From: Auraticoccus monumenti
GTDB taxonomy: Bacteria > Actinomycetota > Actinomycetes > Propionibacteriales > Propionibacteriaceae
Reading direction: 5' to 3'
Assembly: GCF_900101785.1 (NCBI RefSeq)
Contig: NZ_LT629688.1
Coordinates: 2,356,001 to 2,420,000, forward strand
Length of the DNA stretch: 64,000 nucleotides
Made by a program: the position numbers and the translations under genes. Position 1 is the first letter of the stretch. The number at the start of each line of letters is the position of its first letter. The notes below the pieces were generated by a model. That model was not told where the DNA came from and searched no databases. It saw only the letters and a list, made by a program, of their open reading frames with translations. Positions 1 to 64,000 of this stretch are shown piece by piece.

Positions 1-1
1 C

Positions 2-694
<693 letters not shown>

Positions 695-707
695 CGCCGG
701 GCACCCG

Positions 708-3257
708 ATGACGCAGCTGGACTACCAGCCCCTGGCGGGGACCTACGACGAGGTCCACGCCCCCGACGGCACCATCCGCCCGGGCTGGGACGTCCTGACC
801 GACGGCGAGGGGTCGTCCGAGCTCGCCCGTCCCGGGCAGGTGCGCCAGGTCCTGGACCGGCTGCTCGCCGACGACGGGGTGACCTACCGGCCGACGCGCG
901 CCCCCCGGCTGATCGACACCGAGGAGGACGCCCCGCAGCCGGTGGCCGACGCGGTGGCCTGGCAGCTGGACCCGGTGCCGATGGTGCTGGACCAGCGCGA
1001 GTGGGTGGGGCTGGAGGCCGGGCTCACCCAGCGCGCGGAGCTGCTGGACGCCGTCCTGGACGACGTCTACGGCGACCAGCGGCTGCTGGCCGAGGGGGTG
1101 CTGCCGCCGGAGGTGGTCTTCGCCCACCAGGAGTACCTGCGCACCCTGGTCGGCACGGGAGCCGAGACGCACCGGCTGTTCCTGCTGGCCACCGACGTGG
1201 GCCGGGCCGCCGACGGCACCTGGACGGTCCTCGGCGACCGCACCGAGGCGCCGTCGGGGGCCGGCTACGCGATGCAGAACCGGCGGTCCCTGTCCCGCGC
1301 GCTGCCCGGGCTGTACCACCACAGCGGGCTGCGACGGCTGACCCCCTTCTTCCACCAGCTGCGGATCGCCCTGGTCGAGGCCGCGCCCACCACCGTCGAG
1401 GACCCGCGGGTGGTCGTGCTCAGCCCGGGCGCCCACGCCGAGTCCGCCTTCGACCAGGCCAGCCTGGCCTCCCAGCTGGGGTTCCCGCTGGTGCAGGGCA
1501 ACGACCTGGTGGTCGCCGACGGGCGCGTCTGGTTGCGGACGATGGAGCGGCTGGAGCCCGTCGACGTGGTCTTCCGGCACGTCGGCGCCCGCTGGAGCGA
1601 CCCGCTGGAGCTGGCGACCGGGTCCCGGCTGGGGGCGGCCGGGCTGACCGAGGTGGTGCGCCAGCAGCACGTCAGCGTGGTCAACAGCCTGGGCTCGGGC
1701 GTGCTGGAGAACCCCGGCCTGATGCCCTTCCTGGCCGAGGCCTGCCACCTGCTGCTGGCCGAGCCGTTGCGCCTGCCCGGGGTGGAGACGGTGTGGGGCG
1801 GCACCGAGCAGGGACGCCGCCGGCTGCTCCAGGGGCTCGACCAGCTGCTGGTCCGCCCGATCAGCCCCGGCGCCGGACGCGGGGTGGTCGGCGCGCGGCT
1901 GAGCGCCGCCGAGCGGGACGAGCTGCGTCGCCGGGTGGAGGCCCGTCCGCACCAGTTCGTCGGGCAGCAGGTGCTCGACCTGTCCAGCGTCCCGACCGCC
2001 ACCGCCGACGGGCTGGAGGCTCGGCCGGTCGCGGTGCGGATGTTCGCCATCCGCTCCGGCGCCTCCTACGAGGTGATGCCGGGGGGACTGGGCCAGGTCG
2101 CCGACGCCGACGGCACCCCGCACGCCCTGGCCGACGCGCCGCTGGCCGGCGGGTTGACCAAGGACGTCTGGGTGGTCTCCGGCGAGGACGGCGGGAACGA
2201 GCGCAGCGTCGCCGAGGAGCGCATCTTCCACACCGCCGACGCCGGTGCGGTGGCCATGGTGCCGCGCGCGCTGGACGACCTGTACTGGTTCGGCCGCTAC
2301 GCCGAGCGGGCCGAGGACCTGCTCCGGCTGGTGCTGGCCACCCGGGCGGTCGCGGTGGAGACCGACCTGGAGCAGCGTCCCGGCGGGGCGGTGCACCAGC
2401 TGCTGCGGGCCATCACCCACCTCAGCGCCACCTACCCCGGTTTCGTCGGCGAGGTCGAGGACCCGATGGCCGAGCTCCGCGACATCGTCCTCAACCGGCT
2501 CCGCCGCGGCTCGGTGGCCCGCTCGGTCGCCCAGCTCACCCACTCCGGCGAGGGTGTCCGCGACCAGCTCTCCGCCGACGTGTGGATCGTGCTCGGCGGC
2601 GTCGAGCGCGCCCTGGCCACCCTGCGGCTGGCCCGCTTCGACTCCGGCGCCCAGCTGGCCGACACCGCCGAGCGGGTGCTGTCGGGCCTGCTGGCCCTGT
2701 CCGGCATCACCGCCGAGAACATGGTCCGGGACGCCGGCTGGCAGCTGCTGGAGTGCGGGCGGGGTCTGGAGCGGGCGCTGCAGCTGGTCACCCTGCTCCG
2801 CCACACCTGCGTGCGCACGAGCGAGCCCGCCGTCGAGCGGCTGGTCATCGAGACCACCCTGACCGCCGCGGAGAGCGTGGTCACCTTCCGCCGACGCCAC
2901 GGCGGCCGTCCGCGCGTGGACTCCGTCCTGGCCCTGCTGGTCACCGACGTCACCAACCCGCGCTCGGTCGCCTTCCAGCTGCGGCGGGTCCGCGACGCCC
3001 TGGCCACCCTCCCCGGTGGCGGTGCGGGCTCGCGACCGGAGCGGCTGATCGAGGACCTGCTGGAGGTGATGGTCGGGGTCGACCTGGTCGCCGCCTGCGA
3101 GGTCGGCCAGGACGGCACCCGTCCCGGGCTGGAGTCCTGGCTCACCGAGCAGCAGCGTCTGCTCAAGGCCCTCGCTCTGGCCGTCAGCGACCAGTACCTG
3201 ACCAAGCCGCTGACCCCCCAGCCGATGGGTCTGGTCTCCGGTGGGGGTGCCGGGTGA
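708..3257 (+). CDS. circularly permuted ATP-grasp / alpha-E domain fusion protein
   Basis: This 849-residue protein joins two families that are often separate neighbouring genes. Residues about 1-480 match the circularly permuted ATP-grasp family, a predicted carboxylate-amine/peptide ligase. Residues about 515-830 are an alpha-E helical domain, which begins with VPRALDDLYWFGRYAERAE, the usual alpha-E signature. No signal peptide is seen, so it is probably cytosolic. The stop overlaps the GTG of the transglutaminase-like gene (GTGA), indicating translational coupling. ATP-grasp, alpha-E and transglutaminase genes form a conserved trio thought to make and process a small peptide or a tagged protein; the product is unknown. 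Families are assigned from recognisable motifs; the substrate is not inferable. Confidence 0.88.
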   Translation: MTQLDYQPLAGTYDEVHAPDGTIRPGWDVLTDGEGSSELARPGQVRQVLDRLLADDGVTYRPTRAPRLIDTEEDAPQPVADAVAWQLDPVPMVLDQREWVGLEAGLTQRAELLDAVLDDVYGDQRLLAEGVLPPEVVFAHQEYLRTLVGTGAETHRLFLLATDVGRAADGTWTVLGDRTEAPSGAGYAMQNRRSLSRALPGLYHHSGLRRLTPFFHQLRIALVEAAPTTVEDPRVVVLSPGAHAESAFDQASLASQLGFPLVQGNDLVVADGRVWLRTMERLEPVDVVFRHVGARWSDPLELATGSRLGAAGLTEVVRQQHVSVVNSLGSGVLENPGLMPFLAEACHLLLAEPLRLPGVETVWGGTEQGRRRLLQGLDQLLVRPISPGAGRGVVGARLSAAERDELRRRVEARPHQFVGQQVLDLSSVPTATADGLEARPVAVRMFAIRSGASYEVMPGGLGQVADADGTPHALADAPLAGGLTKDVWVVSGEDGGNERSVAEERIFHTADAGAVAMVPRALDDLYWFGRYAERAEDLLRLVLATRAVAVETDLEQRPGGAVHQLLRAITHLSATYPGFVGEVEDPMAELRDIVLNRLRRGSVARSVAQLTHSGEGVRDQLSADVWIVLGGVERALATLRLARFDSGAQLADTAERVLSGLLALSGITAENMVRDAGWQLLECGRGLERALQLVTLLRHTCVRTSEPAVERLVIETTLTAAESVVTFRRRHGGRPRVDSVLALLVTDVTNPRSVAFQLRRVRDALATLPGGGAGSRPERLIEDLLEVMVGVDLVAACEVGQDGTRPGLESWLTEQQRLLKALALAVSDQYLTKPLTPQPMGLVSGGGAG

Positions 3258-4189
3258 GCGACGGGGAGCGCCACTACGCGATCACCCACGAGACCCGCTA
3301 CCGCTACGCCGGGGTGGTCGGGCGCTCCTACGGGCTCTTCCACCAGCGTCCCCGCGACCTGCCCTGGCAGCAGGTCCACGAGCACGAGGTGGACGTCGAC
3401 CCGGTGCCGGGGGAGCGGGCCACCCGCGTCGACCTGTACGGCAACCTGCGCACCTGGTTCCTGATCGACCGCGACCACTCCGAGCTGGTGGTCACCGCCC
3501 GCAGCCGCGTCGCGGTCGGCCCCCAGGAGCACGACCCCGCCGCCCTGGCCCTGCCCTGGGAGCAGGCGCGACCGGCCGCCCGTCCCGACGTGGCCGACGC
3601 CTGGCGGCAGGTCGACCTGACCCTGGAGTCGCCGCTGGTCGACGTGGACGAGGAGGTCCGCGAGTACGCCCGCCCCTCCTTCGCCCCCGGCCGACCGGTG
3701 GGGGAGGTGGTGCTGGACCTGACCACCCGCATCCACGAGGACTTCGAGTACCGCTCAGGCGCCACCACCGTCACCACCCGGGTCCACGACGTGCTGCGGG
3801 ACCGACGCGGGGTCTGCCAGGACTTCGCCCAGCTGATGCTCGCGTGCCTGCGCAGCCACGGGCTCGCGGGGCGCTACGTCAGCGGCTACCTGGCCACCGT
3901 CCCGCCGCCGGGACGTCCGCGGCTGGTCGGTGCCGACGCCTCCCACGCCTGGGTCGGCTGCTGGGTCCCGGGGCCGCCCGGGACGCCGGGGGACCCGCTG
4001 ACCAGCTGGCTCTACGCCGACCCCACCAACGACCGGCTCTGCGACCAGTCCCACGCCACGGTCGCCTGGGGGCGCGACTACGGCGACGTCGCGCCGCTGC
4101 GCGGGGTCATCTTCTCGCGCGGGTCGGGTTCGAGGATGACCGTCTCCGTGGACATGGCCCCCCTCTCCGTGGCCAGCTCCAGCCGGTGA
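3254..4189 (+). CDS. transglutaminase-like cysteine protease family protein
   Basis: A 311-residue protein of the bacterial transglutaminase-like family, with an N-terminal beta-rich domain (about residues 5-90) and the papain-like core (about 125-300). The catalytic triad is visible: Cys188 in RRGVCQDF, His231 in DASHAWV and Asp256 in YADPTND. These proteins are predicted peptidases or amidases rather than cross-linkers. The GTG start at 3254 is chosen because it overlaps the previous stop and because MetHis-like N-terminal sequence HYAITHETRYRY, typical of the family, follows at once. It forms a two-gene operon with the ATP-grasp/alpha-E fusion and probably acts on the product of that enzyme. 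Confidence 0.9.
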   Translation: MSDGERHYAITHETRYRYAGVVGRSYGLFHQRPRDLPWQQVHEHEVDVDPVPGERATRVDLYGNLRTWFLIDRDHSELVVTARSRVAVGPQEHDPAALALPWEQARPAARPDVADAWRQVDLTLESPLVDVDEEVREYARPSFAPGRPVGEVVLDLTTRIHEDFEYRSGATTVTTRVHDVLRDRRGVCQDFAQLMLACLRSHGLAGRYVSGYLATVPPPGRPRLVGADASHAWVGCWVPGPPGTPGDPLTSWLYADPTNDRLCDQSHATVAWGRDYGDVAPLRGVIFSRGSGSRMTVSVDMAPLSVASSSR

Positions 4190-4310
4190 CTGCCTGCTCG
4201 CAGAGCGCTGGGCGCGGGCTCGGTGATCTGAACCGGTGCGCGCCCATCACGCTCGCCGCCGGGAGCGCCACCAGGTGACGGAGGGCCGACCACCGGCTGG
4301 CAACGCTGCT

Positions 4311-4325
4311 CCCGACTGGGTCGGG
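4311..4325. terminator. small hairpin between convergent genes
   Basis: CCCGAC, a three-base loop and GTCGGG form a perfect 6-bp stem in the gap between the transglutaminase-like gene and the convergent response regulator. There is no T run on either side, so it is only a possible weak terminator. Confidence 0.25.
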
Positions 4326-4358
4326 CCTGCTCGACCAGCGGGCTCCCACCCCTCGTCG

Positions 4359-5063
4359 TCAGGCGGGGCGGTCCCGACCTCCTGCTGCCGACCCGTCCAC
4401 CTGACCGGGGACGAGGAGGCCGGACTCGTAGGCGATGATCACCAGCTGGGCGCGGTCGTGGGCGTAGAGCTTGGTCATCATCCGGTTGACGTGGGTCTTG
4501 GCCGTCGACGGGGAGATGTACAGCTGTGCCGCGATCTCCTGGTTGGAGAGCCCTCGCCCGACCAGGACCAGGATCTCGGCCTCGCGTTCGGTGAGGAGCT
4601 CGAGCTCGGGCGGGGCGACGAGCGGGTGCGCCGGCGCAGCGGTGACGTAGCGGTCGATCAGGGCCCGGGTGGCCTGGGGTGAGAGGAGTGCACCTCCCGC
4701 GTGGACGGTGCGGATGGCGTCCATCAGCGCCGGCGCCTCGGTGCCCTTGCCGACGAACCCGCTGGCACCTGCGCGCAGCGCATGGAGGACGTACTCGTCC
4801 TCCTCGAACGTGGTGAGCATGAGGATCCTGGTGTCGACCAGGTCGGGATCGGCGCACAGCACCGCCGTGGCTTCGATGCCGTCCATGGTGGGCATCCGGA
4901 TGTCCATCAGCACCACATCAGGACGGAGCCGGCGGACCTCGCGGACCGCGTCGCGGCCGTCGACGGCCTCACCGACCACCTCCAAGCCGTCCTCGTGGGA
5001 GACCAGCTCGGCCACCGCCCGTCGGATCAACGCCTGGTCATCAGCCAGCAGCACCCGGATCAC
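4359..5063 (-). CDS. NarL/LuxR-type two-component response regulator
   Basis: A 234-residue transcription regulator. Residues 1-120 are the receiver domain, with the acidic pair at 8-9, phosphoacceptor Asp54 in VLMDIRMP and the conserved Lys106. Residues about 155-220 are a GerE helix-turn-helix (LLTEREAEILVLVGRGLSNQ). Its ATG overlaps the stop of the histidine kinase gene by four bases (ATGA), so the kinase is its partner. The pair is transcribed away from an ABC exporter operon starting at 6544, a layout common for systems that sense and export toxic compounds or peptides. The target promoter is therefore probably the divergent exporter promoter; this is inference from context. Confidence 0.93.
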   Translation of the reverse strand: MIRVLLADDQALIRRAVAELVSHEDGLEVVGEAVDGRDAVREVRRLRPDVVLMDIRMPTMDGIEATAVLCADPDLVDTRILMLTTFEEDEYVLHALRAGASGFVGKGTEAPALMDAIRTVHAGGALLSPQATRALIDRYVTAAPAHPLVAPPELELLTEREAEILVLVGRGLSNQEIAAQLYISPSTAKTHVNRMMTKLYAHDRAQLVIIAYESGLLVPGQVDGSAAGGRDRPA

Positions 5064-6268
5064 GTGGGTCTCCTCCCGTCCGCGGGCAGGCGTCTGGGCA
5101 GCAGCGCCGTCAGCCGGTGCACCGGCCCGGGGCCGAAGTCGGTGCGCAGCTCACCGCCCACGGCGTGAGCCCGTTCCCTGGCCCCGGTGAGACCGTGACC
5201 GCCGCCCGAGGCGCGTCGGGCGCGGGCGGGCAGGACGGGCACGGTGTTGGTCACGTTGATCTCGACCCCCTGGGGGCTGTACTCGATCTGCAGCAGCGCG
5301 GAGGCGTCGGAGCCGTGCTTGTGGGCGTTGGTGAGTCCTTCCTGCACGATCCGGTAGGCGGCGGCGTCCGCGGCCGGGTCCAGGTCGACCTGGGTGCCCA
5401 GGACCCGTTGGTCCACCCGCAGCCCGCTGCGCTCGAAGTCGGTGACGAGCCGGGGCAGCTGTCCGAGCCCGGGCACGGGCCGGGTACCCAGCTGGTCGGG
5501 GGAGGGGTCGGAGGTGCGCAGCACCTGCAGCAGGCTGCCGATCTCGGTGAGCACCGTGCGGGCCGCGTCACGGATGGTCAGCAGCGACTGCTCGGCGTCG
5601 TCGGGTCGGCTGCGCAGCGCCTGCGAGGCGACGCTGGCCTGCAGGTTGATGACGGCGATCTGGTGGGCCACGACGTCGTGCAGGTCCCGGGCGATCGTCA
5701 GCCGCTCCTCGGCCACCTGCCGGCGGGCTTCGGCGTCGCGACCCTCCTCGGCCCGTCGGGCCCGCTCGATGATCGCCGCGACGTAGGCCTCCCGGGACCG
5801 GGCGGCGTCACCGGCGGCCGCGGCGAACCCGACGAGCCCGGTGACCTGCACCACCGTGCGCACCAGCTCCCAGCCCTGCCCCAGGTAGGCCGCGCTGGCG
5901 GCCACCGTCACCACGACGGTGAGGAGGGCGAGCAGCATCGTGGTGCGGCGGTCGGTGCGCCGCGCCATCGAGAAGACGACCACCAGCAGGCCGAGCAGCG
6001 GGGGGAACAGCACCCCGACGGTGAGCAGCGAGCCGGCCACCACGGCGAGGACCACCAGCACCGCCGCTCGCGGCCGGTGGCGGCGCAGGACCACGGCCAC
6101 CGTCGACAGCAGCACCCAGCCGGCGGCGGTCAGGCTGTGCAGCACCGACGGCCCCATCGGGGTGGCGACCAGCCCCGGCGGCAGGAGGAGGACCGCGGGC
6201 AGCAGGTCCCGCAACCAGGGCGGGAGGTGGCGTTCGGGTGCGGGCGGGGGCGCGGTGTCCTCGTCCAC
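5060..6268 (-). CDS. membrane sensor histidine kinase (NarL-type, HisKA_3)
   Basis: A 402-residue kinase with several N-terminal membrane segments (about residues 20-150), a HisKA_3 dimerisation domain containing the phosphorylated His197 in ARDLHDVVAHQ, and an ATPase domain with the N box (EGLTNAHKHG, about 310-319) and G box (SGGGHGLTGARER). The GTG at 6268 is chosen over the upstream in-frame ATG at 6337 because GGGGAGG lies five bases before it and because the longer version would add an unlikely polar leader. No extracellular sensing domain is obvious, so the stimulus is probably sensed in the membrane. It is translationally coupled to the response regulator. Confidence 0.92.
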   Translation of the reverse strand: MDEDTAPPPAPERHLPPWLRDLLPAVLLLPPGLVATPMGPSVLHSLTAAGWVLLSTVAVVLRRHRPRAAVLVVLAVVAGSLLTVGVLFPPLLGLLVVVFSMARRTDRRTTMLLALLTVVVTVAASAAYLGQGWELVRTVVQVTGLVGFAAAAGDAARSREAYVAAIIERARRAEEGRDAEARRQVAEERLTIARDLHDVVAHQIAVINLQASVASQALRSRPDDAEQSLLTIRDAARTVLTEIGSLLQVLRTSDPSPDQLGTRPVPGLGQLPRLVTDFERSGLRVDQRVLGTQVDLDPAADAAAYRIVQEGLTNAHKHGSDASALLQIEYSPQGVEINVTNTVPVLPARARRASGGGHGLTGARERAHAVGGELRTDFGPGPVHRLTALLPRRLPADGRRPT

Positions 6269-6543
6269 GCAACCTCCCCGGTCCTCGTCAGCGTGAGCAG
6301 CAGCCTCCAGCCTCGCAGACGGTCCCGGCACCGGCATCCCGCCGACGGTGCACCCGGCGTACCGCGGGCGTGGTAGCGGTGGGTGCCCCGACGTGCAGCG
6401 GAGCAGGCCCCGCTACGCCGCCTGCAGCAGTCGGCGATGCCACCGCCGGGGGACGACCCGTCGGCCCGCGCGGCGAAGGATGGAGACATCCGCAGGCAGC
6501 GCCGCCACACGGACGCCGACCACCGCACCACAGGAGAGCTGCT

Positions 6544-7287
6544 GTGCCCGTTCCCATCTTGTCCGCCCGCTACGTCCACAAGAGCTACGGCCGTGGCCGG
6601 AGCCGCTTCGACGCCCTCCGCGGCGTGTCCCTCGACATCGCCGACGGCGAGTCCGTCGCCATCGTGGGCCGCAGCGGCTCGGGCAAGTCGACCCTGATGC
6701 ACCTGCTGGCCCTGCTCGACGAGCCGACCGACGGCGCCATCGAGCTGAGCGGGCGCAACGCCGCCACGCTCAAGCCGGCGGTGCTCAACATGACCCGCAA
6801 CGCCACCTTCGGGTTCGTCTTCCAGCAGTTCTTCCTCACCTCCGGGCTGACGGTGCTGGAGAACGTCGCGCTGCCGCTGAAGATCGCCGGCCGGCCGGCG
6901 GCAGAACGCCGGCGCCGCAGCCTGGAGACCCTCGAGCAGCTGGAGATGGTCGACAAGGCCCACAGCCGGGCCAACGACCTCTCCGGCGGGCAGAAGCAGC
7001 GGGTGGTCATCGCGCGGGCCCTGGTCAACAACCCGCGCGTCATTTTCGCCGACGAGCCGACCGGCAACCTCGACGGCACGACCGGCGCCGTGGTGGAGGA
7101 CATCCTGCTGGACCTCAACCGTCGAGCCGGTATCACCCTGGTCGTGGTCACCCACGACGAGGCGCTCGCCGCCCGCACCGACAGGCAGGTGTACCTGCGC
7201 GAGGGCCGCCTGGTCGACCCCGACGGCCAGGACCTGGACGCCCTCTCCGCGCGGACCACCTCCTACCGGCGGGAGATCGCCGCATGA
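6544..7287 (+). CDS. ABC transporter ATP-binding protein (MacB/LolD type)
   Basis: A 247-residue ATPase subunit. Walker A is GRSGSGKST at residues 42-50, the signature is LSGGQKQR and Walker B is VIFADEPTGNLD, the exact form of the MacB/LolD/FtsE subfamily that pairs with FtsX-like permeases. The GTG at 6544 is chosen because AGGAGAG precedes it by about five bases, and the longer open frame upstream lacks family similarity. It overlaps the permease ATG by four bases. Energises the exporter encoded by the next gene at the cytoplasmic membrane. Divergent from the two-component system, which may control it. Confidence 0.94.
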   Translation: MPVPILSARYVHKSYGRGRSRFDALRGVSLDIADGESVAIVGRSGSGKSTLMHLLALLDEPTDGAIELSGRNAATLKPAVLNMTRNATFGFVFQQFFLTSGLTVLENVALPLKIAGRPAAERRRRSLETLEQLEMVDKAHSRANDLSGGQKQRVVIARALVNNPRVIFADEPTGNLDGTTGAVVEDILLDLNRRAGITLVVVTHDEALAARTDRQVYLREGRLVDPDGQDLDALSARTTSYRREIAA

Positions 7288-8579
7288 ACACCGCAACCCT
7301 GGTCGCCACCGCCGTGGCCAACAGCCTGCGCAGCGCCAGCCGTACCGCGCTGACCAGCGCGGCGATCGTCATCGGCGCGTTCACCCTGACCCTGACCACC
7401 GGCGTCGGGGCCGGGATCAACTCCTACATCGACACCACCGTCGACGCCTTCGGCGCCGAGGACGTCCTCACCGTCACCCACAGCCCCGAGGGCGGGGACG
7501 GGCCGCAGCGCTACGACGCAGAGACCACCCTCACCACGAACGAGGCCGCCGGACCCCCTGGCAGCAGCAACACCGTCGAGGCGGTCACCGAGGACGACCT
7601 GCGCGAGCTCCGCGACGTCGAGGGCGTCCTCACCGCCGAACCCACCCTCGCCCTCAGCGCCGACTACATCAGCCACGACGACGGCCGGCCCTACCTGCTC
7701 CAGGTCACCGGTCTGACCACCGGCACGACCCTGCAGCTGCTCGCCGGCGAGCAGCTGGACAACGACAGCAGCACCCGCCAGGTCGCGCTCCCCGAGAGCT
7801 ACCTCGACCCCCTCGACCTCGACGACGCCGAGGCCGCGATCGACGAGGAGGTCACCGTCGCCGTCACCGACGCCGACGGGGAGCAGACCACCCTCACCGC
7901 CACCATCACCGCAGTCACCGAGCCCGGCCTGGGCGGCACCGAGGCCGCGACCGCGAACACCGCGCTGGCCGAGGCCCTCTACGACCGGCAGAGCGTCGGC
8001 GTGAGCGACGAGGAGAAGGAGAGCTACCCCTCCGCGACCGTCACCTTCGACACCGCGAGCACGGAGACAGAGGTCATCGACCTCAAGGACCAGCTGGCCG
8101 ACCTGGGCTACGACGCCCAGACCGTGGACGACCAGATCGGGGACTTCACGACCGTCATCGACACCGTCGTCCTGATCCTCAACGGGTTCGCCGTGATCGC
8201 TCTGCTCGCCGCCGGCCTGGGCATCGTCAACACCCTGCTGATGTCGGTGCAGGAACGCACCCGCGAGATCGGCCTGATGAAGGCGATGGGTCTGGGCAGC
8301 GGCCGAATCTTCTCCCTGTTCAGCATCGAGGCGGCCTTCATCGGCCTGATCGGTAGCGTCGTCGGCGTCGGTCTGGCCGTCGTGGTCGGCACCATCGCCA
8401 ACGTCGTGCTGACCGGCGGTGCACTGGCCGACCTCCCGGGGCTGACCCTGCTCGTCTTCAGCCCGGCCTCGATCGGCGGGATCATCCTGCTGATCCTGGC
8501 CATCGCCCTCGCCGCTGGCGCGATCCCGGCCCTTCGAGCAGCCCGCCAGGACCCGATCGAGTCCCTGCGCTACGAGTGA
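7284..8579 (+). CDS. ABC transporter permease, MacB/FtsX family
   Basis: A 431-residue permease with the MacB arrangement: one N-terminal membrane helix (about residues 20-45), a large acidic extracytoplasmic domain (about 46-285) and three C-terminal helices (about 290-425). The FtsX signature GIVNTLLMSVQERTREIGLM, where the cytoplasmic coupling helix lies, is clear, as is the terminal DPIESLRYE. The extracytoplasmic domain is rich in Asp, Glu and Thr. With the coupled ATPase it forms a mechanotransmission-type exporter that could remove peptides, antibiotics or lipoproteins. The substrate is not visible. Confidence 0.93.
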   Translation: MNTATLVATAVANSLRSASRTALTSAAIVIGAFTLTLTTGVGAGINSYIDTTVDAFGAEDVLTVTHSPEGGDGPQRYDAETTLTTNEAAGPPGSSNTVEAVTEDDLRELRDVEGVLTAEPTLALSADYISHDDGRPYLLQVTGLTTGTTLQLLAGEQLDNDSSTRQVALPESYLDPLDLDDAEAAIDEEVTVAVTDADGEQTTLTATITAVTEPGLGGTEAATANTALAEALYDRQSVGVSDEEKESYPSATVTFDTASTETEVIDLKDQLADLGYDAQTVDDQIGDFTTVIDTVVLILNGFAVIALLAAGLGIVNTLLMSVQERTREIGLMKAMGLGSGRIFSLFSIEAAFIGLIGSVVGVGLAVVVGTIANVVLTGGALADLPGLTLLVFSPASIGGIILLILAIALAAGAIPALRAARQDPIESLRYE

Positions 8580-8981
8580 GCGGATCGGCGACCGGGGACG
8601 GCGCCGATCTCGCACCCGCGACAGCGCGCACCCAGGCATCGGTCATGCGGACCGATGCCCGGGGGCGGCTGTCCGTGCCACGAGTCTCAGGGTGTGGGGT
8701 GCCGTCGTGTCAGGGGGATGGCTCAGTGGACAGAGGTCGGGACCCCGGACGCCGATCGCCTTGATCTGCGACGGGAGGACAGTCGTCCGCCAACGACCCC
8801 TGTGCTGCCGGGCCCTCTCCCCGGCACGCGGGAAGGCACCCCGACCGACGGTGTGAGTGAGCAGGTCTGCAGGTGCAGAAGGGGCTTGCCTCGGCAGCAG
8901 GCGGGCCAGCAGGGAGTCTTGACAAGAAGTGCCAGCTGGTGTGCGGTGGCGTGGAACAGCCCCGCTCATCTTGGAGAAGCA
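8580..8981. other. intergenic region, no gene supported
   Basis: About 400 bases between the MacB-like permease and the small peptide gene. Short open frames exist on both strands but show no conserved motif or good ribosome site. The one recognisable element is TTGACA at 8919-8924, a possible -35 box 57 bases before the peptide start; no convincing -10 box follows it. Confidence 0.5.
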
Positions 8982-9128
8982 ATGGAGCTTTCCACCCGGG
9001 CCGCCTCGGCGATCGTCTTCTCGGCAACGCTCGCCCTCACTACGCGAGCACGAGTGTCAGCAGCTACGGATTCACCGGTGGTGCTTCCCGACGACGGCCT
9101 ACGACACCGGCACCTCGTATGCACGTAG
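8982..9128 (+). CDS. possible small secreted peptide (48 aa) beside an ABC module
   Basis: The ATG is preceded by GGAGAAG with a five-base spacing from GGAG, a good ribosome site. The 48 residues start with a charged end (MELSTR), then a hydrophobic stretch (AASAIVFSATLALTT), then RARVSA-ATDS, which looks like a signal-peptidase site. This leaves about 20 residues with a lone Cys second from the C-terminus. The gene ends 55 bases before an ABC ATPase, permease and small membrane protein on the same strand. It could be an exported peptide, a bacteriocin-like product or a leader; it could also be a chance open frame. No family is recognised. The call rests on the ribosome site, the signal-like shape and the context. 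Confidence 0.42.
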   Translation: MELSTRAASAIVFSATLALTTRARVSAATDSPVVLPDDGLRHRHLVCT

Positions 9129-9183
9129 CCAGCCGACTGCCACGGCTCGGGAGCGGACGCTGACAGTCACGGCGTCACCCCTC

Positions 9184-9903
9184 ATGATCACGGGCCGAGG
9201 GCTGACGGTCTGGTACCGGCGGCGACTGGCGTTGGACTCCGTGGACGTGCGGGCTGGCAGCGGGTTGCACGTGCTGCTCGGTCCCAACGGAGCGGGCAAG
9301 AGCACGTTGCTCCGGGTCCTCGCGGGCCAGCTCCGCTCGGAGGGAACAGTGCGCATCGAAGGGCCGGCCAGCGACCGGCGCAAGGCGGCCGGAACGGGCC
9401 TGATGCCGCAGGAACCTGTCCTACCGTTGCACCTCCGGCTGCTGGACTACGTCACCTACGCCGCGTGGTTGCAGGGGCTGGGCTGGCGCGAAGCAACCGC
9501 CGCGGCGGTCGCCGCGTGCTCCCAGGTCGGGCTGCGGGATCGGACTGGGGACAAGCTCAGCTCGTTGTCGGGCGGGATGCGACGACGCGCCACGTTCGCT
9601 GCGGCCGTCGCCCACCGGCCGGCGGTGCTGTTGCTCGATGAGCCGATGAGCGGTCTCGACCCCGGCCAGCAGGCGTCGCTGCGCTCACTGGTCACGTCGT
9701 ACGCCGCGGAGCACTGCGTGATCCTCAGCACCCATCTGCTCCAGGACGTCGAGACGCTGGAGGCCGATGTGCATGTCCTGCACGAGGGCAGACTGACCTT
9801 CAGCGGCGGACCCTCGCAGTTCCTGGAACTCGGTGAGGGTTCAGCAGAGAGCGCCTACTTCGCTGCGCTGCAACGGCCACCGCGGGAGAGCGGAAGCCGG
9901 TGA
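9184..9903 (+). CDS. ABC transporter ATP-binding protein
   Basis: A 239-residue ATPase with Walker A GPNGAGKST, signature LSGGMRRR and Walker B VLLLDEPMSGLD, followed by the switch His in STHLLQD. It resembles the CcmA/drug-efflux ATPase group. The ATG at 9184 is chosen because the ABC fold begins at once (MITGRGLTVWYRR), although no strong ribosome site is seen; the open frame runs further upstream without similarity. Its stop overlaps the following permease start by four bases. It would power the transporter formed by the next one or two membrane proteins. Confidence 0.92.
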   Translation: MITGRGLTVWYRRRLALDSVDVRAGSGLHVLLGPNGAGKSTLLRVLAGQLRSEGTVRIEGPASDRRKAAGTGLMPQEPVLPLHLRLLDYVTYAAWLQGLGWREATAAAVAACSQVGLRDRTGDKLSSLSGGMRRRATFAAAVAHRPAVLLLDEPMSGLDPGQQASLRSLVTSYAAEHCVILSTHLLQDVETLEADVHVLHEGRLTFSGGPSQFLELGEGSAESAYFAALQRPPRESGSR

Positions 9904-11141
9904 GGCGCTCGCTGGCCTGGCTGCTGCTCTCCACGTCGGCGGCGCGGTTCCTGGTGCCACTGGGGTTGGTGCTGGCAGCGGTCGCGGGCTCCAACGCCGG
10001 CTGGGTGGGCACCAGCTGGGACGACAGCGCGCTACGCGCAGGGAACGCCGCCGGCTACGTGGCCTTCGCAGTCTGCGCAGCGGCTGCGGTCGACAGCCAT
10101 CGCTTCCGGACCCAGCACCCGACGTCGGGGACAGCACGCCGAAGGAGCCTGGCGGCTCTGCTGTCGATGGTGCTGACAGCCGTCCTGGGTTGGTGCTGCG
10201 TGGCGGTGCTGGTCGGGTGCTCGATGACCATCACGGGTCAGGTGATGGCGCCGAGGCCGTGGACCTACCTGCTGCTGGTGGTCCCGGCGGGATGGGTGCT
10301 GCAGGCGGCGACGGTCGGCTGGTTGCTGGGTCGGCTCCTGCACTTCGCGGTCGCGGTGCCGGTCAGTGTGCTGCTGCTGTGGGTGGGCAACGCCACGCTG
10401 GCCCACCAGTCGGAGCGAACCGCCATGTTCAGCCCGATCGGCGGTGGAGTCTTCACCCCGAGCCTCGTCCCGGAGGTCAGCTTCGTGGGGATGCAGGTCC
10501 TCTCGACCCTGGTCAGCGCGGTCGTGGCCTGGTCGTTGGTGCACCTGCTGACCTCGAGACGCCGGGCCAGCCGTGCGGTGGCGGGCGCCACGGCGGCGCT
10601 CGCAGCCGTCTGCCTGCTCATCAGCAGCACGGTGGTGTCGGCGGAGACGGTCCCACGGAGCGTGGACGTCCACGACGCCGACGGTCCGAAGGTGTGCTCA
10701 GGACCGGGGGCAGGTCGGGTGGCGGTGTGCGTGTGGCCCGACGACGTCGACGCGTTGGACAGCACCGCGGTGGTGGCGAAGGGGATGTGGGAACCTCTGG
10801 CCACCAGTGGCGAGGTTCCTCAAGGAGTAGTGGACCACGGGCTGGCTCGTCCGCCGGGGTGGATCGATGCCCGGTTGTGGTACCCAGACCGCCCCAGCCT
10901 CGCTGAGGCGATCGCGGTGGCCACGACGGCCTGGGCGTGGTGCGGTGACAGCAGCGCCCGACTCGCGGGGGTGCCGTTCGAGGAGCAGCGGGACCGAGAG
11001 ACCTGGCTCATGGCGCGCCACGACGAGGCCCTGCTGCCCGTGCTGTCTGACGAGGTGCAGCGGGTCCTCGACCAACCTGCCGCAGAACAGGCCGCCTGGT
11101 TTCGTGCCACCCCAGCGGGGCTCGAGTGCCTGCCGCGCTGA
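9900..11141 (+). CDS. ABC module membrane protein with C-terminal extracytoplasmic domain
   Basis: A 413-residue protein with about six membrane helices in residues 1-250 and a soluble region (about 251-413) that is probably outside the cell, because it follows a hydrophobic segment ending VVSAET. The soluble part has Cys residues at about 266, 276, 347 and 410 that could form disulfides. It is coupled by overlap to the upstream ATPase, so it is most likely the permease. The domain architecture is not a standard family I can name. The 3' end overlaps the next gene by 16 bases. Its position next to a possible small secreted peptide suggests peptide export or immunity, as inference only. Confidence 0.75.
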   Translation: MRRSLAWLLLSTSAARFLVPLGLVLAAVAGSNAGWVGTSWDDSALRAGNAAGYVAFAVCAAAAVDSHRFRTQHPTSGTARRRSLAALLSMVLTAVLGWCCVAVLVGCSMTITGQVMAPRPWTYLLLVVPAGWVLQAATVGWLLGRLLHFAVAVPVSVLLLWVGNATLAHQSERTAMFSPIGGGVFTPSLVPEVSFVGMQVLSTLVSAVVAWSLVHLLTSRRRASRAVAGATAALAAVCLLISSTVVSAETVPRSVDVHDADGPKVCSGPGAGRVAVCVWPDDVDALDSTAVVAKGMWEPLATSGEVPQGVVDHGLARPPGWIDARLWYPDRPSLAEAIAVATTAWAWCGDSSARLAGVPFEEQRDRETWLMARHDEALLPVLSDEVQRVLDQPAAEQAAWFRATPAGLECLPR

Positions 11142-11749
11142 CTGGCCGTCACCGCTCCCTGATCGAGGTGTACCTGCTCGCGCACCGGGTCGACTGGTTC
11201 GCCGCGGTCGCCATCTTCTGGGCTGCGGTCGCGTTGCTCACGGCGCGCCTGCCGATCCCTTACACCAGCTCGGAGCTGACTCCCTACGCCGCGGCGGTGG
11301 TGTTCAACCTGTGCCCGCTCTTCGTGGTCCCGAGCTTCAGCGTGTGCCTGGGTGCCACGGCGGTCATGGAGCGCGGTGCGCCACGATCCCTCTGCCCCGC
11401 ACGAGTGGTGCTGCTGGCCGTCCTGACCTCCATCAGCCTGCTGGCCCTGGGGCTGGCCGCACTGACGAGTCCGGTGGCCGAGGCCGGGCAGGTGCTGGTG
11501 GAGAACACCTACCTCGCCCTCGCCCTGACCACCCTCGCCCGTGTCGTGATGGAGGATCGCTTCGCGTGGATCCCTGCCTACGCCGCGGGACTCATCGGGG
11601 TCACCGGACCGCAGAACGAGACCGGGCTCCAGGCGCTCAACCCCTTCGACCGCGACGCCAGCCTCCTGGACCTCAGTAGCGCGGTCGTCATGCTGGTGTT
11701 CGCGGGCGCGGTGTTCGTGATCAGAGGAGCGAGGACAGCACCCGATTAG
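11126..11749 (+). CDS. small multi-spanning membrane protein of the ABC module
   Basis: A 207-residue protein with about five or six hydrophobic helices and no recognisable catalytic motif. It begins with a GTG inside the previous gene (16-base overlap), so it is translated with the ATPase and permease. It may be a second permease subunit, since the ATPase-coupled protein before it has a large soluble tail. It ends with a helix and a short basic tail. Function is unknown; it is called real because of the overlap, codon use and consistent hydrophobic pattern. Confidence 0.7.
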   Translation: MPAALTGRHRSLIEVYLLAHRVDWFAAVAIFWAAVALLTARLPIPYTSSELTPYAAAVVFNLCPLFVVPSFSVCLGATAVMERGAPRSLCPARVVLLAVLTSISLLALGLAALTSPVAEAGQVLVENTYLALALTTLARVVMEDRFAWIPAYAAGLIGVTGPQNETGLQALNPFDRDASLLDLSSAVVMLVFAGAVFVIRGARTAPD

Positions 11750-12026
11750 CTCCCGCAAACGAGGACGCGAAGCGGCGTGAACCCCGGAGGAGCGCGATGA
11801 CCAGGTACCGAAGTCCATCAGGCGCCACACATCAGTGGTGCAGTCCTCACTGCGAGCCTGGCCGGGATGGGATGAGCGACCTCGCGCACGTGCTCGACGA
11901 CTCGCCGGGTCCGCGGCGTCCCTGAACCCGAGCCGATGGCCTGCCATCCCCGAAAGGACACCTGGTGTGGGCGGGCGGCCGCTCACCGACTGGGGACCAC
12001 CTGGAGGAGCGACGGCGGGGCCCGTC

Positions 12027-12038
12027 TAGGTTGACCCC
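12027..12038 (+). promoter_or_regulatory. leaderless promoter -10 box for the aldo/keto reductase
   Basis: TAGGTT at 12027-12032 is followed by six bases and the ATG at 12039. This is the actinobacterial pattern for a transcript that begins at the start codon, and there is no ribosome site. Confidence 0.65.
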
Positions 12039-13049
12039 ATGGAATTCCGCTACCTCGGCAACTCCGGCCTCAAGATCTCGGAGATCACCTACGGCAACTG
12101 GCTGACCCACGGCTCGCAGGTGGAGAACGAGCAGGCCCACGCCTGCGTCAAGGCCTCCCTGGAGGCCGGCATCACCACCTTCGACACCGCTGACGTCTAC
12201 GCCAACACCAAGGCCGAGACGGTCCTCGGCGAGGCGCTGAAGGGCGAGCGTCGGGAGTCGCTGGAGATCTTCACCAAGGTCTTCGGTCCGATCGGCCCCA
12301 AGGGTCACAACGACCTGGGGCTGTCCCGCAAGCACATCATGGAGGCCGCCCACGGCTCCTTGTCCCGGCTGCAGACCGACTACATCGACCTCTACCAGGC
12401 CCACCGCTACGACTACGAGACCCCGCTCGAGGAGACGATGCAGGCCTTCGCCGACCTCGTCCGGGCGGGCAAGGTGCTCTACGTCGGCGTCTCGGAGTGG
12501 ACCGCGGACCAGCTGCGCGACGGGGCGGCGCTGGCGAAGGAGCTCGGCTTCCAGCTGATCTCCAACCAGCCGCAGTACTCGATGCTGTGGCGCGTCATCG
12601 AGGGCGAGGTCGTGCCGGCGTCGAAGGAGCTCGGGATCTCCCAGGTGGTCTGGTCCCCGATCGCGCAGGGCGTGCTGACGGGCAAGTACGTGCCCGGCCA
12701 GGAGCTGCCCGAGGGCTCGCGGGCCACCGACGACAAGGGCGGGGCCAACATGATCGCCCGCTGGATGAAGGACGACGTCCTCGAGCGCGTCCAGCAGCTG
12801 AAGCCGATCGCCGACGAGGCCGGGCTGTCGATGGCCGCGCTGGCCATCGCCTGGGTGCTGCAGAACGACAACGTGGCGACGGCGATCATCGGCGCCTCCC
12901 GGCCCGAGCAGGTCTTCGACAACGTGGCCGCCGCCGGGGTCACCCTGGAGCCGGCGCTGCTGGCCAAGATCGACGACGTCCTCGGCGACGCCGTGGTGAG
13001 CGACCCGGCGAAGACGCTGGAGAGCTCGCCGAAGACGCGCGAGGTCTGA
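12039..13049 (+). CDS. aldo/keto reductase (K+ channel beta-subunit-like)
   Basis: A 336-residue NAD(P)H-dependent oxidoreductase of the AKR superfamily, close to the voltage-gated channel beta-subunit/YghZ branch. The catalytic tetrad is visible as Asp52 and Tyr54 (DTADVYAN), Lys80 (IFTKVFG) and His122 (YQAHRYD). The cofactor-binding end IIGASRPEQV is also typical. It reduces aldehydes or ketones in the cytosol; the substrate is unknown. It is a single-gene unit with a leaderless promoter and a strong hairpin 30 bases after the stop. Confidence 0.94.
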   Translation: MEFRYLGNSGLKISEITYGNWLTHGSQVENEQAHACVKASLEAGITTFDTADVYANTKAETVLGEALKGERRESLEIFTKVFGPIGPKGHNDLGLSRKHIMEAAHGSLSRLQTDYIDLYQAHRYDYETPLEETMQAFADLVRAGKVLYVGVSEWTADQLRDGAALAKELGFQLISNQPQYSMLWRVIEGEVVPASKELGISQVVWSPIAQGVLTGKYVPGQELPEGSRATDDKGGANMIARWMKDDVLERVQQLKPIADEAGLSMAALAIAWVLQNDNVATAIIGASRPEQVFDNVAAAGVTLEPALLAKIDDVLGDAVVSDPAKTLESSPKTREV

Positions 13050-13078
13050 CCTGCGCCTCTGCCCAGGATCGTGTGGTG

Positions 13079-13111
13079 CTCCGGCCACGGGCGTCCTGCC
13101 CGTGGCCGGAG
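13079..13111 (+). terminator. strong hairpin terminator after the aldo/keto reductase
   Basis: A perfect 14-bp stem (CTCCGGCCACGGGC and its complement) with a five-base loop, located 30 bases after the stop. It lies between convergent genes and could serve both. No U tract follows, as is common in high-GC actinomycetes. Confidence 0.75.
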
Positions 13112-13249
13112 GCCGTTCGAGCGCAGGTGCGGCGAGGGTCAGCGACCAACCGCGCCCGCGGCGCGTCGAAGCTCAACGGGCCGTCCTGGTGCATGACGAC
13201 GTCAGCGTCGAGCTGTGAGCACCGCCAGTGGGACCTCTGCCGGCGACAG

Positions 13250-14242
13250 CTACCGAAGCGCGATCAGCTCGTCGAGCGTGCGGTGGCCGCGCTCGACCAC
13301 TTCTCCGACGAGATCATGGCGGTCCTGTCGGATGGGGATCTCGAGCATGTGCAGGACGTGTGACGCTGCGAGCACCGCCGCCCCCTCCCAGCCGAGCAGG
13401 TCGAGGATCCGAGCCCACAGCCGCCTTCGGACACCGTCCAGCAGCGGACTCTGGAAGGAGTACCACGCGAGGCTGGTGAGGTCAGTGGCCCGTGTGCCGC
13501 TCCCGGCGTTGCCGATGTCCACGACCGCCACGACCGCTCCGTCGCGGACCAGGACGTTGCTGGGGGTCGCGAGATCGGCATGCACCATGTCAGGTGCCTC
13601 TCGTGGCGGTGGGACGTCGGCGCACACCAGCCGCAGGCGGTCGACCAGGGCCGACACGGCGGGGGAGTACCCCGGGAGCGCGGCCACGGACCGGCGGAGG
13701 TTCGACTGCTCCGGCGTCTGGTCGACGCCCAGTCCGGCGGTGGCGCTTCCCTGACCGGTGGCGACCCGCCAGGCGTAGGACCAGTGGTCGTAGGGCTCGC
13801 TGGCCTGTCCGGCCTGGAGCTCGATGATTTCCATCAGCTGCTCGACGAGGGACGGGGTCAGCTCTCGCGCCGGAGCCGCGTCGACGAGGTCCATCAGGTG
13901 CCAGACGTGGGTGGCTGTGGCCCCCACTCCGAGCCAGGCCGGGGTGGGATAGCCGCGCCCGCGCATGTGCTCGACCACCCTCCGGGCTCGCAAGGTCTCG
14001 TCCAGGTGGTTCGGGTGTGCTCGGGGCAGTGCTTTGAGCACGACGTCCCTCCCTCCGGCCAGCCGGACGCGTACGGCACCGCCGTTGACGCCCCCGGCCA
14101 GGCGACCGAGGAGGGTCACCTCTGCTCCGGCCACGCCGGCCACGTCGTCGAGGATCTCGGCCGGCAGCCCTTCCTGATCGGGGCCCTGGTTCATCGGCTC
14201 GACGAGTCGCCCATGGCCCGGCGACTGTGCGTCATCGCTCAC
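13250..14242 (-). CDS. phosphotransferase family protein (APH/choline-kinase fold)
   Basis: A 330-residue protein of the aminoglycoside phosphotransferase superfamily. The kinase-like core shows a nucleotide-binding Lys in DVVLKALPR, the catalytic loop MVHADLATPSNVLV, where Asp is the base and Asn binds metal, and the metal Asp in VAVVDIGNAG. Such enzymes phosphorylate small molecules, including some antibiotics, but most actinobacterial members have no known substrate. The GTG at 14242 is chosen because GGAGA lies nine bases before it; the frame is open further upstream without similarity. It is divergent from the membrane protein at 14402. Confidence 0.85.
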   Translation of the reverse strand: MSDDAQSPGHGRLVEPMNQGPDQEGLPAEILDDVAGVAGAEVTLLGRLAGGVNGGAVRVRLAGGRDVVLKALPRAHPNHLDETLRARRVVEHMRGRGYPTPAWLGVGATATHVWHLMDLVDAAPARELTPSLVEQLMEIIELQAGQASEPYDHWSYAWRVATGQGSATAGLGVDQTPEQSNLRRSVAALPGYSPAVSALVDRLRLVCADVPPPREAPDMVHADLATPSNVLVRDGAVVAVVDIGNAGSGTRATDLTSLAWYSFQSPLLDGVRRRLWARILDLLGWEGAAVLAASHVLHMLEIPIRQDRHDLVGEVVERGHRTLDELIALR

Positions 14243-14389
14243 ACGTCGATTCTCCACGTTCCCGACGAGATCCACGTCCGGTCGGCGTGAGGACGGATCT
14301 TGTCCGGGTCGGCAGACCGTGGTGTCTGATCCCTCCGCTCCCGTGCTCGTCGTGTCCATGCTGGGTGACGGTCGGGCGCCGGAGGCCCC

Positions 14390-14401
14390 TAGGGTGGTGC
14401 G
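14390..14401 (+). promoter_or_regulatory. leaderless promoter -10 box for the 204-aa membrane protein
   Basis: TAGGGT at 14390-14395, six bases, then the GTG at 14402. Confidence 0.6.
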
Positions 14402-15016
14402 GTGGAACGTGCTGGATGGCTCTCGAGGACATGGACGCGCGTCGTGGTCGTCATCGTCGTGAGCTTCCTGAGCGGGATGCTGACCTTCTTCGCCCAAGGT
14501 CTCCTACCCGACGCCCTGACCTCGTTCGCGAACTCCGCGTCCGGCTGGACCCTGGTGACGGTGCTCGTGCTGGCGTGGGCCCGGGTGCGCACAGCGGTCT
14601 CGGCGCTGCTCGGGGCGGCGAGCTTCGTCCTCTTGACCCTGGGTTACTCCGCCTCGGCCCACCTGCAGGGCTTGACCTATGACCCGACGTTGTTCGTCGT
14701 GGTGGGCGTCCTGGTCGGTCCCTTCGTCGGGATCGCGACGAGCTGGTTGCGGGCAGCTTCCGCGTGGCGGGCCGCCGCTGGCACGGCGCTCCTCTCAGGT
14801 ATCGGTCTCGGCGAGGGGGTCTACGGACTGACCGTGGTCGCCGACACGACGAGCCCCGTCTACTGGACCCTGATCGGGCTGATCGGCCTCGGGCTCCTCG
14901 TCGCGATGCTGATCCGCCGGATCCACGGCGTGCTCATGGTCCTGCTGACCGTGGTCGGGACTGGCGCCATCGCAGCTGCCTTCGTCGTCGCCTATCGCGC
15001 GCTGGGAGGAGTCTGA
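14402..15016 (+). CDS. uncharacterised membrane protein (DUF6518-like)
   Basis: A 204-residue protein with about six membrane helices evenly spread through the chain and only short loops. The pattern resembles the DUF6518 proteins of actinomycetes, but I am not certain of the family. No catalytic motif is seen. The GTG start is set by the leaderless promoter box six bases before it. Neighbours give no functional clue. Confidence 0.7.
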   Translation: MERAGWLSRTWTRVVVVIVVSFLSGMLTFFAQGLLPDALTSFANSASGWTLVTVLVLAWARVRTAVSALLGAASFVLLTLGYSASAHLQGLTYDPTLFVVVGVLVGPFVGIATSWLRAASAWRAAAGTALLSGIGLGEGVYGLTVVADTTSPVYWTLIGLIGLGLLVAMLIRRIHGVLMVLLTVVGTGAIAAAFVVAYRALGGV

Positions 15017-15315
15017 CCCCTCTGGCCGGGGGCCACCATCGAGGCGGTCGTTCACGCGCGCGGCGTCACCGTCGCCGCGAGATCGGCGAGCCCCGTGGCA
15101 GCCACCGGGACCGCCGTCGTCGTCGAGCTCCCCGATCCTGTGCGGAGTGAGCTACCTCCCGGCCCCGGACGATCCGACCTGATGGAGCGACCTGTTCTCG
15201 CTCTTCCGACCGGTGCGGGCGTGGTGGACATGCTGCGCTGCCGAGCCAGCCCGGGGTGGCACCGTAGGTATTGCTGAGCATCGCGATCCACTCGGGGTTC
15301 GCGCTGGCCGGGACG
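15017..15315. other. intergenic region between convergent genes
   Basis: About 300 bases between the membrane protein and the epoxide hydrolase gene. I see no conserved coding frame, no strong hairpin and no repeat here. Confidence 0.5.
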
Positions 15316-16485
15316 TCATGCCCGGAAGACGTCGCGGAGGTCGGCTACCAGCACGTCAGGTTGCTCCCACCCGGCGAAGTGTCCGCCGTGGGCCGGTTCG
15401 GTCCAGGACACCAGGTTGGTGAAGCGACGCTCCGCCCACCTCCTCGCGATGGGGAACGGCTCACCGGGGAAGACGAGGGCGGCGGTGGGGACGGTGATGG
15501 GCTGTGTGTCCTCCTCCCGGGCTCCCTGCGGCGCCCAGCGCTGGGCGTCCCAGTACCACCGCGCGGTGGACGCCCCGGTCCGGGTGAACCAGTAGAGCGC
15601 GATGTTGTCGACCTGCTGTGCCACGCTCACGCCGCCCCCGGCCTCGGGGCGGGTGTCGGCGTAGGCGACCATCTTCTCCCCCAGCCAGGCGGCCAGTCCG
15701 GCTGGTGAGTCGACGAGGGAGTACCCGATGGTCTGGGGTCGGGTGGCCTGGATGCGTTGGTACCCCGACCCGTCGACCAGGTAGTGGTTGCGCGTGGCGA
15801 GCAGCCGCTGCTCGGTCTCGTCGGCGTGCTCGACGTCCTGCGGGGTGGGCCAGGCCACGGGCATCGTGAGGTGCAGGCGGCTGACGCGCTCGGGGTGGAG
15901 CCGCGCCAGCTCGATGCTGACGAACGCTCCGTAGTCCGTGCCGTGCACGCCGAACGTCGGATACCCCAGTGCGGCCATGAGTGAGGCCCATGCGTGGGCC
16001 GTGCGGGTGGGGTCCCACCCCGGCGCTCGCGTGCGTCCGCTGAAGCCGAATCCTGGCAGGGAGGGGATGACCACGTGGAACGCGTCCTCCTCAGATCCTC
16101 CGTGCGCGACCGGGTCGGTGAGCGGACCGATGAGTCGTTCGAACTCCAGCACCGACCCCGGCCACCCGTGCGTGAGGATCAGCGGTGTGGCCTGCGGCAC
16201 GGGAGACCGGACGTGCCAGAAGGCGACCTCGAGGTCCTCGAACCTCGCCTGGAGATGGGGGATGGCGTTCCAGCGGCGCTCCGCTGCTCTCCAGTCGTGG
16301 TCCCTCCACGCCTGGAGGAGGTGCTCGACCCGGTGGAGCTGCAGGCCCTGCGAGTCGTCCTGGACGGTCTCGCGCTCGGGTAGCCGGACCCGTTCGAGAC
16401 GCTCGTGGAGGTCGAGGAGGTCTGCTTCGGGCACGTGGATCGGAAAGGGCACGATGTCGAGCACGGTGTCGTCGGTGGTGTCCAT
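15316..16485 (-). CDS. epoxide hydrolase family alpha/beta hydrolase
   Basis: A 389-residue protein with the epoxide hydrolase N-terminal domain (about residues 8-115, with the usual PFPIHVPEADLLDLHERL start) followed by an alpha/beta hydrolase fold. Seen motifs are the oxyanion HGWPGS, SLPGFGFSG and the nucleophile elbow HGTDYGAF with catalytic Asp. Two Tyr in the cap and a late His (AHGGHFAG) complete the expected site. It would open epoxides to diols through an Asp ester. The ATG at 16485 follows GGAGA; the extra N-terminal 64 residues of the open frame are not family-like. Confidence 0.92.
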   Translation of the reverse strand: MDTTDDTVLDIVPFPIHVPEADLLDLHERLERVRLPERETVQDDSQGLQLHRVEHLLQAWRDHDWRAAERRWNAIPHLQARFEDLEVAFWHVRSPVPQATPLILTHGWPGSVLEFERLIGPLTDPVAHGGSEEDAFHVVIPSLPGFGFSGRTRAPGWDPTRTAHAWASLMAALGYPTFGVHGTDYGAFVSIELARLHPERVSRLHLTMPVAWPTPQDVEHADETEQRLLATRNHYLVDGSGYQRIQATRPQTIGYSLVDSPAGLAAWLGEKMVAYADTRPEAGGGVSVAQQVDNIALYWFTRTGASTARWYWDAQRWAPQGAREEDTQPITVPTAALVFPGEPFPIARRWAERRFTNLVSWTEPAHGGHFAGWEQPDVLVADLRDVFRA

Positions 16486-16761
16486 GTGTCTGTCTCCGTC
16501 GTCGTTCCCCGGCGGGGTGCCGTGGTCCGCGCCCATCCGACAGCGTGTGGTCAGGACACGGTCAAGGCCAGCACCCGCTCTGGGCGCCAGGGGGACGAGA
16601 GGCCAGGACCGGGCCCGAAAAGGTGCGACACATCCGCGTGTGGCGCTGCTCACGTGATGGCGACTGCACGAGAACAACCCTGGAGCTCACGGATCGACCG
16701 CGGGAGATTCATCCCTTGCTCTTCACCCAGCACGCGCTCTGCTCTCAAGGAGGACCCGTCA

Positions 16762-17215
16762 GTGACTGACAGACTCCGGGGGTGCACTTCTCCGACTGCG
16801 ACACGCGTCTGGCGGCCTACGGGGTGATCGTCGATCCTCTCGACGGGGTCTTGTTGACCTGGTTCAACGGCTCACGCCCGGCATGGACGCTGCCGGGCGG
16901 GGGCGTGGAGTACGGCGAGTCCCTGGAGGAGGCGGTCGTGCGAGAGGTCAAGGAGGAGACAGGGTACGACGTCACCGTCGGTCGGCCGTTGACCACGCAC
17001 AGCTTCGCCAGTGCCGATGGGCCACGACCCCCGCGGCCTTCCGATCGGTCCGGGTGTTCTTCCCCGCGAGGGTGGTGGGCGGAGACCTGGGCACGTTGGA
17101 GGTCGGGGGAACGACCGACTTCGCGCGGTGGCTGCCCCTCGACTCGGTCCAGGGCCTGGAGCCCCGTGCCGACATCGTCGATATCGCACTCTCTGCCTGG
17201 CAGCGATATCGCTGA
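16762..17215 (+). pseudogene. Nudix hydrolase gene with two single-base frameshifts
   Basis: A Nudix hydrolase of about 150 residues that cannot be read in one frame. A strong ribosome site (AAGGAGG, 16747-16753) precedes a GTG at 16762 that opens with TDRLRG. The frame then shifts by one base at a run of five G near 16778-16782 into HFSDCDTRLAAYGVIV and the Nudix box (GGGVEYGESLEEAVVREVKE and EETG). It shifts again at a run of five C (17028-17032) into AAFRSVRVFFPARVVGG to the end. Adding one G and one C would restore one complete gene. Either the gene is dead or both runs were read one base short. A shorter start at 16782 is possible but has no ribosome site. Confidence 0.72.
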
Positions 17216-17360
17216 CCTCCGGACTGGCTCGGGAACCGCTTCGACTACCTGCGCGCGTTGATCGCGGCCTCGTTCGCCCTGGGGAGCGTGTCCATGTGGT
17301 CGGCCTTTCGGCGGTGGTGAGCGCCGACCACCGACTGACCCCTTCGACGAGGGAGTGGCC

Positions 17361-17573
17361 TCACGCAGGCGGCGGGGCGGCCCGTCGTGCCAGCCTTCCC
17401 CGGCGCTCGTCGCCTCGAGCCGAGATGAACTCACGACACCAGTAAGCACTGAAGATCCCGAACATCACCGACGACCACCAGGCGTCGGAGGTGCCGACGA
17501 CGAGCGTGACCGTGGAGAACACGAACAGCACCGAGGAGGTGATGGCCATGGCCAGCGACCCCCTCGATCCCAT
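17361..17573 (-). CDS. small membrane protein, unknown
   Basis: A 70-residue open frame with two hydrophobic helices (about residues 8-28 and 32-47) and a basic C-terminal tail. The helix pattern and the strong charge boundary look protein-like, but there is no clear ribosome site and no family is recognised. It lies alone between the broken Nudix gene and the reductase. Confidence 0.4.
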   Translation of the reverse strand: MGSRGSLAMAITSSVLFVFSTVTLVVGTSDAWWSSVMFGIFSAYWCREFISARGDERRGRLARRAAPPPA

Positions 17574-17665
17574 GAGCCGAGGTTAGGCCACGCAGGATGA
17601 CTGAGGTTGGCGATCGGCAAGACACCGCGTAGGGACCTGCTCCTCACCGGTTCCCGGGGCCTTCC

Positions 17666-18238
17666 TCAACGCACGACGTCGTAGACCAGCTTGGTGACCC
17701 CGTTGGAGTAGGCGTCGGACTCCCGCAGGGCCAGGCGGTGCTGATCGCGGTCGGCGTGGCTGAAGATGCTCTTGCCGGCTCCGAGGATGACGGGGAAGAC
17801 CAGCAGGTTGTAGCGGTCGATGAGGTCGGCGTCGGCCAGGCGACGTGCGAGGTCGGCGCTGCCGTGGATGAAGACGGCGCCGCCGTCGCCGTCCCGGAGG
17901 GCGGCCACGTCGTCGGTGAAGCGGAGGATCTGCGTAGGTCCCCACCCGTCGACGAGCGCGGTGTCGTCGAGGCTGGTGGAGACGACGTACTTGTGAAGGT
18001 CCTTGTAGGCGGCGTGGTCCTCGGAGTCGCGCCAGAACGGTGCGAAGGCCTCGTAGCTGCGACGGCCGAACATGAGCGCGCTGGTCTCGGCGAGCTCCTC
18101 ACCCTTGAGGGAAAAGGCCTCGGGCACGAAGGGGGTGTGCATCACCCAACCCCCGCTGCGGTGCCCCTCGACCCGGCCGCCGGGGGAGTACACCACTCCG
18201 TCGACCGACATGAATCCCGTCCACACCAGCTCGCGCAC
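17666..18238 (-). CDS. dihydrofolate reductase family protein (RibD C-terminal fold)
   Basis: A 190-residue member of the DHFR/RibD_C superfamily. It begins with the core strand and motif LVWTGFMSVDGVV, then has the NADPH-loop region LMFGRRSYEAF, and ends with a long strand pair including VFPVILGAGKSIF. Actinomycetes carry many such paralogues; their substrates are mostly unknown and they are usually not the essential folate enzyme. The GTG start has GGAGGGC eight bases upstream. A stand-alone gene. Confidence 0.88.
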   Translation of the reverse strand: MRELVWTGFMSVDGVVYSPGGRVEGHRSGGWVMHTPFVPEAFSLKGEELAETSALMFGRRSYEAFAPFWRDSEDHAAYKDLHKYVVSTSLDDTALVDGWGPTQILRFTDDVAALRDGDGGAVFIHGSADLARRLADADLIDRYNLLVFPVILGAGKSIFSHADRDQHRLALRESDAYSNGVTKLVYDVVR

Positions 18239-18636
18239 GTCTCTGCCCTCCAGTGGTCATGACGGCGACCGGGTGGCGGCCGTCGGCTTGGCTCGATCCT
18301 GCCGAGCCCGTGGTGACGTCGCTGGCCAGGACGGTGCGACGTCGTGAATGTGACCCGCCGCGGCGCCACAACTCATCGGTTCACTCCTCAGACCCAAAAG
18401 CCTCCCACCAGTGAGTTGCGGCCGCTGCCCTTCACTGAGATCCCCCGGGCTACCTCATGGGTGGGCTTGGGGCAGGAGGCTCCCGCGGGGGTAGTCCAGC
18501 AGCCCTTGCAGCGTGATCGTCCAAGCCATAGGCGCTGCTGATGCGCTGGATGGCGTCGGACCAGGTGGCGGCGCTCAGCAGGGCGAAGAATCAGAGGTCA
18601 CCGGCACCAGCGCCTCGGCACTTTTGTCTGCTCAGG
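18239..18636. other. intergenic region, possible degraded coding remnant
   Basis: About 400 bases with no intact gene. On the minus strand between about 18460 and 18585 a short frame reads as protein-like (SAATWSDAIQRISSAYGLDD) and ends in a stop, but it lacks a start and I cannot name a family. It may be the 3' end of a lost gene. Confidence 0.35.
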
Positions 18637-18666
18637 GGTCTGCTGCACCGATAGGTGCAGCAGACC
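18637..18666 (-). terminator. hairpin terminator after the glycosidase gene
   Basis: GGTCTGCTGCACC, a four-base loop and the exact complement form a 13-bp stem four bases after the glycosidase stop on the minus strand. No U run follows. Confidence 0.7.
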
Positions 18667-18669
18667 CTC

Positions 18670-20970
18670 TCACGTCGCCGGCCAGGCTGTGTGGCGGATC
18701 TGTGCGAAGTCGGTGGTGCCGAAGGAGTCCATGAGGTCGTAAAGGCCGTAGGCGGCTTGGCCGTTGATCAGGGCGTTGCAGGTGTCGTTGTCGTCGCCCT
18801 TGACCTTGTTCACGGCGCCGGAGAACTCAGTGGTGTCGGGGGCGCTGAGCCAGTACGAGGTGAGGACGCCTTCGCACTGGATGCCCGGGGCGACGTAGCC
18901 GTGGTCGTTCCGCGGTGTGGAGACCGCGTGCTGCATCCCGTGCTCGACGAGCTCGGCGATATCGAGGAGGGCGGGCATGTCGGCGAGGACTGCGACGTTG
19001 GCGAGGTCGCCGGTGAACTCGAGGAACTCGTTGTCGAGGTAGGTGCCGCCGGCGATGACGTCGCAGCCGGCCCATCCGGTGGACTTGAAGCCGGCTTGGT
19101 CCAGGAGCGTCCCTGGAGGCATGGGGACGTCCCAGAGGTAGACCCAGGAGGCGAGGATCTTGGCCGCCTTGACCGCTGCGGCCAGGTGCCGCGGTGCGCC
19201 GGTGAGCTGGTGGGCCTTGAGGAGTGAGCGCATCAGGAACATCACGCCGACCGAGTCGGTCTTGACCGACTTGATGTGGGTGGTGTCGTTCAGGCCGCCC
19301 ATGTAGGCGACCGGGTCGACGAAGGTGTCGATGATGAAGTCGGCTGCTCTGGCTGCGGCCTGGCGGTAGCGGTCGTCGCCGGTGATCTGGTGGAGCAGGG
19401 CGAGGACGGGGATGGGGAAGATCGTCCCGCTCTTCTGCTCCTGGTAGGAGGCGCCGAACCAGGCGGCGGGTGAGGTGAGTCCGGTGCCGTCGGGGGCGTA
19501 GGCGCGGAACCAGGAGCCGTCGTCGGCCTGGGTGTCGAGAAGGAAGGCGCCGAAGCGCTCACCGGCGGCCCGCCAGGAGTCGCGGGTCTGCCCGGTGCGA
19601 AGGTAGGTGAGCAGCAGCGGGTAGACCGACTCGCACATGGTGCGCAGGTAGTTGCCCTGCTGGTCGCGTAGCTCGCGGGCGATGGGCATCAGAGCGTCGG
19701 CGATCTGCTTGCCGACGTAGCGGCGTACGGCGGACTCGTCCTCGGCGTACTGGAAGGGCATCAGGATGCCGGTGAACCAGTGGGTGAACTGATCGTTGAG
19801 GGGGTCGTAGATCCCGTGTGAGAAGCCGTTGGGCAGCTGGCAGTGGTCGACGAAGAAGTCCAGCACCCTCGCCGCGCGCTGGGCGTAGAGCGGGACGCCC
19901 TTCTGCTGCCCCCAGACGGTCTGGACGTAGGCCAGGAGGGCCTGGTCGCCGGAGAACCCGAACTCGAGCAGGGAGCCGAGGGTCTTGCCGGTGCGGGGGG
20001 AGAAGTGGACGAGGTAGCCGGCGGGCTCCTTGGCGTTCTCCTCTGGCTCCCAGTTGCGGTAGTAGAGCTGCGTCAGGAGCTGGCGGTGCTCGAGGGACTC
20101 CTCCAGCGTCACGTCCGGGTCGGGGCGGATTGTCGCAAGGTTCGTGCGCTGGTTCTCGTAAAACTCCCAGATCGCCTCGGTGAGGTCCACGCTGTGGGTG
20201 GCGCGGAGCTCGTAGTGCAGCTCGGCCGCCACGCCGGTGCGCATCGGGAGGTAGCCGGCCCAGCCGCTGCCGTCGGTGTCGAGGCAGAAGCTGTACTCCT
20301 CGGAAAACGGGAAGCTGCCCCGCAGGGCCACCTGGTGCTCCTCGACGGGAGCGAGACCGAGAGAGCCGATGTCGGTCTCCTGCACGAAGTAGCGCTCCGA
20401 CAGCTGGTCAGGCGTCACCGCGGTGTCGAAGGTCGGCTTGTTCAGCCTGGCCATCGTGAACGTGGACCCGGAGCCCGGGTCACGAGCCAGGACACCGAGG
20501 ATGCCGTTCTTGTCATCGCGGACGTCCTGGACGTAGGTGCCGAGGTAGTCCTCGACACCGTCGCCGTCGTTGTCGTTGCGGTTGTACAGGGTGCCTGGGA
20601 TGAAGAACTGCCAGTCCGCCTCCCTCGCCCCGTGCACCGCCGTGCGGGTGGAGAACGCGATCCTGAGGCCATCCGCCGTCCCCGTCTCCGCGACCGCCCC
20701 CTGACGCTCGATGCCGAGCGTGTCGTCGTCGATCAGCCGGTACTGGTCGGTCACCACCAGCCGGGTGCCGTCTGCCAGGGTCGGGCGTGCAACAGCCACC
20801 CATCCTCGTTCAGCGTTGCCCTCGACACCGTCGTAACCGAATGATTGAGCGGTTCCGCCAAGCAGCTGCACGACGACGGGCTGGTCGATGTCGAGCTGCT
20901 GCCCCGCGGCGGCGGTGAAGCCGATCGTGGCACCGGTGGGGGAGGGGTTGATGCTGAGGCGGGCAGGCAT
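18670..20970 (-). CDS. putative intracellular alpha/alpha-toroid glycoside hydrolase
   Basis: A 766-residue protein without signal peptide. About residues 1-290 are beta-rich; about 300-760 are helical with repeated WFxG, YxxTG and conserved aromatic/acidic motifs (NGFSHGIYDP, DGSWFRAY) as in six-hairpin glycosidases. I cannot place it in a numbered GH family. It lies downstream of a sugar-binding lipoprotein gene on the same strand, 89 bases away, and ends in a hairpin, so the two form an operon in which the imported glycoside would be cut in the cytosol. The ATG at 20970 has AAGGAAG nine bases upstream and begins the recognisable strand pattern; the frame is open 31 codons further. Confidence 0.72.
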   Translation of the reverse strand: MPARLSINPSPTGATIGFTAAAGQQLDIDQPVVVQLLGGTAQSFGYDGVEGNAERGWVAVARPTLADGTRLVVTDQYRLIDDDTLGIERQGAVAETGTADGLRIAFSTRTAVHGAREADWQFFIPGTLYNRNDNDGDGVEDYLGTYVQDVRDDKNGILGVLARDPGSGSTFTMARLNKPTFDTAVTPDQLSERYFVQETDIGSLGLAPVEEHQVALRGSFPFSEEYSFCLDTDGSGWAGYLPMRTGVAAELHYELRATHSVDLTEAIWEFYENQRTNLATIRPDPDVTLEESLEHRQLLTQLYYRNWEPEENAKEPAGYLVHFSPRTGKTLGSLLEFGFSGDQALLAYVQTVWGQQKGVPLYAQRAARVLDFFVDHCQLPNGFSHGIYDPLNDQFTHWFTGILMPFQYAEDESAVRRYVGKQIADALMPIARELRDQQGNYLRTMCESVYPLLLTYLRTGQTRDSWRAAGERFGAFLLDTQADDGSWFRAYAPDGTGLTSPAAWFGASYQEQKSGTIFPIPVLALLHQITGDDRYRQAAARAADFIIDTFVDPVAYMGGLNDTTHIKSVKTDSVGVMFLMRSLLKAHQLTGAPRHLAAAVKAAKILASWVYLWDVPMPPGTLLDQAGFKSTGWAGCDVIAGGTYLDNEFLEFTGDLANVAVLADMPALLDIAELVEHGMQHAVSTPRNDHGYVAPGIQCEGVLTSYWLSAPDTTEFSGAVNKVKGDDNDTCNALINGQAAYGLYDLMDSFGTTDFAQIRHTAWPAT

Positions 20971-21059
20971 GACGCAGCACTTCCTTTCGGGAGGTTCCGG
21001 GGGGGAGAGGGTGGCGACCTGGTCCGGCGCAGCGGTGGGCCGCGCCGGACCAGGTGACG

Positions 21060-22370
21060 TCACTCGGTGAGGCTGGTCAGCTTCGTCTGCAGCGACTCCA
21101 GCGCCGCCTGCGGCTCGGTCTGGCCCTGCAGGGCCCCGTAGGTGGCGTCCTGGATAGCGAGGGTGACGTCGCCGTAGCGGACGGCTTGCGGCCGCGGCTG
21201 AGCGGTCTCAATCGACTGCTTCAGCGTGGGGAAGTACGGGTACTTCTCGACGATGTCGGGGTCGTTGTACAGGGAGGCGATGGCCGGCGGCTCGGAGGCG
21301 GCGAGGGCGTTGGCTTTCTGCTGCTCCTCTTCGGCCATGAACTTGATGAAGTCCGCGGCGGTGCCCTTGTTAGCGGCGTTCTTGGCGATCGCGTAGTTGC
21401 CCCCACCGAGGCTGGAGACACCCGGGCCGCTGACACCGGGCAGCGGTGCGACGTCGAAGTCTCCCGCGATCTGGGAGGAGCCGTCGGTGGCGTTGGCCAG
21501 CTGGTACACGTAGGGCCAGTTGCGGTGGAAGATGAGCTCCCCGTCCTGGAAGGCCTGCCGGCCCTGCTCCTCCTGCCAGGTGATGGCAGCTTCGGGGATG
21601 TAGCCATCCTCGAACATGTCGACCAGCGCCTGCAGGCCGGTGACCGCCTCGGGGGTGGCCACGTTCGGCTTGCCGTCCTGGCCCACGATGACGCCGCCGG
21701 CGCCGTGCACTGCCTCGTCGAAGTTGACGGTCAGCCCTTCGTACTTCTGGAACTGGCCGGCGTAGCAGCCCAGGTCGTCGTCGCCGCCCTCACCGTCGCG
21801 GATGGTGTCGCAAGCCGCCTTGAGCTCATCGAAGGTGGTCGGCGGCTGCAGGTCGTACTTGTCCAGCAGGTCCTTGCGGTAGAACAGCAGGCCTCCGTTA
21901 GAGGCGATGGGGTAGGCGTAGAGCTTGTCGAAGTAGGTGGCGCTCGCCACCGCGGCCGGCAGCATCTCCCCGGTCGGGAACTGGTCGGCCGGCAGCTCCT
22001 CGATCCAGCCGTTCGCGGCGAACTCAGCAGTCCACACGACGTCGACCTGGACGACGCCCACCTTCGCGTTCTTGGTCTCGTGGTTCTGGATGATCTGGGT
22101 GCGCTGCAGATCGGCCGAATCCGGCAGCTCGACCATCGTCACCTGGCCGTTGGGGTGCTGGGCGTTGAACTTCTCCACCAGCTTCGGGATCTGCCCAGTG
22201 AAGTCCTTGCCCCGCCAGAACTCGATGTCACCCTGCTGGCTCAGGTCGAGAGCGGCGGGGGTCTCAGGGCTGGTCCCTGGCTCCCCGCCTCCGCCGCCGC
22301 AGGCGGCGAGCAACAAGGCGCTCACGGTCGCTGCCGCAGCCAGTACGCGCCGCTGATTCTTTCCGGACAT
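21060..22370 (-). CDS. ABC sugar transporter substrate-binding lipoprotein
   Basis: A 436-residue family-1 extracellular solute-binding protein. The N-terminus is a lipoprotein signal (MSGKNQRRVLAAAATVSALLLAAC) with the lipidated Cys in LLAAC, then a Gly-rich linker. Typical motifs follow, such as DIEFWRGKDFTGQ and a Trp-rich ligand face (WTAEFAANGW, ITWQEEQGRQAF). It binds an oligosaccharide outside the cell and delivers it to permeases. No permease genes are next to it: the following gene is a glycosidase and the preceding one a divergent LacI regulator. The permeases must be elsewhere or were lost. Confidence 0.9.
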   Translation of the reverse strand: MSGKNQRRVLAAAATVSALLLAACGGGGGEPGTSPETPAALDLSQQGDIEFWRGKDFTGQIPKLVEKFNAQHPNGQVTMVELPDSADLQRTQIIQNHETKNAKVGVVQVDVVWTAEFAANGWIEELPADQFPTGEMLPAAVASATYFDKLYAYPIASNGGLLFYRKDLLDKYDLQPPTTFDELKAACDTIRDGEGGDDDLGCYAGQFQKYEGLTVNFDEAVHGAGGVIVGQDGKPNVATPEAVTGLQALVDMFEDGYIPEAAITWQEEQGRQAFQDGELIFHRNWPYVYQLANATDGSSQIAGDFDVAPLPGVSGPGVSSLGGGNYAIAKNAANKGTAADFIKFMAEEEQQKANALAASEPPAIASLYNDPDIVEKYPYFPTLKQSIETAQPRPQAVRYGDVTLAIQDATYGALQGQTEPQAALESLQTKLTSLTE

Positions 22371-22484
22371 GAAGCCTCACTTCGTCGTCGAGGACCCGAG
22401 CAGCAGGCGCCCGCTCATGACTGATGGGTCTGGCTGCGCGCTGCTGACCTCCACGCTTCTGCCATGGAGACGGCAGGACCGTAA

Positions 22485-22502
22485 CACTCAAACGTTTGAG
22501 TG
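22485..22502. promoter_or_regulatory. perfect 18-bp LacI-family operator
   Basis: CACTCAAACGTTTGAGTG is a perfect palindrome with a central CG, the standard form of a LacI/GalR operator. It lies between the lipoprotein gene and the divergent lacI-type gene, 115 bases before the first and 45 before the second, so it can repress both promoters. Confidence 0.85.
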
Positions 22503-22546
22503 GCAACAGTTGGCGTGTCCGTTTCGCTGGTGTACGGGATGCACTC

Positions 22547-23587
22547 ATGCGTTACAGTTCACGGGTGAGGCGATCGACGACCCTGGCCGACATAGCCCGC
22601 CTTGCGGGGGTGTCGACGAGCGCTGTGTCCCTCGCCCTCAACGGACGAGTGGGAGTGTCTGACGACACCCGGGCCCGGATCGTCGAGATCGCGGAGAACC
22701 TCGGGTGGCACCCGAACGCCCCCGCCCGCGCACTGACGGGACGTCCCGTGGCTGCCGTGGGCATCGTGCTCCGCCGGCCGGCACGGTTCCTCGGGGCCGA
22801 GCCGTTCTACATGAGCTTCCTCGCCGGCCTGGAGAACCAGTTCAGCAAGCTGGGGAGCAGTCTGCTGATGCACATCGCCGAGTCGCCAGCCGAGGAGATC
22901 GCGACCATCCGACGCTGGGCGGCCGAGCGCCGCGTGGACGGATTGGTCCTCCTCGACCTCAGGGTCAATGACGAACGGCTCGACGTCATCAAGTACCTCG
23001 AGCTCCCGACGGTGGTCGTCGGAGACCCCGCACACGCCGCCGGACTACCTGCCGTCTGGACCGCTGACGCCGACGCCGTCCGTGCAGCGGTCCACCGGCT
23101 GTCCCAGCTCGGGCACGAGCGCTTGGCGTGGGTAGGCGAACGCTCCGACCTGGCTCAGACCCGCATCCGCACCGACGCCTTCATCGAGGCCTGCGCCAGC
23201 GCTGGGTTGCCCACCCCCCGCATCCTTGAGACCGACTCCTCCAGCGCCAGTGGACGCGAGGCGACGACAGCACTACTCAGTCACGCCCGGCGACCCACAG
23301 CGATCCTGTTCGACAACGACCTGATGGCCGTCGCCGCGCTCGGAGCCGCCCGAGACGCAGGACTGGACGTCCCCGCCGACGTGTCCCTCGTCGCCTACGA
23401 CGACTCGATCCTCTGCGAAGTCACCAGCCCACCACTCTCCGCCCTCAGTCACGACGTCCACTCCTACGGAGCCCACGTCGCACAGCTGCTGCTCCGCGAG
23501 GTCCAGGCCGCCGGCTCAACGACCAGTGAACTCGATGCCACCCCCGAGTTCGTCGAACGAGGGTCGACAGGACCAGCTCCGGCCTGA
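22547..23587 (+). CDS. LacI family transcriptional regulator
   Basis: A 346-residue repressor. The N-terminal helix-turn-helix (STTLADIARLAGVSTSAVSLAL) and hinge (NAPARALTG) are followed by a periplasmic-binding-like effector domain (about residues 65-340) with the usual VDGLVLLD and ILFDNDLMAVAAL motifs. ATG 22547 is preferred over TTG 22496, which lies inside the operator; GTG 22565 is another option. It is divergent from the sugar-binding lipoprotein and glycosidase genes and probably represses them by binding the palindrome at 22485, released by the imported sugar. Its 3' end lies 43 bases before the left end of a mobile unit. Confidence 0.93.
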   Translation: MRYSSRVRRSTTLADIARLAGVSTSAVSLALNGRVGVSDDTRARIVEIAENLGWHPNAPARALTGRPVAAVGIVLRRPARFLGAEPFYMSFLAGLENQFSKLGSSLLMHIAESPAEEIATIRRWAAERRVDGLVLLDLRVNDERLDVIKYLELPTVVVGDPAHAAGLPAVWTADADAVRAAVHRLSQLGHERLAWVGERSDLAQTRIRTDAFIEACASAGLPTPRILETDSSSASGREATTALLSHARRPTAILFDNDLMAVAALGAARDAGLDVPADVSLVAYDDSILCEVTSPPLSALSHDVHSYGAHVAQLLLREVQAAGSTTSELDATPEFVERGSTGPAPA

Positions 23588-23632
23588 CCGTTTGAGCCGC
23601 CGGCGGCCGCATCTCGACTGCTCAGTGACGTT

Positions 23633-23659
23633 GGTGGTCTCAACCGGTCAACGCACCAC
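23633..23659 (+). repeat. left terminal inverted repeat of the IS30-type unit
   Basis: 27 bases whose inner 24 are an exact inverted copy of the repeat at 30246-30269; the core is CTCAACCGGTCAACGCACC. The serine recombinase stop is only six bases inside it. Confidence 0.75.
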
Positions 23660-23665
23660 GGCTGG

Positions 23666-24256
23666 TCACACGGTAGGCGTGAGTGCGGAGCCTCGCTGGA
23701 TCTCGCGGTAGATGGTGGTGCGGGAGACGCTGAACAGCTCGGCCAGCTCGGCCTGGGTGTGTTCGCCGGCCTGGTGCAGGGTGAGCAGGTGCCGCCGCTG
23801 TGATGCTGAGAGCTTGGGCTGCTTGCCGCGGAGTCGGCCCTTGGCGCGTGCCACCGCCATGCCTTCGCGGGTGCGCATCCGGATCAGGTCGGCCTCGAAC
23901 TCCGCGACCATGCTGAGCACGTTGAACAGCAGCCGGCCGACGGGGTCGGTGGGGTCGTAGACGCTGCCGCCGAGGCTGAGGGCGACGCCCTTGGCGGTGA
24001 GCTCGTCGGCGATGTCTCGGGCGTCGGGTAGGGACCGGGCTAGGCGGTCGAGTTTGGTGACGACAAGCGTGTCGCCGCGGCGGACTGCAGCCATCGCTTC
24101 CCGTAGCCCTGGCCGGGCTCGGCTGGTGCCGGTCAGACCGTGGTCGACGTAGATGTGTTCTGCCTGGACCCCGAGGGCGAGGAGGCCGTCGTGTTGGGCA
24201 GTGAGGTCTTGCTCGGCGGTGGAGACCCGGGCGTAGCCGATGCGGATGCCAGTCAC
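23666..24256 (-). CDS. serine recombinase (resolvase/invertase family)
   Basis: A 196-residue small serine recombinase. The catalytic domain (about residues 4-140) has nucleophile Ser12 in GYARVSTAEQ and the conserved VTKLDRLARS and FNVLSMVAEFEADLIRMRTREG motifs, with Arg residues of the active site. A C-terminal helix-turn-helix (QAELAELFSVSRTTIYREI) binds DNA. It resolves cointegrates or inverts DNA at short sites. The stop lies six bases from the left inverted repeat of the IS30-type unit, a transposon-like position. No res-like site was recognised upstream. Confidence 0.92.
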   Translation of the reverse strand: MTGIRIGYARVSTAEQDLTAQHDGLLALGVQAEHIYVDHGLTGTSRARPGLREAMAAVRRGDTLVVTKLDRLARSLPDARDIADELTAKGVALSLGGSVYDPTDPVGRLLFNVLSMVAEFEADLIRMRTREGMAVARAKGRLRGKQPKLSASQRRHLLTLHQAGEHTQAELAELFSVSRTTIYREIQRGSALTPTV

Positions 24257-24433
24257 CGGGTCAGTGTTGCAGTTACGGGACCGTCACCGTGCGTGTCATC
24301 GTGCGGGTCTTACGTGCGTTGGTTCCGCCAAGTGCCGCCCGGGCCTGTGGGTGAGCGGTTGGGTGCACGGTGAGGGACCGGCTTACGAACCACCATCACA
24401 CTCGGATCCGCTATGGCCAGGCAGGATGGGCTG

Positions 24434-24859
24434 ATGGTGACACCTGAGAACGTCCTTGTCGCCGCCGGCGTGCTGGTCCGTCAGCAGCTGGGCGGACAGG
24501 TCCTGCTCCAGCTTCGGTCTGACGACGGCACCTGGGGACTGCCCGGTGGACGCCTGGAGCCAGGTGAGACGCTCGAGCGGGCCGCCCGCCGCGAGTTGTG
24601 GGAAGAGACGGGACTGACTGCCGGCCAGCTCCGACAGCTGGATGTCTACTCCGGGCCCGAATTCGTGGTTCGCTATCCCGACGGCTACGCCGCCTACGTC
24701 GTCGGAGCCACCTTCGAGACAAGTGAGTTCAGCGGCCGGCTCCGCGCCGATGATGCCGGCGAGACCGCCGGGCTGGCGTGGTTCTCTGAGGATCGTTTGC
24801 CGGTCCAGGTCAATCCCTACAACCGGCTGGTCCTTCGACGAGCGGGGTTGCAGCTCTAA
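24434..24859 (+). CDS. Nudix hydrolase
   Basis: A 141-residue intact Nudix protein with the box at about residues 37-59 (GGRLEPGETLERAARRELW and EETGL), including the metal-binding REXXEE. Nudix enzymes cut nucleoside diphosphates linked to another group; the substrate here cannot be told. ATG 24434 is preferred because AGGATGG lies about six bases before it and family similarity starts there; ATG 24413 is a longer option. It is cargo inside the IS30-bounded unit, one of three Nudix genes within 10 kb. Confidence 0.88.
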   Translation: MVTPENVLVAAGVLVRQQLGGQVLLQLRSDDGTWGLPGGRLEPGETLERAARRELWEETGLTAGQLRQLDVYSGPEFVVRYPDGYAAYVVGATFETSEFSGRLRADDAGETAGLAWFSEDRLPVQVNPYNRLVLRRAGLQL

Positions 24860-25076
24860 GTTCCTGTTGCAGCGTCCGCCCAGCGATCCCCAACTAGACG
24901 CCCTGCGAGGCCGTGCAAGACGAACGTTTTCGAGCGGGAACCAAGCTCGCTTACGCGCGTAGAGTCCACGGACACATCGCGCGTGGGGCCCGACTCTCGG
25001 CTGCCCCGGCTAGCACCTAGGTTGGCGTCGGTATCGAGCTCCGGATGTAGCAGCTCAACCTCGGGACGATGGGCAG

Positions 25077-26252
25077 GTGGTTCCAGTGCCAATCCTAAAG
25101 ACCGTTGAGTTCTGGCCATCCACAGGATTTCCGGACAAGCCCTGGGTGGAAACCCCCGCCGAGGACGCCTTCTTGCGGTCAGCTCGACGGGTGTGTGAAA
25201 GCTACAGCGAAGCCCTCGTCGAAGTGGGCATCACCAACAGGGTGGGTTCGGTAAGGCTCACGACCCACCTGGTGCGGAGTGCTGACGTGACGGTTGCCCC
25301 GGTCGTGGGGCGGCCGGAAGGCTTCGAGATGTCACACGTGGGTGTACCCGAGGCAGTGGCGACTCTGCCGCCGTTGAAGCGTGCGCGGCTCGTTCTGGAC
25401 GCTATCGACCAGACGATGCGCGGTCTGGCGGCTGCCCGCGGTTGGCCGGCCGACCAGCTCGACAGCTGCTATGAGCACGTGCTGGACGGCGGGCTGGGGT
25501 TCTCATGGGAGGGAAGGAGCAAGACCAGCCCCTCACGCCGCAGGCGGGTCACCCCACGTTTCGAGCTGATGGATGACGGCTACGGCCGCTGCACGCTGGA
25601 GCTGTGGAACCACCGGACCGACGAACTGGTCAGCGTGAGCGAGCCGCTCCTGGCCTACAGCACCATCGAGGGCTTCAAGCGCACCAGCCAGAGCCTGACC
25701 TGGACCACCGACACCACAGTGAGGCTGGACAGCTACAGCGACGCCTTCGGCGTCTTCGACGTCCAGACCGAGCTGTCCGTCGAGTCAGAGTTCCATCCCT
25801 GGCCGTTGCTTGTGGCCCCCAAAGGACGCCGCCCAGCAGGAGTGGGCCTCAGCTCGGTGCAGCCTGATGTGTCTGTTGTCACCCCGGAGGCCGTAGCGCC
25901 GGCGCCGCGCATCAGCGCTGGTGCCAACACCGGTCCCCGGTACAAGATCCCCTCGGCCTACCGGCGCACCGTCGGGCAGTTCTTCGGAAGCCCTCCAAGG
26001 AGAATCGTCGAGTGGTGGGCCCAGTCCGACCTCGCTGAGCTGAACGTGATTTTCATCCACGATCCCGGATGCCGCCCTGGGATCCGGATCTACCAACGCG
26101 GCAAGGACGTCCTCGTGCACGTCCGACGTCCCTCGCCGGACTCCCAAGCCGATGCCGACCCAGTGGCAACCGCACAAGCCGACATCGAGCAAGCGCTGGA
26201 AAGGGTTCGGGGCCGCTTCAAGCTCAACGCACTGCCCACCCCGCTCTTCTGA
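25077..26252 (+). CDS. unknown 391-residue protein, island cargo
   Basis: No family is recognised. The protein has no signal peptide or membrane segment. Residues about 1-265 look globular, with many Trp and aromatic residues (EFWPSTGFPDKPW, LELWNHRTDELVSVSEP); a Pro-rich linker (about 266-300) leads to a compact C-terminal part (about 301-391) with FFGSPPRRIVEWWAQSDLAE. The GTG start lacks a good ribosome site; TAGGTT at 25018-25023 is a plausible -10 box about 50 bases upstream. Base composition is lower in G+C than the core genes, consistent with transfer. The gene stands alone in the mobile unit. Confidence 0.65.
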   Translation: MVPVPILKTVEFWPSTGFPDKPWVETPAEDAFLRSARRVCESYSEALVEVGITNRVGSVRLTTHLVRSADVTVAPVVGRPEGFEMSHVGVPEAVATLPPLKRARLVLDAIDQTMRGLAAARGWPADQLDSCYEHVLDGGLGFSWEGRSKTSPSRRRRVTPRFELMDDGYGRCTLELWNHRTDELVSVSEPLLAYSTIEGFKRTSQSLTWTTDTTVRLDSYSDAFGVFDVQTELSVESEFHPWPLLVAPKGRRPAGVGLSSVQPDVSVVTPEAVAPAPRISAGANTGPRYKIPSAYRRTVGQFFGSPPRRIVEWWAQSDLAELNVIFIHDPGCRPGIRIYQRGKDVLVHVRRPSPDSQADADPVATAQADIEQALERVRGRFKLNALPTPLF

Positions 26253-26350
26253 ACTAGCAACGCCCGTGTCGGCGAGCCGTCAGCAGTGTGCGCAAGGGGA
26301 TCCCCAACCGTGCGCGGCTCGGCGCTTCAGGTCCGGGCTGCCGGTCTTCA

Positions 26351-26747
26351 TCAGGATGCGGTGTCGGCCGCATGGCCATCTTCCAGGTAGCGCGCGGCGC
26401 GGCTAATCCGCGCCGACAGCGCTTCGCGAACCCGGGCGTGTGCCTCGAGGTCGAGCAGCCCTCCGGCCTCGTCAAGGGTGACGAAGCGAGCAGCGGCGAT
26501 CTCCTCGGGCTGTAGGGCCAAGTCAGAGGCAGAGGTGTTGGTCCTGCCCGCATCGAAGAGGAACGCAACGACCTCCGTGACCTGACCGACCCGTCTCACC
26601 CAATCCACCGCGAGCAGCGCACCTGGCTCCAGATCTAGTCCCACTTCTTCGCGCAGCTCTCGGTGAGCGGCTCGCCGTGGCGACTCATCGGTTTCGGCCA
26701 CGCCACCAGGAAGGTCCCACGTGATCTTGGGACTGCTGCACCGACAG
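26351..26747 (-). pseudogene. 5'-truncated Nudix hydrolase fused to IS-end sequence
   Basis: The readable frame holds the Nudix box nearly from its first residue: KITWDLPGGVAETDES, then RRAAHRELREEVGLDL, and a normal C-terminal half ending at 26351. The N-terminal third, which should lie before WDLPGG, is missing. Upstream sequence reads only RTTVTCRCSSPK and then meets the stop region of an IS3-type transposase remnant at 26761. An ATG at 26701 would begin inside the Nudix box, so a working enzyme is unlikely. The most likely history is insertion of an IS3-type element into the gene, followed by decay of the element. Confidence 0.7.
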
Positions 26748-26760
26748 GTGACAGTGGTTC

Positions 26761-26985
26761 TCAGGCGGCAAGCGCGACCTGAGTGCTCTGGATGGTCTCG
26801 TACTCGATCGGGTGAGTCGACCGAACGGGCTTGTCGCCGGGGTGGTAGGTCTTCTCGATCCAGGTGATGATCGCTTGGCGTAGTTCAGCCAGGTGGTCCA
26901 GTCGAAGCCATACCCTCGCAGGCACCCGCTTCGGCCTAGCCCCGCAAGGGGATCGACCTATGGGACGTCCGAGTGGTCTCGTCAC
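26761..26985 (-). pseudogene. IS3-type transposase C-terminal remnant
   Basis: The last 45 residues of this 74-residue frame follow the C-terminal end of IS3-family OrfB integrases: LRQAIITWIEKTYH, then a disturbed stretch, then HPIEYETIQST and a short Ala-rich end. The middle part, normally Arg-rich with LGxLTP, is altered, and the first 30 residues show no transposase similarity. All catalytic DDE residues are absent. The fragment abuts the truncated Nudix gene and probably marks the element that broke it. Confidence 0.55.
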
Positions 26986-27009
26986 GGGCGCTGCAGTGGG
27001 ATATCGACG

Positions 27010-27741
27010 TCAGAGTGGCAGCTGGCTCCGGATGAGGTGATCAAGTCGGCGCCAAGCGGGTGAGAAAGCGTTGACGGCGCCCTGAGCTAGGGCGGGAACG
27101 TCGGAGTCGACGTCTTGACCGGGCGGGCCGTCGGCGCGATAGCGAGCCTTGGATGCTTCGACGATGCGGTGGGCAAGGTCATCGATGAGGGGGTCGTCCG
27201 GGTCCAGGTCGTGTGCTTCGTCGTAGTCGAGGTACAGCTGCCGCAGCGCCGAATCGGTCAGGGCTTGTGCCTGGTCACGGAACAAGTCGGCCGCAGTACC
27301 GGGGTGGGTGGCGAACACCAGGATCCACAGGTCGGTCTCCAACCTCACCCAGCGAGGGCTAAAGCCCATCCCGGGGAGTTGCTCGAGGTGGGCGGTGACG
27401 TCGCCCGGCAGGAGTTGGAGGGTGCCAGCGGCGAGCTGCCGGAGCCGACGCTGGGTGGCCCGAAGCCGGCGGATGCGGTCGCTGAGATCACGGTCGGCCC
27501 GCTGGATGTGGGTAGCAAGATCGCTATCGTCTTCGGCGGTCACTTCGCGGATGTCGGCGAGGGGCAGCCCGGCCTCAGCGAGGGTGCGGACCTTGATCAG
27601 TTCGACGACCTGCTGGGCGGTGTAGCGACGGTAACCGGACGCGTCGCGCGCCGGCTCGGCCAGCAGCCCCTTCTGGTGGTAGAACCTGATCGTCTTCGTG
27701 CTGACGCCGACGTAGCGGGCCAACTGGCCGATGGTGATCAC
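27010..27741 (-). CDS. MerR family transcriptional regulator
   Basis: A 243-residue regulator. Residues 1-70 are the MerR winged helix (ITIGQLARYVGVSTKTIRFY, then SGYRRYT), followed by a coiled coil (about 78-110) and a longer C-terminal effector region of about 120 residues that lacks metal-binding Cys and may bind a small molecule (TipAS-like in size only). The GTG start at 27741 lies 28 bases from the -35 box of the divergent promoter, which contains a MerR-type dyad. It probably activates the divergent two-gene operon and controls itself. Confidence 0.92.
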   Translation of the reverse strand: MITIGQLARYVGVSTKTIRFYHQKGLLAEPARDASGYRRYTAQQVVELIKVRTLAEAGLPLADIREVTAEDDSDLATHIQRADRDLSDRIRRLRATQRRLRQLAAGTLQLLPGDVTAHLEQLPGMGFSPRWVRLETDLWILVFATHPGTAADLFRDQAQALTDSALRQLYLDYDEAHDLDPDDPLIDDLAHRIVEASKARYRADGPPGQDVDSDVPALAQGAVNAFSPAWRRLDHLIRSQLPL

Positions 27742-27769
27742 CTACACATCATCCTGCCGATCCGCATGC

Positions 27770-27801
27770 TTGACCTTGCCCCTAGGGCAACGCTGGAGCA
27801 T
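27770..27801 (+). promoter_or_regulatory. MerR-type promoter with dyad in a long spacer
   Basis: TTGACC (27770-27775) is followed by the dyad TTGCCCCTAGGGCAA (27776-27790) inside the spacer, and a possible -10 around 27795-27801. A dyad in an over-long -35/-10 spacer is the hallmark of MerR-activated promoters. The regulator gene is divergent and starts 28 bases away. Confidence 0.75.
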
Positions 27802-27807
27802 GTCGTT

Positions 27808-28095
27808 ATGCATCCGACCGCTGACCGTGACGCCCTGCGCGCACTAGCCGGTGAGGGCAACGAACGCGCCTTGGACCGACTAGCTGACCTGGCCGACGAT
27901 CGCGACGACGTCGACGAGCTGCGTGAGTTGCTGGACGAGGGCAGCGAGCACGCTGGGCGACTGCTCACCCGACGCGCTGTCGCGGCTGGTGACCTGCTCG
28001 AGCTGCAGCGGCTGTCCGACGCCGGCAGCGACGACGCCGGTGACGAGCTGGACCGTCTCTTGGGCGGGTCCGCACACGGTAGGAGTGGCAAGTGA
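27808..28095 (+). CDS. small acidic helical protein, MerR-controlled
   Basis: A 95-residue, highly charged, Leu/Ala-rich protein (Asp and Glu dominate) with short helical repeats such as ERALDRLADLADDRDD and LLELQRLSDAGSDD, resembling ankyrin- or HEAT-like helical repeats without Cys. No membrane segment. The ATG at 27808 is nine bases after GGAG and directly downstream of the MerR-type promoter. Its stop overlaps the GTG of the alpha/beta hydrolase (GTGA), so both are co-translated. It may be a partner of the hydrolase; the function is unknown. Confidence 0.7.
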   Translation: MHPTADRDALRALAGEGNERALDRLADLADDRDDVDELRELLDEGSEHAGRLLTRRAVAAGDLLELQRLSDAGSDDAGDELDRLLGGSAHGRSGK

Positions 28096-28988
28096 GCGCC
28101 TCCGGGCAACTGCCGCTCGGGGAGTTGCGTCCGTTGGAGGGGCGACGGCTGTGGGCCGACATCGCCGGCAATGGCGAACCGGCGGTCGTGTTCCTACCCG
28201 GCGCGGGCGGGTTCGGGCTCGACTTGTTGCGTGTCCACGAGTTGGTGGCCCGGACCACCACATCGGTGATCTACGACCGCGCGGGGACCGGGTGGAGTGA
28301 CGATATCGATCTGCCGCGCCCGATGGATGAGGTGATCGACGAGCTTCGCCAACTTCTACGGCTGCTTGGTGTGGAGCCGCCTCATCTGCTGGTTGGACAC
28401 TCCCTGGGCGGGCTCTACGTGCAGCGGCACGCGCAACGGTTCCCTGACGAGGTCGCCGCGATGCTGCTGCTGGACCCTGCCCACGAGGACTGGGACCTTT
28501 ACATGCCTGAAGCGCTGAAGATGGCGAACCAGCCGGCCACTACCGACATGCCCGAGCTGCCGGCCACGTTCATTGCGCAGTACCACAGCGCGTTCGCCAG
28601 CCTGTTCGGCGCGTTTCCCGACCCGCTACGGGAACTGCTCGTCGACCGGCACTTCCATGCTGAACGGCTCCGCAACGGCTTCCGGGAGGGAGCCAACGTG
28701 CTGGCCATGTTCGACCAGCTCCGAAGCGCGGGGCCGCGGCCAGACGTCCCGCTGATCATCCTCAGCGGTGCAGCGAGTGACGCCACCCAAACCCTGCTGA
28801 GCAGTACCGAGGTGGTCCGGCAGCAGATCGAGGCGAGCCGAAGGCTCTACGATGACATGGCCGCCAAGACGCCTCGCGGAGAGCACCGTGTCCTGCCCGA
28901 TGCCTCGCACCTCACCATCCCACTCGCCCGGCCCGACGCGGTGCAGCGGGCCGTTCGGGACCTGCTCGGCCGCGCCGCCGCGGCGTGA
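28092..28988 (+). CDS. alpha/beta hydrolase
   Basis: A 298-residue alpha/beta hydrolase. The oxyanion strand VVFLPGAGGFGLD, the motif YDRAGTGWSD and the nucleophile elbow LVGHSLGGLYV with catalytic Ser are clear; a late His in LPDASHLTIPL completes the triad. There is no signal peptide. It is coupled to the small acidic protein and lies in a MerR-regulated operon inside the mobile unit, which suggests a detoxifying or resistance hydrolase. The substrate is unknown. Confidence 0.9.
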   Translation: MSASGQLPLGELRPLEGRRLWADIAGNGEPAVVFLPGAGGFGLDLLRVHELVARTTTSVIYDRAGTGWSDDIDLPRPMDEVIDELRQLLRLLGVEPPHLLVGHSLGGLYVQRHAQRFPDEVAAMLLLDPAHEDWDLYMPEALKMANQPATTDMPELPATFIAQYHSAFASLFGAFPDPLRELLVDRHFHAERLRNGFREGANVLAMFDQLRSAGPRPDVPLIILSGAASDATQTLLSSTEVVRQQIEASRRLYDDMAAKTPRGEHRVLPDASHLTIPLARPDAVQRAVRDLLGRAAAA

Positions 28989-29059
28989 GCGGCCTGGTGG
29001 CAGGGTCGGAGGATAAGCAGGCCCGGTGTCCCCTCCGCCAGCTTCAGTAGTAGATCCCC

Positions 29060-30214
29060 TTACGCACCGCCGCTGTCGGCAGCGAGGTGAGCGGAGAAGC
29101 GCGTGGCCGCGGTGTCCCAGTCCAGCACCCGGCGTGGTCGGCGGTTGATCCGCCCGGCCCACTTCTCGAGCTGGGAGACCGTGTGGGCGCTGAGGTCGGC
29201 TCCCTTGGCCAGGTACTGGCGCAGCAGCCGGTTGGTGTTCTCGTTGCTGCCGCGCTGCCAGGGGCTCTTGGGGTCGCAGAAGAAGACCTGGAGCCCGAGG
29301 TCGGTGGCCAGCTGCTCGTGCTCGGCCATCTCCCGGCCGCGGTCCCAAGTCAGCGAGCGTCGCAGGCTCGGTGGGAGCTGGGCCAGGTCAGCGGTGAGGG
29401 CTCGGCGGACGGCGTCTGCCTTGTAGCCGTCGGGCAGGGCTACGACTCGGACGTAGCGGGTGGAGCGCTCGACCAGGGTGGCCACCGCGGACGGCCGTCG
29501 GCCCATCACCAAGTCACCTTCCCAGTGACCGACCTCGACCCGGTCAGCCACCGAGGCGGGCCGGTCCCGGATGGAGACCATGTTCTTCAGCCGGCCGCGC
29601 CCGTGGCCGGTGCGAAGGGCCCCTCGCGGGTGGCGGACCGAGCGGCCAGAGCGCAGGTGCTGCCACGGCTTGGAGCCCAGCTCGCGGCGCTCAGCGTGGA
29701 AGACGGTGCGGTAGATCGTCTCGTGCGACACCCGCTTCCCTGAGTCGTCGGGGTGGGTACGGCGCAGCCAGGCGGTGATCTGCTGCGGGGACCAGTCCTC
29801 GCTCAACTTGGACCGGACCAGCTCGCACAGCTCGGGGTCAGCGCCCAGCCGAGTGGCTTTAGGTCGGCGAGCCCGCCGCCACGCCGCTACGTCAGCAGCC
29901 TGGGCTCGGTAGGCGTCTCGCCCGCCATTGCGGGCGATCTCGCGCGACACCGTCGAGGTCGAGCGGCTCAGCTGGGTCGCGATCCTCCGGGCCGTCCATC
30001 CCGCAGCGATCCCGCGGGAGATCTCCTCTCGATCCGATCCCGACAGGTGCCGTGGATGGCGCCGCCGAGCTGGTGGACGCAGCCCGCCGGAAGCGGCCAG
30101 CAGCCGCCTCACCTTCACCGGATGACAGCTCAGTGACCGGGCAATCAGCCGGCTTGGCTCACCCCGGCCCCACCGGCTCCACAGCTCGTCGACTTGCTCT
30201 GCTGAGAACGTCAA
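29060..30214 (-). CDS. IS30-family transposase
   Basis: A 384-residue transposase with a typical two-part N-terminal DNA-binding region, including the IS30 helix-turn-helix (RIATQLSRSTSTVSREIARN, about residues 75-95), and a DDE integrase core. The triad is visible as Asp in GHWEGDLVMG, Asp in TWDRGREM and Glu in GSNENTNR. The marked start is TTG (30214); the frame stays open upstream into the terminal repeat, so the true start is uncertain. It looks intact. The right inverted repeat lies 32 bases upstream, but no partner lies just downstream of the stop; the partner is at 23633. Confidence 0.93.
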   Translation of the reverse strand: MTFSAEQVDELWSRWGRGEPSRLIARSLSCHPVKVRRLLAASGGLRPPARRRHPRHLSGSDREEISRGIAAGWTARRIATQLSRSTSTVSREIARNGGRDAYRAQAADVAAWRRARRPKATRLGADPELCELVRSKLSEDWSPQQITAWLRRTHPDDSGKRVSHETIYRTVFHAERRELGSKPWQHLRSGRSVRHPRGALRTGHGRGRLKNMVSIRDRPASVADRVEVGHWEGDLVMGRRPSAVATLVERSTRYVRVVALPDGYKADAVRRALTADLAQLPPSLRRSLTWDRGREMAEHEQLATDLGLQVFFCDPKSPWQRGSNENTNRLLRQYLAKGADLSAHTVSQLEKWAGRINRRPRRVLDWDTAATRFSAHLAADSGGA

Positions 30215-30245
30215 CGTCCACCTCCGGTCGGCATCATCCTCCTCA

Positions 30246-30272
30246 GTGGTGCGTTGACCGGTTGAGACCGCC
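30246..30272 (-). repeat. right terminal inverted repeat of the IS30-type unit
   Basis: Inverted partner of 23633-23659, 26 of 27 bases matching. TT follows directly (30273-30274), equal to the TT before the left repeat. Confidence 0.75.
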
Positions 30273-30558
30273 TTGGTTTTCGAGCAGGTCGGACGCTCGG
30301 TGACACGCCGAGCTCGAAACGTCTGCTCAACATTCGAGTGTCCGCTGAGCGGGTGACCTGCCCGGAGCTCTTGATCGCCAGCACCTGGTCGGACTCACGG
30401 CCAGGTCACTTCGTTTCCACCGGGGGTTTCGAGCAGGTGACTTGCCAGACGGTCAACGACGCGATGCCCTCGTGTGTCAGTAGGGGATCGGCATGTGACA
30501 CACCGCGGCCGACTCGGGGGCGGTTGAAAAGCTATGGTGTGGGCGATCGTGGCACCCC
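30273..30558. other. intergenic flank with short direct repeats
   Basis: About 290 bases without a gene. The start (30273-30292) is the right half of a 26-base sequence repeated at 32793. A 14-base part, GGTTTCGAGCAGGT, occurs again at 30425-30438. No other structure was recognised. Confidence 0.5.
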
Positions 30559-30570
30559 TAGGTTGCCCCC
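30559..30570 (+). promoter_or_regulatory. leaderless promoter -10 box for the phosphotransferase
   Basis: TAGGTT at 30559-30564, six bases, then GTG at 30571. This spacing decides the start codon of the gene. Confidence 0.6.
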
Positions 30571-31524
30571 GTGTGCACCCCTTCGCCGACGAGCCCTTGG
30601 GCAAGGTCCCTGCCAACGGTGACCACGGTGATGGAACTAGTCGCCGAAAACTATCCCGTCGAACCTTCGGGTGCCACGCTGGTGCGCTCGTTCAACAACG
30701 ACGTCTACCGCATCGACACTGACGATGACGCCTACGTGCTGAAGGTTTACGGGTCGGGCCGATTAGACGCGGATGAGGTCCGGTGGGAGCAACGTCTGGC
30801 CCGAGAACTGTTGAATGCCGGCATTCCCGTCGCAGCCGACGTCACAACGAACACAGGCGACTTCGTCGGAATTGTTGAAGCACCGGAGGGACCGCGCACG
30901 TTTGCGCTGACCCAATGGGTTCCTGGCAGCAAGCCTCAGCCACCATGGAGCGATGCGCTGTACCGGTCGGTCGGCGCTACTCTCGCCAGGCTCCACGCAG
31001 CTGCCGACTCATTCGACAGCATCTACCCGCGACGGACCGTGCGACGCGGCGACGAACCGGAGCGGGTCATCGCAGTGCTCGACGAGGGCAGCAGCCAGCG
31101 GCAATTGGTGCAGCGGACCGCCGCCACGGCGCGGGCTGAGCTAGGGCAACTCGCGAAGCAAGGTCTGCGGTGGGGCATACGACATGGCGACGCGTCGCTA
31201 GACAACATCCACGTCGATGAGGACGGCACCGTGTACTTCTACGACTTCGACTTGGCAGGGCCGGGGTGGCAGATCGAGGATCTGGCTGGAGCGATGTCGA
31301 CCGAGTTCGCGGGCCCGTTCCTGGAGGGCTACGTCGACGAGCGCCCACTGACCGAGGTCGACCTGACAGCACTGCCCTGGCTGCGGATCCTGGGCCACAT
31401 CGACAACCTGAAATTCCATCTGATCGACAAGCCGGTAGCGATGGGGTCGTCAACGCTCACTGAAGGATGGGTTGACCGCGGGTTCGAGGGGCTGGCCGAC
31501 GCCGCACGCGACGCCGGCTGTTGA
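30571..31524 (+). CDS. phosphotransferase / homoserine kinase-like protein
   Basis: A 317-residue APH-fold kinase. The nucleotide Lys is in AYVLKVYG, the catalytic loop is IRHGDASLDNIHV and the metal Asp lies in YFYDFDLAGPGW. This combination resembles the fructosamine/homoserine kinase-like branch (Stress-response kinase A-like), whose members phosphorylate small molecules or proteins. The GTG at 30571 is favoured by a leaderless -10 box six bases before it; ATG 30631, where family similarity begins, is the alternative. It sits between two copies of a 26-base direct repeat, just outside the IS30-type unit. Confidence 0.85.
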   Translation: MCTPSPTSPWARSLPTVTTVMELVAENYPVEPSGATLVRSFNNDVYRIDTDDDAYVLKVYGSGRLDADEVRWEQRLARELLNAGIPVAADVTTNTGDFVGIVEAPEGPRTFALTQWVPGSKPQPPWSDALYRSVGATLARLHAAADSFDSIYPRRTVRRGDEPERVIAVLDEGSSQRQLVQRTAATARAELGQLAKQGLRWGIRHGDASLDNIHVDEDGTVYFYDFDLAGPGWQIEDLAGAMSTEFAGPFLEGYVDERPLTEVDLTALPWLRILGHIDNLKFHLIDKPVAMGSSTLTEGWVDRGFEGLADAARDAGC

Positions 31525-31670
31525 ACTTGCGTGATCCCGGCTCCCGTCCAGAGAGGGATCCTTGACCGTACGCAGGGCTGTAGGGCTGGCTGGCGACCGT
31601 ACGCAGGGCGTACTCGGGAGAGGGGTGGCCCGGTCTGAATGGCCGGACGTCTCGTGCTGGGGCCGGGTGG

Positions 31671-32519
31671 CTAGCAGGACCAAAGGTGGTGGGGTTCGTT
31701 GCCGGGCCGGAAGCCGAGGTGCTGCAGCATCGCCATCGCCTCGGGGAAGCCGTCAGCGAGCAGCTCGGGGATGTGAGCGTCGCTGCCGAAGGAGACGGTG
31801 CGGCCGCCTTCCTCCTTCCACCACTGCGGCATCCAGGGCCACAGGCGCCGGGTGTTCATCTCGAGCGCACGCCCGCTGGAGGCGATGGTGCGCATTGCGG
31901 CACGAAAATGCTCTTCGAAGCGTCGGGGGTCGAAGGGGCCGGCAGTCTCGGTCGGCCAGGTCCGCACGGCGTAGTCGAGGTGGGTGAAGACCTCGAAGGT
32001 GTCGGATCCGGCCACCATCTGTGGAACCTCAGCGAGGTAGTCCTCGATGACGTCATCGGGCCTGCGGAGTCTGAACAGGGTGATGGGTTCGGCTCTGTCC
32101 TCGCCCATCACCAGAGTGTGCAGCGATCCGTTGATCCGGTCGAATCTCGACAGGTCGACCAGGTCGCGGGCAGCCTGCTCAAACAAGTGGGGCTGCCCGA
32201 ACTCGACCCCACTGAGGATCTGTAGCTCCGGGAACTGGTGGCGGCACCTGTCGAGGGCGTCGAAGTAGCCGTCGACGTCTAGTGGCGGGGCAAGCAGATA
32301 GCCCTCTGGAGTGATGTGGGGATGGCATGCCGGAGGAAACTCCTCCTTGCCCGCTCTCCAGTTGGTGTCGAAGTCGAAGTGCTCGGTGAAGATCACTGCT
32401 GGCAGACCGATGCGGACCGCCCGTTCGCAGGTTCTGGCCATGGTGCCCTTGGCCGTGGATTCGAGTCCTCCGGTGTCCCAGGACCACTCGCTGTGCACGT
32501 GGCTATCCGCGGTCAGCAT
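31671..32519 (-). CDS. PHP-domain phosphoesterase (histidinol-phosphatase-like)
   Basis: A 282-residue protein of the polymerase and histidinol phosphatase family. The first metal motif DSHVHSEWS starts at residue 5, followed by FTEHFDFD, GVEFGQPH, NGSLHTLV, FTHLDYAVR and, near the end, FGSDAHIPE, which together supply the His/Asp metal ligands. It would hydrolyse a phosphate monoester using a trinuclear metal site. It is not in a histidine operon, so the substrate may be something else. No signal peptide. Lies between the phosphotransferase and a non-coding stretch. Confidence 0.88.
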   Translation of the reverse strand: MLTADSHVHSEWSWDTGGLESTAKGTMARTCERAVRIGLPAVIFTEHFDFDTNWRAGKEEFPPACHPHITPEGYLLAPPLDVDGYFDALDRCRHQFPELQILSGVEFGQPHLFEQAARDLVDLSRFDRINGSLHTLVMGEDRAEPITLFRLRRPDDVIEDYLAEVPQMVAGSDTFEVFTHLDYAVRTWPTETAGPFDPRRFEEHFRAAMRTIASSGRALEMNTRRLWPWMPQWWKEEGGRTVSFGSDAHIPELLADGFPEAMAMLQHLGFRPGNEPHHLWSC

Positions 32520-33033
32520 GCTTCATCGTCTCAACCCCTGCCGAACGCCGTGAGCGTGCCACCGGATCGAGCGCGCGTCCGGCTCTGATGGAGGAGGGCA
32601 CCCGCCGAACGGGTGCCCGTTAGCCGGTCCCTCACCGCACGCCTGTGCAAGCCCAGCCGGCCGAGAACCATCGGGGTGGCCACGATGTCTACGTGCTCCC
32701 GTAAGACCCGCCCGTGAAAGTGCCCGGTGATGGTGCGTCAACTGCAACACCTGGCAGGCCGCCCAGGATCGGTGACGTATCGGCGTGCGGGCCAGTGACG
32801 TTGGATTTCGAGCAGGTCCTCGGCGGCCCGCACATCGGCCTCCAGACATGGACGAAGGGCCTGCTCCCTGAGTGGCCTGTCCGAGGACGTCAGGTTGGTG
32901 CCGTTTCGAGCGGAAAGGAAAAGACCGGCAGTGCGTCCCTCTCGATCAGCTCCCTCCTGGTCACGACCGAGGCCTCGAGGGCTCGCGCCTCCAGCCTCGC
33001 GCGGTTCGACTGGTGTGCGTGCTGGGCGGACGC
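32520..33033. other. non-coding stretch with a 26-base repeat copy
   Basis: About 510 bases without a convincing gene. It holds the second copy of the 26-base sequence (32793-32818). A minus-strand frame over the repeat reads EDLLEIQRHWPARRYV and stops at about 32738, possibly the end of a lost gene. Confidence 0.45.
32793..32818 (+). repeat. 26-base copy of the mobile unit's insertion target
   Basis: The sequence is CAGTGACGTTGG, A, then TTTCGAGCAGGTC. If the IS30-type unit (with one TT) is removed, the two flanks join to the same 26 bases with T instead of A. Both copies have the same orientation, so they are direct repeats about 2.5 kb apart around the phosphotransferase and PHP genes. 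Confidence 0.7.
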
Positions 33034-33816
33034 TCAGCGCCAGCCGGCGGGGAGCTGCTCGGCGGTCGGGACGCTGCTGAGCCGGGCCGCGCGGTCGCGG
33101 GCGCGTGTGCGGCGCTCGACCACGACGGCGGTCAGGAACTCCTCGCTGCTCAGCCACCGGGGCGGGGGTGGGCTGGTGCGGAGGCTGATCCGCTGGGCCA
33201 GGTCGTCCATCAGCTGCTGGCGCGGGGCGGCGCGCAGCTCGCGGCTGCGGCGGACGACGGTCCGGCCGGCGGCGAGCAGGTCGTCGCCGACCCCGCTGAG
33301 CTCCAGCCGGGCCATCCACTCGGCGAGCTCGGGGTCGGGGTCGGGCAGCGGCGGGGGCTGGCGCGGGGAGCGGACCCGGACCACCATCGTCCCGGCCAGC
33401 AGGTCGCCGATCCGCTTCCCCTGAGGGTGCACCCCGGCCACTACCAGCCCGAGGACGCCCAGGGTCAGCACCGAGAAGTCGACGAACCAGAACGCCATCC
33501 ACCGGGTCGCCGCGTGCCGGAAGCGGATGGTGCCGCCGTCGTCACGGACCGTCCGGACGCCCATCGCCCACTTGCCTGGGGTCCGCCCCCGGCTGAGGGT
33601 CTCGAAGGCGATCGGGAAGCCGAAGCTGATCACCAGGTTCCCGGCCAGGGCCAGCGCGCTGATCCCCGCGACCGAGGCGCCCAGATCCTCGGTGGCCCGG
33701 GTCCACAGGTACCCCAGCCCGGTGATCCACAGCAGGTCGATCGACGCGGCGAGGGCCCGGGTCGGCACCCGCGCGGGACGCAGGTCCAGCCGGACGGCGT
33801 CCCCGGTGATGATCAC
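33034..33816 (-). CDS. RDD family membrane protein
   Basis: A 260-residue RDD-domain protein with three or four membrane helices in residues about 20-150. It carries the family features: an Arg near the first helix (PTRALAASIDLLW), SRGRTPGKWAMGVR between helices and GKRIGDLLAGTMVV after the last. The C-terminal 110 residues are cytoplasmic, rich in Arg and Pro. RDD proteins are poorly understood; some act in ion or small-molecule transport. In actinomycetes an RDD gene often lies beside a SpoIIM-like gene, as here at 34844. The start codon is set by a leaderless promoter. Confidence 0.88.
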   Translation of the reverse strand: MIITGDAVRLDLRPARVPTRALAASIDLLWITGLGYLWTRATEDLGASVAGISALALAGNLVISFGFPIAFETLSRGRTPGKWAMGVRTVRDDGGTIRFRHAATRWMAFWFVDFSVLTLGVLGLVVAGVHPQGKRIGDLLAGTMVVRVRSPRQPPPLPDPDPELAEWMARLELSGVGDDLLAAGRTVVRRSRELRAAPRQQLMDDLAQRISLRTSPPPPRWLSSEEFLTAVVVERRTRARDRAARLSSVPTAEQLPAGWR

Positions 33817-33822
33817 GCCGCC

Positions 33823-33828
33823 ACCCTA
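33823..33828 (-). promoter_or_regulatory. leaderless promoter -10 box for the RDD gene
   Basis: On the minus strand TAGGGT is followed by six bases and GTG at 33816. Confidence 0.6.
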
Positions 33829-33949
33829 CGGCCCGACAGGCCGACGGGAGGTGGCTGCTAGCCTCGCGGTGACCGCCGTCCGGCGGCGTGACGGGGTTCC
33901 CCGGGGCGCCTCCCGGACGTCCCCACCGCCGTGGACAGGAGTCCCATAC

Positions 33950-34795
33950 ATGCGTGTCGTCGTGACCGGAGGAACCGGACGAGCCGGGCAGTGGGTGGTG
34001 CGGGAGCTGGCCTCCGCGGGGCACGAGGTGGTCAACTTCGACCTCGCCGCCCGTCCCGACCTCGAGCTGCCGGGCACCTTCTGCCGGGTGGACCTCACCG
34101 ACGCGGGCAAGGTCTACGACGCGCTGTTCCAGTTCCGTCCCGACGGCGTCTGCCACCTCGCCGCGAACCCCTCCCCGAGCGGGCAGGCGCAGGTCGACGT
34201 CTTCGACAACAACGTGATCAGCGCGCACAACCTGATGCAGGCCGCCGGCGACGCCGGGGTCCAGCGGGTGGTCTACGCCTCCAGCGAGATGGCCACCGGG
34301 CTCCTCACCGACGGCGTCGTGCCCGAGCAGATCCCCTTCACCGAGGACGAGCGGCGTCCCTCCCCGAACGCCTACGCCCTGAGCAAGTACCTGAGCGAGG
34401 TCATCGCGGACACGCTCTCGCTGCGCTACCGCGACACCGCCTGGGTGGGGCTGCGGATCAACAACGTCATCCCGCCCGACGAGTACGGCAAGTTCGAGGC
34501 CGAGTGGGCCGACCCCTCGATCAGCAAGGCCAACTTCTGGAGCTACATCGACGCCCGCGACGTCGGCACCGCCTACCGCGCCGCGCTCGAGGGCACCAGC
34601 ACCGGGCACGAGGTCTGTCTGATCGCCGCGGCGGACACCCGGGCCAAGCGGGGCCTGAAGGAGCTGATGGCCGAGCACTACGACGGCTACGACCGCTTCG
34701 CCGCCGACTACGAGGACCCGCGCTCGGCCTTCGACTGCTCCCGGATGCGCGAGCTCTTCGGCTGGACCCCCAGCCACAGCTGGCGCGACCGGTAG
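33950..34795 (+). CDS. NAD-dependent epimerase/dehydratase
   Basis: A 281-residue extended short-chain dehydrogenase. The cofactor motif GGTGRAGQWV starts at residue 7, and the active-site Tyr-Lys pair is in NAYALSKYLSEV with a preceding Ser pair (YASSEMATG). Such enzymes change sugar nucleotides or related alcohols in the cytosol. The ATG is nine bases after AGGAG. The protein is slightly short for a sugar-nucleotide epimerase, and no sugar pathway genes are adjacent, so the substrate is open. Confidence 0.9.
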   Translation: MRVVVTGGTGRAGQWVVRELASAGHEVVNFDLAARPDLELPGTFCRVDLTDAGKVYDALFQFRPDGVCHLAANPSPSGQAQVDVFDNNVISAHNLMQAAGDAGVQRVVYASSEMATGLLTDGVVPEQIPFTEDERRPSPNAYALSKYLSEVIADTLSLRYRDTAWVGLRINNVIPPDEYGKFEAEWADPSISKANFWSYIDARDVGTAYRAALEGTSTGHEVCLIAAADTRAKRGLKELMAEHYDGYDRFAADYEDPRSAFDCSRMRELFGWTPSHSWRDR

Positions 34796-34831
34796 CTCGC
34801 ACCGCCGACGCGGCCAGGACCGCCGGACGGC

Positions 34832-34843
34832 TAGTCTCCGCCC
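34832..34843 (+). promoter_or_regulatory. leaderless promoter -10 box for the SpoIIM-like gene
   Basis: TAGTCT at 34832-34837, six bases, then ATG at 34844. Confidence 0.6.
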
Positions 34844-35848
34844 ATGGACATCGACTCCTACGTCGCCGAGCGCGAGGAGCAGTGGAACCGGCTGGAGAGG
34901 CTCACCAGCAGCCGGCGACGGCTGAGCGGTGCCCAGGCCGACGAGCTGGCCGACCTCTGCTCGGTCGTGGCCACGCACCTCTCGGTGGTCCGGGCCAGCG
35001 CCTTCGACCCGCTGCTGGAGGCCCGCCTCACCGACCTGCTGGCCAGGGCCCGGGGCGTCCTCAACGGGACCTCGCCGGTGCTGCTCGCCGCCCTGGTCCG
35101 CTTCCTCACCGTCGCCTTCCCGGCCGCGGTCTACCGCTCCCGCTGGCTCACCCTGGCTCTGGCCGGAGTGATGATCGGCCTCGGCGCGCTGGTCGCCTCC
35201 CGGGTCGCGGGTGACCCGGCGCTGGCGGACTCGCTGCTGTCCCCGGAGCTCCAGCAGGCCTACGTCGAGCACGACTTCGCCACCTACTACAGCGAGAACC
35301 CCGCCCACGACTTCGCGCTGCTGGTCTGGCTGAACAACGCCCGGGTGGCCGCCCTCTGCCTGCTGCTCGGGGTGGCCCTGGTGCCGCTGCTGCTGGTGTT
35401 CTGGTCCAACACCGAGAACCTGGGCATCGCCGCCGGCTTCATGATCGGCCACGACCGCGCCGACGTGTTCTTCGGTCTGATCCTGCCCCACGGGCTGCTG
35501 GAGATGACCGCCATCTGGATCGCCGCCGCCGGGGGGCTGCGGCTGGCCTGGGCCTGGATCTCCCCGGGTGCCCGCAGCCGCGGTGCCGCCCTGGCCGCCG
35601 AGGGCCGGGCCGCGGCCAGCATCGCGCTCGGGCTCGTCCTGGTGCTGCTGATCAGCGGCGCGCTGGAGGGCTTCCTCACCCCCAGCACGCTGCCCGCCTG
35701 GGCCCGGGTCACCATCGGCGCCGTGGTCTGGCTGGCCGTGCTCACCTACCTGCACGTGCTGGGACGACGGGCCGTCCGGGCGGGGGAGACCGGGGACCTG
35801 CTGCCCGTCGACCGGTCGGCCGAGCAGCCCTACGAGGCCGCGGTCTGA
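34844..35848 (+). CDS. SpoIIM-like (stage II sporulation M) membrane protein
   Basis: A 334-residue protein of the SpoIIM/DUF95 family. A cytoplasmic helical N-terminus (residues 1-85) leads to about five membrane helices. Typical motifs are NNARVAALCLLLGV and the conserved LPHGLLEMTAIWIAAAGGLRL. In spore formers SpoIIM drives septal peptidoglycan removal; actinomycete homologues occur in non-sporulating species and their role is unknown. The RDD gene 1 kb away on the other strand is the usual partner. Confidence 0.9.
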   Translation: MDIDSYVAEREEQWNRLERLTSSRRRLSGAQADELADLCSVVATHLSVVRASAFDPLLEARLTDLLARARGVLNGTSPVLLAALVRFLTVAFPAAVYRSRWLTLALAGVMIGLGALVASRVAGDPALADSLLSPELQQAYVEHDFATYYSENPAHDFALLVWLNNARVAALCLLLGVALVPLLLVFWSNTENLGIAAGFMIGHDRADVFFGLILPHGLLEMTAIWIAAAGGLRLAWAWISPGARSRGAALAAEGRAAASIALGLVLVLLISGALEGFLTPSTLPAWARVTIGAVVWLAVLTYLHVLGRRAVRAGETGDLLPVDRSAEQPYEAAV

Positions 35849-35858
35849 GACCGCGGCC
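35836..35858. terminator. hairpin with the stop codon in its loop
   Basis: GGCCGCGGTC, loop TGA, GACCGCGGCC: a perfect 10-bp stem whose three-base loop is the stop codon of the SpoIIM-like gene. It also lies just after the convergent DUF3039 gene and can terminate both. Confidence 0.6.
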
Positions 35859-35864
35859 GGCAGG

Positions 35865-36143
35865 TCACTCGCCCGAGCCGTCCCCGCCCTCGTCGTGCAG
35901 GCTCTCCCAGATCTCCTTGCACTCGGGGCAGACCGGGAACTTGTCGGGGTTGCGGCTGGGCACCCACACCTTGCCGCAGAGCGCCACCACCGGCGTCCCC
36001 ATCACCATCGCCTCGGTCAGCGGGGCCTTGGGCACGTAGTGGGAGAAGCGTTCGTGGTCGCCCTCGTCCAGGCGGTGGTCGGTGCGCTCGTCGATGACGG
36101 TCTGGGCGCCCGGGCTCAGCTCCTGCGTGGTCTGCTGCGTCAT
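35865..36143 (-). CDS. DUF3039 protein
   Basis: A 92-residue conserved actinobacterial protein. The middle holds DHERFSHYVPK, and VVALCGKVWVPSRNPDKFPVCPECK has three Cys that with a His could bind zinc. Function is unknown; the family is almost limited to Actinobacteria and often lies beside core genes, as here next to methionine aminopeptidase. The start is set by a leaderless promoter shared head-to-head with the divergent gene. Confidence 0.92.
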   Translation of the reverse strand: MTQQTTQELSPGAQTVIDERTDHRLDEGDHERFSHYVPKAPLTEAMVMGTPVVALCGKVWVPSRNPDKFPVCPECKEIWESLHDEGGDGSGE

Positions 36144-36149
36144 GGCGTC

Positions 36150-36173
36150 ATGTTAGTCCGCGACGGATAGGTT
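36150..36173. promoter_or_regulatory. back-to-back leaderless promoters (DUF3039 and map)
   Basis: On the minus strand TAACAT (36150-36155) is six bases before the DUF3039 ATG at 36143. On the plus strand TAGGTT (36168-36173) is six bases before the ATG at 36180. The two -10 boxes are only 12 bases apart, so the -35 region of each overlaps the other gene's promoter and start. Confidence 0.65.
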
Positions 36174-36179
36174 GGGGCC

Positions 36180-36947
36180 ATGGTCGACCTGCACCACCCC
36201 CGGACGATCGAGCAGATGCGTCCGGCGGGGGAGTTCGTCGCGGGCGTCCTGGCCGAGCTGCGCGAGAGCGTGCGCCCCGGCACGAACCTGCTCGAGATCG
36301 ACGCCCGGGTGGAGGAGCTGGTGCGCCGTCGCGGCGCGGTCAGCTGCTACGTCGACTACCACCCCTCCTTCGGCGCCTCGCCCTTCGGGCACTACATCTG
36401 CACCTCGGTCAACGACGCCGCCCTGCACGGTCTGCCCCACGACCACGCCCTCGTCGACGGCGACCTGCTCACCCTCGACCTGGCCGTCTCGGTCGACGGC
36501 TGGGTGGCCGACTCCGCGATCACCTTCGGGGTCGGGTCGGTGGCGCCGGAGGACGCGCGGCTGGTCCGGGCCACCGAGGAGGCCCTGGAGGCGGCGATCG
36601 GGAGCGCCCGCTCCGGCCGGCGGATGGGCGACGTCTCCGCCGCCATCGCCGAGGTGGCCGCCTCCTACGGGCTCCCGGTCAACGGCCAGTTCGGCGGCCA
36701 CGGTGTCGGGCGCACCATGCACCAGGAGCCGCACGTGCCCAACGTCGGGGAGCGCGGCCGCGGGTTGACCCTCAGGCCCGGGCTGGTGATCGCCATCGAG
36801 CCGTGGTTCATGGCCGGCACCGACGAGCTGGTGGTCGACGACGACGGCTGGACCCTGCGCAGCGCCGACGGCAGCCGCTCCTCCCACTCCGAGCACACCA
36901 TCGCCGTCACCCGCGGTGAGGCGCTGGTGCTGACCCGTCCCGGCTGA
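36180..36947 (+). CDS. map: type I methionine aminopeptidase
   Basis: A 255-residue M24 metallopeptidase that removes the initiator Met from new proteins. Conserved residues include His83 (ALHGLPHDH), metal ligands Asp100 (LTLDLAV) and Asp111 (VADSAIT), the His of GHGVGRTMHQEPHVPN, the Glu of IAIEPWF and the Glu of SEHTIAV. It lacks the N-terminal SH3-binding extension found in one actinobacterial paralogue. Monocistronic and leaderless. Confidence 0.94.
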   Translation: MVDLHHPRTIEQMRPAGEFVAGVLAELRESVRPGTNLLEIDARVEELVRRRGAVSCYVDYHPSFGASPFGHYICTSVNDAALHGLPHDHALVDGDLLTLDLAVSVDGWVADSAITFGVGSVAPEDARLVRATEEALEAAIGSARSGRRMGDVSAAIAEVAASYGLPVNGQFGGHGVGRTMHQEPHVPNVGERGRGLTLRPGLVIAIEPWFMAGTDELVVDDDGWTLRSADGSRSSHSEHTIAVTRGEALVLTRPG

Positions 36948-37045
36948 TACCGCCTTGACCTCCAGCACGCTCGAGGTGCTGACATGGTCCCGCACCACCG
37001 CCCTAGACGACGCCGGGAGAGCACGACCATGACGGAGCAGCGCCC

Positions 37046-38443
37046 ATGACCGACCAGCACGCGCCGGCGGCCACCGTCGGCGCGCCCGACGTCGACCGGC
37101 GCGCCCTCGGGGTCGGCCTCTGCATCGGGGTGGTGGCGATCGCCTTCGAGTCGATCTCGGTGGCCACCGCGATGCCGCGGGCCGCGGAGGACCTCGGCGG
37201 GCTGCGCTACTACGCCTGGGCCTTCACCCTCTTCGTGATCGGGATGCTCACCGCCACCGTGGTGGCCGGGCGGGTGGCGGACCGCGTCGGCCCGCTGCGC
37301 CCGCTGGTGACCGGCATGATCACCTTCGCCGTCGGGCTGGTGGTGGCCGGCACCGCGGAGGTGATGCTGCAGCTGCTGCTCGGGCGCCTGATCCAGGGCA
37401 TCGGCGCCGGGGCGCTCAACCTCGGCCTGTTCGTCATGGTCGCGCGCGGGTTCGAGGAGCGTCACCGGCCCACGATGATGACCTGGATCTCCACCGCCTG
37501 GGTGGTGCCGGCCTTCATCGGCCCACCCGTCTCGGCCTGGATCACCGAGACCTTCAGCTGGCACTGGGTGTTCATCGGCGTCCTCCCGCTGGTGCTGGTG
37601 GCCGGGGCGCTCGGTCTCCCCGCCATGCTCAAGCTGCAGCGCAGCGGTGCCCTCGACATCATCGAGCGCTCCACCCCGGTGCCGCTGTGGGCCGGGGCGG
37701 TGGTGGCGCTGGCCGCGGCCGGGATCCAGTACGCCGGCCAGCGGGCCGCGGTCACGGTGGACCTGCTGACCGTGGCCGTCGCGGTGGTCGCCGTCGCGGC
37801 GCTGGTGGTCGCCGTGCCGCGGCTGATGCCGCCGGGGTTCCTGCGGGTGAGCCGCGGGCTGTCCTCGGTGGTCTGGTCCCGCGCCGTCGCCGCAGGAGCC
37901 TTCTTCGGGGCGGAGGCGTTCGTGCCTCTGATGCTGGTGCAGACCCGCGGGCTCCCGCTGGTGCTGGCCGGGGCCTCGCTCACCGTCGGCGCGGTGGGCT
38001 GGACCACCGGCTCCTGGCTGCAGTCGCGCACCTGGCTGCCGCTGCGCCGCGACCAGCTGATCACCTCCGGCAGCGCGTCGCTGCTGCTGGGTCTCTCGGC
38101 GACCGCCGTGATCGCGGCGGTGCCCTCGGTCTGGTTCGGCTTCGTCGGCGTCGCCTGGATCTTCGTCGGACTGGGGATGGGGCTGATGATGTCGAGCAGC
38201 TCGGTGGCGATGATGACCCTCAGCCGCTCCCACGAGCAGGGTCGCAACTCCTCCTCGCTGCAGGTGGGGGAGGCCCTGGGCAACGCGATCCTGGCCGGTG
38301 GTGCCGGCACCATCTTCGCCGTGCTGCACAGCGGTGCCCTCAGCGCCACCTTCGGCACCGTCTTCGCCGCGATGGCCGCCGCCGCCCTGGTCGGCACCCT
38401 GCTGACCCTGCGGATCGGACGGATCACCGCTCCGTCGTCCTGA
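37046..38443 (+). CDS. MFS transporter (DHA2/EmrB-like)
   Basis: A 465-residue major facilitator with about 12-14 membrane helices. The loop 2-3 motif is VVAGRVADRVGPLRPL, and motif C-like sequence WVVPAFIGPPVSAWI occurs in helix 5, as in drug exporters. N-terminal region has the common sequence FESISVATAMPRAAEDL of actinobacterial members. It probably exports a hydrophobic or toxic compound with proton exchange. The ATG at 37046 is nine bases after GGAG. A strong hairpin follows. Confidence 0.92.
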   Translation: MTDQHAPAATVGAPDVDRRALGVGLCIGVVAIAFESISVATAMPRAAEDLGGLRYYAWAFTLFVIGMLTATVVAGRVADRVGPLRPLVTGMITFAVGLVVAGTAEVMLQLLLGRLIQGIGAGALNLGLFVMVARGFEERHRPTMMTWISTAWVVPAFIGPPVSAWITETFSWHWVFIGVLPLVLVAGALGLPAMLKLQRSGALDIIERSTPVPLWAGAVVALAAAGIQYAGQRAAVTVDLLTVAVAVVAVAALVVAVPRLMPPGFLRVSRGLSSVVWSRAVAAGAFFGAEAFVPLMLVQTRGLPLVLAGASLTVGAVGWTTGSWLQSRTWLPLRRDQLITSGSASLLLGLSATAVIAAVPSVWFGFVGVAWIFVGLGMGLMMSSSSVAMMTLSRSHEQGRNSSSLQVGEALGNAILAGGAGTIFAVLHSGALSATFGTVFAAMAAAALVGTLLTLRIGRITAPSS

Positions 38444-38469
38444 GCCGCCGGCTGCTGGTGCGTGACGGC

Positions 38470-38513
38470 ACCGGCCCCCGGGACGCGCTGCGTCGAGCGT
38501 CCCGGGGGCCGGT
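38470..38513. terminator. strong bidirectional hairpin terminator
   Basis: A perfect 17-bp stem (ACCGGCCCCCGGGACGC and its complement) with a ten-base loop, located between the convergent MFS and AMIN-like genes, 27 and 9 bases from their stops. Confidence 0.85.
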
Positions 38514-38521
38514 CGGGCGGC

Positions 38522-39049
38522 TCACCAGGAGTGGGCCACGTCGATCACCAGCCGGCTTCCGTCACCGGGACCGTCCAGCTCCAGCACCCGCATCGGCAGC
38601 CGCGCCCTGACCCCGAGCCCGAGCGTGGTCTGCCCCTCGAAGGTGCCGGCCATCGCCACCTGGCGGAAGGTGCTGTAGCCGCGGACGTCCAGCAGCTCCC
38701 GGCTGTTCCTGAGGTCACGGCCCCAGGCCCGCACGATGATCTGGATGTCGGTGCCCCTCAGGTACACCCGGTCCCCGCTGCCCTCCTGGTAGACGGCGCC
38801 GTAGCGGACGTCGTAGCCCACCCCGCGGTCGTCCAGGTCGATCACCAGCCGGTCGAAGCAGGCGTGCCGCCCGCTGCGCACCGAGCCGATGTCGTTGGCG
38901 GTGAACTCCCCGTCCACCTTGGCCAACGACCCCCAGCGGTAGGTCGGGCAGCTCGCCGCCTCCGCCTGCGGCACCACCACGGGCACCACCGCCATCGCCA
39001 TCCCGAAAGCCGTCACGGCGGCCCCTCGTACCCACTGCTTCGACGTCAT
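38522..39049 (-). CDS. secreted AMIN-like domain protein
   Basis: A 175-residue exported protein. A Sec signal peptide (SKQWVRGAAVTAFGMAMAVV, ending AEA-ASC) is followed by a beta-rich domain like the actinobacterial AMIN-like family (RHACFDRLVIDL, VYLRGTDIQIIVRAWG, end LVIDVAHSW). AMIN domains bind cell-wall or secretin partners; this family is usually a stand-alone secreted protein of unknown role. Either of two adjacent ATGs (39055, 39049) could start it; the second has GGGG eight bases before it. Confidence 0.88.
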   Translation of the reverse strand: MTSKQWVRGAAVTAFGMAMAVVPVVVPQAEAASCPTYRWGSLAKVDGEFTANDIGSVRSGRHACFDRLVIDLDDRGVGYDVRYGAVYQEGSGDRVYLRGTDIQIIVRAWGRDLRNSRELLDVRGYSTFRQVAMAGTFEGQTTLGLGVRARLPMRVLELDGPGDGSRLVIDVAHSW

Positions 39050-39260
39050 CGTCATCGCCCCCTTTGCTCGCGACGCTAGACCCGCCGGACCCGGCACGCC
39101 TGTGAGCGACGGAAGGGATCGCGCAGACGATGCTGAGGATCCGACGACGCCGCTCGCACGCCTCCGCCCGGGCGCCGTTCACCGAGGCGTCGGACGCCGT
39201 TGCCGCGCCGTTCGACCGAGTCCGCAGCGCGGTCCACCTCCGGGGGAGAGCGTGGGTCGG

Positions 39261-41468
39261 GTGACCACCCCCGCACCGCTGCCCACCTCCTCCTCGACCC
39301 CCGCCGGCGCCGGACTCGGCCGCCGGGGGTTCCTCGGCCTGGCTGGGGCCGGCGGTCTGGTCGGCCTGACGGGTCTGCCGGCCGGGACGGCCAGCGCCCG
39401 CGGCACCGACCCGCTGACGTTCGTGGTGCTGACCGACACCCACGCCGACGTCGATGTGCCCACCAACCTGGCCAACCTGCGTCGGGTGTTCACCGCCGTC
39501 GAGGGCGAGTCGCCGGCCTTCGTGCTCAACTGCGGTGACATCACCGAGTACGGCGCGGTCGCGGAGTACGACGCCTACCGGGCCTGCGTCCCCGACGCGC
39601 TGTGGCCGTTGCTGCACCACGTGCCGGGCAACCACGAGGCGCGTTGGGACCCGACCGCGGGGGAGGCCTACCGGGCGGTCTTCGGCCCGTCGACGGCCTC
39701 CTTCGACGTGGCCGGCCTGCACGTGGTCGGGCTCGACCCCACCCAGGTGCTCCAGGAGCCCGGCCTCTTCGGTCCCGAGCTGCTGGAGTGGCTCCGCGAC
39801 GACCTGCGCCGGGCCGGCGAGGACACCCCCACTCTGCTGTTCCTGCACTACCCGCTCGGTGGGCGCAACCACTACGTCAACGACACCGAGGCGCTGCTCG
39901 CGACGATCGAGCCCTTCGACGTCCGCGGGATCTTCGCCGGGCACATCCACCGCGAGGAGGTCAGCCGCTTCAACGGGCTGACCCAGGTGACCGGCCTGGC
40001 CACCAAGGGCAACCCCTTCTACTACCTGGTGCAGCGGGTGGCCGGCGACGGGGGACCGGTGCTCGAGGTCACCCACGTCACCGTCCCGGCCACCGGCCAG
40101 CCGGTGCGGCGGCCGTTCACCACCATCCCCCTCGCCGCCACGGGATCCGACCTCGGACCGTTGCGGCCGCGGGCGCGCGACGAGGGCGACCGGTTCTCCC
40201 TGACGGTGCCGGCGCTCCGCGGGGTGGCCGAGGTCGAGGCGCGGGTGTACGCCCAGGGCGTCTTCGGCGGCACCTCCGACGCCGCCGCCACCCCGTTGCG
40301 GCGCCGCAGCCGGGGGCTCTTCTCCGGTGAGCTCCCCGCGGACGGGCTGCCGGCCGGCCGGCACCGGGTGCAGGTGCGGGCCCGGGCCGCCGACGGCCGG
40401 CTCTGGGAGTCGACCGTCGCCGTGCAGCGCCGCACGGCGGAGGAGCCGTTGCCGGTGCTGTGGTCGCACCGGGTCGGCGGCCCGGTGCAGGGTGCGCTGG
40501 CCGTCCACGACGACCTGGTGGTGGCCGCCAGCGGCTCAGGGGCGGTCGAGGCGCTGCGGCCGACGCCCGGCGGGCCCGGCCGGGTCTGGCGGCGCGAGCT
40601 CGGCCCGGTGCACCGCGGCCCCGCCTTCAGCCGCGACGGCGGCACCGTGGTCGTGCCCTCCGCGGACCACCACCTGCACGCGCTCGACGCCGCGACGGGT
40701 GCCGAGCAGTGGCGCGCCGACCTCGGCGTGCCCGTGCTGTCGACCCCGCTGGTCACCGAGGTCGAGGGGGCCGAGACGGTGCTGGTCGCGGCCGGGGAGA
40801 CCCTGCACGCGCTCGACCTGCAGGGCCGGAGCCGCTGGCGGGCGACGGTGCCGGTGATGTCGGCCGGGCGGGTGGCCTGCGACGGGCGGCTGGTCGTGGT
40901 CGGGGCCGGTGACGGCCGGGCCTACGCCCTCGACGCCCGTACCGGCGAGCGGGTCTGGGGCTTCAGCACCAACACCCGGACCACGGCCTACACGCGGCTG
41001 ATCTACGGCCCCTGGGACGACACGGTCGAGCTGCTGCCCGGGGGAGGCGTGCTGGTCGCCACCGTCTCGGCCGCGCACGCCCTCGACCTGGCCACCGGCA
41101 CCGAGCGGTGGCGGCGCGCCGGGAGCCACGTCTACGCACCGTCGCTGCTGGTGGCCGAGGATGAGCTGCTGCTGGTGGACGAGCGGGGGGTCGCCGTCCT
41201 GCTCGACCCGGCCGACGGGAACGCCCGGTGGACTGCGCCGACCGCGCCGCGGGTGCTGAACGCCGGTCCGGTGCTGTCGGCGGACCGGAGCACCGCCTGG
41301 GTCGTCGGCACCGCCGGGTTGCTGGTGGAGCTCGACCTGACCGCCGGCACGGTCCGCCGCCGGCGCCAGCTGTTCACCGCGAACACCTTCTCCACGCCCG
41401 CCCGGGTGGGGGACGTGCTGCTGGTCGGGGAGCAGGACGGGTCGGTGCACGCCGTGGACCTCTCCTGA
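39261..41468 (+). CDS. Tat-exported metallophosphoesterase fused to PQQ-type beta-propeller
   Basis: A 735-residue exported protein. A twin-arginine signal (GLGRRGFLGLAGAGG) is followed by a calcineurin-like phosphoesterase domain (about residues 45-280). Its metal motifs are LTDTHAD, LNCGDITE, VPGNHE, FLHYPLGG and GHIH. An immunoglobulin-like linker (about 285-385) leads to a WD/PQQ-type propeller (about 390-735) with repeats such as HALDAATGAEQWRADLG and YALDARTGERVWGF. The propeller probably binds a ligand or the cell wall rather than PQQ. GTG 39261 or GTG 39252 are both possible starts; neither has an ideal spacing from GGGGGAG. Substrate unknown. Confidence 0.88.
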   Translation: MTTPAPLPTSSSTPAGAGLGRRGFLGLAGAGGLVGLTGLPAGTASARGTDPLTFVVLTDTHADVDVPTNLANLRRVFTAVEGESPAFVLNCGDITEYGAVAEYDAYRACVPDALWPLLHHVPGNHEARWDPTAGEAYRAVFGPSTASFDVAGLHVVGLDPTQVLQEPGLFGPELLEWLRDDLRRAGEDTPTLLFLHYPLGGRNHYVNDTEALLATIEPFDVRGIFAGHIHREEVSRFNGLTQVTGLATKGNPFYYLVQRVAGDGGPVLEVTHVTVPATGQPVRRPFTTIPLAATGSDLGPLRPRARDEGDRFSLTVPALRGVAEVEARVYAQGVFGGTSDAAATPLRRRSRGLFSGELPADGLPAGRHRVQVRARAADGRLWESTVAVQRRTAEEPLPVLWSHRVGGPVQGALAVHDDLVVAASGSGAVEALRPTPGGPGRVWRRELGPVHRGPAFSRDGGTVVVPSADHHLHALDAATGAEQWRADLGVPVLSTPLVTEVEGAETVLVAAGETLHALDLQGRSRWRATVPVMSAGRVACDGRLVVVGAGDGRAYALDARTGERVWGFSTNTRTTAYTRLIYGPWDDTVELLPGGGVLVATVSAAHALDLATGTERWRRAGSHVYAPSLLVAEDELLLVDERGVAVLLDPADGNARWTAPTAPRVLNAGPVLSADRSTAWVVGTAGLLVELDLTAGTVRRRRQLFTANTFSTPARVGDVLLVGEQDGSVHAVDLS

Positions 41469-41491
41469 ACCGACCGGGCGCCGGCCGCGGC

Positions 41492-41504
41492 TAGAGTGGG
41501 GCCA
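41492..41504 (+). promoter_or_regulatory. leaderless promoter -10 box for the helicase
   Basis: TAGAGT at 41492-41497, seven bases, then GTG at 41505; this favours 41505 over the in-frame GTG at 41496. Confidence 0.55.
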
Positions 41505-43280
41505 GTGACCCCCCAGGCTCCTGATCTCTTCTCAGACGCCGGTCCCGCACACCCCGAGCGTCTCCCGCCCGCCTTCCCCGACCGGGCCGCGTGGGGCACG
41601 GTGCCCCGGCTGCGCGCCTGGCAGCAGGCGGCGCTGGACCGCTACCGGGAGACCCAGCCGCGCGACTTCCTGACCGTGGCCACGCCCGGCGCGGGGAAGA
41701 CGTCCTTCGCCCTCACCCTGGCCGCGGAGCTCGTCAACCGGCGCGTCGTCTCCCAGGTCGTGGTGGTTGCCCCCACCGAGCACCTCAAGACGCAGTGGGC
41801 CGAGGCCGCGGCCCGGATCGGGCTGGCGATCGACCCCGCCTTCGGGACCAGGCAGGGAGCCACCAGCACCGAGTTCCAGGGCTTCGCCCTCACCTACGCC
41901 GGCGTGGCGGTGAACCCCAACGCGCTGCGGATCAGGGTGGAGCGCACGAAGTCGCTGGTGATCCTGGACGAGATCCACCACGCCGGGGACGCCCGCAGCT
42001 GGGGGGAGTCGGTCCGCGAGGCCTTCGACCCCGCCGCCCGGCGGCTGATGCTGACCGGCACCCCGTTCCGCTCCGACACCAACCCGATCCCGTTCGTGCG
42101 CTACGAGCACGACGGCGCCGGCCAGCTGCGCTCCCAGGCCGACTACTCCTACGGCTACGCCGAGGCGCTCGCCGACCACATCGTCCGCCCGGTGCTGTTC
42201 ATGGCCTACTCCGGGGACATGAGCTGGCGGACCCGCGCCGGTGACGAGGTGGCCGCGCGGCTCGGGCAGCCGATGACCAAGGACCTCGCGGCCCAGGCCC
42301 TGAGGACGGCGCTGGACCCCAAGGGCTCCTGGATCCCGGCCGTGCTGCAGGCGGCTGACACCCGGCTCAGCGAGGTGCGCAACCACGTCCCCGACGCCGG
42401 CGGGCTGGTGATCGCCACCGACCAGACCAGCGCCCGGGCCTACGCCGCCATCCTCAAGCGGATCACCGGCCAGGACCCGACCGTCGTGCTCAGCGACGAG
42501 CCCGGCAGCAGCGGGCGGATCAGCGCCTTCTCCGCCGGCGACGACCGCTGGATGGTGGCGGTGCGGATGGTGTCCGAGGGCGTGGACGTGCCCCGGCTCG
42601 CGGTCGGCGTCTACGCCACCACCACCATGACCCCGCTGTTCTTCGCCCAGGCCGTCGGACGCTTCGTCCGCGCCCGCAGCCGCGGCGAGACGGCCTCGGT
42701 GTTCGTGCCCAGCATCGCCACCCTGCTCGGCTACGCCGCGGAGATGGAGCTCCAGCGCGACCACGCCCTCAAGCCGCCCACCCGGACCGAGGAGATCGAG
42801 CTCGACCCGCTGGACGAGGACCGGGTGGAGAACGAACCCGACGCCGACGAGCTGGGGGAGTTCACCGCCCTGACCAGCGAGGCCGACTTCGACCGGGTGC
42901 TCTTCGAGGGTGGTGAGTACGGCCTGGGCAGCGCCTCCGGCTCGGCCGACGAGGCGGACTACCTGGGTCTGCCGGGGCTGCTGGAGGCCGACCAGGTGCG
43001 CGACCTGCTGCGCCGTCGCCAGGCCGAGCAGGTGGCTCGCGGCTCCACCCGCGCACCGGACCCCGAACCACGCACCACCCACGGCCAGCTCCGTGAGCTG
43101 CGCAAGGAGCTCAACGGGCTGGTCGCCGCCTGGCACCACCGCACCGGGCAGCCGCACGGCGTCATCCACAACAGCCTGCGCGAGACCTGCGGCGGCCCGC
43201 CCACCGCCGCCGCCGACGCGGCCCAGCTGCAGTCGCGGATCGACCGGCTCCGGCAGTGGGCCGTCACCCGCGCCAGCTGA
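41505..43280 (+). CDS. DEAD/DEAH-box superfamily 2 helicase
   Basis: A 591-residue SF2 helicase. Visible motifs are Ia/I (TVATPGAGKTSFAL), II (VILDEIHHAGDA), III (LMLTGTPFR), and the C-terminal motif V/VI region (VSEGVDVPRLAVGVYAT and QAVGRFVRAR). Residues about 420-591 form an extra acidic then helical domain typical of an actinobacterial group often annotated as DEAD/DEAH box helicase. It acts on nucleic acid in the cytosol; the exact role in repair or RNA work is unknown. Stands alone. Confidence 0.92.
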   Translation: MTPQAPDLFSDAGPAHPERLPPAFPDRAAWGTVPRLRAWQQAALDRYRETQPRDFLTVATPGAGKTSFALTLAAELVNRRVVSQVVVVAPTEHLKTQWAEAAARIGLAIDPAFGTRQGATSTEFQGFALTYAGVAVNPNALRIRVERTKSLVILDEIHHAGDARSWGESVREAFDPAARRLMLTGTPFRSDTNPIPFVRYEHDGAGQLRSQADYSYGYAEALADHIVRPVLFMAYSGDMSWRTRAGDEVAARLGQPMTKDLAAQALRTALDPKGSWIPAVLQAADTRLSEVRNHVPDAGGLVIATDQTSARAYAAILKRITGQDPTVVLSDEPGSSGRISAFSAGDDRWMVAVRMVSEGVDVPRLAVGVYATTTMTPLFFAQAVGRFVRARSRGETASVFVPSIATLLGYAAEMELQRDHALKPPTRTEEIELDPLDEDRVENEPDADELGEFTALTSEADFDRVLFEGGEYGLGSASGSADEADYLGLPGLLEADQVRDLLRRRQAEQVARGSTRAPDPEPRTTHGQLRELRKELNGLVAAWHHRTGQPHGVIHNSLRETCGGPPTAAADAAQLQSRIDRLRQWAVTRAS

Positions 43281-43338
43281 CCGGCTGGGCTGACCGGGCC
43301 GAGTTGACCGGTCCGGGGACAGGTGCTGTCCTCTGGGG

Positions 43339-44484
43339 GTGCAGCGACGCGGCGACGAGACGTCGAGGTCGCCGAGGGCCGTCCACGAGGAGCAGGTCCT
43401 GACCCACCTGCGCCGCTACGGCGCCTGCAGCCGGGCCGAGCTGGTGGCGGTCACCGGCCTCTCCCGAGCCACCGTCTCGCAGCTGAGCGGCCGTCTGATC
43501 GCCCGCGGTCAGGTGGTCACCGCTGACTCCGCACCGTCCCCGACGCAGGTGGGCCGACCGCCGGAGACGCTCACCCTGACCCCCGCCGCCGGGCTGGTGC
43601 TGGGTGTGGACTTCGGGCACGCCAGGGTGGCGCTGGTGCTGGCCGACGCCGCCCACGAGGTGGCCGGCTCGAGGACCCTGTCCTACCGACGCGACACCGG
43701 GTGGGACGAGCGGAGCGCGCTCGCGCTGACGGCCGGGCGCGAGCTGGTCGCCTCCCGGGGGCGTCACCCGCTGGCCGCCGCGGGGGTCGGTGTCCCCGGG
43801 GGCATCAGCGGCCGGGCCGAGGTCCAGGCCGCCCTGGAGACCCAGCTGGGGAGCGCTCTCGGCGTCCCCGTCCGCAGCGACAACAACGCCCGGCTCGCCG
43901 GGCTGGCCGAGACGGTCTGGGGAGCCGCTCGGGGGGTCTCCGACGTGGCCTACCTGAAGCTGTCCAACGGGGTGGGCGGGGCGCTGGTGCTGGGGGGTCG
44001 CATCCACACCGGCCAGCGCGGGCAGGCCGGGGAGTTCGGCCACGTCTGCGTGGACGCCGAGGGCCCGCTGTGCCGCTGCGGCAAGCACGGGTGCCTGGAG
44101 CGCTACGTCCGCCTCGACCAGGTGCTGGCCGACGCCGGCCACGCGGGCGTGGCGGAGCTGAGGGCCGCCCTGGACCGGTCCGAGCGGAGGTCGGCGGAGG
44201 TGGTGCGCACCGCCGGACGCCGGATCGGTGCCGTGCTGGCCGGGGTCGCCACGGTCACCGACGTGGTGCACGTGGTCGTCGGAGGTGAGCTGATCGGGCT
44301 CGGGGAGCACCTGCTGGACCCGGTCCGACGCACCCTGCGCGACCAGCTCGGCGGCCCGCACGCGGACGCGGTCCGGGTCGAGCCCGCCCGGCTCGGCGAC
44401 TACGCCGGCGCGCTCGGGGCGATCGCCCGGGTGCTGCACGACGACAGCGTGCCCCTCCTCGCGGTGCCGGACAGCCTGCGGTGA
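43339..44484 (+). CDS. ROK family transcriptional regulator
   Basis: A 381-residue regulator. A winged helix (about residues 15-75, AVTGLSRATVSQLSGRLI) is followed by a ROK domain with the phosphate loop GVDFGHARVALVLAD and the zinc motif CRCGKHGCLERY. ROK repressors sense sugars or sugar phosphates. It is the first gene of a carbohydrate locus (sulfatases, ABC importer, GH51 enzyme) and probably controls it. The GTG start has no clear ribosome site. Confidence 0.92.
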   Translation: MQRRGDETSRSPRAVHEEQVLTHLRRYGACSRAELVAVTGLSRATVSQLSGRLIARGQVVTADSAPSPTQVGRPPETLTLTPAAGLVLGVDFGHARVALVLADAAHEVAGSRTLSYRRDTGWDERSALALTAGRELVASRGRHPLAAAGVGVPGGISGRAEVQAALETQLGSALGVPVRSDNNARLAGLAETVWGAARGVSDVAYLKLSNGVGGALVLGGRIHTGQRGQAGEFGHVCVDAEGPLCRCGKHGCLERYVRLDQVLADAGHAGVAELRAALDRSERRSAEVVRTAGRRIGAVLAGVATVTDVVHVVVGGELIGLGEHLLDPVRRTLRDQLGGPHADAVRVEPARLGDYAGALGAIARVLHDDSVPLLAVPDSLR

Positions 44485-44502
44485 CCGCAGCCGGCTCCGG
44501 GC

Positions 44503-45981
44503 TCAGAAGGCGGCCAGGCGGGGGTTGCTGCGGTCCTCGGTGGCGACGAGGACATCCAGCAGCCGCTCCAGCATCTCCAGCCGGAGGCCGGCCGAGCCGG
44601 GGTCGCGCCACAGGTTGGTGAGCTCTCCGGGGTCGGCGGCGAGGTCGTACAGCTCGCCGTCACGGGGCCGGCTGGTGGCCGGGGGACCGTGGTGGACCAC
44701 CAGCTTGGTGCTGGCGTGGCGCAGCATCGTGGTGTGCACCGGAGGGTCGTAGGGCGCGCCGCTGTCGCGGTACTCGCTCAGCGCCCACCCGCGGGGGCAC
44801 CACGACGGGTCCCCGACGAGCAGGGGCAGCAGCGAGCGGCCCTGTCCACGGGGCAGCGCCTCCGGCAGCCCCGCCGCCTCCAGCAGCGTGGGGGCCAGGT
44901 CGATCCACTGCACCAGGTCCTCCCGGACCGTCCCCGCGGCCACCCGGTCGGGCCACCGCACGAGCAACGGCACCCGCACCGAGCAGTCGAACATCATCGG
45001 TCCCTTGAGCAGCATCTGGTGGTCCCCGAGCAGCTCGCCGTGGTCGCTGGTGAAGACCACCACGGTGTCCTCCCGCAGCCCCAGCTCGTCCAGGGCGTCC
45101 AGCACCCGGCCCACCTCGTCGTCGACCAGGCTGACCATGGCGTAGTACTGCGCCTTGATCTCCTGGATCTCCTCGGCGCTGTGCTCGGCGAACCCCCGCG
45201 CCCGGCCGGCTGAGGAGCGTCGGGACGCCTCGGTCCAGACCGCAGGCTTGTCCGCCAGCTCGTCGGGCACCGTGGACGGCGGCGGCAGCGTCTCGGCGCA
45301 GTACCGGGCGCGGTACTCCGGTGGGGAGCCGAACCCGTGGTGGGGGTCGAAGAAGTTGGCCACCAGGCAGAAGGGTTGCCCTCGCTCCCGGCGCAGGAAC
45401 CCCAGCGCCTCCTCCGCCACCCAGTGGCTGTAGTGCGCCTCGGTGGGGAGCGTGTCGAAGGCCGCCGGCCCCTGGGCCAGGGTGCGGGCCAGCACACCGG
45501 GGAAGTGCTGCTCCAACCACCCGTGGTACGCGTTCTGCGAGGAGCTGACGTAGGGGTCGTGGGCCCACCGGAAGGTGCTGAAGCCGTCGTCCAGGCGGGG
45601 CTCCACCCTGCCGCCGGCGGCGGCGCCGAGGTGCAGCTTGCCCACCAGCCCGCAGTCGTAGCCGACGTCGGCCAGGGCGCGGGTGAAGAGCTCCTGGTCC
45701 GCGGGCAGATCCACCCCGTTGGCCCACTCCCCGTGGTTGCGGGGGTAGCGGCCGGTCATCAGGCTGGCGCGGGACGGGCCGCAGACCGGGGACTGGACGT
45801 AGCACTGCGTGAGCCGGGCCCCCTCGGCGGCGAGGCGGTCCAGGTGGGGCGTGTCGATGTGCGGGTTCCCCGCGGCGCCCAGGGCGTCCCAACGCTGCTG
45901 GTCGGTGCACAGCAGCAGGATGTTCGGGCGCTGCCCAGCCTCTCGGCGGGGGCTTTCGTCGACCTGCTCGTCCACGGGCAC
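44503..45981 (-). CDS. type I sulfatase
   Basis: A 492-residue sulfatase without signal peptide. The formylglycine motif CGPSR (Cys67) stands in SPVCGPSRASLMTGRYP; metal ligands include Asp27 (LLLCTDQQRWD) and the SDHGELLGDH motif with Asp and His. It would remove sulfate from a glycan unit in the cytosol, where a separate formylglycine-generating enzyme must mature it; none is in this window. The start is set by a leaderless -10 box (TACGCT, 45988-45993) six bases before GTG 45981. Divergent from the ABC importer. Confidence 0.93.
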   Translation of the reverse strand: MPVDEQVDESPRREAGQRPNILLLCTDQQRWDALGAAGNPHIDTPHLDRLAAEGARLTQCYVQSPVCGPSRASLMTGRYPRNHGEWANGVDLPADQELFTRALADVGYDCGLVGKLHLGAAAGGRVEPRLDDGFSTFRWAHDPYVSSSQNAYHGWLEQHFPGVLARTLAQGPAAFDTLPTEAHYSHWVAEEALGFLRRERGQPFCLVANFFDPHHGFGSPPEYRARYCAETLPPPSTVPDELADKPAVWTEASRRSSAGRARGFAEHSAEEIQEIKAQYYAMVSLVDDEVGRVLDALDELGLREDTVVVFTSDHGELLGDHQMLLKGPMMFDCSVRVPLLVRWPDRVAAGTVREDLVQWIDLAPTLLEAAGLPEALPRGQGRSLLPLLVGDPSWCPRGWALSEYRDSGAPYDPPVHTTMLRHASTKLVVHHGPPATSRPRDGELYDLAADPGELTNLWRDPGSAGLRLEMLERLLDVLVATEDRSNPRLAAF

Positions 45982-45987
45982 GTCCGC

Positions 45988-45993
45988 AGCGTA
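45988..45993 (-). promoter_or_regulatory. leaderless promoter -10 box for the first sulfatase
   Basis: On the minus strand TACGCT is followed by six bases and GTG at 45981. Confidence 0.55.
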
Positions 45994-46054
45994 GGAAGCG
46001 GCTCCGGAGGGCGGCAACGTTCTGACTGATCCGGGCGGGTTCTAGGCAGAAGCG

Positions 46055-46084
46055 TTGACCGGCCCCCGGGGGGCTTCCTACGTT
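46055..46084 (+). promoter_or_regulatory. promoter of the ABC importer operon
   Basis: TTGACC (46055-46060), an 18-base spacer and TACGTT (46079-46084) make a good sigma-70-type promoter, 36 bases before the binding-protein ATG. The spacer contains the C5/G6 dyad CCCCCGGGGGG, which might be an operator half. Confidence 0.65.
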
Positions 46085-46119
46085 CACGGCTCATCAACGT
46101 CGATGCGAAGGGCCTGTGG

Positions 46120-47613
46120 ATGACTCAGCACACGATCGGACGGGCCGGTGGCCCAGCGTTCAGCCGCCGGACCCTGGTGGCCGGCGCCGGACTGGCCGGG
46201 ACGGCCGTGGCCAGCCCCTGGCTGGTGGGGTGCACGGGCGGCGGGGAACCCGCGGCCCCCGCCACGGACGGTGGCGCCGACACCGGGACGGTGACCTGGT
46301 GGGACCAGTTCCGCCCCCTCACCCAGCTCTTCGAGGAGCAGCTGTTCACCCCGTTCGAGGAGAGCCACCCGGGCGTCACCGTCGAGCGCCGCGAGATGGA
46401 CGGCCCGGCGATGGGTCAGGCCCTCCAGCTCGGCCGGCGCAGCAACCAGCTCCCCGACGTGCACTCGCTGGCGGGGCTGGACGGCTCACCGGCCTCGCTG
46501 CAGGCCGCGGGCTGGTTCCAGCCCCTCGACGACTTCGTCGACGTGGACGCCTCCCCGGTGGCGGACCTGCTGCTGGACGGCGTGCACCGCTTCGACGGCG
46601 AGCTGTACACGGTGCCCGTGTTCAGCAGCCGCTGGCACGACGCCATCCCCTGGCTCAACACCGAGCTGGTGGAGCAGGCCGGTCTGGACCCCGAGGACGG
46701 CCCGGCCAGCTGGGACGAGTTCCGGGCCGCGCTCCGCACGCTGGACCAGAGCAGCGGCGACGACGTCCACCCCCTGGTGGTGGCGGCCAAGGCCCCGCCG
46801 TACCTGGTCGCCCTGCTGGACCGGCTGGCGATGTCGGCAGGAGGCGTGGGTCCGGTGGATCCGCGCACCGGCGAGTACGCCTACACCACCGACCCCTACC
46901 TCGAGGCGATGGAGCTCCTGCTCTCGCTGCAGCAGGACGGGTTGGTCCACCCGTCCTCCGCCTCGATGGACACCCGTGACGCCCGGGCCCGCTGGGCGGC
47001 CGGCGAGGCCGCCGTCTACCTCTGGGGGCCCTGGTTCATCGGCGGGCTCACGGTCCAGGACACCGCCGCCATCGAGCGCGGCGTCGGGGTCTGGCAGCTG
47101 CCCACCTCCGACGGCACCCCGCCGCACCTCTACAGCGGCCCTCCCGGCGGCACCTTCTGGGTCTCGTCGCAGGCCGTCCACGCCCGGCTCGGCGCCCAGA
47201 TCATGATGTCCATGGTGGAGCCGGAGTTCCAGCGCATGCTGGCCGGCGCCATGGACCAGCCCCCGGTGCTGACCGAGGTGGTGGCCGAGGCCGACGTCCA
47301 CCCCGCCTACCGTCGCAACGTGGAGCTGATGGCCGAGAGCGTCCACATGGCACCCGTGCCCCAGGTGCGCAACCCCGACGTCTCCCGCGTCCTGGCCGAG
47401 ATGCGCCAGATCGACCCCGGGATCGGGCAGATCGTCCAGGCCGCCCTCACCGACTCCAGCTCGGACTGGCGCTCGGCCCTGCAGACCTACCAGGACGCGA
47501 TCACCGCCGAGCGCGACCGGGCCATCGAGGCGGTCACCGCCGACGGGGCCACCGTCTCCGTGGACGACTGGCGCTTCGAGGGCTGGCAGCCCGGGCAGGA
47601 CCACCAGCAGTGA
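46120..47613 (+). CDS. ABC sugar transporter substrate-binding protein (Tat lipoprotein)
   Basis: A 497-residue family-1 solute-binding protein. Its N-terminus has a twin-arginine motif (FSRRTLVAGAGLAG) and a lipobox ending LVGC at about residue 38, so it is probably a Tat-exported lipoprotein. The body has typical ligand motifs (DTGTVTWWDQFRP, VPVFSSRWHDAIPWLN). It captures the substrate for the coupled permeases. GAAGGG lies seven bases before the ATG. Its 3' end overlaps the first permease gene by four bases. Most similar in layout to binding proteins for oligosaccharides. Confidence 0.92.
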   Translation: MTQHTIGRAGGPAFSRRTLVAGAGLAGTAVASPWLVGCTGGGEPAAPATDGGADTGTVTWWDQFRPLTQLFEEQLFTPFEESHPGVTVERREMDGPAMGQALQLGRRSNQLPDVHSLAGLDGSPASLQAAGWFQPLDDFVDVDASPVADLLLDGVHRFDGELYTVPVFSSRWHDAIPWLNTELVEQAGLDPEDGPASWDEFRAALRTLDQSSGDDVHPLVVAAKAPPYLVALLDRLAMSAGGVGPVDPRTGEYAYTTDPYLEAMELLLSLQQDGLVHPSSASMDTRDARARWAAGEAAVYLWGPWFIGGLTVQDTAAIERGVGVWQLPTSDGTPPHLYSGPPGGTFWVSSQAVHARLGAQIMMSMVEPEFQRMLAGAMDQPPVLTEVVAEADVHPAYRRNVELMAESVHMAPVPQVRNPDVSRVLAEMRQIDPGIGQIVQAALTDSSSDWRSALQTYQDAITAERDRAIEAVTADGATVSVDDWRFEGWQPGQDHQQ

Positions 47614-48590
47614 CCTCCTTCCCGGCCACGGCCCCGGCCGCGCCGTCCGCCGCCGGTGGAGGAGGAGCCGCCCCGCGGCGGGGCCGACCAGGGGTGCTGG
47701 CCAGGGCGCGTCGGAGCTGGTGGGTCTACCTGTTCCTGCTCCCCACCTTCGTGGGCTACGGGCTGTGGACGGTCTACCCGCTGCTGGCCAGCTGGTGGTA
47801 CGCCTTCCTGGACTGGCCCGGCTTCGCGCTGAGGGGTGAGTTCGTCGGGCTGGAGAACTTCGAGCGGCTGCTGGGCGACGACCTGTTCTGGAACGCCTTC
47901 GGCAACTCGCTGGTGTTCATGGTGGTGGCGGTGCCGATCCGGGTCGGGGGCGCGCTGCTGCTGGCCCTGGTGCTGAACAGCCGGCTGACCCCGCTGCGCG
48001 GCCTCTTCCGCACGCTGATCTTCCTGCCCGTGGTGACCACGGGGGCGGTGATCGGGGTGGTCTTCACCCTGATCCTGGACGCCGGCGGGCCGGTCAACGC
48101 GGCGCTGCTGCGGGTGGCCCTGCTGGAGTCACCGGTCGGCTTCGCCGCCGACTCCGACACGTCCCTGGGTGCCGTCATCGGGGTCTGGGTGTGGAAGTGG
48201 CTGGGGATCACGATGATCTACTGGCTGGCCGCCCTGCAGACCATCCCGCCCGAGCTGGGCGAGGCGGCCAGGGTCGACCGGGCGGGGCCGGTGCGGGAGT
48301 TCCTGCACATCACCCTGCCGCTGCTGGTGCCCTTCCTGGTCATCATCACCCTGATCGACATGGTCGGCGCGCTGAACGTCTTCGACCTCGCCAACACCCT
48401 CACCGGTGGCGGACCCGCCTACTCCTCGGAGGTGATCGAGATCTTCATCTACCGCACCGCCTTCGAGGCCACCGTCCCCGAGCTGGGCTACGCCTCGGCC
48501 GCGGCCGTGCTCTTCGGCCTGCTGACCATCGCCCTGGCCGTGGGGCAGGCCCTCGGGGTCCGCGCCGTGCGTCGCCGGAGCCTGACGTGA
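47610..48590 (+). CDS. ABC sugar transporter permease (MalF-type)
   Basis: A 326-residue permease with six membrane helices after a Pro/Gly/Ala-rich cytoplasmic start. The EAA loop that contacts the ATPase is LGEAARVDRAGPVREFLHIT. The GTG overlaps the binding-protein stop (GTGA) and its own stop overlaps the second permease start in the same way. No ATPase gene is in the locus, so a shared MsiK-type ATPase encoded elsewhere is expected, as is usual in actinomycetes. Confidence 0.93.
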   Translation: MTSFPATAPAAPSAAGGGGAAPRRGRPGVLARARRSWWVYLFLLPTFVGYGLWTVYPLLASWWYAFLDWPGFALRGEFVGLENFERLLGDDLFWNAFGNSLVFMVVAVPIRVGGALLLALVLNSRLTPLRGLFRTLIFLPVVTTGAVIGVVFTLILDAGGPVNAALLRVALLESPVGFAADSDTSLGAVIGVWVWKWLGITMIYWLAALQTIPPELGEAARVDRAGPVREFLHITLPLLVPFLVIITLIDMVGALNVFDLANTLTGGGPAYSSEVIEIFIYRTAFEATVPELGYASAAAVLFGLLTIALAVGQALGVRAVRRRSLT

Positions 48591-49504
48591 GCGCGCCGGC
48601 GAGGACGGCGACCCCGGTCGTCGGGTCCACCCCGCCAGCCACCGGTCCGGGCCCCGGGGCCGGCGGCGTCCGACGGCGTCGACGACCCCGTGGCCGGCTG
48701 CTGGTCGGCGTCGGGCTCGCGCTGTTCTGCCTGGTCTGGATCTACCCGTTCCTGTGGGTGCTCTCGGCCTCCTTCAAGGAGCAGGGCGACATCTTCGGCC
48801 AGGGTCTCGCGCTGCTGCCGGAGACCCTGGTGTGGGACAACTACGTGCGGGCCTGGGAGCAGGTCGGCTTCAGCCGCTACTTCGTCAACTCCGTGGTCAT
48901 CACCGCGGCCACCGTGGCGCTCATCGTGGTCCGCAGCGCGCTGGCCGGCTACGTGCTGGGTCGCTGCGACTTCCCGGGCAAGAAGCTGGTCATCGGGATC
49001 TTCCTGGTGACCTTCTTCCTGCCCGAGGGCTACACGATCATCCCGGTGACCCAGCTGACCGACTCCCTCGGGCTGCTCAACACCCACGCCGGGGTCGTCC
49101 TCGGTCTGGGTGCCGGCGGCCACGTCGCGGCCACCCTGCTGTACGCCGGGTACTTCCGCAGCCTGCCGATGGAGCTGGAGGAGAGCGCCCGGGTCGACGG
49201 CGCCGGACCGGTGACGATCTTCTTCAGGATCATGCTGCCGCTGGCCTGGCCGGTGACCGCGACCGTGATCATCCTGCAGTTCCTGACCGCCTGGAACGCC
49301 TACCTGCTGCCGTTGGTGTTCACGCTGAGCCAGCCGGACCTGCGCACCCTCGCCGTCGGCATGACCAGCTTCGTCGGCGAGTACAGCACCGACTACTCCG
49401 GTCTCGCCGCCGCCGCGGTGATCTCCCTGCTGCCGGTGATGGCGGTGTTCATCTCGATGCAGCGCCACTTCGTCGACAGCATCGCCGGCGCCGTCAAGCA
49501 GTGA
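48587..49504 (+). CDS. ABC sugar transporter permease (MalG-type)
   Basis: A 305-residue permease with six helices and an Arg-rich N-terminus. The EAA loop is ELEESARVDGAGPVTIFFRI. It starts at GTG 48587 inside the preceding stop. Together with the first permease it forms the channel of a CUT1-type importer. The final residues DSIAGAVKQ are typical of the family. Confidence 0.93.
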   Translation: MSAPARTATPVVGSTPPATGPGPGAGGVRRRRRPRGRLLVGVGLALFCLVWIYPFLWVLSASFKEQGDIFGQGLALLPETLVWDNYVRAWEQVGFSRYFVNSVVITAATVALIVVRSALAGYVLGRCDFPGKKLVIGIFLVTFFLPEGYTIIPVTQLTDSLGLLNTHAGVVLGLGAGGHVAATLLYAGYFRSLPMELEESARVDGAGPVTIFFRIMLPLAWPVTATVIILQFLTAWNAYLLPLVFTLSQPDLRTLAVGMTSFVGEYSTDYSGLAAAAVISLLPVMAVFISMQRHFVDSIAGAVKQ

Positions 49505-49540
49505 CCCGCCCACCACCCACCCCCTGACTAGGAGCCCCAC

Positions 49541-51199
49541 GTGCCCCCGACCGCACCCGACGCCCTGATCACCGTCGACGACCGCAGCACCGACACCGCC
49601 GTGCCGGCCCGGATCCGCGACGAGGTGTACGGCCACTTCCTGGAGTCGGCCTTCTTCGGCAACATCGAGGGCGGGGTGCTCGACGAGGGGTCACCGCTCT
49701 CGGTGACCGCGCCCGGACCTCTCCAGGGCTGCCGCCGCGACGTCATCGACGCCTGCCGCGAGCTGGGCCTGCCGGTGGTGCGCTGGCCCGGGGGCAACTT
49801 CACCTCCGCCTACTGGTGGACCGACGGCACGGGCCCCCGCGACGAGCGTCCCCGGCGGCTCGAGCTGGCCTGGGGGTCGGAGGAGAGCAACCGGTTCGGC
49901 ACCCCGGAGTTCCTGGCCTGGTGCGCGGCGGTGGGGACACGGCCCTACCTGGCCCACAGCGCCCGCTCGGTGGAGGACGCGGTCCGCTGGGTGGAGTACA
50001 CCAACTACGCCGGCGACACCGAGATGACCCGCCGCCGGACCGCCGACGGGATCACCGAGCCGGCCGGCGTGCGCTGGTGGGGTCTGGGCAACGAGGTCTA
50101 CGGCCCGTGGCAGATGGGGCACCGTCCGGTGGAGCAGTACGTGGCCGACGCCCGCGAGCACGCCCGCTTCATGAACCTGGTGGACCCCGGGCTGTCCTTC
50201 GTGGCGGTGGGGGACCAGGACCCGCGGTGGAACCGCGCGGTGGTCCAGGGGCTGGGCGACGTCGTCGACCACGTCTCGCTCCACCTGTACGGCGGTGCGG
50301 AGCACCTGACCACGCCCACGCGCGAGGAGTTCGAGGCCGTCGTGGCCCAGCCCGTCTGGTTCGAGGCCGCCGTGCAGGACTGCGCCTCCCAGCTCCGTCG
50401 GTTCCAGCGGGAGGCCGGGCACGAGCGACCGCTGGCCATCGCCCTGGACGAGTGGAACATCCGCCACCACGAACCGGCGGACTGGCCGGAGCCACAGCCC
50501 GGGGAGGACGGCGGCATCGCCCCGCGCGACCCGGCCGGCACCGGAGCCGGCACCGCGGTCTCGGCGGAGGGGGCGGTGCGGCGTCACCGGGTCAACCGCT
50601 ACAGCCCCCGCACCCTCGCCGACGCCCTCTTCTACTCCGGGGTGTTCCACGCCATGCACCGGGCGGCCTCGCTGCCGGTGCCGGTGGGGATGGCCAACAC
50701 CGTCAACCTGGTCAACGCCAACGGGCTGCTCGCGGTGCGTCCGGGCGGGCTGGTGCGGACGCCGACCTACCACGTCTGGGACCTCTACCAGAACCACACC
50801 GGGAGGGTCGCCCTCCCCACCCGGCTCGAGGCCCCGGCGCGGCAGCAGCAGGTCCGGCAGGGAGCCGAGCACGCGGAGGGGGGCTACCTCCACCGGCCCG
50901 CCACCGTCTCGCTGCTCGACGTCTCCGCCACCACCGACGAGGATCACGGCACCCTCTACCTCAGCGTGGTCAACCGCTCCGCGGACCGGGACCTGACCGC
51001 GGAGCTGCACCTCACCGGTCGTCGCCTGCCCGCGACCGCGGTGGTGCGCGACCTGGGGGCGGGGGAGTCCGACCTCTTCGCCCACAACACGCTGCAGGAC
51101 CCCGAGCGGATCGCGCTCTCCGCACCCCGCGAGGTCTCCCTGACCGGAGGGTGCACCTTCCCGGCCCACTCGGTGACGGTGCTGGAGGTGGCGCTGTGA
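49541..51199 (+). CDS. GH51 alpha-L-arabinofuranosidase
   Basis: A 552-residue intracellular glycosidase. The (beta/alpha)8 catalytic domain shows the acid/base Glu185 in GLGNEVYG and nucleophile Glu304 in ALDEWNI, with the usual RWPGGNF and YSPRTLADALFYSGVF stretches; a C-terminal beta domain follows. There is no signal peptide. GH51 enzymes release alpha-L-arabinofuranose and a few cut other beta-1,4 links, so the exact sugar is not certain. AGGAG lies seven bases before the GTG. The stop overlaps the sulfatase start (GTGA), tying arabinose release to desulfation. Confidence 0.92.
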   Translation: MPPTAPDALITVDDRSTDTAVPARIRDEVYGHFLESAFFGNIEGGVLDEGSPLSVTAPGPLQGCRRDVIDACRELGLPVVRWPGGNFTSAYWWTDGTGPRDERPRRLELAWGSEESNRFGTPEFLAWCAAVGTRPYLAHSARSVEDAVRWVEYTNYAGDTEMTRRRTADGITEPAGVRWWGLGNEVYGPWQMGHRPVEQYVADAREHARFMNLVDPGLSFVAVGDQDPRWNRAVVQGLGDVVDHVSLHLYGGAEHLTTPTREEFEAVVAQPVWFEAAVQDCASQLRRFQREAGHERPLAIALDEWNIRHHEPADWPEPQPGEDGGIAPRDPAGTGAGTAVSAEGAVRRHRVNRYSPRTLADALFYSGVFHAMHRAASLPVPVGMANTVNLVNANGLLAVRPGGLVRTPTYHVWDLYQNHTGRVALPTRLEAPARQQQVRQGAEHAEGGYLHRPATVSLLDVSATTDEDHGTLYLSVVNRSADRDLTAELHLTGRRLPATAVVRDLGAGESDLFAHNTLQDPERIALSAPREVSLTGGCTFPAHSVTVLEVAL

Positions 51200-52737
51200 C
51201 GCGCGCCGCGGGCAGCCCTGAGCGGACCGGGCCCACCAACATCCTCTTCCTGATGACAGACCAGCACACCGTCACCACCCTGGGCTGCCACGGCAACACG
51301 GTGGTGGAGACGCCGCACCTGGACCGGCTGGCCGCCTCGGGGACCCGGTTCTCCGACTGCTTCACCCCGACCGCCATCTGCACCCCCGCCCGAGCCAGCC
51401 TGCTGACCGGGGCCGCCCCGTTCCGGCACAAGCTGCTGGCCAACTACGAGCGCAACGTGGGCTACATGGAGGACCTGGCCGACGACCAGTTCACCTTCCC
51501 CGAGGCGCTGTCGGCGGCGGGCTGGAACCTGGGTCTGGTGGGCAAGTGGCACGGGGGCGTGCGGCGCGACGCCGCCAGCTACGGCTTCGAGGGCCCGCAC
51601 TTCGAGGGCTGGCACAACCCGGTGGACCACCCGGACTACCTCGCCTACCTGGCGGAGCGCGACCTGCCGCCCTACCGGATCAGCGACCTCGTCCGCGGCA
51701 CGACGCCGAACGGCGGGGAGGGGAACCTGCTGGCGGCCCGGCTGCACCAGCCCCTCGAGGCCACCTTCGAGCACTACCTGGTCACCCGGAGCATCGAGAT
51801 GATGGAGCGCTTCGCCAGCGGCGAGGGGACGCGGGGGGAGGCGCCGTTCTTCCTGGCCACCCACTTCTTCGGCCCGCACCTGCCCTACATCCTCCCCGAC
51901 GAGTGGTACGACCGCTACGACCCCGACGAGATCGAGCTGCCGGCCTCGGTGGCGGAGACCTTCGAGAACAAGCCCCCGGTGCAGCGCAACTACTCCGGTC
52001 TGTGGACCCACGACACCCTGGGCGAGGCCACCAGCCGCCAGCTGATCGCCAGCTACTGGGGCTACGTCGCCATGATCGACCTGGAGATCGGTCGCCTCCT
52101 GGACGCCCTGGAGCGGCTCGGGCTGACGGACACGACCAGCGTCCTGTTCACCGCCGACCACGGGGAGTTCACCGGCGCCCACCGGCTGCACGACAAGGGG
52201 CCGGCCATGTACGACGACATCTACCGGATCCCGGGGATCGTCGCGGTGCCCGGACAGCCGCCGCAGGTGCGCGAGGAGCTGGTCAGCCTGACCGACTTCA
52301 CCGCCACCATCCTCGACCTGGCCGGGCTGCCGACGGCTCCGGCGGTGGACAGCCGGTCCCTGCTGCCGCTGGTGCGCGGGGAGCGGGTGCCGTGGTCCCC
52401 GACGCTGCTGGCGGAGTACCACGGGCACCACTTCCCCTACCCGCAGCGGATGCTGCGGACCCGCACCCACAAGCTGGTGGTCAACCCCGAGTCGGTCAAC
52501 GAGCTCTACGACCTGGTGCAGGACCCCGACGAGCTGGTCAACCGGGTGGGGGACCCCGCGCTGGCGGAGGTGGAGCACGCCCTGATGCACGAGCTCTACC
52601 GGCAGCTCCGCGACCGGGGCGACAACTTCGCCCACTGGATGACGCCGATGTACGACGTGGGGGAGGCCGACTACGACTCGACCATGAGCTCCTTCGAGAA
52701 CGGTAGGCACGCCGCTGGGTCCGACGCCGGACCCTGA
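51196..52737 (+). CDS. type I sulfatase, second copy of the locus
   Basis: A 513-residue sulfatase. The formylglycine motif is CTPAR (Cys62) in TAICTPARASLLTG; metal-site motifs are FLMTDQHT and FTADHGEFTGAHRLHDKG. It has no signal peptide. It differs clearly from the other sulfatase (44503-45981), so the two probably act on different sulfate positions or sugars. It is translationally coupled to the GH51 gene and is the last gene of the operon, which ends in a hairpin. Confidence 0.93.
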   Translation: MTRAAGSPERTGPTNILFLMTDQHTVTTLGCHGNTVVETPHLDRLAASGTRFSDCFTPTAICTPARASLLTGAAPFRHKLLANYERNVGYMEDLADDQFTFPEALSAAGWNLGLVGKWHGGVRRDAASYGFEGPHFEGWHNPVDHPDYLAYLAERDLPPYRISDLVRGTTPNGGEGNLLAARLHQPLEATFEHYLVTRSIEMMERFASGEGTRGEAPFFLATHFFGPHLPYILPDEWYDRYDPDEIELPASVAETFENKPPVQRNYSGLWTHDTLGEATSRQLIASYWGYVAMIDLEIGRLLDALERLGLTDTTSVLFTADHGEFTGAHRLHDKGPAMYDDIYRIPGIVAVPGQPPQVREELVSLTDFTATILDLAGLPTAPAVDSRSLLPLVRGERVPWSPTLLAEYHGHHFPYPQRMLRTRTHKLVVNPESVNELYDLVQDPDELVNRVGDPALAEVEHALMHELYRQLRDRGDNFAHWMTPMYDVGEADYDSTMSSFENGRHAAGSDAGP

Positions 52738-52741
52738 GCAC

Positions 52742-52777
52742 GCGGGCGGGGCGATGTGGAGGCTCGCCCCGCCCCGC
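52742..52777. terminator. hairpin terminator between sulfatase and tetR genes
   Basis: GCGGGCGGGGCGA pairs with TCGCCCCGCCCCGC with one bulged base and a nine-base loop, five bases after the sulfatase stop. It may also stop transcripts of the convergent TetR gene. Confidence 0.7.
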
Positions 52778-52843
52778 ACCACCGCACCGATCAGCCGCAG
52801 GGCGTCCTCGCCGGGTTCCTCGCGGTCGACCGTGCCGTCACCG

Positions 52844-53470
52844 TCAGCGAGCGGTCCCGCCGCCGGGGGCGTGGTGCGCGTGCAGGAGCGCGGGCACCAC
52901 CACGTCGTCGACGACGTGGGCGAGGAAGACCTCGTCGAAGGGCAGCCCGCGCAGCAGCCGCGCAAGCAGCATCGAGGACGCCACCTCGTCCACGATCGCG
53001 GTGTCGGCGCCCTCGGCGAGCTCGCCGCGGTCGACGGCGCGGAGCAGCACCTCGGGGGCGAGGTGACCCGTGCTGGGGTAGCGCAGGTCCAGCTCGGCGG
53101 CCAGCGCGGCGTCGGAGGACTTGGCCTGCATCAGCCCGATGGTCAGCCTCCCGTCGAACCCCTCCAGCGTCTCGGCCACGCCGCGGCAGTGCGCCAGCAG
53201 GTCCTCGCGCAGGGACGCGGTCGGCTCCGGGGCGGCCACCCGCCCGACGTAGGCGTCCATCGCGGCGAGCACGAGCTCCCGCTTGCCGCTCCAGCGGCGG
53301 TAGACGCTGGACTTGGCGGTCCCGGAGCGCTCGGCGACGGCCTCGATGGAGAAGCCCTCGTAGCCCCGTTCGGCCAGCAGCTCCCGGGTCGCGGCGAGGA
53401 TCGCCTCGTCACGTCGGGGGTCGCGCGGTCGGCCGGTCAGCACGGGAGGAGACGCTACCGGCTCGCTCAC
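52844..53470 (-). CDS. TetR family transcriptional regulator
   Basis: A 208-residue repressor. The helix-turn-helix (about residues 22-68) reads AILAATRELLAERGYEGFS, then ERSGTAKSSVYRRWSGKREL. The C-terminal domain is of the TetR_C type with a helical ligand pocket. The GTG overlaps the stop of the alcohol dehydrogenase gene, so the two are one operon, and the regulator probably represses it through the dyad at 54547. Confidence 0.9.
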   Translation of the reverse strand: MSEPVASPPVLTGRPRDPRRDEAILAATRELLAERGYEGFSIEAVAERSGTAKSSVYRRWSGKRELVLAAMDAYVGRVAAPEPTASLREDLLAHCRGVAETLEGFDGRLTIGLMQAKSSDAALAAELDLRYPSTGHLAPEVLLRAVDRGELAEGADTAIVDEVASSMLLARLLRGLPFDEVFLAHVVDDVVVPALLHAHHAPGGGTAR

Positions 53471-54486
53471 ATCTCGATGACGGCCCGGTAGCGGGCGGTG
53501 CCCTCGCGGACGCTCCGCAGCGCGCGGTCGGCGTCGCCGGCGGAGTGGATCTCGACGACCGGTCGCACCCCGTGCCGCGCGGCGAAGTCGAGCATCGCCC
53601 GGTTGTCCTCGATGCTCCCGGGGACTCCTCCGGCCACGACCTTGGCCTGCGGCAGCAGGCTCATCGGGGACACGCTGATCGCCGCGGCCGGCAGGCCCAC
53701 GATGCTCAGCGTCCCGCCCGGCCTCAGCGCGTCGACGTACTGGTCCCACGGCAGGTCGGCCGACACCGTGGACAGGATCAGGTCGAACGTCCCCCGGACC
53801 CACCCGAGGGCGCCCTCGTCCCGGCTGTTCAGGAAGGCCGAGGCGCCCAGCGCGAGCGCGGCCTCCTCCTTGCCCGCCGACCCCGAGACGGCCGTGACGT
53901 GGCAGCCCCACCGCGACATGAACTGGATCGCGAGGTGCCCCAGCCCGCCGATGCCCACCACGGCGACCCGGTCGACCGGGCGCACGCCGTGACGCAGCAG
54001 CGGGGCGAACACCGTCGACCCCGCGCACAGCAGCGGCGCCGCCTCGGCGGAGGTGATCTCGTCGGGGATGCGGTAGACGTGCTGCCAGCTGCTGGCCCGG
54101 ACGTGGCTGGCGAACCCGCCCCGGTCACCCCGCATCACGGTGTCGTCCCTGCTCGCGCACAGCTGGGTCCTCCCCGAACGGCACCAGACGCACCGCATGC
54201 ACGACCCGGCGATCGGCCCGACCCCCACCCGGTCGCCGAGCCGGAGCTGGGACGAGTCGACCGCGCTGCCCAGGCCGACCACCACGCCGACGGACTCGTG
54301 CCCGGCGACCACGGGGTAGCGGCTGATGCCGTACTCGTCGTCGATCATCCCGATGTCGGAGTGGCAGACCCCCGCGTGGGTGACCTGCACGTCCACCTCG
54401 TCCGGGCCCAGCGGTCCCGACTCGTAGTGGTGGGGGCGGAACCCGGCCCCGGGTCGGTCCACAGCCATCGCCTCGATCTGCCTCAT
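53467..54486 (-). CDS. zinc-dependent alcohol dehydrogenase
   Basis: A 339-residue medium-chain dehydrogenase. The catalytic zinc ligands are Cys41 (HAGVCHSD) and His63/Glu64 (AGHESVG); the structural zinc is held by Cys96, 99, 102 and 110. The Rossmann motif is VVGIGGLGHLAIQ. The arrangement resembles the cinnamyl-alcohol/YahK-type aldehyde reductases, which use NADPH. The ATG at 54486 is chosen because the fold starts there; the open frame runs upstream across the promoter. First gene of an operon with its TetR regulator. Confidence 0.93.
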   Translation of the reverse strand: MRQIEAMAVDRPGAGFRPHHYESGPLGPDEVDVQVTHAGVCHSDIGMIDDEYGISRYPVVAGHESVGVVVGLGSAVDSSQLRLGDRVGVGPIAGSCMRCVWCRSGRTQLCASRDDTVMRGDRGGFASHVRASSWQHVYRIPDEITSAEAAPLLCAGSTVFAPLLRHGVRPVDRVAVVGIGGLGHLAIQFMSRWGCHVTAVSGSAGKEEAALALGASAFLNSRDEGALGWVRGTFDLILSTVSADLPWDQYVDALRPGGTLSIVGLPAAAISVSPMSLLPQAKVVAGGVPGSIEDNRAMLDFAARHGVRPVVEIHSAGDADRALRSVREGTARYRAVIEM

Positions 54487-54546
54487 GCCGCCGTCCTCGC
54501 TCTCGTCCTCGGGTCCGCGGCGGAGTGCCGCGGGCTTACGAAACGC

Positions 54547-54558
54547 TACGGTACCGTA
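54547..54558. promoter_or_regulatory. TetR-type operator dyad
   Basis: TACGGTACCGTA is a perfect 12-bp palindrome 60 bases before the dehydrogenase start. It is the obvious site for the TetR protein of the same operon and would allow autorepression. Confidence 0.6.
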
Positions 54559-54677
54559 TCGAAAGGAGGAGGTGGGCCCGGGTCGCCCTGGCGGGGGTGG
54601 CTGCCGGGTCCGTCCGCCCGCGATTTCCGTGGGTAGGCCGACGACCGCCGGACGCGCCCCGGCCGACGTCGGATCGG

Positions 54678-55802
54678 TCAGCCGACCAGCGCGGCGCCCT
54701 CGGCCAGGGTGCGCAGCTTGGCCCAGACGATGTCGGGGTCCACCGCGCCGAAGCCGGCGAAGGTGGAGAAGCCGCAGTCGGTGCCCGCGATCACCCGGTC
54801 CACCCCGACCAGGTCGGTGAACTCGCGGATCCGTCGCGCCACCACCCGCGGGTGCTCGATGAAGTTGGTGGTGGTGTCCAGGCAGCCCGGGATCAGCACC
54901 TTGTCCTCGGGCAGCTGCCCGGCCAGCTCGGCGAAGGCCTCGACGTCGTGCTGGTGCCGCGGGTTGGCGGTCTCGAACAGGAGACCGGCCGGCTTGGCCC
55001 GCAGCAGCGTCGGCAGGATCGTGGCCATCTCGACGTCGCGGTGGTGCGGCCCCTCGTAGTTGCCCCAGCACACGTGCATCCGCACCTGCTCGGCCGGGAC
55101 GTGGCGCAGGGCGTGGTTCAGCACCTCGACGTGGCGCCCGATCCGCCGCAGGTACTCCTCCTCGGGACGGTCCTTGTACATCATGTGCCGGCCCAGCCCC
55201 AGGTCCGGGCTGTCCAGCTGGAGCGCCAGCCCGGCCGCCACGACCGCCTCGTACTCCGGCCGCATGGCCTCGGCCAGCGCCTCCAGGTAGGCGTCGTCGT
55301 CGGGGTAGAAGTCGTTGGGCTGGAACAGCGCGATCACCCCCGGCGAGGCGGCGTTCATGAAGCCGCCGGAGACCTGGTGCCGGGTGCGGGCGGCCTCGAA
55401 GCGTCGCAGGTCGTGGTGCAGCGGGGCCAGGGTCACGGGGGCGACGGCGGCGACGCAGCGGGGCCGGCGGTAGCTGGGGGTGCCCCCGCCGGAGGCCTGC
55501 CGCTGCAGGAACCCGGGGTAGTCCTCCAGGTCCGCCGGTGCGCGTCGCGGGCTGTCGCCGTCGAAGCCGGAGATCCGGTCCTTGATGTAGGTGGCGTAGC
55601 TGATCTTGGCCATCTCCCCGTCCGAGACCAGGTCGATCCCGGCCTCCACCTGCTGGGCGACGGAGGTGTCCACGGCCGCGCCCAGCACGGCGTCGAAGCG
55701 GTCCGGGTCGACCGGCTCCCCGGCCTCGGCGGCGAGCAGCAGCTCGGTCACCTCGGCGTTGCGGGGCAGTGAACCGACGTGGGTGGTGAGGATCGGCGGC
55801 AT
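54678..55802 (-). CDS. MetE C-terminal-like methyltransferase
   Basis: A 374-residue protein with the TIM-barrel fold of the cobalamin-independent methionine synthase C-terminal domain. It has TTHVGSLPR at the start, DLVSDGEMAK, HVCWGNYEG, LFETANPRH and the late AGTDCGFSTFAG, which supply the zinc His/Glu/Cys set. The N-terminal half of full MetE is absent, as is normal for this stand-alone group, whose members use small methyl donors or unknown substrates. The ATG is six bases after AGGAG. Stands alone. Confidence 0.88.
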   Translation of the reverse strand: MPPILTTHVGSLPRNAEVTELLLAAEAGEPVDPDRFDAVLGAAVDTSVAQQVEAGIDLVSDGEMAKISYATYIKDRISGFDGDSPRRAPADLEDYPGFLQRQASGGGTPSYRRPRCVAAVAPVTLAPLHHDLRRFEAARTRHQVSGGFMNAASPGVIALFQPNDFYPDDDAYLEALAEAMRPEYEAVVAAGLALQLDSPDLGLGRHMMYKDRPEEEYLRRIGRHVEVLNHALRHVPAEQVRMHVCWGNYEGPHHRDVEMATILPTLLRAKPAGLLFETANPRHQHDVEAFAELAGQLPEDKVLIPGCLDTTTNFIEHPRVVARRIREFTDLVGVDRVIAGTDCGFSTFAGFGAVDPDIVWAKLRTLAEGAALVG

Positions 55803-55876
55803 CGGGGCTCCTGGGTGGTCACCGGTCACCCGGTGGGACGGCGCTGGCGGCCGAGGCTAGCGCAGGCCCGCCCCGC

Positions 55877-58945
<3,069 letters not shown>

Positions 58946-59051
58946 GCTCCTTCCGGGCTCCTCCGACGCCTGTCGGACCCGCTGCCGCCGTCGTCTCGCC
59001 CCTCATCCAGAATTGGATCCGAACGCAGGGTTCGGACGAAGGGGAAGAAGG

Positions 59052-59780
59052 ATGCTGAGCGACCTCGGTCAGGTGTTCCAGCGCGAGCTCGGCCGTGAGC
59101 CCGGCTCGTCGAACGGCGGGGTGACGCCGACCGAGCTCACCCGGGCGGCGGTCCGCAGCCTCGGCTGCGCCTCCGGTGCCGGGGTGACGCTGTTCGGCGC
59201 GCAGCTGCCGGTGCCGCTGGGAGCCAGCAGCGACGAGGTGATGCGCGCGGAGCTGATCCAGGCCACCCTGGGGGACGGGCCCTGTCTGGACGCCGCCCGC
59301 CGCGGCAGTCCCGTGCTCGTGGACCAGGCCGGGTTGTCGCGGGACTGGCCCGTCTACCACGAGCAGCTCGTGGCGCAGACGTCGCTGCGGGCCGTGGTGG
59401 TCCTCCCGCTGGGGGGCGAGGAGGGCATCTTCGCGGCGCTCAGCATCTACACCCGACGGTCCAGCTTCACCGACCTGCCACCCCTGGAGGTGGTCAACGA
59501 GGGGATCGGCGCGCAGGTCGGGGAGGCCCTGCTGAGCGCGCCCGCCGGGCCCGAGGAGGTCGAGCGTTCCGAGGCGCTGACCGGTGACGGCGAGCGCCAC
59601 CGGACCAGGGTCGAGGTCTGGCGGGCCGTAGCCGGCCTGATGGCCGCCACCGACCTGTCCAGCGACGACGCCCTCGCCGTGCTGCGCGGGTACGCGCTCA
59701 CCCACGACCTCAGCATCGACCGGCTCGGCCAGCAGCTGATCTCCCGGGAGGTCACCACGTCGGACGTCCTGGACTGCTGA
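59052..59780 (+). CDS. GAF-ANTAR domain antitermination regulator
   Basis: A 242-residue protein with a GAF-like sensory domain (about residues 15-165, with ATLGDGPCLDAARRGSPVLV) and a C-terminal ANTAR RNA-binding domain (about 185-235: VWRAVAGLMAATDLSSDDAL, then LRGYALTHDLSIDRLGQQL). ANTAR proteins bind paired hexaloop hairpins in nascent RNA and block terminators. The ATG at 59052 follows a GGGGAAG/GAAGG ribosome site. No obvious target genes are adjacent. Stand-alone gene. Confidence 0.88.
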   Translation: MLSDLGQVFQRELGREPGSSNGGVTPTELTRAAVRSLGCASGAGVTLFGAQLPVPLGASSDEVMRAELIQATLGDGPCLDAARRGSPVLVDQAGLSRDWPVYHEQLVAQTSLRAVVVLPLGGEEGIFAALSIYTRRSSFTDLPPLEVVNEGIGAQVGEALLSAPAGPEEVERSEALTGDGERHRTRVEVWRAVAGLMAATDLSSDDALAVLRGYALTHDLSIDRLGQQLISREVTTSDVLDC

Positions 59781-59792
59781 GGGCCCGGTCCG

Positions 59793-60464
59793 TCAGGGGT
59801 CACCGCGTTCCCCGACGACCTCCTCGGCGAAGGCGATCAGCGCCGTCGCCACGGCCTCCGGCTCGGACAGCGCGAGGTAGTGACCGCCGTCGACCTCGAC
59901 CGCCTCGGTGCCCAGTCGGTCGCGGATCTGCCGTCTCATGAAGGGGGCGGGGAAGAACTGGTCGTCCTTGCCCAGGATCCCCCTGGTGGGGACCGCGGGG
60001 TGGTGGTCGGCCGGCCACGGGCTGGAGAACCAGGCACCCGTCTGGCCCCGCTCGTGCGAGCGGGCCTCGGCGGCCAGCGACTCGGGAACCCCGTTGAAGA
60101 ACGAGACCGCCGGGTCGTCGTCGATCGTCTCCCGGTCGTGGCCCGTGTTCGCCCACCACTCGCCGAAGGTCTCACCGGGCACCGGGATCATGGCGGCCAG
60201 GTACACCAGCCCCTCGGCGCGCAGGGCCTCGCAGGCCAACGGGGCGGTGAACCCGCCGAGGGAGTGACCCACGACGATGACGTGCTCCCGGTCGCCGACC
60301 GCGTCCACCACCGTCTGCACGTAGTCGTCGAGGGTGCTGGTCGCGTCCTCGGTCGGCAGGTCCACGGCCACCGCAGCGTGCCCGGCCCGCTCGAGCAGGG
60401 GGATCACGCGGTGCCAGTCCCAGGAGGTCGATCCGCCGCCGTGGATCAGTGCGAAGGTCGCCAT
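59793..60464 (-). CDS. alpha/beta hydrolase
   Basis: A 223-residue hydrolase of the EstC/hydroxynitrile-lyase-like type. HGGGSTSWDWHRV holds the oxyanion region, VVGHSLGGFTAPL the nucleophile Ser and VDGGHYLALSEP the His. No signal peptide. The ATG at 60464 has GGGAGGGG five bases upstream. Substrate unknown. Convergent with the GAF-ANTAR gene; its promoter side faces the 62-bp repeat array. Confidence 0.9.
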   Translation of the reverse strand: MATFALIHGGGSTSWDWHRVIPLLERAGHAAVAVDLPTEDATSTLDDYVQTVVDAVGDREHVIVVGHSLGGFTAPLACEALRAEGLVYLAAMIPVPGETFGEWWANTGHDRETIDDDPAVSFFNGVPESLAAEARSHERGQTGAWFSSPWPADHHPAVPTRGILGKDDQFFPAPFMRRQIRDRLGTEAVEVDGGHYLALSEPEAVATALIAFAEEVVGERGDP

Positions 60465-60628
60465 GGTCACCCCTCCCCGCCGCGCCAGGCGCCCGCGGCG
60501 ACGTCGGCATCCTCGTGGAGCTGCCCGGTTCTCGTCATACCCGTCAGACCCACCCCAGGACCCCAGCTCATCGCCCCGCCCCGTCCTCCCGCTCCCGCCC
60601 GCTCCCCGCACCCCAGGTCGGTCAGGGG

Positions 60629-61234
60629 GACGACTCGCCCCGACATGTCGCCTCTTGGGCGTCGACGCGACCACAGCGGGCCACTCGCCGTCATCGGCGT
60701 CCAGGATCGAGCTCGGTCGGCCCAGGGCGTCCGGGTGGCGACTGCGCCCTCTTGCGTCGTCTGGAGATGTCTCGAGGCGACGTCTCGGGGCCACTCGCCG
60801 CTATCGGTGTTCTGGGTCACGTTCCGCCGGCCCTAGCGCGAGTGGCGACTGGCGGCTATGTGTCGCCTGGAGGGGTCTCGAGCCGGCGACTTGGGGCCAC
60901 TCGCCGCTATCGGCGTCCAGGGTCGAGCTCGGTCGGCCCGGGGGCGTCGGGTGGCGACTGGCCCTCTTGCGTCGTCTGGGGACGTCTTGGGGCGACGTCT
61001 CGGGGCCACTCGCCTCCATCGGCATCCCGGATGGCGTTTCGCCGGCCCGGGGCGTCGGCCCCGTGGCGACTGGCTGCAGGTGTCTGGCCTGAGGACGTCT
61101 CGAGGCGACGACTCGGGGTCACTCGCCGCGTCGGCGGTCTGGATTGCGGCCGCTGGCCGAGGGCGTCTGGGTGGCGACTGGCCGTCATGTGTTGCCTGGG
61201 GACGTCTTGGGGCGACGACTCGAGGCCACTCGCC
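60629..61234 (+). repeat. array of six 62-bp quasi-palindromic repeats
   Basis: Six copies end at 60689, 60799, 60905, 61014, 61127 and 61234, a period of 106-113 bases. Each is 61-63 bases long, begins near GGCGACTGGCC and ends GGCCACTCGCC, which are nearly complementary; internal TGTCG-like and CGAC segments lie at mirrored positions. About 45 bases of partly conserved spacer separate the units. The region 60465-61330 (866 bases) has no convincing gene; apparent frames follow the repeats. The same unit appears on the other side of the next gene. Confidence 0.85.
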
Positions 61235-61330
61235 GCCATCGGCGATCTGGATCGGTGGATAAGTCGAGGTGGCGAGTGGGTGGGTGTGGATGAGAGGGCG
61301 AGTCGGGCGTCGGGTCGCGATGGTGGGGAC

Positions 61331-62287
61331 GTGCCGACGACACCATCACCCCTGCCCGACCGACTTCGAGGGCGCTCGTTCACGGTCGCGGACGGCCTCC
61401 AAGAGGGGTTGTCCAGTAACCGGCTCCGACGCAGCGACCTGGTGGCGCCGTTTCGTGGGGTGCGGGCGTCGGCCGATGTCGAGCTCGACGACGTCGACCG
61501 GCTGCGGGCTTTCGCGCTCACCATGTCGCCGGAGGCCTTCTTCACCGGGGCGAGCGCCGCGCGGCTGTACCGGTTGTGGCTGCCGCGCCGGCTCGAGCGG
61601 GACCCGAGCATCCACGTCGCGTGGCTGACGGGCGGCGGTGGTCGACGACGGGGCCGGGACGTCGTGGGCAGTCAGGTGGCTCCGGGGGTGGTGCGCGTCA
61701 TCCGCCACCTGGACGTCCGGGTGGTCACCCCGGCGGACGCCTGGGCCGAGCTCGCCGGCGTCCTCACCGTCCCCGAGCTCGTCGTCCTGGGTGACCAGCT
61801 CGTGCGCCGGGAGCGGCCGCTCGCCACCCCTGACCAGCTGGCCGCAGCCCTGGCGCGTCGTCCCCTGCGCCGGGGTTCGCAGAGGCTGCGGCTCGCGCTG
61901 GACCAGGTGGTGCCCGGGACGGACTCGGTCAAGGAGACCGAGCTGCGCCTGCTGCTGATCGGCGCGGGGTTCCCGATGCCCACCGTGAACCACGTCCTGC
62001 TCGACCGGGAAGGGGAGTTCCTCGCCCGGCTCGACCTGGCCTGGGAGGAGTACCGGGTGGGTGCGGAGTACGACGGCGGCCAGCACCGCACCGACGACGT
62101 CCAGTTCCGCCGCGACATCGACCGGCTGGACCGGGTCGCCGACCACCACTGGCGGGTGCTCCGCGCGGGACAGCACCACCTCTCGGCCCCGGCTGATTTC
62201 CTCGACCGTCTCGACCGAGCCCTGCGCGAGCGGGGCTGGCCAGGCCCCGCCACCCACCGCACCCGCCGTCCCGCCCCCCGCACCTGA
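61331..62287 (+). CDS. DUF559-type protein with wHTH and PD-(D/E)XK nuclease-like domain
   Basis: A 318-residue protein. The N-terminal part (about residues 20-50) resembles the AbiEi-type winged helix of actinobacterial DUF559 proteins. The C-terminal part (about 195-295) is a Vsr/MutH-like nuclease fold. Expected active-site residues are Glu204 in KETELRLL, Asp235 in ARLDLAW and Glu246/Asp248 in GAEYDGGQH. The GTG at 61331 follows GGTGGGGAC; in-frame GTGs lie further upstream in repeat-like DNA. Many actinomycetes have several such genes of unknown role. It is unusual in lying between two arrays of the same 62-bp repeat. Confidence 0.8.
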   Translation: MPTTPSPLPDRLRGRSFTVADGLQEGLSSNRLRRSDLVAPFRGVRASADVELDDVDRLRAFALTMSPEAFFTGASAARLYRLWLPRRLERDPSIHVAWLTGGGGRRRGRDVVGSQVAPGVVRVIRHLDVRVVTPADAWAELAGVLTVPELVVLGDQLVRRERPLATPDQLAAALARRPLRRGSQRLRLALDQVVPGTDSVKETELRLLLIGAGFPMPTVNHVLLDREGEFLARLDLAWEEYRVGAEYDGGQHRTDDVQFRRDIDRLDRVADHHWRVLRAGQHHLSAPADFLDRLDRALRERGWPGPATHRTRRPAPRT

Positions 62288-62346
62288 CCTCCCGCGCCAC
62301 GTCGCCTACAGTTCCCGCGACCTGCTCCAGCCACACCCACCGAGAC

Positions 62347-62913
62347 GGCGACTCGCCCCCTTTCGTCGCCTCGAGTCCGGAGATGACGACACCGAGAGGC
62401 GACTCGCCACCCCTCCCCGAACCCACCCGGGCAGGACCCTCCCGATTCCCCGAAGGGTTATGTGGTGGCGAGTCGCCTGTTGGTGTCGGCTTCAGACCGG
62501 CGGGGACGACACCTATGGGCGACTCGCCACCTTGCGGCGGACGTCCGGCCTCAGCCCCGCGGCTGACGACGAAGGGACGACATCCAGGGGCCGGCTCGCC
62601 GCCTGCGCCCGCACGTCCAGGCAGCGAGGCCCTCCCGGTCCGCACGTCGATCCGGACCGCGGAGAGTCACGACCCCTCGCCCGAGCTGCCCGAGCTGGAC
62701 CCTCCCACGGCCCAAAAGGACGCACCGGGGAGGCGAGTCGCCTGGTGGTGTCGGGTCGCCGCCGGAGGTGACGACATCTCGAGACGACTCGCCGCCCGCC
62801 GCCCGGACGTCCAAGCAGGGCCCCTTCTCCGTCCGGACGCCGGTTCGGGGCGGCGACTCGCCTGGTGGTGTCGGGTCGACGCCGGAGCTGACGACCTCTC
62901 GGGGCGAGTCGCC
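62347..62913 (+). repeat. array of four exact-length 62-bp repeats plus a degenerate one
   Basis: Copies at 62347-62408, 62467-62528, 62732-62793 and 62852-62913 are each exactly 62 bases and start 120 bases apart within each pair. They begin GGCGA(C/G)TCGCC and end with the same motif in inverted form. TGTCG at positions 18-22 mirrors CGACA at 41-45. A degenerate copy lies at about 62539-62600. Spacers also share CACGTCCA/GGACGTCC motifs. The 719 bases from 62288 to 63006 hold no supported gene. Confidence 0.85.
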
Positions 62914-63006
62914 ACGGCGGCAAGCAAGGGGCGAAGGACGGGCGACGCCCGCCCACACTCTGGACTGAGGCAGACCTACGTCACCGCCGTCCCGCACACT
63001 GACGCG

Positions 63007-63102
63007 GTGACCGGAGCCCAGCCTGCCCGCGGTGCCCTGACCGTGCGGCACCACGTGGACCTGCTGCGTACCAGCAGCGCGCTCTGTCTGGCGTCGGCCT
63101 GA
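63007..63102 (+). CDS. leader peptide of the cysteine-sensing type (31 aa)
   Basis: A 31-residue peptide from GTG 63007 that ends RHHVDLLRTSSALCLASA. The HVDLLR-SSALC motif is the signature of short leader peptides found in front of sulfur-assimilation genes in actinomycetes. Such peptides are believed to sense charged tRNA-Cys by ribosome stalling at the Cys codon. The sulfite/nitrite reductase gene starts 95 bases after its stop, on the same strand. The start codon is uncertain, because no ribosome site is clear. Confidence 0.8.
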   Translation: MTGAQPARGALTVRHHVDLLRTSSALCLASA

Positions 63103-63196
63103 GCGTCGGGAACATCCTCCCCGCTCCCGCTGTTCCTCCCGCCAAGCCCGTGAACGCCCGCACCACGCTGCGCACCGCAGCCGACGAGAGGTCGAC

Positions 63197-64000
63197 GTGA
63201 CCGACACGCAGCCCGCCCGCACGCCCCGCAAGCCCGCGCGTGCCCAGAAGGCCACCGGGGCCTGGGCCGACGGCGACCGCACCCCGCTCAACCCCAACGA
63301 GGTCTTCAAGCAGGCCGACGACGGGCTGAACGTCCGGCAGCGGATCGAGGAGGTCTACGCCAAGGACGGCTTCGACTCCATCCCCGGTGACGACCTCCGT
63401 GGCCGGATGCGCTGGTGGGGTCTCTACACCCAGCGCAAGCCCGGGATCGACGGCGGGAAGACCGCCACCCTGGCCCCGGAGGAGCTGGACGACCGCTACT
63501 TCATGCTGCGGGTCCGCTCCGACGGCGGCGCGCTGAGCCTGGAGCAGCTGCGCGCCATCGCCTCGGTCAGCAACGACTTCGCCCGCGGCACGGCCGACAT
63601 CTCCGACCGTCAGAACATCCAGCTGCACTGGGTCGAGGTCGAGGCGATGCCGGAGATCTGGCGCCGCCTGGAAGCCGTCGGGCTCAGCTCCACCGAGGCC
63701 TGCGGTGACACCCCCCGCGTCATCCTCGGCTCCCCGGTGGCCGGCATCGCCGCCGACGAGGTGATCGACGGCACGCCCGCCATCGAGGCCATCCTCGAGC
63801 GCTACATCGGTGACCCGCAGTTCTCGAACCTGCCGCGCAAGTTCAAGACCGCCATCTCCGGCCTGCCCGACATCGGTCACGAGATCAACGACGTCTCCTT
63901 CGTCGGCGTGGTCCACCCCGAGCACGGACCCGGTTTCGACCTCTGGGTCGGGGGCGGGCTGTCCACCAACCCGATGCTGGGGCAGCGGCTCGGCGCCTGG
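63197..64000 (+). CDS. ferredoxin-type sulfite/nitrite reductase, 5' part
   Basis: The first 268 residues of a sirohaem and iron-sulfur reductase; the frame is open to the window end. After a basic N-terminus it shows RMRWWGLYTQRKPGIDGG, YFMLRVRSDGG, DISDRQNIQLHWVEVE and LSSTEACGDTPRVILGSPV, all typical of the actinobacterial sulfite reductase. The sirohaem/4Fe-4S Cys motifs lie further on and are outside the window. It reduces sulfite to sulfide for cysteine synthesis, though nitrite reductase cannot be excluded from this half alone. GAGAGG lies six bases before the GTG. The leader peptide upstream suggests cysteine control and favours the sulfite role. Confidence 0.93.
   Translation, partial: MTDTQPARTPRKPARAQKATGAWADGDRTPLNPNEVFKQADDGLNVRQRIEEVYAKDGFDSIPGDDLRGRMRWWGLYTQRKPGIDGGKTATLAPEELDDRYFMLRVRSDGGALSLEQLRAIASVSNDFARGTADISDRQNIQLHWVEVEAMPEIWRRLEAVGLSSTEACGDTPRVILGSPVAGIAADEVIDGTPAIEAILERYIGDPQFSNLPRKFKTAISGLPDIGHEINDVSFVGVVHPEHGPGFDLWVGGGLSTNPMLGQRLGAW

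Follow-up and report, generated by a model that had tools for sequence, protein, structure and literature searches.

Gene content and layout of the locus

Seven genes occupy positions 43339-52737 of the window, by which we mean the whole 64,000-nt stretch of Auraticoccus monumenti DNA analysed here (2356001-2420000 of a 4.46-Mb genome in one contig). An earlier note had read this region as a locus of two sulfatases, a GH51 enzyme, an ABC importer and a ROK regulator, and all seven genes were confirmed as open frames and by Pfam:

43339..44484, + strand: ROK-family regulator, GTG start, N-terminal winged helix (PF00480, 140 bits)
44503..46017, - strand: SULF1, leaderless type-I (formylglycine) sulfatase, CGPSR at Cys79 (PF00884, 180 bits; exact start uncertain)
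46018..46119, no strand: divergent intergenic region between SULF1 and the SBP gene, likely control region (102 bp)
46120..47613, + strand: CUT1 solute-binding protein (SBP), Tat-type leader and lipobox by eye (PF01547 (SBP_bac_1), 67 bits; PF13416, 63 bits)
47610..48590, + strand: CUT1 permease 1, MalF/UgpA type (PF00528; UgpA model 114 bits, under its cut-off of 335)
48587..49504, + strand: CUT1 permease 2, MalG/UgpE type (PF00528; GlcU/UgpE/MalG models, under cut-off)
49541..51199, + strand: leaderless GH51-type glycosidase, catalytic Glu185 and Glu304 (PF06964 (Alpha-L-AF_C), 64 bits)
51196..52737, + strand: SULF2, leaderless type-I sulfatase, CTPAR at Cys62 (PF00884, 164 bits)

The layout is operon-like. 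The SBP, the two permeases, GH51 and SULF2 form a five-gene run on the same strand, flanked by ROK and SULF1, and the gaps within the run (-4, -4, +36 and -4 bp) together with the shared direction indicate that SBP to SULF2 are probably read as one transcript. ROK and SULF1 are convergent and 18 bp apart, while SULF1 and the SBP gene diverge across the 102-bp intergenic region. The two permeases score 47 and 58 bits against the Pfam model BPD_transp_1, and the regulator was rated as joining a ROK domain to an N-terminal winged helix, with MarR_2 at 24 bits, below the cut-off of 27. Leaders were judged from the hydrophobicity of the first 60 residues, and the twin-arginine leader and lipobox of the SBP were recognised by eye; the most hydrophobic 15-residue window in this region reaches 0.52 in SULF1, 0.93 in GH51 and 0.76 in SULF2, versus 1.44 in the SBP. 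The claim that all the enzymes lack signal peptides therefore stands in the sense that SULF1, GH51 and SULF2 have no evident hydrophobic leader, with the qualification that the start of SULF1 is uncertain.

No convincing palindrome that could act as a ROK operator was found in the window, where one imperfect inverted repeat has arms overlapping the SULF1/SBP intergenic region. The commonest dyads among 19 loci, present in 7/19 and 5/19, were rejected as operators: at 160-254 bp upstream of the ROK match, they probably fall within the coding sequence of the SULF1 gene next to it. Three loci (L046, L093 and L095) have a strong palindrome upstream of ROK, an extended TAATC-N6-GATTA, which occurs three times in the 3.27 Mb of fetched DNA and is confined to that lineage.

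By Pfam, no maturase is encoded among the seven genes, and the earlier observation that they include neither an ATPase nor a formylglycine-generating enzyme (FGE) was correct; both are encoded elsewhere. The whole genome holds a single FGE gene, at 931225-932070, outside the locus, whose product keeps the CHxSYC stretch and, among solved structures, is matched best by formylglycine-generating enzymes (6s07 at 386 bits). A maturation enzyme for cytoplasmic sulfatases, as SULF1 and SULF2 without evident leaders would be, is thus present in the genome; its absence had been named in the earlier note as evidence that would speak against the reading. A UgpC/MalK-type ATPase is encoded at 2503084-2504289 (468.8 bits versus an NCBIfam subfamily cut-off of 432), no permease was recognised by eye among ORFs of at least 250 aa within a few kb of it, and OB_MalK matches the genome a second time, at 1399278. 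The parts of a CUT1 importer are therefore all encoded, as an SBP, two permeases and a MalK-like ATPase gene elsewhere, and we infer that the ATPase at 2503084-2504289 serves the importer of the locus. In Streptomyces, MsiK is one ATPase shared among importers, with its gene away from the cebEFG operon (sections of PMC4890002). As such sharing is known, and an FGE and an MsiK-type ATPase are encoded elsewhere, the local lack of both is ordinary. The genome also encodes eight sulfatase-domain genes and an L-arabinose isomerase (AraA).

The sulfatases and the GH51-type enzyme

Both sulfatases belong to family S1, combining a Sulfatase domain with the maturation motif C/S-x-P/A-S/A-R (CGPSR in SULF1, CTPAR in SULF2). 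Among solved relatives of SULF1, the dimeric sulfatases 4upl and 4upi come on top and the phosphonate monoester hydrolase 2w8s is fourth, and phosphonate hydrolases also rank high for the SULF2 fold. The sulfatase superfamily is catalytically promiscuous, and these ranks would agree with one or both proteins being phosphonate- or phosphodiester-hydrolysing relatives. Against this stand the CxPxR motif in SULF1 and SULF2, the glycan sulfatases that form the top relatives of SULF2, the anaerobic sulfatase maturase genes in both SULF2 loci tested (L044 and L048) and the sulfonate-type importers found near SULF2, and we regard such an activity as very improbable.

The closest solved structure to SULF2, by sequence (178.8 bits) and by fold, is PsS1_NC, an exo-DA2S iota-carrageenan sulfatase from Pseudoalteromonas (6PT4/6PT6). 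The predicted SULF2 model (mean pLDDT 77, pTM 0.84, with the lowest stretches including 83-87 and 326-337) aligns to it with Z 37.6 and an rmsd of 2.7 over 424 residues, at 27-28% identity. Excerpts of PMC6923384 describe PsS1_NC as an obligate exo-sulfatase that needs a single non-reducing-end sulfated residue, report that an active recombinant form was not obtained, and place it in a non-classified group. Given this identity and the inactive recombinant protein, the specificity of PsS1_NC is not transferable to SULF2; by analogy with this nearest solved relative, SULF2 probably has a pocket that recognises one sulfated residue, and the exo-mode would suit a small imported substrate without defining it. 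PsS1_NC differs from SULF2 in being marine, in having a predicted signal peptide and in belonging to a carrageenan pathway which, in the portions of the source that describe it, is without GH51.

The GH51-type enzyme scores up to 272 bits against solved arabinofuranosidases and has the GH51 framework, with the acid/base Glu in GNE, the nucleophile Glu in DEWN and a C-terminal beta domain; Glu185 and Glu304 are invariant in 17/17 aligned rows. It is like the intracellular GH51 alpha-L-arabinofuranosidases of T. maritima and G. stearothermophilus in the catalytic Glu pair, in GGNF, GNE and DEWN and in being cytoplasmic, but departs from this type around the framework. Compared with the T. maritima enzymes, a shorter H..R loop (His139, Arg142) stands in place of NMGTG, DEWNIRH (Arg308, His309) in place of DEWNVWY and VNLVN (Asn389) in place of AQLVN, and about 37 extra residues follow the nucleophile strand (310-354 versus 287-294 of 3s2c). 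These five residues are invariant in 17/17 rows of the subfamily, and the four basic ones, replacing neutral or aromatic residues of the T. maritima enzymes, suggest that the enzyme may have an anion-binding pocket. An AlphaFold2 model built from five sequences has a mean pLDDT of 59, with values below 50 near the catalytic residues. Pfam's model of the catalytic domain, PF22848, gave no match to GH51 at E<=0.001, and the score against the curated ArfA equivalog NF051901 is 252 bits versus a cut-off of 625; judged by its sequence, the enzyme is GH51-type and not ArfA.

Recurrence of the gene set and exchange of importers

The gene set is a recurrent module with swapped importers. Across 391 genomes of the order, using cut-offs of E<=1e-100 for the GH51 subfamily and E<=1e-130 for SULF1 and for SULF2, we found relatives of GH51 in 25 genomes, SULF1 in 33 and SULF2 in 38. 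Every one of the 25 GH51 genomes encodes at least one of the two sulfatases (SULF2 in 20/25, SULF1 in 23/25), with Fisher p values of about 8e-19 for SULF2 and about 3e-27 for SULF1 that are inflated by relatedness within a few genera. Up to 8 kb from GH51, SULF1 is found in 10/25 (one of the ten, at L097, is a 55-residue fragment), SULF2 in 12/25, either in 18/25, any sulfatase in 21/25, ROK in 16/25 and both CUT1 permeases in 8/25, leaving seven genomes with neither SULF1 nor SULF2 and four with no sulfatase at this distance. Neighbours were counted by tblastn with the window proteins and selected neighbours rather than from gene-caller lists, in which frames were misassigned at some loci. 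One further fetched locus, L090, from a different family of the order, has the complete seven-gene set, and since the parts also recur jointly in other families, chance alone does not account for the gene set. In a quick SULF2 tree of 107 rows, with eleven long rows flagged (that of the window included) and two long-branch joins possibly false, the GH51 context takes 8 changes, at least 5 of them on well-supported branches; the pairing is therefore not one inherited event but recurs.

A search of the named genomes in the genome collection turned up 517 stretches that encode a SULF2 relative at the loose cut-off of E<=1e-3, which does not support the earlier remark that intracellular sulfatases with GH51 are unusual for a soil-type actinomycete. 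The best 80 of the 517 were analysed at a radius of 9 kb, so that all counts out of 80 describe the closest relatives only. Among these, ROK lies near SULF2 in 75/80, an SsuABC-type three-gene importer in 66/80, GH43 in 25/80 and an MFS porter in 7/80, whereas the GH51 of the window is found in 4/80 and its CUT1 type in 2/80; GH51 is thus not essential to the role of SULF2. In the one representative examined (L040), the SsuABC-type SBP scores above the cut-off of the aliphatic-sulfonate SsuA model (216.5 versus 163.5 bits), and the permease and ATPase resemble the TauC/SsuC and TauB types, under cut-off. A ribose-type (CUT2) identity of the usual importer was ruled out, the profiles being those of an NMT1/SsuA-type SBP. 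Of the 7 MFS members, three were checked and proved to be PF00083 sugar porters; in one case among the 7 (L141) the porter is only a 28% match and stands beside an SsuABC set. Two of the nearby GH43 proteins were checked and both are PF04616; a leader was recognised by eye in this GH43, and its best solved match is an arabinofuranosidase, at only E 2e-4.

The main rival explanation is sulfur scavenging, by which SULF2 would free sulfate from diverse small esters (aryl, alkyl and sugar) taken up through sulfonate-type importers, the sugar being incidental. The predominance of the SsuABC-type importer among the best 80 of the 517, and the tested SBP that passes the aliphatic-sulfonate model, are consistent with it. 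The near-constant presence of ROK, typical of sugar control, the identity of the remaining importers as MFS sugar porters or CUT1, and the recurrence of GH43 and GH51 as neighbours argue the other way, and we consider scavenging unlikely.

By genus title, the hosts of the best 80 of the 517 include 48 Streptomyces and 12 Nonomuraea (60/80), which, though some strains may be marine, runs counter to the marine source hinted at earlier. As a substrate, an oligosaccharide of marine or algal sulfated arabinan or arabinogalactan would agree with the presence of both GH51 and GH43 in the neighbourhood of one sulfatase and with the L-arabinose isomerase of the genome, but Pfam identifies no arabinanase among the seven genes. 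GH51 enzymes, moreover, are not expected to act on arabinopyranose. According to parts of PMC5694217, a sulfated xylogalactoarabinan occurs in freshwater Cladophora, so that the sea is not required for a sulfated-arabinan source, but its arabinose is in the pyranose form, a poor fit to GH51. We hold this substrate to be quite unlikely.

Around SULF1, 39 loci with a relative at 55% or above were sampled, one of them a fragment. The CUT1 permease type of the window is nearby in 18/39, GH2 in 14/39, LacI in 13/39, the GH51 of the window in 11/39 and GH43 in 9/39, and another 9/39 are without CUT1, GH2, GH43 and GH51. A sister cluster in the same genome (about 666.4-675.9 kb) carries a GH43-like gene, called from weak similarity to GH43 structures, endo-arabinanases among them, together with GH2, LacI, SULF1b (66%), two permeases and an SBP. 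The solved matches of its GH2 are a beta-glucuronidase first (355 bits) and then a beta-D-galactofuranosidase (223 bits).

Proposed pathway and known systems

We think it probable, with some reserve, that the locus serves to take up a small sulfated glycoside and exo-desulfate it inside the cell. The glycoside would probably bear a furanose (arabinose or galactofuranose), and the pathway would be a source of carbon and incidentally of sulfate. The lipoprotein SBP and the two CUT1 permeases, powered by a shared MsiK-type ATPase, would bring the sulfated oligosaccharide or glycoside into the cell whole; SULF1 and SULF2, matured in the cytoplasm by the single FGE, would take sulfate off the non-reducing-end sugar; GH51, acting either ahead of desulfation or after it, would cut a furanosidic bond, alpha-L-arabinofuranosyl or its isostere beta-D-galactofuranosyl; and the ROK protein would sense the released sugar and control the divergent promoters. 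We infer the substrate, the order of the steps and the regulation, and likewise that one molecule is the substrate of both GH51 and the sulfatases. Intact import followed by desulfation and deglycosylation inside, as the earlier note proposed, fits the importer type, the leaderless enzymes, the FGE and MsiK-type ATPase elsewhere in the genome and the recurrence of the module. A furanose is favoured, arabinose first and galactofuranose second, because the unrelated arabinofuranosidase-type families GH51 and GH43 are both found near one sulfatase, and galactofuranose is kept as the alternative because of the GH2 of the sister cluster. The arabinose of the earlier proposal is thereby backed in part, as a furanose, by GH51, GH43 and AraA; a sulfated arabinan specifically is not, and galactofuranose competes with it.

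Actinobacteria from mostly soil-type genera might further have in common a catabolic route by which arabinofuranose sulfate or galactofuranose sulfate, as sulfated furanosides, would be used, and in which a conserved core of ROK and SULF2 would swap SsuABC, MFS and CUT1 importers by substrate size and the GH51 pocket would be remodelled (His139, Arg142, Arg308 and His309) to take sulfated furanosides directly; this broader proposal is tentative, and rather unlikely.

The best descriptions of sugar-sulfate catabolism come from marine and gut bacteria. In soil, sulfur is mostly organic, and sulfate esters are one of its major forms (abstract of PMC4267179). In the titles and abstract openings of the literature on sulfatase/GH51/importer clusters, a published description of this module was not found; the individual parts are ordinary, and the sugar-sulfate pathway appears to be uncharted. 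The same sulfatase with three different importers in many actinobacteria makes this pathway testable, the SULF2 family, whose candidate relatives in the genome collection number in the hundreds and whose importers are swappable, offers an assayable enzyme set for actinobacterial sugar-sulfate use, and the GH51 subfamily adds a plausible anion-binding pocket.

The ats clusters of Bifidobacterium breve, for GlcNAc-6-sulfate use, combine an intracellular sulfatase with their own transport and regulator (Egan et al. 2016, as given in excerpts of PMC7326374 and PMC9239261). Our locus is like these clusters, which use sulfated monosaccharides, in being actinobacterial and in joining an intracellular sulfatase to a transport system and a transcriptional regulator. 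As far as the excerpts go, it differs in having its FGE elsewhere in place of an anaerobic maturase in the cluster, a CUT1 importer, and two sulfatases with GH51; with no maturase in the locus, it is not an ats-type set of sulfatase, transporter, regulator and dedicated maturase. The Streptomyces CebEFG-MsiK system differs in turn, as our locus has sulfatases in the operon and ROK instead of CebR, a LacI-type repressor. The two are alike, on the partial account of PMC4890002, in an SBP with two permeases and an ATPase gene elsewhere on the chromosome.

Sulfatase clusters related to the window locus

The A. monumenti genome itself carries a sister cluster in which GH43-like, GH2 and LacI genes are found together with CUT1 permeases, a solute-binding protein and a SULF1 paralogue that is 66% identical to the SULF1 sulfatase of the window.

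G000:C1 about 666400-675900 (L056:4415-13911), sister cluster

The kin genome G117 (loci L088 and L215) has SULF1, GH2 and one GH43 grouped within about 30 kb that also holds two ASD1-type arabinofuranosidase-like proteins and more sulfatase-like genes; this cluster is a larger sulfated-glycan region.

SULF2 loci in the host family

Anaerobic sulfatase maturase genes, both identified by TIGR03942 over its cut-off, are present at two SULF2 loci from other family members.

L044:4228-5460, anaerobic sulfatase maturase gene
L048:12423-13730, anaerobic sulfatase maturase gene

L048, L049 and L050 come from one genus of this family with genomes of 2.3-2.6 Mb, which retains a diverged SULF2 (50-52% identity) alongside ROK and an MFS-like gene whose identity to the one from locus L110 is 30%.

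A palindrome near ROK

Searching 3.27 Mb of DNA revealed three occurrences of the extended palindrome TAATC-N6-GATTA, each separated by roughly 76-99 bp from the match to ROK. The palindrome is likely the ROK operator of the lineage that L046, L093 and L095 represent.

L046:4405, near-perfect palindrome, extended
L093:16866, near-perfect palindrome, extended
L095:16895, near-perfect palindrome, extended

Base composition of the window

Positions 8001-32000 of the window, possibly an acquired island, contain a resolvase-like ORF recognized by eye only.

Window 23666-24256, resolvase-like ORF

G+C is 0.66-0.70 in this stretch, lower than in the rest of the window (0.71-0.76).
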